The notes below the pieces were generated by a model. The model was given only the letters and a program-made list of their open reading frames with translations. It was not told where the DNA came from and ran no database searches. DNA of 32,817 nucleotides from IMG/VR virus record IMGVR_UViG_3300046167_000560, positions 1-32,817 of that record. One strand, given 5' to 3'. This document shows, piece by piece, positions 1-32,817 of this stretch. A program made the translations under genes and the position numbers. How positions within the stretch are numbered: position 1 is the first letter of the stretch; each line of letters opens with the position of its first letter. Origin of the DNA: a virus.

Positions 1-1659
1 CCCACTGTTTTTATCCCAAGTGAAATGACATTCAGCACCATTGGTTCCTAAGTTTTGAAACTTACATTTAAGTATCTTAACCTTAACAGTATTAAGATCA
101 TAGTTTCTGTGTACTAATAATCCATGATAACTTGCATCATACCATTCACCACCTCCTTTAATAGAATACATTGTTGGCTCATCAATCTCGCCGGTCTTTT
201 GATTCTTATACATTTTAGTTGGGTGGGCAACAACAAATACTAGCACATCGTACTTCTTAGCAAAGACTTCTATCTTAGTTAAGTAATCCATAGTATATCT
301 ATTAACATCGTCAGATTCAGCGTTAATATCTCTTACCTTGTTAAACGGATCAATAACCAGGCATTTAATACCTTTTCTTTTCACTAGCTCGGCTCCTTTC
401 TTCAAGACAGCTTCAAGTGAATAGCGCTCCATATCGATGTGATAGTAGTTGTCATTACAGTGATCTGCAATTTGATTCCATTTGTCTCCTCCGATATCTT
501 CTTTACTTGGCATGCCTTGCCAGTGTTTTCTCATTAGCTTGTGAGCGTGGAGAAACGTTGGTACATTTTCAGGCGAAGCGTAAGCCGTTTTCCAACCATA
601 CTTTTGGTTATAGCCGACAACCATTTGATCGACAAAATCAGATTTACCGGAAGAAGGTATACCAGTGACAGTAATGAACTGACCAGTATAAGTCGAAAAA
701 ATATCATCAAAGTTATCCAGCCCGATTTGATAACCCGGAGTGAAGCCATTACGTACAAAGTCTGTAACTTCATCTTCGATATCCCTGAACGTTGTAACGT
801 TCTCCATTGGTACAGGTTTTGCTCCTGTAATACGCTTCGATAATTCTTCTTTTCCATGTTTTTGTAAGTATTCGTTTGCATCTTTACAATCGTCAAATGT
901 TGTTATGTAACATACTTCAGATCCTAGACGTCTAATCATTTCATTTTGCAATGCTAAACCCGCATCGTCAGTATCTACTGCTAAGATTATCTTTTCTTTA
1001 TCATCAAAATAATCAATACAGTTATCTAAATAATCTAGGTTGTTTTGACCCAGTGTTGCACCGTTAGGTACAGATATTACATTAGTTATGCCTGCTTCGT
1101 GCAGCGCTAAAGCATCCATTTCACCCTCAACGATTACACAATAGCTATATCCAACTATCGAATCGATGTTATAAAATACTTTCTCAGCTCCTTTAACTAA
1201 CTTAAAGTTCTTACGGCCATCTCTATATTTGATGTTCGTTAATTTGCCACCCATGAAGTAATTGAAATGTATAGCATTTTCTTTCTTCTGTGTTTGCGGC
1301 ATCCATTCCTTACCTTCTGTAACTTTCATATCTACAAGCGTAGACTTTGATATCCCTCTGCCTTTAAACCATTCAACAACAGCATCTGATACTGTGTATT
1401 GTGAATCTTCTACAAATGGCTTAGGCATCTCATATACTTTTTCAGCCTTACCTTTTCTTTTGTATGTATGTAATTGAAAAGGTTTATTACAGTTATGGCA
1501 AGTACCAATTCCTCTGTCCCAATCATAAGAAGCACATTTTGCTTTTTGATTCTTAGGTTTGCGATCATGAGAACACAAAGGACATATACCCTGAGTCTTC
1601 TCGTCTAGCTTGTGTTGATTGTATACATCAATCTGAAAGCCGTTTATTTCAGTCACCAT
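1..1659 (-). CDS. DNA primase-helicase, T7 gp4/Twinkle-like (C-terminus cut by window edge)
   Basis: Bifunctional replication protein that would make RNA primers and unwind DNA at the fork. The frame is open from ATG at 1659 to the left edge, 553 codons with no stop. Residues 26-29 (CPLC) and 54-57 (CHNC) form an N-terminal zinc-binding domain. A TOPRIM core follows with EGEMDA at about 178 and a DTDDAG acidic motif near 228. The RecA-like helicase domain has Walker A GIPSSGKS at about 333-340 and Walker B CLVIDPFN at about 433-440. The order zinc finger, TOPRIM, helicase is that of phage T7 gp4. The gene lies downstream of the SSB operon, separated by a terminator-like hairpin. The start is in the context TTAACTATG. 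The family call is firm; the missing C-terminus cannot be judged. Confidence 0.93.
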   Translation of the reverse strand, partial: MVTEINGFQIDVYNQHKLDEKTQGICPLCSHDRKPKNQKAKCASYDWDRGIGTCHNCNKPFQLHTYKRKGKAEKVYEMPKPFVEDSQYTVSDAVVEWFKGRGISKSTLVDMKVTEGKEWMPQTQKKENAIHFNYFMGGKLTNIKYRDGRKNFKLVKGAEKVFYNIDSIVGYSYCVIVEGEMDALALHEAGITNVISVPNGATLGQNNLDYLDNCIDYFDDKEKIILAVDTDDAGLALQNEMIRRLGSEVCYITTFDDCKDANEYLQKHGKEELSKRITGAKPVPMENVTTFRDIEDEVTDFVRNGFTPGYQIGLDNFDDIFSTYTGQFITVTGIPSSGKSDFVDQMVVGYNQKYGWKTAYASPENVPTFLHAHKLMRKHWQGMPSKEDIGGDKWNQIADHCNDNYYHIDMERYSLEAVLKKGAELVKRKGIKCLVIDPFNKVRDINAESDDVNRYTMDYLTKIEVFAKKYDVLVFVVAHPTKMYKNQKTGEIDEPTMYSIKGGGEWYDASYHGLLVHRNYDLNTVKVKILKCKFQNLGTNGAECHFTWDKNSG

Positions 1660-1682
1660 AGTTAATATTAATTATTTGAGTT

Positions 1683-1717
1683 AAAAAAAGGAGAGTACAC
1701 ATTTCTATATACTCTCC
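1683..1717 (-). terminator. Rho-independent terminator between the SSB operon and the primase gene
   Basis: Read on the minus strand, an 8-bp stem GGAGAGTA/TACTCTCC (1710-1717 with 1690-1697) closes a 12-nt loop and is followed directly by a run of seven T. It sits after the stop at 1739 and 24 bases before the primase start, so it could end the SSB transcript or attenuate read-through into the primase. Confidence 0.75.
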
Positions 1718-1738
1718 GATAAATTTAATTTGATTAAT

Positions 1739-1831
1739 TTAATAATCTTCTAGACACTCTGGACAAATGTCACAGTAATTGTGATCACAATTAGTCATCA
1801 CTTCGTTGCACATTTCGCAGGTGTTAGTCAT
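1739..1831 (-). CDS. 30-residue cysteine-rich mini-protein, zinc-ribbon-like
   Basis: A short frame from ATG at 1831 to TAA at 1739. Its start overlaps the SSB stop as TAATG, suggesting translational coupling. Cysteines occur as CEMC near the N-terminus, a further pair in CDHNYC, and CPEC near the C-terminus: six cysteines in 30 residues, enough for one or two zinc sites. The last residues are acidic (LEDY). A hairpin terminator follows. No family is recognised; a zinc-binding accessory to SSB or primase is only a guess from position. Confidence 0.6.
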   Translation of the reverse strand: MTNTCEMCNEVMTNCDHNYCDICPECLEDY

Positions 1832-2145
1832 TAGAATGGCAGATCATCATCCGCCGCCGCAGGTGCCGCTGCTACTGGTGCAGCTGGAGCGCCTTCTCTT
1901 GGTGCAGTCTCAACGTTTGTTCCGTTGGTCCATACAACTTTTACATTTCCTAAGTAAGTCTTATCAGCTTTCGCTTCTCGCTCTTCCTTAGATTGTTCTA
2001 CAATGATTGGCCCATTGTCTCCGTAATTTCCAAGCTCATCATTGATTGTGATTGTGATTGGTAAATAACTTCCTTTCTTACCCTTATAGATTTTATCTTT
2101 AGGAATTGCTGCTAAATTTAAATTTGCTTTTAAAATACTCGCCAT
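1831..2145 (-). CDS. ssb: Single-stranded DNA-binding protein
   Basis: 104 residues. The N-terminal part (about 1-75) is rich in beta-type segments and lysines (for example KGSYLPITITIND). A low-complexity Ala/Pro linker follows, then the acidic tip DDDLPF. A flexible linker ending in D-D-x-x-P-F is the hallmark of SSB proteins, where the tip recruits partner proteins. It lies between primase and recombination genes, as expected for replication. It is shorter than the usual bacterial SSB (about 170 residues) and the OB fold is not obvious by eye, so the call leans on the tail and context. Confidence 0.72.
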   Translation of the reverse strand: MASILKANLNLAAIPKDKIYKGKKGSYLPITITINDELGNYGDNGPIIVEQSKEEREAKADKTYLGNVKVVWTNGTNVETAPREGAPAAPVAAAPAAADDDLPF

Positions 2146-2147
2146 AA

Positions 2148-2309
2148 TTAATAATTTTGTAATTGGTTAAACATTCTTTTTAATTGTTCTTTTGTCGCGC
2201 CTGTGGTTCGTCGAATGTTATCGACCGCTTTGACGTGGTTCTGGTTTGTGTAGAAGTTACTAGCTTTTGTTGTTACTCCAGTAACGCTACAGGTTCTTTT
2301 GTTTGTCAT
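2148..2309 (-). CDS. Small protein of unknown function (53 aa from the preferred start)
   Basis: Ends two bases before the SSB start. An upstream ATG at 2345 would give 65 residues, but that start lies inside the promoter motif at 2334-2357, so a transcript from it could not carry the codon. The ATG at 2309, beginning MTNKRTCSVTGVTTK, is preferred. The sequence has two N-terminal lysine/arginine patches, one cysteine and a basic helix-like C-terminus (TTGATKEQLKRMFNQLQ). No family recognised. It is probably co-transcribed with ssb. Confidence 0.55.
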   Translation of the reverse strand: MTNKRTCSVTGVTTKASNFYTNQNHVKAVDNIRRTTGATKEQLKRMFNQLQNY

Positions 2310-2333
2310 AAAAAATTTAATTAGATTCATAAA

Positions 2334-2357
2334 TATTATATTCAATATATCGTTTTT
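2334..2357 (-). promoter_or_regulatory. Leftward promoter motif, copy 1
   Basis: Matches the repeated pattern (plus strand TATTATATAT-N6-TCGTTTTT), here tattatattc-N6-tcgttttt. On the minus strand this reads AAAAACGA-N6 then a TATAAT-like box. It stands at the end of the exonuclease gene and before the small gene and ssb. Confidence 0.6.
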
Positions 2358-2358
2358 G

Positions 2359-3108
2359 TTATAATGTGCCCGATTTCACATAATCCTTTAAATCAAATAG
2401 TGGATCAGCTATTAGGGTTTCGTAAGCATCCATAGCCCAAGCTACTTTAGCTTTACCTCGTTCGTAAAACTCTTCAGAGCAGTCATACACACCTATTTGA
2501 TGTGTCTTCTTACATATAACTAGGAAAACTAAGTCGTAACCAAATATCTCTTTATAAAGATATGCTTGTGAATCATAGTTATATATGTTTGCACTTTTCT
2601 TAAATTTGTTAATATCACCAGTTGTCTTAATATCTACAAGTAAACCTTGATCTTTATTAATACAATCAGCTTTACCCTTCCACCAAGTACCATTAATTTC
2701 TTTGATACCTGGCTCTTCGTTAATTGTGTCACCTCTTAAAAGTGAAGTACAGACATCATTGTTTAAGATTTTAGCAATCATCTCTTCGCATTTGTCAACT
2801 TCTTTTTTAAGTAATAACATTTCTTTACCCGACTTTGCAATAGCTTCCTTATAGACCTTTGTTGTTCTTGTTGTTGCGTCTACATAGGGGTAATTAGCTT
2901 TAAGCTTTTCAGGTTCGAGTATTGCTGTGTGGAGATACCCACCGATAAGAAAGTTAATATTCGTACCGGTCGGTTTTCCAAATTGCTCAGGATCGTTTAG
3001 TAACTTATATATGTCACTATTAGATCTATATTGTCTTCCCACACCATTATAATACTCTTCATCATTGCGTAGTAATTCAACTACTTTTTTTTGTTCTGCT
3101 TTAGTCAT
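2359..3108 (-). CDS. RecE-like PD-(D/E)XK exonuclease
   Basis: 249 residues. The central part carries the nuclease motif: G-K-A-D in WWKGKADC, then D-I-K-T-T in LVDIKTTGD, then a helix with YDSQAYLY matching the Q-x-x-x-Y motif of exonuclease VIII/DUF3799-type enzymes. Such enzymes resect double-stranded ends so that an annealing protein can load. The next gene upstream is such an annealing protein (ERF), and its stop overlaps this start as TAATG. The two therefore form an Exo/annealase recombination pair under the promoter at 3707-3748. Length fits the family. Assignment to the nuclease superfamily is strong; 5'-3' polarity is inferred from family knowledge. Confidence 0.87.
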   Translation of the reverse strand: MTKAEQKKVVELLRNDEEYYNGVGRQYRSNSDIYKLLNDPEQFGKPTGTNINFLIGGYLHTAILEPEKLKANYPYVDATTRTTKVYKEAIAKSGKEMLLLKKEVDKCEEMIAKILNNDVCTSLLRGDTINEEPGIKEINGTWWKGKADCINKDQGLLVDIKTTGDINKFKKSANIYNYDSQAYLYKEIFGYDLVFLVICKKTHQIGVYDCSEEFYERGKAKVAWAMDAYETLIADPLFDLKDYVKSGTL

Positions 3109-3680
3109 TAAAGTGTTTCAGTTTTTACTGGCTTTGCTGCTTCTAAGGCTTTCTTAATTGCAGCCGTCATATCGTACTTACCAGCTATTGCACTTACATC
3201 TCCTCCTGCTTCTACAAATTTCAACGCCTTCTTATATAAAGCTGAGGTCTTACTTGTTATCTGTTCTTTTGCTGTTTTACCTGAGTGATCGTTAGAAGCG
3301 TCCGCATCTGCAGTGTCATCGATTAGGAATAAATTACCTAAAGCGTATTTCTTTGCATAACTGGAGGCTGCTCCGTATTTTTGTGGCATACTCATACCTT
3401 TACTTAATAGGTCGACACCAACGATCGCTACAGCATGTATAGCATTGTCACTTTCTCCGTCAATAATTTTTGCAGTTGATTGCATGATCGGAGGATCAAT
3501 ACTAACCATTTCTTCAGATACAGTTACCGTTACATTATGCTTAATGCAAAACGGTTTTACAGCTTCCAGTATATCTTCCGCAGCCCGGTAATAATATTTA
3601 CCAAAGCCATTGTATCTGGATTTCTTAGCTTTCATTTCTGCCTGAATTGTTGCTAATTTTGTTGTTAAATTTGATTTCAT
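3108..3680 (-). CDS. erf: ERF-family single-strand annealing protein
   Basis: 190 residues. The N-terminus shows the ERF pattern: AEMKAKKSRYNGFGKYYYR, then a helix leading to FCIKHNVTVTVSEE. The middle has the family signature GAASSYAKKYALGNLF followed by an acidic stretch DDTADADASND. ERF proteins anneal complementary single strands during phage recombination and genome circularisation. The C-terminal third is lysine/alanine rich and probably flexible. It is the first gene after a second-class promoter (3707-3748) and is coupled to the exonuclease by a TAATG overlap. Confidence 0.88.
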   Translation of the reverse strand: MKSNLTTKLATIQAEMKAKKSRYNGFGKYYYRAAEDILEAVKPFCIKHNVTVTVSEEMVSIDPPIMQSTAKIIDGESDNAIHAVAIVGVDLLSKGMSMPQKYGAASSYAKKYALGNLFLIDDTADADASNDHSGKTAKEQITSKTSALYKKALKFVEAGGDVSAIAGKYDMTAAIKKALEAAKPVKTETL

Positions 3681-3706
3681 TTATATAAGGTTTTTATTTG
3701 CGAAAT

Positions 3707-3748
3707 TATTATATGTATATAATTACATGCTTTTTTAAAAAGCTACAG
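3707..3748 (-). promoter_or_regulatory. Second-class promoter (GTAGCTTT type), leftward, before erf-exonuclease
   Basis: On the minus strand: CTGTAGCTTT, twelve bases, then TGTAATTATATA, ending 27 bases before the erf start. The same two boxes at the same or almost the same distance recur at 4776, 11367, 14198 and 20690. This is the only leftward copy. It separates the sigma gene from the recombination genes, so those can be expressed independently. Confidence 0.68.
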
Positions 3749-3757
3749 TTCCAAACG

Positions 3758-4519
3758 CTAAAGTAAATCAGTAAATTGGGAGATATTTACACTCTCCTTT
3801 AACTTATTCAAAGCCTTGCGTTTTATTTCTGAAATTCTTACACGTCTCTGTTTGTACGTTCCTTCGATTCCTAAATGCATTGCAATTTCAATCGCTGAAT
3901 GCTTAGGGCAATCGAATCCATAGGTCATTTTTAATACGTCTTGTTCTTTTACTTCTAAGTATTTATCTATACAAGCTAAGATATAACTGTTAAGAATATG
4001 CAAATTATATTTTTGTGATCTATCCATGATCTCAATAATATCTACATCGTCATCATTATTTAATTTAAAGTCATTATAGTATGTAGGTTTTGAGTTACTA
4101 ATTAATTTAGCCTGCTCATTCTTGTCTGGATTAGTACGTATGTCGTTTAACTTCCAATCAGGAATTTTAATATCACTCATATTAATATCTATATAGCGTC
4201 TAATACCTCCTTTAACACGCTTAGATAGAAAAGACTTTAATGTTTGCTCAGTATCTTGAGACTCATTTAGTTTACCCCAATCCAATTTATCAACGGCTAA
4301 TACAAGCGCCATATTACCTGCTTGAATTAAATCGTTAATAGTTAATACCCCAATTGCCTGATAGCTTGTTGCAAACTTACGTGCTAAGTTTTCTACAAGT
4401 GGCATGAACTTTATTATTAGTTCGTCTCTGCTATACTCGTCCCAAAATAATCCATCAGGCATGCTGAGTTCTAAATCTTTTTTGTATCGCAGGTAGTTGT
4501 TAATTTGGTATTTTTTCAT
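3758..4519 (-). CDS. RNA polymerase sigma factor (sigma-70 family), phage encoded
   Basis: 253 residues. Region 2 spans about 35-115: LVENLARKFATSY, then the core-binding pattern LTINDLIQAGNMALVLAVDKLDW, then FLSKRVKGGIRRYID. Region 4 spans about 195-245: a TYGFDCPKHSAIEIAMHLGI segment with a helix-turn-helix, followed by VRISEIKRKALNKLKE. Region 3 is short, and no region 1.1 is seen. The protein would redirect host RNA polymerase to phage promoters. Two promoter classes in this window are candidate targets; which one is unknown. Stop at 3758; start at 4519 directly follows the stop of a small membrane protein gene at 4520. Confidence 0.9.
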   Translation of the reverse strand: MKKYQINNYLRYKKDLELSMPDGLFWDEYSRDELIIKFMPLVENLARKFATSYQAIGVLTINDLIQAGNMALVLAVDKLDWGKLNESQDTEQTLKSFLSKRVKGGIRRYIDINMSDIKIPDWKLNDIRTNPDKNEQAKLISNSKPTYYNDFKLNNDDDVDIIEIMDRSQKYNLHILNSYILACIDKYLEVKEQDVLKMTYGFDCPKHSAIEIAMHLGIEGTYKQRRVRISEIKRKALNKLKESVNISQFTDLL

Positions 4520-4642
4520 TTATTGTATTATTATGGATAGTAATACCATCCCTGTTAGTGTAAACACCATGATCCATTGCCATGCTATTATGTTTTTTTC
4601 GGTTGGATTTTTTTTACTCCACCACTTTTTTATTTTCTTCAT
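4520..4642 (-). CDS. 40-residue single-pass membrane protein
   Basis: ATG at 4642, TAA at 4520-4522, immediately before the sigma start. The N-terminus is strongly basic (MKKIKKWWSKK). One hydrophobic segment fills the C-terminal half (IIAWQWIMVFTLTGMVLLS), giving a likely positive-inside topology. Overlaps the preceding small gene by 29 bases in another frame. No family recognised; host-membrane or superinfection functions are possible but unsupported. Confidence 0.5.
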   Translation of the reverse strand: MKKIKKWWSKKNPTEKNIIAWQWIMVFTLTGMVLLSIIIQ

Positions 4643-4736
4643 CTGTTTCAGTTTTACATAAGCAATATCCTTTGTCCAGCGTGCAATCGCATAGCCTCCA
4701 TTGCATATTCTTATTTATTATATTTTCTTGTTTCAT
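4614..4736 (-). CDS. 40-residue cysteine-containing small protein
   Basis: ATG at 4736, TAA at 4614. Carries CDC and CLC (sequence around WRLCDCTLDKGYCLCK), four cysteines spaced as two close pairs that could bind a metal. The C-terminus is charged (TETDEENKK). Overlaps the next gene. Weak evidence apart from an open frame, an AAACAAG-type start and its position at the head of the sigma gene cluster. Confidence 0.4.
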   Translation of the reverse strand: MKQENIINKNMQWRLCDCTLDKGYCLCKTETDEENKKVVE

Positions 4737-4775
4737 ACGGTTAAACGTTAAAGTTTTTATGTATTTTGTTAAAAG

Positions 4776-4810
4776 CCGTAGCTTTGTCGTAAAAACACGT
4801 AATTATATAT
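4776..4810 (+). promoter_or_regulatory. Second-class promoter (GTAGCTTT type), rightward, with no rightward gene behind it
   Basis: CCGTAGCTTT, thirteen bases, then CGTAATTATATA. It is a good match to the copies before groEL and at the start of the right arm, but it points into genes that lie on the other strand. It lies in the 164-base gap 4737-4900. It could make an antisense or non-coding transcript. The spacing is one base longer than in the other four copies. Confidence 0.5.
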
Positions 4811-4900
4811 GTATAAACAAATTTTTATTGTAGTTTAATTTTATTTTTTATCAAAAAATATATTATACTAGTTTTAAATCATATTGCTTACACATCTATG

Positions 4901-5158
4901 TTACGGGTTGGTATTATCTCTAGCAATCTTACGTAAATCATTAAGTTGCTTAAATGCCGACGCAGCTTTAATAAATTCTTCATTAACCTCATAATACTGG
5001 ATCAACAGCTCTAATTCTTTAATTTGCTGTTCATCAGTTACCATAATATCAAGCCATTCACTTGGGTCTCCTTGCATAACTCTAGCGTCTTCTTCTAGCT
5101 TTTCAAATATTAATTCTACTATTTTAGTAGATAAATCTTCAATTTGTTTTTTAGTCAT
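4901..5158 (-). CDS. Conserved-looking small acidic helical protein, function unknown
   Basis: 85 residues, mostly helical: KKQIEDLSTKIVELIFEKLEE at the start, then a second pair of helices (EQQIKELELLIQYYEVNEEF and ASAFKQLNDLRKIARD). Acidic overall. The start at 5158 overlaps the stop of the 3D-domain gene by eight bases. No family recognised. Confidence 0.6.
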   Translation of the reverse strand: MTKKQIEDLSTKIVELIFEKLEEDARVMQGDPSEWLDIMVTDEQQIKELELLIQYYEVNEEFIKAASAFKQLNDLRKIARDNTNP

Positions 5159-5498
5159 TTCTATTTTTATTTAGTGATATTTTAACATTTCTCCACTTGC
5201 CTAAGACTATCTCATTATCTACAAGAAAGTCTATAGCAAATACAAATCTTTTGTTCATTCGGTCTTCTACAGTCCAGATTCCATTCATCTTACCTGCATT
5301 TTCAACACACACCTCAGCGCCAAAAGTAAAGCCAAAGGCTTCAAGATCACGTGATACAGCCAGCCACCGGTGTTTACCTGGGTTATCAGCATCGATCTTT
5401 TTGTTTGACGCCGTAATAAGTGGCGTTGAATCTGTTTGATTAGGTACGGCATTGTAAACCGTAGCGTGTACGAGTATGTATAGCAACAGCGTTTTCAT
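5151..5498 (-). CDS. Secreted 3D-domain / RlpA-like double-psi beta-barrel protein
   Basis: 115 residues. The first 12 (MKTLLLYILVHA) resemble a short signal sequence. The rest follows the 3D-domain layout: a thin ATVYNAVPNQTDSTP strand, LITASNKKI, then AVSRDLEAFGFTFGAEVCVEN, and the aspartate-bearing end TVEDRMNKRF..AIDFLV. In this family three conserved aspartates line the pocket of a beta-barrel that acts on or binds peptidoglycan. Possible role in lysis or entry. Its stop overlaps the following gene; its start overlaps the stop of the preceding gene by four bases. The fold call is good; enzymatic activity is inferred. Confidence 0.7.
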   Translation of the reverse strand: MKTLLLYILVHATVYNAVPNQTDSTPLITASNKKIDADNPGKHRWLAVSRDLEAFGFTFGAEVCVENAGKMNGIWTVEDRMNKRFVFAIDFLVDNEIVLGKWRNVKISLNKNRND

Positions 5499-5785
5499 CG
5501 TTCTAGTTGATATATTATATTATTAATTTCTTCTCTAGAACACCAGCCAGCAACAGTATCTTCTCCGCAATCAATAAATTTGTCAGTAACAAATTCACCT
5601 AACGTATTTAATATAGCTACTTCAAAATGGCTATAGCTTTCAGGCTCCAGCCCATTTTCGCTGGGTGTAGAATATATACCTTGACCTGCTTGAATACTTA
5701 GTGTTAATTTAGCTTTTGTGTTTAACTTAGCCCCAATTCCGCCGTGCGCTTGGGGGTAAAATCTTAAATCGTCTATAGTTATCAT
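5495..5785 (-). CDS. Small phage protein of unknown function (96 aa from the preferred start)
   Basis: A longer reading begins at 5908 (137 aa) but would overlap the GP88 gene by 46 bases and start with an Asn-rich low-complexity stretch. The ATG at 5785 begins MITIDDLRFYPQAHGGIG and the protein looks compact from there: a strand-rich body with TLSIQAGQGIYSTP and a C-terminal helix. One cysteine pair (CGEDTVAGWC). No family recognised. Confidence 0.6.
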   Translation of the reverse strand: MITIDDLRFYPQAHGGIGAKLNTKAKLTLSIQAGQGIYSTPSENGLEPESYSHFEVAILNTLGEFVTDKFIDCGEDTVAGWCSREEINNIIYQLER

Positions 5786-5862
5786 ATCATTAATAGTATT
5801 AAGGTCATTATTATTATTATATTTAAAATTGAATATCCGGTCATTAATTAAATCTTTTATAA

Positions 5863-6471
5863 TTAATGGTAGATGAGTCCAATTTTGTGGTTGTCGGGAC
5901 TGTACCATTTGGTTGCCCTAAGATCATACTCGCTGCTATCGTTATAGCCAGCACTGTTGAGATCACTAACAGAGCTAAAAATTCTGGTGTGGCGGTCGGT
6001 CGTTTCATTTATTAAGTGTTTTTGTTTGCCTGAATCACTGTATATAATATCATAGTTATCAGGTAGTTGTACTTCTTTAGTTAATTTTATCATGTTAGTG
6101 TAAGAATAGAACTTGACGTGAGGGTTGTGTATAGCAATTTGAATCCACTTATTTAAGTAAGCTCTACTATAATAATCACCAGAGTCATGTACTCTTACAA
6201 AGTCAGGTTTCTTACGTCTGATCTCATCATTCATAGACTCGATAAATTTATCGGTCTTGCTCAACTCATATCGCTTTTCAAACGCAGGTTGGACGTTGGA
6301 CCAGATGTAAGCACCTTTCTTAGCATAACAGAACTTAACACACTCATCAGCCATAGGACAAGTAAGTTTACCAGATGCAGATTTATATGCAGGAATACCG
6401 AAGTTCATTAGCTTAACACCAAAGTGTTTACTAGTCTTTTTAATTTTAGAATTTTGTGTAAGTAAGTTCAT
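5863..6471 (-). CDS. GP88-family phage protein
   Basis: 202 residues. Starts NLLTQNSKIKKTSKHFGVKLMNFGIPAYKS in style and has a cysteine cluster at about 38, 44 and 48 (CPMADECVKFCYAKKG), then HDSGDYYS and FYSYTNM. This C-x5-C-x3-C-Y-A arrangement with G-I-P-A upstream is typical of the GP88 family found in phages of actinobacteria and marine bacteria. Its function is not established; the cysteines could hold an iron-sulphur cluster. Transcribed from the promoter at 6488-6511 together with the next two genes. Start context AATAACTATG. Confidence 0.75.
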   Translation of the reverse strand: MNLLTQNSKIKKTSKHFGVKLMNFGIPAYKSASGKLTCPMADECVKFCYAKKGAYIWSNVQPAFEKRYELSKTDKFIESMNDEIRRKKPDFVRVHDSGDYYSRAYLNKWIQIAIHNPHVKFYSYTNMIKLTKEVQLPDNYDIIYSDSGKQKHLINETTDRHTRIFSSVSDLNSAGYNDSSEYDLRATKWYSPDNHKIGLIYH

Positions 6472-6487
6472 AGTTATTATTTTATAT

Positions 6488-6511
6488 TATTATATGTTAT
6501 ATGTCGTTTTT
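6488..6511 (-). promoter_or_regulatory. Leftward promoter motif, copy 2
   Basis: tattatatgt-N6-tcgttttt on the plus strand, 17 bases upstream of the GP88 start and touching the stop of the preceding gene. Confidence 0.65.
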
Positions 6512-6752
6512 AATCTAACAGCGCCATATAAGCGCCCGGATTTGATTGTCTGATCCAGTCAAGAGCTTTTCTAAAGTCTTGTTGAACGTCACGGTCCATA
6601 GTTATCATTTGGCAACCCATTATAAAGTCATACATCGACAACTCATTAGCATTAAGTATTGCACTCTCACCGGAGAATGGGTTTGTTACTTCGCCGCCTT
6701 TTTTATATTGTGCGCCACCATTGTTTGTAAACCATTTTGGTAGATCTTTCAT
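6510..6752 (-). CDS. Conserved small phage protein, function unknown
   Basis: 80 residues. The central NPFSGESAILNANELSMYDF followed by IMGCQMI is a pattern I associate with small proteins of marine phages, where function is unknown. The C-terminus ends in RKALDWIRQSNPGAYMALLD, likely a helix. Its stop overlaps the promoter motif serving the GP88 operon. The start lies one base after the KTSC gene stop. Confidence 0.68.
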   Translation of the reverse strand: MKDLPKWFTNNGGAQYKKGGEVTNPFSGESAILNANELSMYDFIMGCQMITMDRDVQQDFRKALDWIRQSNPGAYMALLD

Positions 6753-6753
6753 A

Positions 6754-6981
6754 TTATATTTTAGTAAATTTAAAGTTTAAAGTTTTTAGTATTTTGTTAA
6801 TAAACGCGCCAGCTGATGGTGCTGCTCGTAAGCCTTCCCATACAAATTTGGGTACATCATAATACTCGTAACAGCTTGCATTAGAGTACATTATAAATAA
6901 TGTTCTAGATCGGTTGTAGTACGTCGCATATTGGATCGCACTGGATTCGACAATAAAGTCTTCTTTAATTATTTCACTCAT
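6754..6981 (-). CDS. KTSC-domain protein
   Basis: 75 residues that fit the KTSC domain: VESSAIQYATYYNRSRTLFI, then YEYYDVPKFVWEGLRAAPSA, G-A-F-I-N-K-I, and an aromatic end. The domain is common in phages and bacteria and was named for its lysyl-tRNA synthetase association; it has no proven activity alone. Start context AATAACCTATG. Three bases separate it from the gene before. Confidence 0.85.
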   Translation of the reverse strand: MSEIIKEDFIVESSAIQYATYYNRSRTLFIMYSNASCYEYYDVPKFVWEGLRAAPSAGAFINKILKTLNFKFTKI

Positions 6982-6984
6982 AGG

Positions 6985-7467
6985 TTATTCGAATTGCGAA
7001 GCGCAGGTGTATAGCACTTCTTTGTTAGTATTAGCACAGTGTGCTTTCTCATTAATATAATAGTTACGGTATGCAGCAACAGAATCGTTTTCAACTTTGT
7101 ATTCATCAGGCATACATTGGGGCATTTCGGTTAAACCGATATTAAATATAGGGCCTGGTACTTGTGCTAACACATCGCGACATTTAGTTATAGTAAGATG
7201 TTCTTTATTATAACGCTTTTTGTATTCCTTACCAAGAGCCATCATGTGAAAGTATAGCCAAGCATAGTTAGATCGCGATTGACGTGTCCATATAGCTGAT
7301 GGATGGTTTTTATGTGTTAACTTATAAGGTACATCGATTTCACTGTCAAGCATTAAATGTGCAGAACAGAGTAGTTGAGCGGACTCAAGGATCATTTTAA
7401 CAACGTGCTTGTTATATTGTAATTGCGCAGCACGTTCAGGGTCGGAGTTTAAATAAAATATATTCAT
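6985..7467 (-). CDS. Conserved phage protein (MNIFYL type), function uncertain
   Basis: 160 residues beginning NIFYLNSDPERAAQLQYNKH, followed by VVKMILESAQLL, HKNHPSAIWTRQSRSNYAWL and the end AAYRNYYINEKAH. I recognise this family from marine phages; some databases label members as pyrimidine-dimer DNA glycosylase-like, but I see no T4 endonuclease V motif here and do not support that. Histidine and tryptophan residues in HKNHPSAIW look like possible active-site positions. Has its own promoter motif at 7473-7496. Confidence 0.7.
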   Translation of the reverse strand: MNIFYLNSDPERAAQLQYNKHVVKMILESAQLLCSAHLMLDSEIDVPYKLTHKNHPSAIWTRQSRSNYAWLYFHMMALGKEYKKRYNKEHLTITKCRDVLAQVPGPIFNIGLTEMPQCMPDEYKVENDSVAAYRNYYINEKAHCANTNKEVLYTCASQFE

Positions 7468-7472
7468 ACAGT

Positions 7473-7496
7473 TATTATATGTTAGTTATCGTTTTT
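7473..7496 (-). promoter_or_regulatory. Leftward promoter motif, copy 3
   Basis: tattatatgt-N6-tcgttttt, overlapping the last codons and stop of the upstream gene and only six bases before the start of the next. Confidence 0.65.
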
Positions 7497-8039
7497 GATA
7501 TTTAGTTGCTCTATAGCATTAGTTATCTCATCTAATAATCTTTTGTATTGGTTATCAGAGTTGTGATTACTTATAGTTTCCCACGCTGTTTTTAATATTT
7601 GTGGCACTTTAGCTGGCCACTCATAGCCTTTGCTGTGGAATTCCATCTCGACATCAGCACGTACGTCGTCATATATGCGGTCGCTCATATCTTCAATAGC
7701 TTCGTCGATAATACCCTCAGCATCACAGTATATAGACAAACCGTTGCGTATAGCATCTTGTACTTCGTCAATGATTTGAGGAGAATGATCCTGGTAATAG
7801 ATATCTTCATTTACGCATATTGCGTTAGGGTTATGCGTACAGATCCATACAGAGTAGCCGTCACGTGTAGATTCTTCATACACATATAGATCTTGTTGTT
7901 CCCATCTATCACTATAGCTTGCGCCGTAATGATCTAGCACAAGCTGTGTAAATTCACCGTTTTGCTCGCTAATTTGTTTTTCGCTAAAGCCAAGTTCGTG
8001 CATCGCTGCTTCAATTAATTCATCGGTTAATAGTTTCAT
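7482..8039 (-). CDS. Acidic phage protein of unknown function
   Basis: 185 residues, strongly acidic in its middle (IIDEVQDAIRNGL, DEAIEDMSDRIYDDVRADVE), with an N-terminal helix and an EQQDLYVYEESTRDGYSVWI strand region. It ends KNDN, because the promoter motif for the next gene overlaps the stop. No family recognised. Has its own promoter motif at 8065-8088. Confidence 0.65.
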   Translation of the reverse strand: MKLLTDELIEAAMHELGFSEKQISEQNGEFTQLVLDHYGASYSDRWEQQDLYVYEESTRDGYSVWICTHNPNAICVNEDIYYQDHSPQIIDEVQDAIRNGLSIYCDAEGIIDEAIEDMSDRIYDDVRADVEMEFHSKGYEWPAKVPQILKTAWETISNHNSDNQYKRLLDEITNAIEQLNIKNDN

Positions 8040-8064
8040 ATTTATTATTTTTAAGGGTTTATTA

Positions 8065-8088
8065 TATTATATTTAGTTAGTCGTTTTT
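8065..8088 (-). promoter_or_regulatory. Leftward promoter motif, copy 4
   Basis: tattatattt-N6-tcgttttt. The AAAAACGA half encodes the last codons (KND) of the upstream gene, whose stop at 8077 lies within the motif. Confidence 0.65.
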
Positions 8089-8307
8089 GTTATCAAGTGC
8101 ATCAAGTATATACTCGTAAATTTCTTTTTCACGTATTTCGCTGTCAAGTACCATTTCCATCTCTTCTTTAGTTACACCGCCGTAGATACCAGTTCTTAAC
8201 TGTTTTTTAGTATCTTCAACAGCAAACATAAGGTTTACCAGTTTGGCTTGGATCTTGTCGGTGGCCAACCAATGGGTATCAGGATTGATATTATTTTTTT
8301 CATTCAT
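8077..8307 (-). CDS. Small helical acidic protein, function unknown
   Basis: 76 residues: an N-terminal NINPDTHWLATDKIQAKLV segment, then two charged helices (KEEMEMVLDSEIREKEIYEY). Ends in KND inside a promoter motif. The start context is TAAACCTATG. It lies downstream of the structured non-coding stretch 8308-8651. Confidence 0.6.
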   Translation of the reverse strand: MNEKNNINPDTHWLATDKIQAKLVNLMFAVEDTKKQLRTGIYGGVTKEEMEMVLDSEIREKEIYEYILDALDNKND

Positions 8308-8326
8308 AGGTTTAGTTTAAGGTTAG

Positions 8327-8379
8327 TGGATAGTGAGGAATCGAACCTCATACTATTGATAGTAGTACCATACCTATCC
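8327..8379 (-). ncRNA. tRNA-like element lacking a D arm
   Basis: On the minus strand: acceptor GGATAG pairs with CTATCC (6 bp) followed by an unpaired A. A 5-bp stem TACTA/TAGTA holds the 7-nt loop CTATCAA with T at position 33. A 5-bp stem TGAGG/CCTCA holds the loop TTCGATT, which fits the universal T-loop TTCRANY exactly. Only six bases (GTATGG) stand where a D arm should be, and there is no variable loop: 53 nt in total against 73 or more for a tRNA. The would-be anticodon is AUC. It does not end in a clear CCA. Degenerate tRNA, tRNA mimic or RNA-processing signal are all possible. Confidence 0.5.
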
Positions 8380-8442
8380 GATCGTAGTCATTTGCTAGCA
8401 GCTTAAAGAAAGCGCTCGGTTATTTATTCGCTACGATAATGT

Positions 8443-8497
8443 GTGGCTGGTTACCTCCCAAGGTCATTTAACTTCACTCCGTCCCAGTGAACACCAC
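8443..8497 (-). ncRNA. Two-copy structured element, copy A (strand uncertain)
   Basis: Plus-strand layout: closing stem GTGG (8443-8446) with CCAC (8494-8497); core CTGGTTACCTCC then CAAGGTCATTTAAC; hairpin TTCACT-CCGTCCC-AGTGAA (6 bp, 7-nt loop); then CA. Copy B at 12654-12716 keeps the core nearly unchanged but has different stem sequences that still pair. Inside the core ACCT can pair with AGGT, giving a three-way junction. The neighbouring genes are transcribed leftward, so the minus-strand RNA is the more likely product. Confidence 0.55.
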
Positions 8498-8651
8498 TTA
8501 ATATTTTATGTACTACACAGCAATGTACATTGATCACATTTTCGCTGAACCACAAAGGGCTGTGAACTAACTAATAAATAATAAACTACAGGGTTATTTG
8601 CGTATAGCATACGCTGCCGCCCGGGCACAATCAGTTAAGAATTTTAAAAAT

Positions 8652-8843
8652 TTATTTTTCATCTTTTTCGTTTTGGGTTATTAATTTATTTACTCGTTCC
8701 ATTCGGGTTTTTAAGTATTTTAAGTCGAGTGGATCAATGTTATTATACTTTATAACGTCTTTATTGAGGTAGTCAATTAAATGTTTAGTTGCATACATCA
8801 TACAAATTAAGTTAGTATATTCTTTTGTTTTTAAGTTTATCAT
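8652..8843 (-). CDS. Small basic helical protein, function unknown
   Basis: 63 residues, rich in lysine, asparagine and isoleucine: YTNLICMMYATKHLIDYL, then IDPLDLKYLKTRMERVNKLI. Probably all helical. It has its own promoter motif at 8871-8894. No family recognised. Confidence 0.6.
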   Translation of the reverse strand: MINLKTKEYTNLICMMYATKHLIDYLNKDVIKYNNIDPLDLKYLKTRMERVNKLITQNEKDEK

Positions 8844-8870
8844 AGTATTAAATTTTATTTGTTACACATT

Positions 8871-8894
8871 TATTATATATAGTGCATCGTTTTT
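8871..8894 (-). promoter_or_regulatory. Leftward promoter motif, copy 5
   Basis: tattatatat-N6-tcgttttt, an exact consensus match, followed on the minus strand by AAATGTGTAAC, a sequence resembling those after copies 8, 10 and 12 (GTG(T/A)A soon after the A/T box). Confidence 0.68.
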
Positions 8895-8895
8895 G

Positions 8896-9087
8896 TTATA
8901 AGTCTTTCTTGCGAATCCAGGTCAAACCTTTGTAGTTGAACCATTTACGTACGCCGTCGTTGTCATTGATCTCGTCATATATATAGGCAAACTTGTTAGG
9001 TAGGTTAGCAAGATCGAAGCCAACGTGTAAGTCACCGTTTAATTTTAACTCTTTTTTAGTTCTTGAAAATTTTATAGTATTTGTCAT
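8896..9087 (-). CDS. Small protein of unknown function
   Basis: 63 residues: TIKFSRTKKELKLNGDLHV, FDLANLPNKFAYIYDEI, then WFNYKGLTWIRKKDL. Mixed strand and helix, basic. Last gene of a tight five-gene run (8896-10095) with one to four bases between genes, all probably read from the promoter at 10132-10155. Confidence 0.6.
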   Translation of the reverse strand: MTNTIKFSRTKKELKLNGDLHVGFDLANLPNKFAYIYDEINDNDGVRKWFNYKGLTWIRKKDL

Positions 9088-9088
9088 A

Positions 9089-9439
9089 TTATTGGTTTTT
9101 TTGGTTTATTTCGTCTTTAATAATGTCAGTGAACGATGTAGTTAATCTACCGATCGCTAGTTTTTCAGCCTCCTCGATAACGTTAGTGGCTAATGTACGG
9201 TATTCATTATTACCATATAGTTTGTCATATAGTTCTTTGAAGCCCAATAGGTCTACTCGTTTGCCGTTTAAGTACCAATCCATTTCGCAATCCATACAGT
9301 CGACGTTCCACGTGCCATCTTTCTTTCGTCCTACATAAGTGTATACTGTTACTTCTGCGGTGATCATGGAATCGATGTGTATAGCAACGTTACAATTGAC
9401 GTTGTAAGCTATAAAGTCGTTTAAGTGTGTAGTTTTCAT
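9089..9439 (-). CDS. Small phage protein of unknown function
   Basis: 116 residues. A strand-rich N-terminal half (VNCNVAIHIDSMITAEVTVYTYVG), a C-x2-C (DCMDC) with a tryptophan, and a helical C-terminus (LATNVIEEAEKLAI). Contains a TGCTATACA copy in frame as A-I-H. Start context AATAAACTATG. No family recognised. Confidence 0.6.
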   Translation of the reverse strand: MKTTHLNDFIAYNVNCNVAIHIDSMITAEVTVYTYVGRKKDGTWNVDCMDCEMDWYLNGKRVDLLGFKELYDKLYGNNEYRTLATNVIEEAEKLAIGRLTTSFTDIIKDEINQKNQ

Positions 9440-9442
9440 AGT

Positions 9443-9649
9443 TTATTTATTTAAAAGGTTAATTATATTTTTTATAGTTAATTCGGTTATACATTCTAGC
9501 ATTTCATAGTATTCATCGCCGTCAAGATCGATGTTTAGATACTCTAGTTGATTGTTAATGGTGTCATACATTTGATCTATAGTAACTTCAGCGATTTGTT
9601 GTGCTAAAATACCGGCATTGCTAGATAATTCTTGTTTAATAGTATTCAT
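9443..9649 (-). CDS. Small acidic helical protein, function unknown
   Basis: 68 residues, helical throughout (LSSNAGILAQQIAEVTIDQM; YYEMLECITELTIKNIINLL). Starts at 9649 with TAAACTATG. Three bases separate it from the next gene in both directions. Confidence 0.6.
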   Translation of the reverse strand: MNTIKQELSSNAGILAQQIAEVTIDQMYDTINNQLEYLNIDLDGDEYYEMLECITELTIKNIINLLNK

Positions 9650-9652
9650 AGT

Positions 9653-9844
9653 TTATAGTTGTTCGGTTAAGTGATCAAGGGCTAATTGGTAGCCATAATT
9701 TTTCGCCATTTGCATTAGTAAAAAGTCATTTACACCGTTGTTACTTTGTGCAAACATATCTAGTACTTCTTCGGTAGGTGTGGCAACAATACCACGATCT
9801 AACATTTTTTGTTTGGTTGATATAAATTTTTGTATAGAGTTCAT
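9653..9844 (-). CDS. Small protein of unknown function
   Basis: 63 residues (SIQKFISTKQKMLDRGIVA, TEEVLDMFAQSNNGVNDFL, MAKNYGYQLALDHLTEQL), probably three helices. Start context AATAACTATG. No family recognised. Confidence 0.6.
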   Translation of the reverse strand: MNSIQKFISTKQKMLDRGIVATPTEEVLDMFAQSNNGVNDFLLMQMAKNYGYQLALDHLTEQL

Positions 9845-9846
9845 AG

Positions 9847-10095
9847 TTATTTTATTTTAGAGTTAAACATAGGCATTTTAGGTCTGATTTCAGTGATTAT
9901 AGTATCGCAAGGGTCGGGCAATAGTGTATAGCACTGATTGAAAGAGTCATTAAGGTATTTAACTTGATCATCATTGAATACTCGGTTATGTTCATTGTCA
10001 ATGATGTTTTTGCAGTCATCTTCGGGGTGAACAAAGGGGTAGAGTTGTTGCATAGTAGTTAAAAACTGAATGGCTTGGTCTTTTGTAGTAATCAT
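9847..10095 (-). CDS. Small phage protein of unknown function
   Basis: 82 residues: KDQAIQFLTTMQQLYPFVHP, DDCKNIIDNEHNRVFND, and a proline-containing end. First gene of the five-gene run after the promoter at 10132-10155. Start context TAAACTATG. Contains a TGCTATACA copy read as C-Y-T. Confidence 0.6.
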   Translation of the reverse strand: MITTKDQAIQFLTTMQQLYPFVHPEDDCKNIIDNEHNRVFNDDQVKYLNDSFNQCYTLLPDPCDTIITEIRPKMPMFNSKIK

Positions 10096-10131
10096 AGTTT
10101 ATAGTATTTATTATTAGTTATTATTTGAATA

Positions 10132-10155
10132 TATTATATAAGGTATATCGTTTTT
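10132..10155 (-). promoter_or_regulatory. Leftward promoter motif, copy 6
   Basis: tattatataa-N6-tcgttttt; its AAAAACGA half starts at the stop codon of the gene ending at 10154. Confidence 0.65.
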
Positions 10156-10447
10156 AATATTTCGCTCTAATTTGGTCGGCACTACAATATGCCCACATTA
10201 CTTTGTTAATGAAGGTAATACGATCCACCGATGATTGCTCGATCGGAAAGGTGTATAGCATGGTTTCGTAGAATTCCATTAGTCCTCTATCATTCTCTGC
10301 ATACTGCGCTTTGAATACCTCATATTCGTCGCCTTGCATGAAACTCATACCGCATATTTTATTTTGTTCGTTATACTCTAGGTATATCCACCGATCATTC
10401 TTTTCACTCCAAATGTGTTCTATTTTAATTGTTTTCATAGTTTTCAT
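10154..10447 (-). CDS. Small phage protein of unknown function
   Basis: 97 residues. Two possible starts nine bases apart (10447 and 10438), both in an AACTATG context. The protein has a strand-rich N-terminal part (IKIEHIWSEKNDRWIYLEYN), a YEVFKAQYAENDRGLMEF helix, and WAYCSADQIRAKY at the end. No family recognised. Confidence 0.6.
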   Translation of the reverse strand: MKTMKTIKIEHIWSEKNDRWIYLEYNEQNKICGMSFMQGDEYEVFKAQYAENDRGLMEFYETMLYTFPIEQSSVDRITFINKVMWAYCSADQIRAKY

Positions 10448-10450
10448 AGT

Positions 10451-10612
10451 TTAGTTATTTTGTATTTTAGTTCTCGCGGTATTTACCGCTTCCATTCTTA
10501 AGTTATAAGTGTCTTCGGTTATACAACCGTCTTGTTCAATAGCTTCAAGGTGTTCTTCCATGTGATCTAGAGCTACCAACATCACATTCTTTTCATAGTT
10601 ACTTAATTGCAT
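10451..10612 (-). CDS. 53-residue helical protein
   Basis: ATG at 10612 to TAA at 10451-10453. MQLSNYEKNVMLVALDHMEE, then EHLEAIEQDGCITEDTY and NLRMEAVNTARTKI: helix-turn-helix pattern of charged helices. Overlaps the end of the next upstream gene by ten bases, a sign of compact coding. Confidence 0.5.
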   Translation of the reverse strand: MQLSNYEKNVMLVALDHMEEHLEAIEQDGCITEDTYNLRMEAVNTARTKIQNN

Positions 10613-10737
10613 AGTCTTATTTCGGTTAATATTTCACTTAATTCTTCAGTAGACATTTCACATAGGTCGATGTAGTCTTGCTCGTTGTGTGTTCGGTGAC
10701 AATACACCCATATTTCTTTAATTAGTTGTTCTCTCAT
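10603..10737 (-). CDS. 44-residue small protein
   Basis: ATG at 10737 to TAA at 10603. MREQLIKEIWVYCHRTHNEQ, then DYIDLCEMSTEELSEILTEI. Helical, acidic at the end. Starts two bases before the preceding gene's stop at 10740; overlap of ten bases with the following gene. Confidence 0.48.
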   Translation of the reverse strand: MREQLIKEIWVYCHRTHNEQDYIDLCEMSTEELSEILTEIRLCN

Positions 10738-10739
10738 AA

Positions 10740-11018
10740 TTATTTGTTTTGACAGTTATTAAGGTCGAACATGTATAGCAAACGTAGTCGATCGAGTTCG
10801 TTATTAATTAATGTTCTAGTGTAATAGTAGTTATCACGGTTTTTATTATAGTGTTTAACTTTAGTGTTAATTTGGTATAGTTTTACACCACGTCTTTTGA
10901 AGTGTGGTTGATCTTTACAACTCACTCTAACATAACCGGATTTATAGGTGTAACCTAATCGACCGTCACTCATTTCACATTTAATTGTACCGTTTTTACT
11001 GATGTTTAATACTTTCAT
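10740..11018 (-). CDS. Small basic protein of unknown function
   Basis: 92 residues. A strand-rich first half (VLNISKNGTIKCEMSDGRLG, YTYKSGYVRVSCKD) looks like a small beta barrel; the second half is basic and aromatic (HYNKNRDNYYYTRTLINNEL). Might bind nucleic acid, but there is no family match by eye. Start context AATAAACTATG; promoter copy 7 at 11055-11078. Confidence 0.6.
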   Translation of the reverse strand: MKVLNISKNGTIKCEMSDGRLGYTYKSGYVRVSCKDQPHFKRRGVKLYQINTKVKHYNKNRDNYYYTRTLINNELDRLRLLYMFDLNNCQNK

Positions 11019-11054
11019 AGTTTATTATATTTAATTATTAATTATTATTTACTT

Positions 11055-11078
11055 TATTATTTATTATATATCGTTTTT
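11055..11078 (-). promoter_or_regulatory. Leftward promoter motif, copy 7
   Basis: tattatttat-N6-tcgttttt; slightly off consensus in the A/T half. It ends two bases before the stop of the gene at 11080-11235. Confidence 0.58.
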
Positions 11079-11079
11079 A

Positions 11080-11235
11080 TTATATTATATTTAACTCTTC
11101 TAATATAGATTCAACTATATCTTCTTCTAAAAACATTTCACTATCATACTCTAGTTTCATAGTTTCTATTAACTCTTCGATCTCCCGTAATCTACCAGGA
11201 TATTGTAGTTCGATTTGACTTTGTATTCTATTCAT
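11080..11235 (-). CDS. 51-residue acidic helical protein
   Basis: ATG at 11235 (AATAAACTATG) to TAA at 11080. MNRIQSQIELQYPGRLREIE, then a run of acidic heptad-like residues to the C-terminus (MFLEEDIVESILEEL). Net charge strongly negative. No family recognised. Confidence 0.5.
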   Translation of the reverse strand: MNRIQSQIELQYPGRLREIEELIETMKLEYDSEMFLEEDIVESILEELNII

Positions 11236-11366
11236 AGTTTATTATTTACATTGTTCATATAGTGACATTTATAGTGATCGATGTATAGCAACTCGATCGA
11301 CAAGGTATTCGTAAGTACTTGTAGGCACCTACAAACACTTAATATTTAAAATAATCCTTTAAATAC

Positions 11367-11399
11367 TGTAGTTTTACCTAAAAGTACGTAATTATAATA
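11367..11399 (+). promoter_or_regulatory. Second-class promoter (GTAGCTTT type), rightward, before a non-coding stretch
   Basis: TGTAGTTTT, twelve bases, CGTAATTATAATA. One mismatch in the first box. No rightward gene follows; a structured segment does. Confidence 0.5.
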
Positions 11400-11404
11400 G
11401 TATT

Positions 11405-11520
11405 TATAAAAAACTCTAGTTATTAGTGTAACTTCATTAGTATAGTTCAATTATAGTACACTACTAATAGAGAGTGTCTTCACTCTACTATCTTAAGTTT
11501 TAAACAACTATACTTTAGTT
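11405..11520 (+). ncRNA. Possible structured non-coding RNA behind the rightward promoter
   Basis: AGTATAGTT (11439-11447) can pair with AACTATACT (11506-11514), a 9-bp closing helix. Inside it a hairpin AGAGTG-TCTT-CACTCT lies at 11471-11486. A second possible pairing joins TATTAGTGTA to TACACTACTAATA with a three-base bulge. These are competing folds. The 5' end is a guess from the promoter position and no clear terminator is seen, so ends are approximate. Confidence 0.33.
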
Positions 11521-11569
11521 TATTACTTAAATTACTCTAATGAGATCCGTTTTTACTTCAACATCGTTA

Positions 11570-11725
11570 TTAAAACATAATGTCGGTGTGAAAAAACCTA
11601 ATTAGTTCGGTCGTGGTGAACTTCTTCCTCCACTGCGTAGTCTGTTCGATCCAGTGGTACTCACCGGATTTTTCTACATTTCCGTCATTCATCCATTCTA
11701 ACATTTCTTTAGTTACTTCATACAT
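11570..11725 (-). CDS. 51-residue small protein
   Basis: ATG at 11725 (AATAACTATG) to TAA at 11570. MYEVTKEMLEWMNDGNVEKS, then GEYHWIEQTTQWRKKF and ELIRFFHTDIMF. Aromatic-rich with mixed charge. Preceded by promoter copy 8. No family recognised. Confidence 0.5.
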   Translation of the reverse strand: MYEVTKEMLEWMNDGNVEKSGEYHWIEQTTQWRKKFTTTELIRFFHTDIMF

Positions 11726-11767
11726 AGTTATTATATTTAATTATTAGTTTATTATTAATTACACTTT

Positions 11768-11791
11768 TATTATATATTACATGTCGTTTTT
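11768..11791 (-). promoter_or_regulatory. Leftward promoter motif, copy 8, joined to a TGCTATACA repeat
   Basis: tattatatat-N6-tcgttttt, then directly TGCTATACAC at 11791. The same fusion occurs at copies 10, 12 and 13. Confidence 0.68.
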
Positions 11792-11922
11792 GCTATACAC
11801 ACACTCTGTTTTGTGGTGAAAGATCGATCTTTTTAGCTAAAATACGGTAAATTTGACTAAAGAACATAGGTATGCTATACACGCGGTGTAGATTACCGCA
11901 TGTTACAGTCCGTTTTGACTAC

Positions 11923-12054
11923 CTAGCCAATAGTTAATTTATGGTGGTAGTCTCTGGCATACTCGATCATGCTCTCTTCCGTAATCATACCACGTAAATA
12001 CTGGTTTAAGTTGTCAATCATAGCAATAGTTTCAATTTTAATCTGGTTGTCCAT
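11923..12054 (-). CDS. 43-residue helical protein
   Basis: ATG at 12054 to TAG at 11923. MDNQIKIETIAMIDNLNQYL, then RGMITEESMIEYARDYHHKL. The bases immediately before the ATG contain TGCTATACAC. No family recognised; accepted for its codon pattern and position. Confidence 0.45.
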   Translation of the reverse strand: MDNQIKIETIAMIDNLNQYLRGMITEESMIEYARDYHHKLTIG

Positions 12055-12099
12055 AGTGTATAGCATTTTAAGTTATTAATTATTAATTATTATTTAAGC

Positions 12100-12122
12100 A
12101 AAAGCCTACTTTTCAGTAGACT
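12100..12122 (-). terminator. Rho-independent terminator overlapping a stop codon
   Basis: On the minus strand AGTCTACT-GAAA-AGTAGGCT forms an 8-bp stem (one G-T pair) with a GNRA-type tetraloop, followed by TTTT. The stem includes the last codons and stop of the gene at 12106-12423. Confidence 0.65.
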
Positions 12123-12423
12123 TTGCTTCAGTTATTTCAGCTAGATGTCTAACTGTGCTCGGTAAGTTAGTACTCTGTGACCAGTACTTTCGCTTAATCC
12201 AACATGCTTGTAGTTGTAACTTCGGAAGCATAGCATTTAGTATTGTATCATGATTATAAGTAACTTTTTGATTTTTATTATTTATAAAAGTTATAATCTG
12301 ATTTCGGCCTAGCCAACTCTCTCTCACTACAAAGTTCTTTCTTACTAGTGGCGGCCAGATCGCTGCTTTTTCTTCGTTTGACATAGTTTTTAGTGCTTTT
12401 TGCATAATTTCATTTGTGCTCAT
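12106..12423 (-). CDS. Basic phage protein of unknown function
   Basis: 105 residues. An N-terminal helix (NEIMQKALKTMSNEEKAAIW), a strand pair (KNFVVRESWLGRNQIITFIN), and a basic aromatic segment (LQACWIKRKYWSQSTNLP). Net positive. It ends in a hairpin terminator and has two promoter copies upstream (12470 and 12583). No family recognised. Confidence 0.62.
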   Translation of the reverse strand: MSTNEIMQKALKTMSNEEKAAIWPPLVRKNFVVRESWLGRNQIITFINNKNQKVTYNHDTILNAMLPKLQLQACWIKRKYWSQSTNLPSTVRHLAEITEAKSTEK

Positions 12424-12469
12424 AATTTTTAATTTTAAGTTTATAATTTATTTTTAGTTATTATATATA

Positions 12470-12493
12470 TATTATATTATATATATCGTTTTA
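12470..12493 (-). promoter_or_regulatory. Leftward promoter motif, copy 9 (weak)
   Basis: tattatatta-N6-tcgtttta in almost pure A/T DNA; the T-run is one base short. It stands 47 bases before the start at 12423. Confidence 0.48.
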
Positions 12494-12582
12494 GTTATTT
12501 TATATAAATTAATTAAATTTATTATTTTATTTTTTATAATTATTTTAATTATATTAATTATATTTATTATTAACTTCACATT

Positions 12583-12606
12583 TATTATATTTATAGTATC
12601 GTTTTT
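12583..12606 (-). promoter_or_regulatory. Leftward promoter motif, copy 10, joined to iteron cluster 1
   Basis: tattatattt-N6-tcgttttt followed at once by TGCTATACA. On the minus strand GTGAAGTTAA follows the A/T box, as after copy 12. No gene lies between this copy and copy 9, so a long A/T leader or tandem promoters serve the gene at 12106-12423. Confidence 0.62.
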
Positions 12607-12651
12607 GCTATACACAATGCTATACGCATTCCCCTGGAAAAATGCTATACA
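12606..12651 (+). repeat. Iteron-like cluster 1: three TGCTATAC repeats
   Basis: TGCTATACA at 12606, TGCTATACG at 12618 and TGCTATACA at 12643, all in one orientation. Two are close together, the third is preceded by AAAAA. Cluster 2 at 13367-13408 has the same arrangement. The DNA to the left (about 12424-12600) is almost only A and T. Confidence 0.62.
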
Positions 12652-12653
12652 CC

Positions 12654-12716
12654 CAGACCCAGGCTGGTTACCTCCTAGGTCAATTAGCTGAGATCAACTG
12701 TCTCACACCTGGTCTG
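12654..12716 (-). ncRNA. Two-copy structured element, copy B (strand uncertain)
   Basis: Plus-strand layout: CAGACCCAGG (12654-12663) pairs with CCTGGTCTG (12708-12716), 9 bp with one bulged C. The core is CTGGTTACCTCC then TAGGTCAATTAGC. The hairpin TGAGA-TCAACTG-TCTCA has 5 bp and a 7-nt loop and is followed by CA, exactly as in copy A. ACCT/AGGT can pair within the core. It lies between the gene ending at 12728 and iteron cluster 1. Confidence 0.58.
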
Positions 12717-12727
12717 TAGTGCATCTG

Positions 12728-12880
12728 CTAGACTGAAGCCCAGAACAGATCTTGCTGCTCTGGAGTTAGTCCTTTTAAGTTATCCTGGCCAAACATATCT
12801 TGGCAGATTAGAGTTCTTCGTTCAGACTCAGCTATGCCTTGCATAACCTCATCCCATGCTTGTGAATTAGTTTGATACAT
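12728..12880 (-). CDS. 50-residue small protein
   Basis: ATG at 12880 to TAG at 12728. MYQTNSQAWDEVMQGIAESE, then RRTLICQDMFGQDNLKGLTP and EQQDLFWASV. The composition (Gln, Trp, acidic) is unlike the A/T-driven frames further right, and the frame looks genuine. One base separates it from the next gene. Confidence 0.55.
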   Translation of the reverse strand: MYQTNSQAWDEVMQGIAESERRTLICQDMFGQDNLKGLTPEQQDLFWASV

Positions 12881-12881
12881 G

Positions 12882-12986
12882 TTAATTGATTTGTGTTAGT
12901 GAGTTAAGATATTCTACTGCGAGCGCTAGCTCATAGTCATAGTTCATTGCTTGTGTGTACAGGTACTCTTCATTGTAATTTTTCAT
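12882..12986 (-). CDS. 34-residue small protein
   Basis: ATG at 12986 to TAA at 12882. MKNYNEEYLYTQAMNYDYEL then ALAVEYLNSLTQIN. Tyrosine-rich, acidic, helical. One-base spacing on both sides fits an operon of tiny genes. Confidence 0.42.
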   Translation of the reverse strand: MKNYNEEYLYTQAMNYDYELALAVEYLNSLTQIN

Positions 12987-12987
12987 A

Positions 12988-13065
12988 TTAGTTTCGGATT
13001 GCGAAAGCTGCAGCAGCTCCCAGGTTAGACATTACTTCATTCATTTTAATTAAGATTGCTTTCAT
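12988..13065 (-). CDS. 25-residue micro-protein
   Basis: ATG at 13065 to TAA at 12988. MKAILIKMNEVMSNLGAAAA, then FAIRN. Preceded by promoter copy 11 and followed after one base by the next start. Very short, so support is weak beyond spacing and promoter. Confidence 0.33.
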   Translation of the reverse strand: MKAILIKMNEVMSNLGAAAAFAIRN

Positions 13066-13093
13066 ATTTATTAGTTTTTATTAGTTACATTAT

Positions 13094-13117
13094 TATTATA
13101 TATTATACGTCGTTTTT
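13094..13117 (-). promoter_or_regulatory. Leftward promoter motif, copy 11
   Basis: tattatatat-N6-tcgttttt, exact consensus, upstream of the three tiny genes 12728-13065. Confidence 0.66.
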
Positions 13118-13124
13118 AAAATTC

Positions 13125-13265
13125 TTAGATAACTAAGAACTTTATATAATCTTTTATAAACATTATATCTTCTTCATGAAAGTGATTATAATATTCTCCA
13201 GATCTTTTTACTAAGACATCATACATTTTTTCTTCTTTTGAGTAATTAATTGTGAATTCAAACAT
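13125..13265 (-). CDS. 46-residue small protein
   Basis: ATG at 13265 to TAA at 13125. MFEFTINYSKEEKMYDVLVK, then RSGEYYNHFHEEDIMFIKDY. Shares the S-G-E-Y motif with the 51-residue protein at 11570-11725, so the two may be related. Preceded by promoter copy 12. Confidence 0.5.
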   Translation of the reverse strand: MFEFTINYSKEEKMYDVLVKRSGEYYNHFHEEDIMFIKDYIKFLVI

Positions 13266-13343
13266 AATTTTTAATTTTTAATTTAATTTATAATTTATTT
13301 TAATTATTATTAATAATATTATTATTATTATTAACTTCACTTT

Positions 13344-13367
13344 TATTATATATACGGTATCGTTTTT
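13344..13367 (-). promoter_or_regulatory. Leftward promoter motif, copy 12, joined to iteron cluster 2
   Basis: tattatatat-N6-tcgttttt, exact consensus, with TGCTATACA starting on its last base. Confidence 0.66.
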
Positions 13368-13408
13368 GCTATACATGCTATACGCACGTAATAAAAAAAT
13401 GCTATACG
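13367..13408 (+). repeat. Iteron-like cluster 2: three TGCTATAC repeats
   Basis: TGCTATACA at 13367, TGCTATACG at 13376 (directly abutting) and TGCTATACG at 13400 preceded by an A-run. The same two-plus-one arrangement as cluster 1. Confidence 0.62.
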
Positions 13409-13427
13409 CGATCTCTCGCGCAAGCTT

Positions 13428-13610
13428 TTAATAATTATTCCACCATTTTATTAAATTAGCATTTAAATTTTTATTTAAATTTATTATATAATTATTAATA
13501 TAATTTATATTATTATTATAAAAGCTGTGAAATAATTTATTATTTAAATATATATATATATAATAGCATTTTAATTCTTCGTCAAATATTATTTTATTAG
13601 TAAAATCCAT
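13428..13610 (-). CDS. A/T-driven small protein, function unknown
   Basis: 60 residues dominated by Asn, Ile, Tyr and Lys (LKCYYIYIYLNNKLFHSFYN). The DNA is nearly all A/T, so chance opening is a real risk. The start in AATAAACTATG, as in neighbouring genes, and the more ordinary N-terminus (MDFTNKIIFDEELKC) favour a true gene. Confidence 0.42.
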   Translation of the reverse strand: MDFTNKIIFDEELKCYYIYIYLNNKLFHSFYNNNINYINNYIINLNKNLNANLIKWWNNY

Positions 13611-13662
13611 AGTTTATTATTTTATTTATTATTATTTATTTATTATTATTTATTATTTATTA

Positions 13663-13851
13663 TTATTTTATATTTAATATTTTATAATTATAATATAATA
13701 ATTTTAATTCTTTTTCAAAAGCTATTAAATCTTTTTTATTTATTAATATTATTTTTTTATTTTTATTTAATATTATTAATTTATTTTTTAATATATTTTT
13801 ATTTAATATAATTTTAATAATATCTAAAGAATATAATTTTATTTTAAGCAT
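13663..13851 (-). CDS. A/T-driven small protein, function unknown
   Basis: 62 residues, almost only Ile, Leu, Lys and Asn, with an acidic helix near the end (KKDLIAFEKELKLLYYNYK). Preceded by promoter copy 13, some 110 bases upstream. Coding status is uncertain because the A/T content would open frames by chance. Confidence 0.38.
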   Translation of the reverse strand: MLKIKLYSLDIIKIILNKNILKNKLIILNKNKKIILINKKDLIAFEKELKLLYYNYKILNIK

Positions 13852-13960
13852 AATATTTAATTTTAAATTTAATTTATTAATTTATTTTTTTATTTAATTT
13901 ATTTTTATAATTAATTTAATATTTATTTTTATATTTATTTAATTATTATTTCTTTATTAT

Positions 13961-13984
13961 AATTATATATAGAGTGTCGTTTTT
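13961..13984 (-). promoter_or_regulatory. Leftward promoter motif, copy 13
   Basis: aattatatat-N6-tcgttttt, then TGCTATACAC at 13984. The first promoter of the leftward arm. Confidence 0.62.
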
Positions 13985-14197
13985 GCTATACACGCTAGCC
14001 GGTTGGCCGTGCTATAGCGGCTGTCAAAATTATAAATAGCTGTGCTGTTTTTAAAATAAAAAGGCAAAAAATATTTACGCAAACCCAGAAGGGGATAGGG
14101 GGTGGGTGAAATGAAATGCGTTTCCGTTAGCAGATAGTATTCTTAAATATAGATGTAGCCCATAGCCCCTATTTATGCAACAAACTTTTTTTCGGGT

Positions 14198-14230
14198 TGT
14201 AGCTTTTTTAAAAAACGCGTAATGATATAT
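14198..14230 (+). promoter_or_regulatory. Second-class promoter (GTAGCTTT type) opening the right arm
   Basis: TTGTAGCTTT, twelve bases, CGTAATGATATA, ending 28 bases before the first rightward gene. Both boxes and the distance match the copy before groEL. Confidence 0.7.
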
Positions 14231-14257
14231 AGGTAAATAACGTATAAATTAGGTTTA

Positions 14258-14557
14258 ATGGCATCTAAACAAAAATTGAGCCCTAAAGCTGCTGCTGCAA
14301 AGAAGAAGCGTGATTTGGCTTATGCTAAGACGTCAGACCGTAAAAGAAAAAAAGCACATGCCCAGAGGGAAAGGCGAGCTGCTAAAAAGAAAGGTCGTAA
14401 TGTTAAGGGTATGGACTGGGATCATAAGGATGGCCGCTGGGAAAAAATTTCCCGTAATAGAGCTAATGATGGAGAAGGAACGAAAAAAGAAGGCAGGAAG
14501 AAATATAAGGTACCTAAGCGCAAGCGAAGGGCTAAAACTAAAAAGAAAAAGAAATGA
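14258..14557 (+). CDS. Highly basic small protein, probable virion or DNA-binding protein
   Basis: 99 residues with long lysine/arginine runs at both ends (KRKKAHAQRERRAAKKKGR; KVPKRKRRAKTKKKKK) and a middle part VKGMDWDHKDGRWEKISRNR with NDGEGTKKE. This middle part recurs in small phage proteins of unknown role. No enzyme motif is complete; the D-H pair is not enough for an HNH nuclease. First gene of the right arm; its stop overlaps the next start as ATGA. Likely cytoplasmic and nucleic-acid binding, by charge only. Confidence 0.62.
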   Translation: MASKQKLSPKAAAAKKKRDLAYAKTSDRKRKKAHAQRERRAAKKKGRNVKGMDWDHKDGRWEKISRNRANDGEGTKKEGRKKYKVPKRKRRAKTKKKKK

Positions 14558-16506
14558 GTAGAATTACTACATACCCTAAGATAACTGAAATATCCCCAGA
14601 GGATTTACTTGTTATTTCCGATGTTAGCACTCCTTACACATCCACCCGGACTGTAACTGTTCAGGATTTGGTAGGGGGAAGTACTGCACCTTTAGCTTTG
14701 ACTACTTTTGGAACATCGGGAGAAGCTACTTTAATAAACAATGTTTTAAACGTACCTAACTATAGCAGTGGTACTATGAGCTCTTGGAATGCAGGAGTAG
14801 GGGGTGAAGGAGGCTTTGAAGTTTCAGATGGAGAACTTGTTTCATTTATAGGTGGAACCAAGCTTTCATCTGCTGTTACTTCAGAAACCAGTTCAATTAC
14901 ATTTGATCATAATCCTACGACCAGACAAGATACCACTTCGGCTGTTGCTCCTGGAAGTGATGGTACTTTTACTGTAATCGATTCAATAACCCAAGACTCT
15001 ACTGGACATACTACAGCTGTAAACGTTAAAACTGTGACTATGCCTACAACTGGAGGTGGTGGGGGTATGACTCAATGGAGAGTAGATGACGGCGGCGCCG
15101 GTGGTTTCGTAGTACAAAACAATGATGCTGTTCTTGTTCAACCCGGTGCCAAAATTGATCTTGTAACCTCGACTGCGTTCAAAAGAATAACATGGAGTCA
15201 CGAGGACACAACTAGGAATGATACAACAAGTACGGCAGCTCCAGCAGCGGGTGCTACTTTTACCGTAATAGATTCTATAACACAAGATGCTACAGGTCAT
15301 CCCACGGCAGTTAATGTTAAAACTGTAACTATGCCAGCAGGGGGTGGCGGAGGTGGTACAACTTATGATTTAGCATCGGCTCAAGATGGTGATGATGTTG
15401 ATATTACTCTAACACCATCCACCGGTGCTGTAGACACAGTGCAATTAACGGCAGGTTCGGGCATAACCCTAACTGATAACGGCAGTAACAACATTACAAT
15501 AGATGCGGCTGCTGGTGGCAGCGGTTTATGGACTGCTACTGGAAATGACATTTATAATAACAATTCGAATGCAGTAGTAATCGGAAAAACTACCGCAGCA
15601 ACAGATACAACAGCGGCTTTAGAAGTAAGTGGAAGAGTATCTCAAGTCGGCTTAGGAGGTAGTACCTTTTTTGGGTTTCGAGCAGGTAAGAATGATGACT
15701 TATCTAGTAATAGCAACACAGGTTTTGGCCACAATGCTCTTACGTCTAATACTAGTGGATTTGATAATACAGCTTTTGGGGCTTCTGCTTTAATTCTTGC
15801 AAGTACCGCTACTAGTAATACAGCGATTGGTGCTAGCGCTATGCAAAATATTACCACCGGAAGCAGTAATGTTGCAATAGGATCAGGGGCACTAAGAAGC
15901 AATCAAACAAGTGCAACTAATATTGCAATTGGAGTAAGTGCTTTAAGAGATGTTACAGGATCGGGTAATGTAGGTGTTGGATATAGAACCATGGAAATAG
16001 CTACTTCTTGTATTAGTAATACCGCCATGGGAAATTATGCCCTTAGATCCACTACGACCTCACAAGGGAACGCCGCTTTTGGAAATTCAGCTCTTGAGTT
16101 TATTGGAGCTGGAGGAGGGCAAAATGTAGCAGTTGGGAATAGTGCGGGCTCTAATTATACTGGCATTACTAATCCTCTAACTCAGTGTGAAAAATCAATA
16201 TTTATTGGAACTTTAACCAAGGCAAAAGCTAATAATTCAATTAATGAAATAGTTATAGGACACGATCTCATAGGTAACGGCTCTAACACTATAACTTTAG
16301 GTAATGCAGATAATGAGGAAACTCATTTAACAGGGGTTGTAGTATTAGAAGGATATGCATTTTCTAACCTGCCTGCAAGTCCTGTAGTAGGTATGAGAAC
16401 TTATATAACTGATTCAGCATTTCCCACTTATTATACAAATGCAGCGGGAGGAGGAAATTATAAAGCGCCGGTGTTTTATGACGGCAGTAATTGGTTATGG
16501 GCATAA
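14554..16506 (+). CDS. Tail fibre-like protein with duplicated module and YadA-head-like repeats
   Basis: 650 residues. The first 45 or so (SRITTYPKITEISPEDLLVI, then a T-R-T-V-x-V-x-x-L-V-G end) match the start of the next fibre gene and probably anchor the protein to the virion. Residues about 75-170 and 172-268 are a tandem duplication, both containing the FTVIDSITQD..GH..AVNVKTVTMP block, each followed by a glycine run. Residues about 365-540 are short repeats of the form N-x-A-x-G-x-x-A-L, as in trimeric autotransporter heads, which fold as a trimeric beta-roll. The C-terminus ends with FYDGSNWLWA, a common phage fibre tip motif. Likely a trimeric receptor-binding or decoration fibre. 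Confidence 0.78.
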   Translation: MSRITTYPKITEISPEDLLVISDVSTPYTSTRTVTVQDLVGGSTAPLALTTFGTSGEATLINNVLNVPNYSSGTMSSWNAGVGGEGGFEVSDGELVSFIGGTKLSSAVTSETSSITFDHNPTTRQDTTSAVAPGSDGTFTVIDSITQDSTGHTTAVNVKTVTMPTTGGGGGMTQWRVDDGGAGGFVVQNNDAVLVQPGAKIDLVTSTAFKRITWSHEDTTRNDTTSTAAPAAGATFTVIDSITQDATGHPTAVNVKTVTMPAGGGGGGTTYDLASAQDGDDVDITLTPSTGAVDTVQLTAGSGITLTDNGSNNITIDAAAGGSGLWTATGNDIYNNNSNAVVIGKTTAATDTTAALEVSGRVSQVGLGGSTFFGFRAGKNDDLSSNSNTGFGHNALTSNTSGFDNTAFGASALILASTATSNTAIGASAMQNITTGSSNVAIGSGALRSNQTSATNIAIGVSALRDVTGSGNVGVGYRTMEIATSCISNTAMGNYALRSTTTSQGNAAFGNSALEFIGAGGGQNVAVGNSAGSNYTGITNPLTQCEKSIFIGTLTKAKANNSINEIVIGHDLIGNGSNTITLGNADNEETHLTGVVVLEGYAFSNLPASPVVGMRTYITDSAFPTYYTNAAGGGNYKAPVFYDGSNWLWA

Positions 16507-16526
16507 AATAATATAAAAATAAACTA

Positions 16527-17798
16527 ATGAGTATAATAACTACATACCCACGAATTTCAAGTGTGTCCGGTGAGGACCTACTAATAATTGCTGATATGAG
16601 TGTTTTGGGTACACCTACACGCACAGTAAAAGTTAGTCAGCTAGTCGGAAGCGGAGGCGGAGGCACTGGAACAGTGTTAGAAGTAAACGGTGGCAATAGC
16701 AATTTCATTAATATAACTGGGGGGCCTATTACAGTATCAGGTACTCTTACCGCGACTTTAAGTGCTGAAGGAACACCAGGCCCATCAACATATCTAAGAG
16801 GGGATAATCAATGGGCAACTATACCGGGAGGTGGAAGCGGCACCGTAACGAGTGTATCCTATTCAACTAACATAGCGGCATTTACGGCTAGTGTAGCAGA
16901 TGCAACTAGCACACCTTCTTTGACACTAAATTTAAACGGAGGAAGTACAGGACAATTTTTAAGACAAGACGGCACGTGGGCTACAGTGCCAGGAGGCAAT
17001 GTAGGAACGGTAACCGAAGTGGGGATATCTAGTAACTATTTAACAATAGGTAACACACCTATTACATCGAATGGCACTATATCAGTAAATGTACCTGTAC
17101 AATCTAATTTAACTCCGGGAGCTTACACTAATGCTAATATTACCGTAGATGACTACGGATTTGTAACAAATGTTGCGAATGGTAGTTCAGGTAGTGGCGG
17201 AACAGTTACGTCTGTTACCGGAAATGACGGTATAGTTATGACAGGATCGGCTACAGACCCTGTGGTAAATGTAGACTATTTAGGAACTGATAATTATATA
17301 CTTACAGCAGCTAATCCGGATCCTTTAATTCCCGTGAGTAGAGATTCAAGTATGAATTTCAGTACGGAGCGTATCACAAAGCAAATTTATCATACTACAT
17401 TAGCAGATATAGTAGATACAGGTAATGGCTATAAGATGACGGCGTTTAGACTAAATGTAGCCTCTGCTGGATCAACACCTACAATAACAATGATAAATAA
17501 TAATATAGGTGGTACCTGGTCGATTACTAGAACAGGAGTGGGAGAGTATAATATTACAAATTCTAATGGGAGTATTTTTACAGATAATACAATAGGCTAT
17601 ATAAATAACCCAAACATAACAGGAACAGTGGGAGCAACTACCAATGTATTCCCGCAGGCTACTAACATACGGCGCAAAGCGGCTACTTTAATTTCTATCG
17701 AATGCTTTGAGGTAGGAACTACTACAGGCAACAGAGGTACTTCAGCTGACCTAGGAACAGCAAATCCTATATATGTAGAAATAAAAATTTACGATTAA
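16527..17798 (+). CDS. Tail fibre-like protein with GTVTSV repeats
   Basis: 423 residues. The N-terminal anchor (SIITTYPRISSVSGEDLLII, T-R-T-V-K-V-S-Q-L-V-G) is paralogous to that of the preceding gene. The body has phage fibre repeats: YLRGDNQWATIPGG followed by GTVTSVSYSTN, then FLRQDGTWATVPGG followed by GTVTEVG, then GTVTSVTGNDG. The C-terminal 150 residues are non-repetitive and strand-rich, plausibly the receptor-facing tip. 20 bases separate it from the preceding gene. Context and repeats make a structural role near certain; receptor binding is inference. Confidence 0.8.
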   Translation: MSIITTYPRISSVSGEDLLIIADMSVLGTPTRTVKVSQLVGSGGGGTGTVLEVNGGNSNFINITGGPITVSGTLTATLSAEGTPGPSTYLRGDNQWATIPGGGSGTVTSVSYSTNIAAFTASVADATSTPSLTLNLNGGSTGQFLRQDGTWATVPGGNVGTVTEVGISSNYLTIGNTPITSNGTISVNVPVQSNLTPGAYTNANITVDDYGFVTNVANGSSGSGGTVTSVTGNDGIVMTGSATDPVVNVDYLGTDNYILTAANPDPLIPVSRDSSMNFSTERITKQIYHTTLADIVDTGNGYKMTAFRLNVASAGSTPTITMINNNIGGTWSITRTGVGEYNITNSNGSIFTDNTIGYINNPNITGTVGATTNVFPQATNIRRKAATLISIECFEVGTTTGNRGTSADLGTANPIYVEIKIYD

Positions 17799-17828
17799 AA
17801 AAAATAAAAAAATAATAAAAAATAAACA

Positions 17829-18119
17829 ATGGGACAATACGCAAATCAACCAGATTTTGGAACTATAGCGGTAGCGGTAGCAGCTAGCGACACAATAAGC
17901 AATGCAACTAACATAGATAGCTCCTGCTTGTTCATTGGAACAGGTGGTGATGTAAAAGTAATACTATCAGGAGTAACCGGAGCGGGTGGCTCAGGAAGAC
18001 CTACTGCAGCACAAGCTGTGGTTTTCAAAGGTTTGCCGGCGGGGTCTTTTTTACCAGTTATAGTAGATTACGTACTAGCTACTGGAACAACTGCTGCTGA
18101 TTTAATAGCTGTTAAGTAA
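17829..18119 (+). CDS. Small conserved virion-type protein
   Basis: 96 residues. The pattern SDTISNATNIDSSCLFIGTG then GDVKVILSG, and PAGSFLPVIVDYVLATGTTA near the end, is typical of a small strand-rich protein encoded beside fibre genes in many phages, thought to be structural. Start context AATAAACAATGG, shared with the S74 fibre gene. Its stop overlaps the next start as TAATG. Confidence 0.7.
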   Translation: MGQYANQPDFGTIAVAVAASDTISNATNIDSSCLFIGTGGDVKVILSGVTGAGGSGRPTAAQAVVFKGLPAGSFLPVIVDYVLATGTTAADLIAVK

Positions 18120-18253
18120 TGGGTGGACAATCTATAGGCAACGGTATATGGTGGCCTTCTAACTATGGCGGTGGTGGTGGCCCGTTTATTATAGCAGAGA
18201 ATGGCGACTTCATATTATCTGAAGCGGGAGATAACTTAACCCCCGAAAATTAA
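18119..18253 (+). CDS. 44-residue glycine-rich small protein
   Basis: ATG at 18119 within the TAATG overlap, TAA at 18251-18253. MGGQSIGNGIWWPSNYGGGG, then GPFIIAENGDFILSEAGDNL. A W-W-P-S motif with a glycine run, then ENGDFIL-type repeats seen in small phage structural proteins. Coupled translation with the preceding gene suggests a shared structural role. Confidence 0.55.
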   Translation: MGGQSIGNGIWWPSNYGGGGGPFIIAENGDFILSEAGDNLTPEN

Positions 18254-18272
18254 AAATATAAAATAATAAACA

Positions 18273-20414
18273 ATGGCAAATATAAAATTTTCAGAATTTA
18301 CTGAGGCAACTGCAATAGGAGACATAGCTTTTGTTGTAGGATATGATGGATCAACTAATAAAAGAATACTAGCAACCGATCTACTGGGGGATTATCTTCC
18401 CTTAGCTGGAGGCGCAATGACTGGTGATACACTCCACGGAGATAACGTAAAAAGCCGGTACAACGGCATGCAAATTTTTAATAATGGAACTGACAACTTT
18501 CTTCATTGCATAACTGGTAATCTTGAGTTTAGAAATTTTGAAAACGGAAAAGATATTACCTTTTTTGCAAATTACAATAATTCTGTTAAGGAATTTATGA
18601 GAATTGACGCTAGCGCGAATAGAATCCTCATTAAAGAAGATACAAATTTTATAGGAGGAACCAAAGCTTTGTTTAATGATAACCTTCGAATTTATAGTTC
18701 TGGCAATGACTCTTATATTAGAGAAAGCGACCTTAATGGCGTTTTATACATTCAGGCAGGAGCTGACTTAAAGCTTCAGAGCGTTTCAAATCCCGCTGAA
18801 GATTATATAGTTTGCAATCAAGATTCTTCAGTAGAATTATATTACGACAACGTTAAAAAACTTGAAACTACTAGTACTGGGGTAAATATAACCGGTGAAG
18901 TAAGAGTTACAGGAGCATATTACGACTCGAGTAATTCGGCTGGAACTGATGGGCAAGTCTTAAGCTCTACAGGAACTGGCACTACTACTGCTTGGGTAGA
19001 CGCAGGTGGTGGTGGTGGTGCTACTGAATTAAACGATTTAACAGATTGTTTCGTTGGCTCAACCTCAGACGCAGGGTCATCGTTAGTAAACGTGCCTGCT
19101 GGAGGTGTAGGCGGACGTAGTACCATAATAGGAAAAAACGCGGGGAATGCTTCTACGTCATCATTAATAGACGCGATTATTATAGGGAATCGGGCAGGCT
19201 ATAATCAAGCAGGAACTTTTGGGGCTACATTTATTGGTTCATACGCTGGGTATAATCAAACAAGTACTTCTGCTTTTGCTAATATCTTTATTGGTGAAAA
19301 AGCAGGATATGGGGCAGCTAATTCTACATCAAGAAATAATGTTGGAATAGGAAAAGATACCTTATTAGCTATAACAAGTGGTCAAAAAAATATAACTATG
19401 GGTTATAGAACTATGCGTTTTCTTACAACAGGCGGTTCAAATATAGGTATTGGGGTTGAAGCAGGCGAGGGTATTACTACTTCGTACAATAATGTTTGTA
19501 TTGGACAAGAAACCTTAGAAAACAGTAATAGTAGTAGTTGTGTTGCTATTGGGCATCAAGCTATGGACACATCTTCCGCTGTCGGTGGTTTCTGCGTAGC
19601 TGTAGGCTATCAAGCAGGAAGAAACTTTGTTACACAACAGGGGCTAATCGCTATGGGGTATCAAGCATCTTATTCTCATACATCAGGTGCTGATTGTGTC
19701 ACTATAGGTCGATCTGCGGGATATAGTAATACTACGGGGCAACACAGGGCAATTCTAGGAGCTTTTGCAGCACAATATAATACAGGTAGCGGAAATACAG
19801 CAATGGGTTATAATGCTTTAAAGGGACCATCCAGTGGAACTGTAAACGGAGGTTATAATGTTGCTATTGGCCGTAATGCCATGGATGTATTAACTACGGG
19901 TAGTTTTAATACTGCTATAGGTAACGATTCAGCGGAAAATCTTCAAAGTGGATTTTTTAACACGTATTTAGGTAGGGATTCTGGTACTGGGCATGTAAAT
20001 GGAACTAATTGCACTTTTGTAGGAAACGATTCCGCTCCAAGTACCTCCGGCGCAAGTAATGAAATAGTATTAGGTAATGCTTCTATTTCTGCTTTAAGAT
20101 GTCAAGTAACATCAATTACAGCACTTTCAGACAGAAGAGATAAAACAAAAATAGAAGACTCTAATTATGGTTTAAATGTAATAGATAGACTTAAACCGGT
20201 TACTTTTGATTGGAATACAAGAGATGGTGCTAAAGTAGGCGTTAAAGATTTAGGATTTATAGCACAAGATTTACAAGAAGTAGATGATGAAAATTTAAAA
20301 TTGGTATATGATACAAACCCAGAAAAGTTAGAAGCATCTTATGGTAGATTAATACCAGTTTTAGTTAAAGCAATACAAGAATTAAAAGCAGAAATAGAAA
20401 TATTAAAATCTTAA
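18273..20414 (+). CDS. Tail fibre/spike with YadA-head-like repeats and C-terminal S74 chaperone
   Basis: 713 residues. The N-terminal 40 (ANIKFSEFTEATAIGDIAFV) form an anchor with layout similar to the two fibres before. Residues about 45-240 are a strand-rich shaft with a domain ending AWVDAGGGGG. From about 275 to 610 come repeats of the N-x-A-I-G-x-x-A kind, a trimeric beta-roll. The final 95 residues are a peptidase S74 intramolecular chaperone: LSDRRDKTKIEDS with the expected self-cleavage before Ser619, then RLKPVTFDWN and LGFIAQDLQEV, ending in a coiled coil (VKAIQELKAEIEIL). Such chaperones drive trimer folding and are then cut off. A receptor-binding role is likely. Confidence 0.88.
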   Translation: MANIKFSEFTEATAIGDIAFVVGYDGSTNKRILATDLLGDYLPLAGGAMTGDTLHGDNVKSRYNGMQIFNNGTDNFLHCITGNLEFRNFENGKDITFFANYNNSVKEFMRIDASANRILIKEDTNFIGGTKALFNDNLRIYSSGNDSYIRESDLNGVLYIQAGADLKLQSVSNPAEDYIVCNQDSSVELYYDNVKKLETTSTGVNITGEVRVTGAYYDSSNSAGTDGQVLSSTGTGTTTAWVDAGGGGGATELNDLTDCFVGSTSDAGSSLVNVPAGGVGGRSTIIGKNAGNASTSSLIDAIIIGNRAGYNQAGTFGATFIGSYAGYNQTSTSAFANIFIGEKAGYGAANSTSRNNVGIGKDTLLAITSGQKNITMGYRTMRFLTTGGSNIGIGVEAGEGITTSYNNVCIGQETLENSNSSSCVAIGHQAMDTSSAVGGFCVAVGYQAGRNFVTQQGLIAMGYQASYSHTSGADCVTIGRSAGYSNTTGQHRAILGAFAAQYNTGSGNTAMGYNALKGPSSGTVNGGYNVAIGRNAMDVLTTGSFNTAIGNDSAENLQSGFFNTYLGRDSGTGHVNGTNCTFVGNDSAPSTSGASNEIVLGNASISALRCQVTSITALSDRRDKTKIEDSNYGLNVIDRLKPVTFDWNTRDGAKVGVKDLGFIAQDLQEVDDENLKLVYDTNPEKLEASYGRLIPVLVKAIQELKAEIEILKS

Positions 20415-20416
20415 AT

Positions 20417-20671
20417 ATGAAACGTAATACAGTAACAGAAGAAAAAGGATACAATGAAAGTGACATATTAAATATACAAACTCAATTGCCCACTCAGTTA
20501 CAAGAAATTTCTGATGTTGCTTTTGAGAGTAAGGTGTATTTAGAAATTCAAGAACATTTTTTGTTTGTTTTAGCAAATGATTTTTACAAAGATGAATTAA
20601 CAGCTGAACAAATAACTGAAATGGAAAGTTACTTACCTGAAAATTATCAGGAAATATTTTACACGGACTAG
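20417..20671 (+). CDS. Small acidic protein after the S74 fibre, function unknown
   Basis: 84 residues, acidic and helical (ESDILNIQTQLPTQLQEISD; YLEIQEHFLFVLANDFYKDE). Starts two bases after the fibre stop, so it is probably translated with it; fibre-assembly chaperone is possible but unproven. It ends 18 bases before the groEL promoter. Confidence 0.6.
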   Translation: MKRNTVTEEKGYNESDILNIQTQLPTQLQEISDVAFESKVYLEIQEHFLFVLANDFYKDELTAEQITEMESYLPENYQEIFYTD

Positions 20672-20689
20672 TTATATAAGCTACTAAAC

Positions 20690-20722
20690 TGTAGCTTTAT
20701 AAAATTACGCGTAATTATATAA
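20690..20722 (+). promoter_or_regulatory. Second-class promoter (GTAGCTTT type) before groEL-groES
   Basis: TGTAGCTTT, twelve bases, CGTAATTATATA, 15 bases before the groEL start. The first box also forms the right arm of a hairpin AAGCTAC-TAAACT-GTAGCTT (20678-20697), which might end the fibre transcript; the following bases (TATAAAA) are a poor terminator tail. Confidence 0.7.
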
Positions 20723-20736
20723 TAAAATCTAATTTA

Positions 20737-22272
20737 ATGAATCAAATAGTAAAAGAATTTCACTTCGGAACTGAGGGGAAAGAAAAGCTGTTTAAAGGTA
20801 TTGATACTTTGGCAGGAGCCGTAGCTTCTACATTAGGGGCAGGTGGAGAAACAGTAATTTTTGAAGATAATGCTGGAGTACCTGTAATAACAAAAGACGG
20901 TGTAACAGTTGCTAACTTGTGTATCATGGAAGATCCTGTAGAGAATATGGGTGCATCTATGGTTAAGCAAGCAGCACAAAGAACAGTGCAAGATGCAGGA
21001 GACGGGACAACTACCGCTACGGTATTAACACATTCTTTATTGCATGCTTTAGTTGACAACAAAGATATAAACAAAAGAGAAGTAGCAGAAGCTATAAATA
21101 CAGTAGTAGATAAGGTTACTAAGTATTTAGATAAGGTAAGTAAAGTGGTTGACGATTCAATGATTGAAGAAGTGGCCACTATATCTACTAATAATGACGT
21201 TGAGCTAGGTAAGTTGATTGCTGATGCTTATAGAGCAGTTGATTTGACAGGTATAGTTATGATGGAAACATCAAAGACTGGTGAAACAGGTCTAGAGGTT
21301 GTTGAGGGAGTTCAGTATGACAAAGGATTTATCAATAACCATTTTGTAAACAATCAAACAAATAATTCTTGCGAACAAGAAAACCCTTTAATACTTCTGA
21401 TCGATTCTCAAGTAGATACAGTAAGACAAATACAAACTGTACTCGAGCACGTTATAAAAAACAAAAGATCATTCCTAATCATAGGGGACGTCGACCCGAA
21501 AGTGGCAGCGACTTTAGCTATGAACAAGAATAAGGGTAATATTGATATTAACATCGTTCCAGCACCTACACATGGTGTAAATAGAAAAGAGATGTTTGAT
21601 GATTTAGCATTATTAACAGGTGCAACAGTTATAAGTGAAAACTTAGGAGACGATTTAGATTTAATTGATCTTGATCATTTAGGCACTTGCACAAAAGCTA
21701 CTTCGACATTTGCGGATACAGTTATACAAATTAATAACGATGCCGCCGAACGAGTTACAGAAATCGTAAGAAACTTAAAAGAAAAGCTAAGTAACGAAAC
21801 AAATCCTAACAGAGTAGTTAAGATTGAAAAAAGACTAGCTATATTATCCGCTAAGGTTGCAATAGTGCAAGTTGGCGGTAATTCAGATATAGAATTAAAA
21901 GAAAAAAGAGATCGTGTAGAAGATGCAATATGTGCAACCAAAGCAGCGATTAAAGAAGGTGTTGTTGCAGGTGGAGGTGTTGCATTAGCTCAAGCTACTG
22001 TAAAGATTAAAACTAAGACACAAGCCGAAAGAATTGTTATGGAAGCGCTTATTGCTCCTTACAGAATTATATTACAGAATGCAGGGCTATTAGTTGATAT
22101 TGTAGATCGTAAAGATTGGGGTATTGATGCAAGAACAGGTAAAGCAGTAAATATGTTTAAAGCTGGTATTATAGATCCAGTGCTTGTTACAAAGTCAGCA
22201 TTAAGAAATGCAGCGTCAGTGGCTTCAACTATATTGTCTACTAACTGCATAATGTCTAATCTAAGAGCGTAA
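20737..22272 (+). CDS. groEL: Phage-encoded GroEL chaperonin
   Basis: 511 residues, alignable with bacterial GroEL along its length. ATP-site blocks are kept: VITKDGVTV (Asp52 equivalent), DAGDGTTTATVL (Asp87 equivalent) and RVEDAICAT (Asp398 equivalent), then EGVVAGGGVAL. Differences: the LGPKG phosphate loop reads LGAGG; the apical motif GFGDRR reads THGVNR; and the GGM-rich tail is missing, the protein ending CIMSNLRA. E. coli GroEL has 548 residues. The ring ATPase would encapsulate substrates with the GroES encoded one base later. It has its own promoter, separate from the fibre genes. Likely clients are phage capsid or fibre proteins. Confidence 0.95.
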   Translation: MNQIVKEFHFGTEGKEKLFKGIDTLAGAVASTLGAGGETVIFEDNAGVPVITKDGVTVANLCIMEDPVENMGASMVKQAAQRTVQDAGDGTTTATVLTHSLLHALVDNKDINKREVAEAINTVVDKVTKYLDKVSKVVDDSMIEEVATISTNNDVELGKLIADAYRAVDLTGIVMMETSKTGETGLEVVEGVQYDKGFINNHFVNNQTNNSCEQENPLILLIDSQVDTVRQIQTVLEHVIKNKRSFLIIGDVDPKVAATLAMNKNKGNIDINIVPAPTHGVNRKEMFDDLALLTGATVISENLGDDLDLIDLDHLGTCTKATSTFADTVIQINNDAAERVTEIVRNLKEKLSNETNPNRVVKIEKRLAILSAKVAIVQVGGNSDIELKEKRDRVEDAICATKAAIKEGVVAGGGVALAQATVKIKTKTQAERIVMEALIAPYRIILQNAGLLVDIVDRKDWGIDARTGKAVNMFKAGIIDPVLVTKSALRNAASVASTILSTNCIMSNLRA

Positions 22273-22273
22273 T

Positions 22274-22534
22274 ATGAAAGCAATAGGATATAACATATTA
22301 ATCAATAAAGAAAAAGAAGGTATTAAAGCTACTAAAGGCGGCCTGTTACTTTCAGAGAGTCAAAGGCAAGATATAAGATACGTTAAAGCAAAGATACAAT
22401 CAGTTGGTGATCTTTGTGCAGGTTTAAACGCAGGAGATGAAGTTTATTACGATAGGCACGCAGGTCACAGGATAGAAGTTGACGGTGATGATTATCAAGT
22501 TATCAAGATGCAAGATGTAGTATTTGTTTTATGA
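22274..22534 (+). CDS. groES: Phage-encoded GroES co-chaperonin
   Basis: 86 residues. AIGYNILINKEKEG opens like the GroES start, the mobile loop is KATKGGLLLSESQR (the GG-hydrophobic triplet that docks on GroEL), and the roof and end follow as AGDEVYYDRHAG and YQVIKMQDVVFVL. It starts one base after the groEL stop, so it is translated with it. Its stop overlaps the next start (ATGA). Confidence 0.92.
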   Translation: MKAIGYNILINKEKEGIKATKGGLLLSESQRQDIRYVKAKIQSVGDLCAGLNAGDEVYYDRHAGHRIEVDGDDYQVIKMQDVVFVL

Positions 22535-22977
22535 GAAAACTAACCGGGCAAGATTTAAGAGAGCTAGGTTTACTAAAACATTACAGAGTTGTACGCAGAT
22601 GGGCTTGCAAAAATAATGATCTTACTAGTTCAGATATTGAACTACTTATTTATTTTGATTGTATAGGAGAGTTTAAACGAACAGATTTTGAAGAAGGTAC
22701 GCTAACATATAGTTGGGACAATCGGAGATGGAATAAGCTAGTTAAAAACGGTTGGGTGAAGATCTGGCGTAAAGCAAATAATGGAGATAAACAGTATAGT
22801 TTATATAAAATTAGTCATAAAGCAAATTGTTTGATACAACAAATGTATCGTATAATGCTTGGAGAAGAAGACATTCCAATGTCTATTAGACGTAACAAAG
22901 TAATGAAAAAAGAATCATACTCAGACAAATTAGATGCTAGAGCTATGAAATTAGTTAATAAAGATAAAACAAGATAA
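22531..22977 (+). CDS. Winged-helix-like phage protein, function unknown
   Basis: 148 residues. Layout: RWACKNNDLTSSDIELLIYF (helices), then FDCIGEFKRTDFEEG, then NRRWNKLVKNGWVKIWRKAN with a wing-like strand pair ending YSLYKISHKA. This order suits a winged helix-turn-helix DNA-binding domain, as in MarR-type proteins. The C-terminus is basic. Possibly a transcription regulator of the late genes; translational overlap with groES. Confidence 0.58.
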   Translation: MRKLTGQDLRELGLLKHYRVVRRWACKNNDLTSSDIELLIYFDCIGEFKRTDFEEGTLTYSWDNRRWNKLVKNGWVKIWRKANNGDKQYSLYKISHKANCLIQQMYRIMLGEEDIPMSIRRNKVMKKESYSDKLDARAMKLVNKDKTR

Positions 22978-22979
22978 TT

Positions 22980-23567
22980 ATGAGTTGGGCAATGGCAGCC
23001 GGAGCAGGCATAGCGGGTAAATTAGCTAGAAAATCCCAGACAGGATATCAAGATTCAAGTACCAATAACGCGGTAGGACCGGCAATTCCTCAGGCAATGC
23101 AAAATTTTATGGGTGTAGGAATGCAGCGTCTTAATGATAAAATAATGGCAGATCGTCAAACCCAAGCACAACGAGCAGCCGCTAACGCAGGAACCGCTTC
23201 GGGCAATAGCATTGCGGGAGCAGTAGCCGGAGTTGGGGGAGTAGGTATAATGGGTAATACAAATAGAGGTTACGCGCGATCTACAGGGGGTAGCCAATAC
23301 ATGCCAGGTATGGAACAAAGAACTGCTATTGGAATGAATGGATCAAGAGGTTTTAGAAGAAGACAAGAGGTTCAAGCGACTCCTGAAAAAGTATATGAAA
23401 CACAAGAATTTGCGGGTAGCGATTTTCAAAGCCAAACAGGCTACGCTACACCACCACCCCCAGGTTTTGAACACAATATGACACCGGCTCATGCAGCTCA
23501 AAGAGCGATGGGTATAGCTAGGGGATGGGATAAAGAAAAAGCTGCTGCGCAAGGAGTAGTTATATAA
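22980..23567 (+). CDS. Probable virion protein with low-complexity, Gly/Ala/Gln-rich sequence
   Basis: 195 residues. An N-terminal Ala/Gly-rich region (WAMAAGAGIAGKLARKSQTG), a Gly/Ala-rich middle, a FRRRQEVQATPEKVYETQEF segment and the end AAQRAMGIARGWDKEKAAAQ. Two bases follow the preceding stop. Such composition is common in internal or neck proteins of podophage-like virions, but no family is identified. Confidence 0.55.
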   Translation: MSWAMAAGAGIAGKLARKSQTGYQDSSTNNAVGPAIPQAMQNFMGVGMQRLNDKIMADRQTQAQRAAANAGTASGNSIAGAVAGVGGVGIMGNTNRGYARSTGGSQYMPGMEQRTAIGMNGSRGFRRRQEVQATPEKVYETQEFAGSDFQSQTGYATPPPPGFEHNMTPAHAAQRAMGIARGWDKEKAAAQGVVI

Positions 23568-23583
23568 TAATAAAATAATAGAT

Positions 23584-23757
23584 ATGAAAAACGGAAACAC
23601 AGGAGCATCAGCATTATGGGACGGGCCATTAAATATGGAAGGTAGACCAACCGCTAAAGGCAATTCGCGTAATCACATGGAAATATCAAAAGCTCATTGC
23701 GGCTGCGGTATGGAACCAGGTAAACCTATTACTCAGTGTGCTAAAGAGGGTTATTAA
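23584..23757 (+). CDS. 57-residue small protein
   Basis: ATG at 23584 to TAA at 23757. MKNGNTGASALWDGPLNMEG, then RPTAKGNSRNHMEISKAHCG and CGMEPGKPITQCAKEGY. Three cysteines near the C-terminus (HCGCGM..QC) could bind metal. Its stop overlaps the M15 peptidase start as TAATG. Confidence 0.55.
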   Translation: MKNGNTGASALWDGPLNMEGRPTAKGNSRNHMEISKAHCGCGMEPGKPITQCAKEGY

Positions 23758-24143
23758 TGAAGTTAACCAATAACTTTAATAAATCAGAATTTGAATGTAA
23801 ATGCGGTTGTGAGATGCCTGCCGATGTACTTATAGAAGTAACTAAGCTAGCTAGTCAATTACAATATATTAGGGATTTTGTAAGAAAGCCTATTAAATTA
23901 ACAAACGCATACAGATGTCCTGAGCACAATAAAGAGGTTGGTGGGGTTTCAAACTCTCAGCATATTTTAGGTAAAGCTGCTGATATTCAAATAAACGATT
24001 TAGATCCATCTGAGGTTTACAAAACCATAGATAACTTAACTGAGCACGGACATATATTACAAGGAGGTCTCGGCAAGTATAACACATTTACTCACTACGA
24101 TATAAGAAAGACTAGAGCCCGTTGGGATAAAACATTAGAATGA
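23757..24143 (+). CDS. M15 peptidase, probable endolysin (D-Ala-D-Ala type)
   Basis: 128 residues. Two cysteines in FECKCGCEMP, then a YRCPEHNKEVGGVSNSQHIL region and the metal-binding pattern S-x-H-x-x-G-x-A-x-D as SQHILGKAADIQ, plus the second site THYDIRKTRARW. This is a short Peptidase_M15_3-type metallopeptidase, which cuts peptide cross-links in peptidoglycan. It stands upstream of the holin gene with only small basic genes between, making a lysis cassette. No signal peptide, in keeping with holin-dependent release. Confidence 0.85.
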   Translation: MKLTNNFNKSEFECKCGCEMPADVLIEVTKLASQLQYIRDFVRKPIKLTNAYRCPEHNKEVGGVSNSQHILGKAADIQINDLDPSEVYKTIDNLTEHGHILQGGLGKYNTFTHYDIRKTRARWDKTLE

Positions 24144-24274
24144 TGGCTACAAAAAAATTTAAAGTACATAAGATGTACAAAGGTAAAGTTATAAAAACAG
24201 CTAAAACTATGGCTCAACATAACGCACTAAAAAAACAGGGGTACACGCATACTAAACCTAAAAAGAAAAAGTAA
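24143..24274 (+). CDS. 43-residue lysine-rich protein
   Basis: ATG at 24143 (or in frame at 24140), TAA at 24272-24274. MATKKFKVHKMYKGKVIKTA, then KTMAQHNALKKQGYTHTKPK and a lysine tail. Both ends overlap neighbouring genes by a base or so. First member of a run of lysine-rich mini-proteins. Confidence 0.6.
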   Translation: MATKKFKVHKMYKGKVIKTAKTMAQHNALKKQGYTHTKPKKKK

Positions 24275-24588
24275 TGGCAGTTAAGAAAAAAGCAGCACCT
24301 AAGAAAAGAGGTAAGGCACCTTCGCGTAAGAAATCAAAAGGAAACTACGCAAAAGTAAAAAAGGGAAAGGGTACAGGTAAGAAAGCCGGTGGAGGAATGA
24401 CCGCCAAAGGAGTTGCCAAGTACCGCAAAGATAATCCCGGTAGTAAATTAAAAACTGCAGTGACTACACCCCCTTCAAAATTAAAAAAAGGCAGTAAAGC
24501 TGCTAAGAGACGTAAATCATTTTGTGCAAGATCTAAAGGTTGGTCATCAGAAAGAGGATTAGCTGCGCGAAGAAAATGGAATTGTTAG
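24274..24588 (+). CDS. Lysine-rich conserved phage protein (SFCARSKGW type)
   Basis: 104 residues. The first 40 are lysine runs with proline and glycine; then MTAKGVAKYRKDNPGSKLKT, AVTTPPSKLKKGSKAAKRRK and SFCARSKGW, ending ARRKWNC. The latter half is a recognisable conserved pattern in marine phage proteins of unknown function (DUF6321-like; family name from memory). Highly basic, likely to bind nucleic acid or the virion interior. Confidence 0.68.
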   Translation: MAVKKKAAPKKRGKAPSRKKSKGNYAKVKKGKGTGKKAGGGMTAKGVAKYRKDNPGSKLKTAVTTPPSKLKKGSKAAKRRKSFCARSKGWSSERGLAARRKWNC

Positions 24589-24589
24589 A

Positions 24590-24718
24590 ATGGGAAGTAA
24601 AAAGAAAACAAATAAAGACGCTTGTTATTACAAAATAAAGGGTAGCTATAAGGTATTTCCTTCTGCTTACGCAAGTGGGGCTATTGCAAAGTGTCGTAAG
24701 AAAAGAGGCAAGAAGTAA
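24590..24718 (+). CDS. 42-residue basic protein
   Basis: ATG at 24590 to TAA at 24716-24718. MGSKKKTNKDACYYKIKGSY, then KVFPSAYASGAIAKCRKKRG. The Y-K-V-F-P-S-A-Y-A-S-G-A-I-A-K-C block is a conserved phage mini-protein pattern with two cysteines. Stop overlaps the next start as TAATG. Confidence 0.6.
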   Translation: MGSKKKTNKDACYYKIKGSYKVFPSAYASGAIAKCRKKRGKK

Positions 24719-24975
24719 TGGCTGTTCGTAAAACAAAAAAAGGTGCTTCATTAAAAAGATGGTTTAAAGAAAAATGGACTGACGAAAAAGGTAATGTTTG
24801 CGGTTCTACTAAAAACAAAAAAACCAAAAAGTGCAGGCCTTCTAAAAGAGTGAGTTCAAAAACTCCAAAAACCTGGAAAGAAATGTCTCCGGCTGAAAAG
24901 AAAAAAGCTGTAGCGGAAAAGAAAAGAACAGGCATGGGTAAAAGAACTTCGTCTCTAAAAAGAAAAAAGAAATGA
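24718..24975 (+). CDS. Lysine-rich conserved phage protein (LKRWFKEKW type)
   Basis: 85 residues. KGASLKRWFKEKWTDEKGNV, a C-G-S-T and C-R-P-S-K-R cysteine pair, then KTPKTWKEMSPAEKKKAVAE and a lysine tail. The first half fits a small widespread phage/virus family (DUF5872-like; name from memory). Function unknown. It overlaps the holin start by four bases. Confidence 0.65.
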   Translation: MAVRKTKKGASLKRWFKEKWTDEKGNVCGSTKNKKTKKCRPSKRVSSKTPKTWKEMSPAEKKKAVAEKKRTGMGKRTSSLKRKKK

Positions 24976-25463
24976 GTAAGAATCCAAATGCTAAAAAAAA
25001 CGGAGGTGAAGGAACGGCTGTAGGAAAAGCATTAAGATTCTTAGCCGCTCAAGGAAAAAAGTTTGCACCAGAACTGCTAGATATGGCAGGATCATTAACT
25101 GGTGTTGAAGCATTAAGTAAATTAGGAGACGCAATTAAAGGCGATCCTGGATTATCTGAATTAGATAAAAGAATATTACTCGCTGAGCTGGAAACAGATG
25201 CAGTAAGAGAACAAGAGATAACTAAACGTTGGGAAGCAGATTTGCATTCAGATAGTTGGTTATCAAAAAACGTACGACCATTAACATTGTCATTTTTATT
25301 AGTAAGTATGTTTCTGTTCGTTATATTAGATAGCACTTCATCAATACCGTTTAACATAGATCCGGAATGGATCGATCTTCTTAAAGCACTTATGATAACC
25401 GCTGTTGGTGGTTACTTTGTTGTGAGATCAGGAGAAAAAATAACAAACAAATTAAAAAAATAA
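24972..25463 (+). CDS. Holin, GTA-holin 3TM type
   Basis: 163 residues. A helix-rich N-terminal half of about 95 residues leads to the family signature: an E-x-x-x-x-x-W-x-A-D-x-x-S-D-S-W-L-S-K-N-V-R-P region (residues about 80-102). Then come transmembrane segments LTLSFLLVSMFLFVILDS and DLLKALMITAVGGYFVV. These holins form the inner-membrane lesion that lets the endolysin out. The lysis gene pair is M15 peptidase plus this holin, separated by four basic genes. Its last codons lie inside a 35-bp direct repeat. Confidence 0.87.
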   Translation: MSKNPNAKKNGGEGTAVGKALRFLAAQGKKFAPELLDMAGSLTGVEALSKLGDAIKGDPGLSELDKRILLAELETDAVREQEITKRWEADLHSDSWLSKNVRPLTLSFLLVSMFLFVILDSTSSIPFNIDPEWIDLLKALMITAVGGYFVVRSGEKITNKLKK

Positions 25464-25469
25464 TTATGG
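25435..25469 (+). repeat. 35-bp direct repeat, first copy (end of the holin gene)
   Basis: An A-run, then TAACAAACAA, then a T, then TAAAAAAATAATTATGG. The second copy at 25562-25596 differs at one base by eye (T against C). This copy holds the last holin codons, the holin stop, and the ATG of the 34-residue gene. Confidence 0.8.
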
Positions 25470-25570
25470 GATACAAAAGCACCAACAAAAAAGTTACTGC
25501 TAAAACAAAAGCTCGAACCGCGACTAGAAATAAGCAAACATATACTCCAGGTAAAAGATCTAAAAAATAA
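25466..25570 (+). CDS. 34-residue lysine/threonine-rich protein between direct repeats
   Basis: ATG at 25466 to TAA at 25568-25570. MGYKSTNKKVTAKTKARTAT, then RNKQTYTPGKRSKK. Highly basic, another member of the mini-protein run. The gene is bounded on both sides by the 35-bp repeat, each copy ending in an ATGG start, so recombination could add or remove it neatly. Confidence 0.5.
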   Translation: MGYKSTNKKVTAKTKARTATRNKQTYTPGKRSKK

Positions 25571-25596
25571 CAAACAAACTAAAAAAATAATTATGG
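25562..25596 (+). repeat. 35-bp direct repeat, second copy (spacer before the next gene)
   Basis: Same sequence as at 25435-25469 but with C in place of one T. Here the first TAA ends the 34-residue gene and the final ATGG starts the 258-residue gene. Confidence 0.8.
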
Positions 25597-26369
25597 CACT
25601 ATACGGAGATAACCCGACTGACCCAGTAAAAAAAGTTACAAGAGGAAAAACAAAAACCACAACTTCAACAAGAAGAGGGGAAATAAGACCAGGAATACCA
25701 GGTACTTTCACAGATACTACATCTAATACCCCTGTTACTACAGAAACAACAAACCCAAAAGGAAGCAAAAGATTCAATGCTGCTTTCGCAGAAGCAACGT
25801 CAAAAAACTTAAGTGAGTTTGATTTTGACGGCAAGCCGTATACTACTGAAAAGGGCAACAGCAGTACGAGGAATGAGTCTTCTATGACTTCTACATTTAA
25901 AGCAGATAAAGTACAAGGTGTACCTCAATTAAATCCGTCAGGCATTAAATTCTCACCGCAATCGTATAAAATGGGTAAGACTCAAGATATCCAACGCCCT
26001 GGAGAAGACGCTATGCACGTTATGAAGGTCGGACGAAATAGTCCCAAGGGTGGAACTAGAGACTATCACTTGGTAACACCAAGGGGTGATGGCCCAGGTT
26101 ATTTTCAAGGTAAACAAGCAATTACTCAAGATTATAGAACGATGACTTTGAAACAAAAGGAAGGTCTAGTTAAAAATGTGAATCTTCACAACAAACTTTT
26201 AAATGATAAATACAGCCCAGAAAATATCACTAAAACTATTCAATCTCGTCAAGAGCCAACAAACGATCCAAGAGTTCTCGAAAGGCGTAAAAAACATTTA
26301 CAAACACAAATTGCAAAAGGGCAAATGCTAATAGAGGGCAACAAAGCATTTTACAAAACTCCGGAATAA
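25593..26369 (+). CDS. Hypothetical virion-region protein
   Basis: 258 residues. The first 110 are polar and low in hydrophobics (Thr, Lys, Pro, Gly), probably disordered. From about 125 there is a folded-looking part: KMGKTQDIQRPGEDAMHVMK, GTRDYHLVTPRGDGPGYFQG, then helices (MTLKQKEGLVKNVNLHNKLL, RVLERRKKHLQTQIAKGQ). Could be a scaffold-associated or injected protein. No family recognised. Confidence 0.58.
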   Translation: MALYGDNPTDPVKKVTRGKTKTTTSTRRGEIRPGIPGTFTDTTSNTPVTTETTNPKGSKRFNAAFAEATSKNLSEFDFDGKPYTTEKGNSSTRNESSMTSTFKADKVQGVPQLNPSGIKFSPQSYKMGKTQDIQRPGEDAMHVMKVGRNSPKGGTRDYHLVTPRGDGPGYFQGKQAITQDYRTMTLKQKEGLVKNVNLHNKLLNDKYSPENITKTIQSRQEPTNDPRVLERRKKHLQTQIAKGQMLIEGNKAFYKTPE

Positions 26370-26406
26370 ATATTAACAATTATTAACAATTAAATTAAAT
26401 TAAATT

Positions 26407-26664
26407 ATGGCAAAAGCTAAAAAGATTACAAAGAAAGAATTAACTGAAATCAATGAACAACAAAATTCAATGAGTCAACTACTTATTGCGATTGGCGCTT
26501 TAGAAGCACAAAAAAGTTCAGCTATACTACAGTTAAGACAGCTAGAGCAAGCCTTAGAGGCTAGCAAACTTAAAATTGAAGAGACTTATGGTCCGGTCAA
26601 TATAGATCTTAAAACAGGTGAATATACTGTTATTGAGAAAAAGCCTGAACTGGAGACTGTGTAA
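26407..26664 (+). CDS. Small coiled-coil protein
   Basis: 85 residues. Residues about 10-62 form a long amphipathic helix (ELTEINEQQNSMSQLLIAIG then ALEAQKSSAILQLRQLEQAL) suited to a coiled coil, and a small strand end (VNIDLKTGEYTVIEKKP). The leader before it carries two TATTAACAAT repeats and a TAAAT-rich run. Probable head-region accessory protein. Confidence 0.6.
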   Translation: MAKAKKITKKELTEINEQQNSMSQLLIAIGALEAQKSSAILQLRQLEQALEASKLKIEETYGPVNIDLKTGEYTVIEKKPELETV

Positions 26665-26666
26665 TA

Positions 26667-26891
26667 ATGAATATTATAAGGAAAATAAGTATCGGGGCTG
26701 ACTATAAGAACGAAGCAATGCATTACTCTGTTAATCAGAAAGTTTACGGCGGCCACGAAATTTCTCATATAATCTTTGAAGAAACCGATAAGTCTTATAA
26801 TATATTCATAACAAAAAACAACGAGAGCATGCCATGGAAGAAATTTAATTCTAACATGGCTATCTCCGTTGAGTATGACTTAGAGTACTAA
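26667..26891 (+). CDS. Small protein of unknown function
   Basis: 74 residues, strand-rich (IIRKISIGADYKNEAMHYSV; HEISHIIFEETDKSYNIFIT). Spaced two bases from the gene before; its stop overlaps the next start as TAATG. No family recognised. Confidence 0.6.
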   Translation: MNIIRKISIGADYKNEAMHYSVNQKVYGGHEISHIIFEETDKSYNIFITKNNESMPWKKFNSNMAISVEYDLEY

Positions 26892-27496
26892 TGAGAAGCA
26901 TATACGATTTTATCGTTGAGCCTCTCGGCGAAAGATATGATAATACAGCGAAGGTTGGTGAAGTGAACCTTATAACAAACACTTCTATAGAGAGTTGGAA
27001 ACACGTAAACAAGTATGCAAGAGTCTTAGAGACTCCAGTTGGCATTCACACACCTATAAAGGAAGGTGATACTATAGTCGTGCATCAGAACGTGTTTCGT
27101 ACTTTTTATGATATGAAGGGAAAAAAGAAGAACTCACGTTCATTCTTAGAAGATAATAAGTTTTTATGTGCGGTAGATCAAATATATTTATACAAAACGC
27201 ACGGACCTTGGAAGGCATTAGGCGATAGATGTTTTGTAGCTCCAATTGTCAATACAGACGATTTTAGCTTAGATAAAACAGAAGCCCTTGTTGGAATACT
27301 CAAAATAGATAATAGCTCCTTAAACGAGCTTAAAATGAGTACAGGCGATACAGTAGGATTTACACCAAACAGCGAATGGGAATTTGTTGTTGATAATCAG
27401 CTAATGTATTGCATGAGGACAAAAGATATTGTAATTAAATATGAACACAAACAAAACCAAAAAGAGTATAATAGAAGCTGGGCGAGCGGCCGTTGA
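26891..27496 (+). CDS. Putative tandem GroES-like (double co-chaperonin fold) protein
   Basis: 201 residues that look like two GroES-like domains. Domain 1 (about 1-105): YDFIVEPLGERYDN opens like GroES, KEGDTIVVHQNVFR matches the G-D-x-V-x-x beta strand, and LEDNKFLCAVDQIYL ends like the GroES C-terminus. Domain 2 (about 108-188): ALGDRCFVAPIV, STGDTVGFTPN and VVDNQLMYCMRTKDIVI, the last matching the bacterial IDNEEVLIMSESDI pattern. No clear mobile-loop GG motif. It could be a capsid-specific lid like T4 gp31 or a structural protein that borrowed the fold. The match is by eye only, so the call is tentative. Confidence 0.55.
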   Translation: MRSIYDFIVEPLGERYDNTAKVGEVNLITNTSIESWKHVNKYARVLETPVGIHTPIKEGDTIVVHQNVFRTFYDMKGKKKNSRSFLEDNKFLCAVDQIYLYKTHGPWKALGDRCFVAPIVNTDDFSLDKTEALVGILKIDNSSLNELKMSTGDTVGFTPNSEWEFVVDNQLMYCMRTKDIVIKYEHKQNQKEYNRSWASGR

Positions 27497-27713
27497 AGAA
27501 CTAATTAAGGTGGCAAAAGAAAAGATCGTAGACTCTGGAGAAGATATTACTGCAGACAGACTTAAGAATGCTGCCGCTACAAAAAAGTTAGCAATTTTTG
27601 ATGCATTTGAGATTTTATCAAGAATAGATGAAGAAGAAAATTTATTAGAGTTAGAAGCTAAAGGCCCAAACAAAAAGCAATTTAAAGGTTTTGCAGAAGG
27701 GAGATCCAAGTAA
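27441..27713 (+). CDS. Candidate small terminase subunit
   Basis: 90 residues. KKSIIEAGRAAVEELIKVAK, then ITADRLKNAAATKKLAIFDA and FEILSRIDEEENLLELEAK. Mostly helical, acidic end with a basic N-terminus, directly before the large terminase and overlapping its start by a base. It also overlaps the preceding gene by 56 bases in another frame. Small terminases bind DNA and are usually 100-200 residues; this one is short, so position is the main support. Confidence 0.55.
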   Translation: MNTNKTKKSIIEAGRAAVEELIKVAKEKIVDSGEDITADRLKNAAATKKLAIFDAFEILSRIDEEENLLELEAKGPNKKQFKGFAEGRSK

Positions 27714-29926
27714 TGGCATACGAACAAACACTATATAGAGTAGTCAAAGACCACATCAAGCCCGCTATTATAAAGAAAAAAAACCGCTATGCTAAATGGG
27801 ATTATGGTTACAACGCAGATTATGATGTTGTTGTAATTAGCAAAACAGGCAAAATTGGGGAAATATACGAAATTGGCGATGTAATGATTGCATTACCTAA
27901 AGTAGATAATCCCGTAGCTTTAAGCAATAACAAGTGGCAAGCTATTGAATATCCTAAAGAATTAAAAAAAATTAAGAGTGTACAAGAATGGAACTCTTAC
28001 CCTAATACTTTTAAAGAACAATGGCATCCATATATAGATGAAGAGTTTAACAGACGTGAAGAGGGTTTTTGGTTTATCAATAAAGATAAGCCTACTTACA
28101 TTACTGGTACTCATTACATGTACCTGCAGTGGAGTAAGATCGATGTTGGTCTTCCCAACTTTAGAGAATCAAACCGATTATTCTATATATTTTGGGAGGC
28201 TTGCAAGGCAGATAAAAGATCGTACGGTATATGTTACCTTAAAAATAGACGTTCTGGATTTTCATTCATGTCGTCGGGAGAAACAGTTAATTCGGCTACG
28301 ATATCTTCAGACTCTAGATTCGGTATATTATCTAAATCAGGGGCTGATGCCAAAAAAATGTTTACAGATAAAGTTGTTCCCATATCGGTAAATTATCCGT
28401 TTTTTTTTAAGCCAATACAAGACGGTATGGATCGTCCAAAAACGGAGCTAGCATATCGAGTACCTGCTTCTAAATTTACTAGGCGAAAATTAGAAGATAA
28501 TCAAATGGTTCAAGAACTAGATGGATTAGATACAACTATTGACTGGAAAAATACGGGTGATAATAGTTACGATGGTGAAAAATTAAAATTACTAGTACAC
28601 GACGAATCCGGTAAGTGGGAAAAACCGTCCAATATACTTAATAACTGGAGAGTTACTAAAACATGCTTACGGCTAGGTAGTAGAATTGTAGGTAAGTGTA
28701 TGATGGGATCAACTTCAAACGCTTTAGATAAAGGTGGAGCAAACTTTAAAAAGATATACGAGGGGTCGGATGCGTCAAAAAGAAATAAGAATGGTCAAAC
28801 TAAAACAGGTCTATACAAATTGTTTATTCCTATGGAATGGAATTATGAGGGTTTTATTGATCAGTACGGCTATCCTGTGTTTGATACTCCAACAAAAGAA
28901 ACGTTAGATCCTCAAGGTAATTTAATTACAGAAGGTGTTATACAACACTGGGAAAATGAAGTTGAAGGATTAAAAGATGACGCGGACGCTTTAAACGAAT
29001 ATTACAGACAATTTCCTCGTACAGAACAGCACGCTTTTAGAGATGAAGCTAAACAATCTATTTTTAATCTAACAAAAATATATCAGCAAATTGATTTTAA
29101 CGAAGAGTTAAACAATAAGCAAATGGTGACCACTGGAAGTTTTCAATGGGAAGGCGGAATCAAAGACACAAGAGTTATATTCTATCCAAATAAAAACGGT
29201 AGATTTAAAATATCTTGGATACCAGAACAATCACTTCAAAACAACATAATATTAAAACGTGGCAATAAATATCCCGGAAATGAACATATAGGTGCTTTTG
29301 GCTGTGATAGTTATGACATTAGTGGTACTGTTGGTGGTGGCGGAAGTAACGGAGCATTATCTGGATTGACTAAGTTTTCAATGAGTGATGCACCTCCGAA
29401 CCATTTCTTTCTTGAATATATTGCAAGACCTTCAACAGCAGAAATGTTTTTTGAAGATGTATTGATGGCTATTGTATTTTACGGTATGCCAATATTATGT
29501 GAGAATAACAAGCCCAGATTGCTTTATTATTTAAAGCGTCGTGGTTATAGAGGCTATTCGATGAATAGACCTGATAAAAATATAAATAAGTTATCTGTAT
29601 CTGAAAAAGAAGTTGGAGGCATACCTAATTCAAGTGAAGATGTAAAGCAAGCGCACGCAGCTGCAATTGAAACTTATATAGAAGATTTTGTAGGCGAGAA
29701 AGAAGACGGGTATGGGGATATGTATTTTCAGCGTACACTAGAAGACTGGGCTAAGTTTGATATAAATAATAGAACAAAGTTTGATGCATCTATTAGTACA
29801 GGCTTAGCACTTATGGCTTGCAATAAACATAGGTATAGGCCAACAAACGAAACGAAAAGAAAGTCTTTTGACTTAGGATTTAAAAAATACAATAACAAGG
29901 GGAATTTTTCCAAAATAATTAAGTAG
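27713..29926 (+). CDS. terL: Terminase large subunit
   Basis: 737 residues. The N-terminal ATPase shows a deviant Walker A, YLKNRRSGFSFMSS, at about 178-192; Walker B with catalytic acid as LKLLVHDESGKWE at about 288-300; and a coupling motif MGSTSNA at about 340. An aspartate in FGCDSYDISGT at about 532 starts the C-terminal RNase H-like nuclease, which cuts the concatemer. The protein packages DNA through the portal using ATP. It is longer than the common 450-550 residues, with an extended N-terminus of about 100 residues (YNADYDVVVISKTGKIG). Portal and scaffold follow. Confidence 0.88.
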   Translation: MAYEQTLYRVVKDHIKPAIIKKKNRYAKWDYGYNADYDVVVISKTGKIGEIYEIGDVMIALPKVDNPVALSNNKWQAIEYPKELKKIKSVQEWNSYPNTFKEQWHPYIDEEFNRREEGFWFINKDKPTYITGTHYMYLQWSKIDVGLPNFRESNRLFYIFWEACKADKRSYGICYLKNRRSGFSFMSSGETVNSATISSDSRFGILSKSGADAKKMFTDKVVPISVNYPFFFKPIQDGMDRPKTELAYRVPASKFTRRKLEDNQMVQELDGLDTTIDWKNTGDNSYDGEKLKLLVHDESGKWEKPSNILNNWRVTKTCLRLGSRIVGKCMMGSTSNALDKGGANFKKIYEGSDASKRNKNGQTKTGLYKLFIPMEWNYEGFIDQYGYPVFDTPTKETLDPQGNLITEGVIQHWENEVEGLKDDADALNEYYRQFPRTEQHAFRDEAKQSIFNLTKIYQQIDFNEELNNKQMVTTGSFQWEGGIKDTRVIFYPNKNGRFKISWIPEQSLQNNIILKRGNKYPGNEHIGAFGCDSYDISGTVGGGGSNGALSGLTKFSMSDAPPNHFFLEYIARPSTAEMFFEDVLMAIVFYGMPILCENNKPRLLYYLKRRGYRGYSMNRPDKNINKLSVSEKEVGGIPNSSEDVKQAHAAAIETYIEDFVGEKEDGYGDMYFQRTLEDWAKFDINNRTKFDASISTGLALMACNKHRYRPTNETKRKSFDLGFKKYNNKGNFSKIIK

Positions 29927-32338
29927 ATGAAAATAAGCACAAGCTATAATAGTTCGTTTCCGGATCAGGTGGTACCAGATGAAGAAAAAGCAACTGTTGA
30001 ATATGGTTTAAAAGTTTCTAGGGCTATTGAGCAAGAATGGTTTTCATTCGGAGGTAGCACTTCAAATAGATTTAATTTAAACTACAAGACCTTTAACATG
30101 CTAAGATTATACGCCCGGGGTGAACAGCCTATGGATAAGTATAAAAATGAATTAGCAGTTAATGGTGATTTGTCTTATATGAATATAGACTGGACTCCAG
30201 TTCCAGTATTAACTAAATTTTCTAATATTGTTTGCAACGGTATATCACAAAAAGAGTTTGATCTTAACGCTTATGCTCAGGATCCAGAATCTATAGCTAA
30301 AAGAACAAGACAACAGGAAGCTATATTGTATGATATGACAATGCAACAAGATATTGCTGTAGCTGCTCAAGTGTTTGGAAAAGATATATCTAAGTCAGGT
30401 ATGGACGATCAGCAATTGCCTGATACTCCCGAAGAGCTAGAGTTATTCATGCAGTTAAAACCTAAAATGGCTATTGAAATAGCTGAAGAGGAGGCTATAA
30501 ATACTGTTTTGGATCAAAACAAATTTGAAAATATAAAAGAAAGAGTTGATCAAGATCTTGTTAATATAGGTATTGGTATAACTAAAACATCATTTAATAA
30601 GTCAGAAGGTTTAGTAGTTGACTATGTAGACCCTGCAAAATGCGTTTGGTCATATACAGAAGATCCCTATTTTAGCGATTTATATTATTTCGGTGAAGTA
30701 AAACAAATAACACTATCAGAACTTAAAAAAGAGTTTCCTAATATAAGCGATAGCGATTTAGAAAAAATACAATCGAGCCCAATTAACGGATCTAACGTTA
30801 CAGGGTTTATGAATAATAATAGAGATACGGTTCAAGTATTATATTTTGAATATAAAACTTTTATGAATCAAGTATTTAAAATCAAAAGAACAGATACAGG
30901 TTTAGAAAAAGCTATTGAAAAAACGGATGAATTTAATCCTCCGCCAAACGATAACTTCGAAAGAGTATCAAGAACGATAGAGGTATTATACCAGGGAGCT
31001 AAAATAATGAACACCGATATAATGCTTAGATGGGAGTTAGCTGAAAACATGACTCGCCCTATGGCAGATACAACCAAAGTTGTAATGAGTTATGCAGCAG
31101 CAGCACCTAGAATGTATAAAGGTAAAATACAATCACTTATAAGTAAGTGTATAGGCTTTGCCGATATCATTAACTTAACAAATTTAAAGTTACAACAAGT
31201 ATTATCTAAGATGGTACCAGATGGGGTGTACTTAGACGTAGATGGTTTAGCAGAAGTTGATTTAGGTAACGGTACAACATACAACCCAGCAGAAGCACTT
31301 AATATGTACTTCCAAACAGGTTCGGTTGTAGGTAGATCACTTACACAAGAAGGCGACATGAATAGAGGTAAAATACCTATTCAGGAATTACAAACTGGGA
31401 GCGGATCAAGTAAAATACAATCTTTAATTGCAGCATACAATTATAACTTGCAAATGATTAGAGATGTAACAGGACTCAACGAAGCTCGTGATGGTAGTCA
31501 GCCAGATGCTAATGCTTTAGTAGGATTACAAAAGATAGCGGCTAACGCATCTAATACTGCTACAAACCATATATTAAAAGCATCTTTATTTTTAACGTTA
31601 AGAACTGCAGAGATAATCTCTTTAAAGTTAACAGATGTAATAGCTAATCCATTAACTGAAAATTCCCTTAAGAATTCGATATCAGCATTAAACGTTAATA
31701 CGTTGAGGGAGTTAGCAAATTCAAATTTATATGATTTTGGCATAATGTTAGAGTTAGAACCCGATGATGAAGAAAAAGCTGAATTAACAAACAATATTAA
31801 TACATCGTTGCAGCAAGGGGGTATAGATATTGAAGATGCAATTGATATTAGAAATATCAAGAACATACAGCTAGCTAATCAAATGCTAAAATTAAAGCGT
31901 CAGAAAAAACAGCAAGCAGCACAGCAAGCTCAAGCTGCTCAAGCGCAAGCACAAGCACAAGCAAACGCTCAGGCTCAAGAACAGATTGCAATGCAGGAAG
32001 TTCAAAAGCAACAAGCACTGACAGCTGAGAAAATAGCAATAGAAAAAGCTAAAGCTGATTTTGAAATACAAAGAATGCAAATGGAAGCTCAAATGAAAGA
32101 AATGCTTATGGCAAAGGAGTTTGAGTATAATATGCAATTAGCACAAGGTAAAGGAGTTGCTGAAGATAAAAAGCAAGCTCAAGCCGAAGACAGAAAAGAT
32201 CAGAGAACAAAAATACAAGCTACTCAACAAAGCAAAATGATTAAACAAAGAGAAACAGGTGGACAACCTCAAGACTTTGAATCACAAGGCAATGATAATA
32301 TGAGTGGGTTTGGATTAAGTTCATTTGATGTTGACTAG
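29927..32338 (+). CDS. Portal protein with a long Gln/Ala-rich C-terminal tail
   Basis: 803 residues, immediately after the terminase stop. Residues 1-650 have portal-like features: a start FGGSTSNRFNLNYKTFNMLR, RLYARGEQPMDKYKN, DPAKCVWSYTEDPYFSDLYY, and a helical clip or stem region with IQSLISKCIGFADIINLTNL. After about 660 the sequence is Gln/Ala/Lys-rich coiled-coil (RQKKQQAAQQAQAAQAQ), ending polar. The dodecameric portal forms the DNA channel. The call rests on position, length and overall pattern. Confidence 0.78.
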   Translation: MKISTSYNSSFPDQVVPDEEKATVEYGLKVSRAIEQEWFSFGGSTSNRFNLNYKTFNMLRLYARGEQPMDKYKNELAVNGDLSYMNIDWTPVPVLTKFSNIVCNGISQKEFDLNAYAQDPESIAKRTRQQEAILYDMTMQQDIAVAAQVFGKDISKSGMDDQQLPDTPEELELFMQLKPKMAIEIAEEEAINTVLDQNKFENIKERVDQDLVNIGIGITKTSFNKSEGLVVDYVDPAKCVWSYTEDPYFSDLYYFGEVKQITLSELKKEFPNISDSDLEKIQSSPINGSNVTGFMNNNRDTVQVLYFEYKTFMNQVFKIKRTDTGLEKAIEKTDEFNPPPNDNFERVSRTIEVLYQGAKIMNTDIMLRWELAENMTRPMADTTKVVMSYAAAAPRMYKGKIQSLISKCIGFADIINLTNLKLQQVLSKMVPDGVYLDVDGLAEVDLGNGTTYNPAEALNMYFQTGSVVGRSLTQEGDMNRGKIPIQELQTGSGSSKIQSLIAAYNYNLQMIRDVTGLNEARDGSQPDANALVGLQKIAANASNTATNHILKASLFLTLRTAEIISLKLTDVIANPLTENSLKNSISALNVNTLRELANSNLYDFGIMLELEPDDEEKAELTNNINTSLQQGGIDIEDAIDIRNIKNIQLANQMLKLKRQKKQQAAQQAQAAQAQAQAQANAQAQEQIAMQEVQKQQALTAEKIAIEKAKADFEIQRMQMEAQMKEMLMAKEFEYNMQLAQGKGVAEDKKQAQAEDRKDQRTKIQATQQSKMIKQRETGGQPQDFESQGNDNMSGFGLSSFDVD

Positions 32339-32366
32339 AATTATTTAAACAATTATATATTATTTT

Positions 32367-32817
32367 ATGGAAAAAACAGAAGGAACTTTTAAGATCCAAA
32401 GTAAAAAAAAGCCAGAGGTCGTAAAGACAGACGAGCAAAAGCGGGCGGCTATTAAAGAGCCATTAATTGATACTAGTGCAGATATACCTAAGGTTACGCT
32501 AAAGAAAAAAAGCGCAGAACCAGATATAGCTAAAGTGGTTATACCTTCAGAGCCTGCAGAGGCTGTTGAAGAAGTTGTAGAGGAAACACCTACATTAACG
32601 GAAGTTACTAAAGAAGAGGTTGCTGTAGAAACACCCGTAGCTGAAATTGCTCCAATACAGCCAACATTACCTGAAAATATTGAGAAGTTAGTTAACTTCA
32701 TGCAGGATACAGGAGGAGATATACAGGACTATGTAAGATTAAACACAAATTACGACGATGTTGATAAAAGCGTCCTCGTAAAAGAATATTATAAAAACAC
32801 TAAGCCTCATCTTAGTT
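32367..32817 (+). CDS. Probable capsid scaffold protein (C-terminus cut by window edge)
   Basis: ATG at 32367, open for 150 codons to the right edge. The first 95 residues are lysine/glutamate/proline/valine-rich and probably disordered (KSAEPDIAKVVIPSEPAEAV). Then comes a conserved-looking stretch PENIEKLVNFMQDTGGDIQD, YVRLNTNYDDVDKSVLVKEY and YKNTKP. This pattern follows the portal in many phages and belongs to scaffold-type proteins; the capsid gene would be next. Confidence 0.68.
   Translation, partial: MEKTEGTFKIQSKKKPEVVKTDEQKRAAIKEPLIDTSADIPKVTLKKKSAEPDIAKVVIPSEPAEAVEEVVEETPTLTEVTKEEVAVETPVAEIAPIQPTLPENIEKLVNFMQDTGGDIQDYVRLNTNYDDVDKSVLVKEYYKNTKPHLS

Follow-up and report, generated by a model that had tools for sequence, protein, structure and literature searches.

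Two short stretches of the window, the whole 32,817-nt piece of viral DNA analyzed here, had been singled out from the letters alone as copies of one element whose stems differ in sequence and still pair. The locus raises the question of whether these copies belong to a family of structured RNAs, which strand would carry the RNA and what such an RNA might do for a phage.

Two copies of a predicted three-way junction

Both copies lie where the sequence-only reading had placed them, at 8443–8497 and 12654–12716, with exact core matches at 8447–8458 and 12664–12675, and their gene-free positions are borne out. Read on the minus strand, each folds by comparative analysis as a three-way junction of stems P1, P2 and P3, as had been suspected. 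The stems named in that reading, including the ACCT/AGGT third arm, are present in both copies, as is the 7-base loop. The two copies have in common the minus-strand motifs GGUG, YUAAW-UG and CAGCC.

Copy 1 (8443–8497, minus strand) reads GUGGU G UUCACU GGGACGG AGUGAA G UUAAA UG ACCU UGGG AGGU AACCA GCCAC. Its P1 pairs GUGGU (8493–8497) with GCCAC (8443–8447), the inner pair being an invariant U.G. The P2 hairpin UUCACU-GGGACGG-AGUGAA (8473–8491) is followed by the conserved junction strand J2/3, GUUAAAUG (8465–8472), in which UAA/UG is invariant, then by the P3 hairpin ACCU-UGGG-AGGU (8453–8464) and J3/1, AACCA (8448–8452). There is no convincing open reading frame upstream of copy 1, which sits within an RNA-like cassette. 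About 64 nt to its 3' side is a short tRNA-like sequence (8327–8379, minus strand) that has an acceptor stem GGATAG/CTATCC and a T-arm TGAGG-TTCGATT-CCTCA and receives no ARAGORN call; the two possibly form one RNA cassette.

Copy 2 (12654–12716, minus strand) reads CAGACCAGGU G UGAGA CAGUUGA UCUCA GC UAAUUG ACCU AGG AGGU AACCA G CCUGGGUCUG. The 5' strand of P1 (12707–12716) pairs with 12654–12664 around one bulged base; P2 is the hairpin UGAGA-CAGUUGA-UCUCA (12689–12705), J2/3 is GCUAAUUG (12681–12688), P3 is ACCU-AGG-AGGU (12670–12680) and J3/1 is again AACCA (12665–12669). Copy 2 is the least typical member of the family, with an atypical P2 loop that lacks the GGGAY of the other subtype A copies. 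The stop codon of a 50-aa open reading frame (12728–12880, minus strand) lies 11 nt ahead of its P1. Repeated motifs resembling GTGTATAGCA adjoin this copy.

Across the family the module is ~55–75 nt long, reaching ~100 nt at most in one relative. P1 ends in GGU/GCC with the U.G at the junction, J1/2 is a single G, P2 is a variable hairpin, J2/3 is YUAAW and P3, opened by UG...CA, adjoins P1. The junction nucleotides (G, UUAAA) are kept and unpaired while the stems vary freely, giving a conserved core of ~15 nt around a compact multi-helix junction. UAA/UG is invariant in the aligned sequences, an invariance of the core that was partly ascertained through the search patterns used to collect members.

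Comparative evidence for structure and strand

The covariance model R1 was trained on copy-2-type sequences only. It scores copy 2 at 77.2 bits (E 1.8e-16) and independently finds copy 1 as a match at 8437–8500 on the minus strand (34.1 bits, E 4.2e-6), recovering the copy 1 locus in the window and two relatives at E 3e-6 to 8e-6. It also finds a homologue with a 12-bp P1 in another lineage of phages (E 8e-7), and both copy 1 and the element of L229 are matched by a covariance model that never saw either. In an alignment of 11 sequences, 97.7% of pair cells are paired and both sides change in 15 of the 21 pairs, a result seen in 0 of 500 shuffles; in a second, separate set (n = 10), 97.1% of pair cells pair, the pair counts (A10 and A12) being made on stems trimmed by hand, from which loops and two bulges had been removed. 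Because R1 recovers copy 1 and the pairs covary far above shuffles and slid controls, the similarity within the window is not due to chance, and the selection on RNA structure that had been proposed from two copies is upheld.

Homologues that were absent or had broken stems would have spoken against such selection. The search finds homologues across several lineages of phages, with differences that are compensated almost throughout; at the copy 1 locus of three relatives, for example, P3 is UCUU-AAG-AAGA in place of ACCU/AGGU. For subtype B, the model R3 was built with loops shortened by hand and one P2 simplified, and its scores serve as a search aid only.

Single-sequence folding of the window copies on the minus strand is unsupportive (z +0.49 for copy 1, −0.07 for copy 2), and the evidence for the predicted structure is comparative, not one of folding energy. 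The sequence-only reading had left open whether RNA or single-stranded DNA is selected, and on which strand; comparison answers both in favor of minus-strand RNA. The junction-side U.G is invariant in 21 of 21 aligned sequences and would read C.A on the plus strand, which argues for minus-strand RNA. The P1 of relatives forms an unbroken helix of 10–11 bp on the minus strand only, thanks to G-U wobbles that become C.A mismatches on the plus strand, and since such wobbles are tolerated, RNA is favored over single-stranded DNA. Folding energies of relatives also favor the minus strand (e.g. −33.3 versus −27.2 kcal/mol). The functional strand is most likely the minus strand, and the data are best explained if the window copies are transcribed from it along with the leftward genes.

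Novelty and placement in phages

None of the 4227 covariance models of Rfam 15 matches the window at gathering score, and neither copy is matched at E up to 10, in agreement with the earlier view that no known riboswitch or ribozyme core is present. Searched against the same database, the L192 element gives a single chance match (E 2.3) and the elements of L229, L290, L292, L124, L104 and L105 are unmatched. On comparative grounds, both window copies are assigned as true members of a family of predicted small folded phage RNAs, one that is undescribed within Rfam and the open-access literature. Pattern scans also returned candidates that were dropped: L009 and L014, whose core lies within unrelated genes, and most 15–16-base pattern matches were discarded as chance, and genome contigs scanned for the subtype with a GGGA loop yielded no credible member.

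Several known classes were considered and rejected. The pistol ribozyme bears a superficial likeness to the module, with a hairpin followed by UUAAAU and a nearby GG-U-G if the strand order of pistol is rotated. Unlike pistol (PMC4604425), the module shows by eye no pseudoknot that would join the P1 loop to the junction, and in subtype B, P3 forms a local hairpin; the window copies and L192 have no Rfam pistol match. Hammerhead, HDV, hatchet and twister-sister are set aside since no Rfam ribozyme model matches in the scans of the window and of L192, hammerhead being covered through its Rfam models, apart from the non-circular permutations (PMC10085705). The element lacks a T-arm, and ARAGORN calls the adjacent tRNAs, not the element itself. 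By inspection, a U7 run straight after P1 is found in L290 only, so that an intrinsic terminator is rejected for the family and a terminator role is possible as an extra for L290. The RAGATH/HRIMA orphan motifs resemble the module in being compact, covarying, phage-associated and located beside known ribozymes; compared through Rfam, none matched it. HRIMA motifs are reported nearly only from metatranscriptomes (PMC10085705), whereas the present module comes from phage DNA.

The carriers are unrelated phages: podoviruses of Bacteroidota, large phages in which one gene has a cyanophage relative, and a phage bearing twister ribozymes. In cyanophage S-CBWM1, which has a glycosyltransferase in common with L337, the element was searched for and is absent. 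The module nearly always sits at RNA seams. Most copies are in transcribed spacers and lie along the direction of transcription, and gene direction agrees with the minus-strand reading at nearly all loci. In the copy-2 loci of the window clade, the script-measured distance from the upstream stop codon to paired P1 is 4–15 nt; the stop codon overlaps P1 in L229, and P1 is 2 nt away in L290 and 5 nt away in L348 and L292. Other copies lie between tRNA-Glu and tmRNA (L192, L225 and L337), tRNA-Leu (L339) or tRNA-Val (L333). Cultured Flavobacterium elemo phages have the module close to the 5' side of tRNA-Met; in elemoF it lies 22 nt past a stop codon and a few nt short of that tRNA, and in elemoC module and tRNA-Met are swapped as a single cassette for another leader and tRNA-Ala. 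The module is missing from most of the complete cultured relatives of the window phage and is therefore dispensable. Among neighboring proteins, one of 185 aa has no relatives by tblastn against the phage collection, and the small ones have no PHROG match.

The 70-kb phage G048 has five modules, of which four cap P1 of twister-P5-like ribozymes; these ribozymes score 42.8 bits (above the Rfam threshold), 35.2 and 19.6, with one assigned by flanking sequence; two further twister-P5 in this phage carry a plain short P1 loop. Module and type-P5 twister (RF02684) both occupy phage intergenic seams. Unlike that ribozyme, the module has no twister core (GCAGAG..., UAAUGC and CAAGCC), and with Rfam at E up to 10 no twister surrounds the window copies. 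The G048 arrangement resembles engineered aptazymes in which an RNA domain is grafted onto twister stem P1 (PMC5052635), the differences being that the G048 graft is natural and that ligand binding there is only hypothetical.

Candidate roles

These observations are best explained by a self-contained, portable, phage-borne RNA that would fold autonomously. The preferred account of its use, held tentatively and at a little less than even confidence, is a role at transcript-unit boundaries, in RNA processing or end protection. Phages would place the portable module at seams between RNA units, past a stop codon, between structured RNAs or before a tRNA or tmRNA, where it would fold independently of its neighbors and keep adjacent RNAs from misfolding. 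It could mark or protect an RNA end made there, be it the leader of a tRNA precursor or, for an mRNA upstream, its 3' end, and its conserved junction would probably bind a factor of the host or the phage. In type P5 the U-A that is cleaved lies 3' of the P1 cap, and in G048 the cap would thus be left on the upstream mRNA, at its 3' end. A single role may not suit every site, since the elemo module looks less like the 3' end of an mRNA than like a tRNA leader. The module offers a concrete way into the cutting and protection of polycistronic RNA by phages, and into the unsettled purpose of phage-borne ribozymes such as twister. For tests, a cultured system is available in the Flavobacterium elemo phages, with Flavobacterium sp. 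BAL314 as host.

It is possible, if on the doubtful side, that the junction is itself an active RNA: a new self-cleaving class, or the first natural twister sensor, also used alone by phages at gene seams. As a sensor, rated rather unlikely, the junction would bind a small ligand or specific protein and alter P1 stability, making a natural aptazyme on twister P1 and a riboswitch-like or protein-controlled element elsewhere. Conserved unpaired junction nucleotides between freely varying stems are as expected of aptamers, and four of the five G048 copies sit exactly on twister P1, the attachment site that engineers use for ligand control (PMC5052635). There is no constant downstream gene, however: unrelated small open reading frames, tRNAs or tmRNA follow, on which ground a riboswitch for one gene is rejected, and the next open reading frame starts anywhere between a few and several hundred nt away. 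A metabolite switch would also be odd in a position flanked by tRNA-Glu on one side and by tmRNA or a second tRNA on the other.

A new self-cleaving ribozyme is the less probable form of activity and judged unlikely. The small conserved core and compact junction, the gene-independent phage contexts, the several copies per genome and the twister ribozymes nearby would suit it, and known ribozyme classes cluster with one another and near phage genes (PMC10085705). Nested in twister P1, however, a second cleavage would have no obvious use; Rfam ribozyme models leave the window copies and L192 unmatched at E up to 10, and of ten comparable orphan motifs assayed none cleaved (PMC10085705).

A DNA-level element acting as a cruciform or single-stranded DNA, such as a replication origin or a recombination or packaging signal, could be prompted by the repeats beside copy 2 and the two copies per genome; it is very improbable given wobble pairs that are fixed in the family and tolerated by minus-strand RNA only, and the position of most copies in transcribed spacers, along the direction of transcription. 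That the plus-strand RNA is functional is scarcely credible: copy 2 does fold better on that strand (z −1.88 versus −0.07), but the U.G pair, the folding energies of relatives and the direction of genes at nearly all loci contradict it.

Homologues and shared structure

The sequence-only reading described a two-copy structured element in the window, and both copies are present as described, at 8443-8497 (copy 1) and 12654-12716 (copy 2) on the minus strand. The shared core pattern matches nine related IMG/VR contigs and two chance contigs, and copy-1-type and copy-2-type elements occur together in the relatives L002 and L011. A covariance model, R1, trained on copy-2-type minus-strand sequences only, recovers copy 1 in the window and in genomes G002 and G009 (E 3e-6 to 8e-6). 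When run with filters off on the set of loci, R1 also returns variant copy-1 elements in L104, L105 and L124 (E 0.0004 to 0.08) and the element of L229 (E 8.4e-7), a contig of another lineage that was originally obtained by pattern search and whose ORFs, when translated, do not resemble the window's. Model R2 adds L290 (E 2e-15). Later patterns and model R3 provide a second structural form, subtype B, in L192/L225/L337, L339, L333, L292, cultured Flavobacterium elemo phages and, in five copies, the 70-kb phage G048 (locus L344). The elemo copy was found by model alone, with no pattern, and keeps GGUG, UUAAAUG and CAGCC with neighbouring pairs changed.

On the minus strand, subtype A reads P1(...GGU/GCC...) - G - P2 - (N)YUAAW - UG - P3 - AACCA, forming a three-way junction; subtype B has the same layout except that P3 is UGG.../...CCA and directly adjoins P1. 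In an alignment of 11 subtype A sequences fitted to the R1 structure, 97.7% of cells across 21 pairs are paired, 15 pairs have changed on both sides, and the covariation score is 0.61 versus 0.20 for shuffles and <=0.15 for slid controls. The invariance of the search-pattern letters GGCTGGTT, CATTTAA, CACC and TCCCA is partly due to selection by pattern. Subtype B is 97.0% paired with a score of 0.66 for nine sequences (97.1% and 0.64 for ten including elemo). At the same copy-1 locus, P3 changes from ACCU/AGGU to UCUU/AAGA with the junction unchanged.

In copy-2 relatives, G-U wobbles make the minus-strand P1 a perfect helix; on the plus strand they become C.A. The junction-adjacent U.G is conserved throughout the 21 aligned sequences, and element and genes are co-directional at nearly all loci. 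The strand argument rests on this comparison because the folding of individual sequences is neutral or even, in window copy 2, favours the plus strand.

Rfam gives no match anywhere in the window at gathering score and none over either copy at E up to 10. No Rfam family matches the element, and no description of such a motif was found in the open-access literature; we call it a new RNA family with a putative role only. The window's clade (G000-G009, G047) carries the element. Most of the terminase relatives that were searched, among them many fragmentary sequences, lack it, and of five cultured or complete relatives only elemoF has it. Such patchiness suggests that the part is mobile or easily lost.

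Genomic placement

Element sites have a common feature, a seam between two RNA units. The script-measured distance from stop codon to the paired part of P1 is 4-15 nt at copy-2 loci, 2 nt in L290, 5 nt in L348/L292 and 6-9 nt in three L344 copies, with overlap in L229; the next ORF starts a few to several hundred nucleotides downstream. Elsewhere the element follows tRNA-Glu and precedes tmRNA (L192, L225, L337), tRNA-Leu (L339) or tRNA-Val (L333). In elemoF and elemoA, a stop codon lies 22 nt before the element and tRNA-Met a few nucleotides after it, and in elemoC a different leader and a tRNA-Ala replace module and tRNA-Met together at the same place. These elemo phages (L385 / L386 / L387) are otherwise near-identical, the tRNA and leader being swapped as one cassette; the elemoC tRNA called tRNA-Ala is unusual-looking.

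In G048, the module caps P1 of twister-P5 ribozymes identified with Rfam. One capped match, at L344 6616-6725, scores 42.8 bits, above the 37.6 cut-off, and two others score 35.2 and 19.6 bits; the copy at L344 ~950 is assigned to twister-P5 because its flanking sequence is the same. The fifth module is free-standing, and two further twister-P5 ribozymes have plain short P1 loops. Another, at L361 1044-1132 (G048 ~18.3 kb), carries a different structured P1 insert of ~40 nt (CCCGUUUGAGUGAUAGU...ACCGAGG), which suggests that twister P1 caps are exchanged.

Candidate roles

Twister type P5 has its termini in P5 and cleaves at a U-A step (PMC5408937). In the Rfam alignment the conserved UAA comes after the 3' strand of P1, and therefore cleavage would leave the upstream mRNA with the module at its 3' end. 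The 5' ends of tRNA and tmRNA are processed by RNase P, and a cut there would likewise leave the module on the upstream RNA, at its 3' end. Because either cut would have this outcome, we tentatively favour an element to whose junction a candidate factor would bind, marking a processing boundary or shielding the end. A sensor domain ranks next and is rather unlikely; aptamers have been attached to twister P1 by engineers (PMC5052635). A new ribozyme, which would fit the gene-independent, ribozyme-rich contexts (PMC10085705), is improbable; nesting inside twister P1 does not fit, and ten comparable orphan motifs gave no cleavage (PMC10085705).

The window virus and flanking features

Among the proteins encoded by the 32.8-kb record are a terminase, a portal protein and GroEL/GroES-like proteins. 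The terminase shares 63% identity with that of Manatee Spring phage MW202828, 44% with those of Flavobacterium elemo phages and 36-38% with those of Cellulophaga phages; from these identities the virus is most likely a Bacteroidota podovirus. The phage-encoded GroEL and 201-aa GroES-like protein lie at 20737-22272 and 26891-27496.

Left-arm genes run leftward, and upstream of leftward genes is a promoter-like minus-strand repeat, AWAAYAAAAACGA-N-TATATAATA (8065, 8871, 11768, 12470, 12583 and 13090), likely representing phage early promoters. A second repeat, GTGTATAGCA / TGCTATACAC, occurs at several sites in 11270-12650, adjoining the promoter-like repeats and copy 2, and is possibly an operator or iteron.

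Copy 1 lies within an RNA-like stretch of ~300 nt that is nearly identical across related phages and ends 3' in a short tRNA-like sequence (window 8327-8379, minus strand; also L102, L104, L105, L124 and L106 1525-1635). Its acceptor and T-arm (GGTTCGATTCC) are conserved, its middle part is hypervariable in length and sequence among otherwise nearly identical phages, and ARAGORN makes no call for it. In one relative, a ~110-nt insertion adjoining copy 1 (L124 1350-1460) has ACGTAGT/ACTACGT as its boundaries and may be another structured element.
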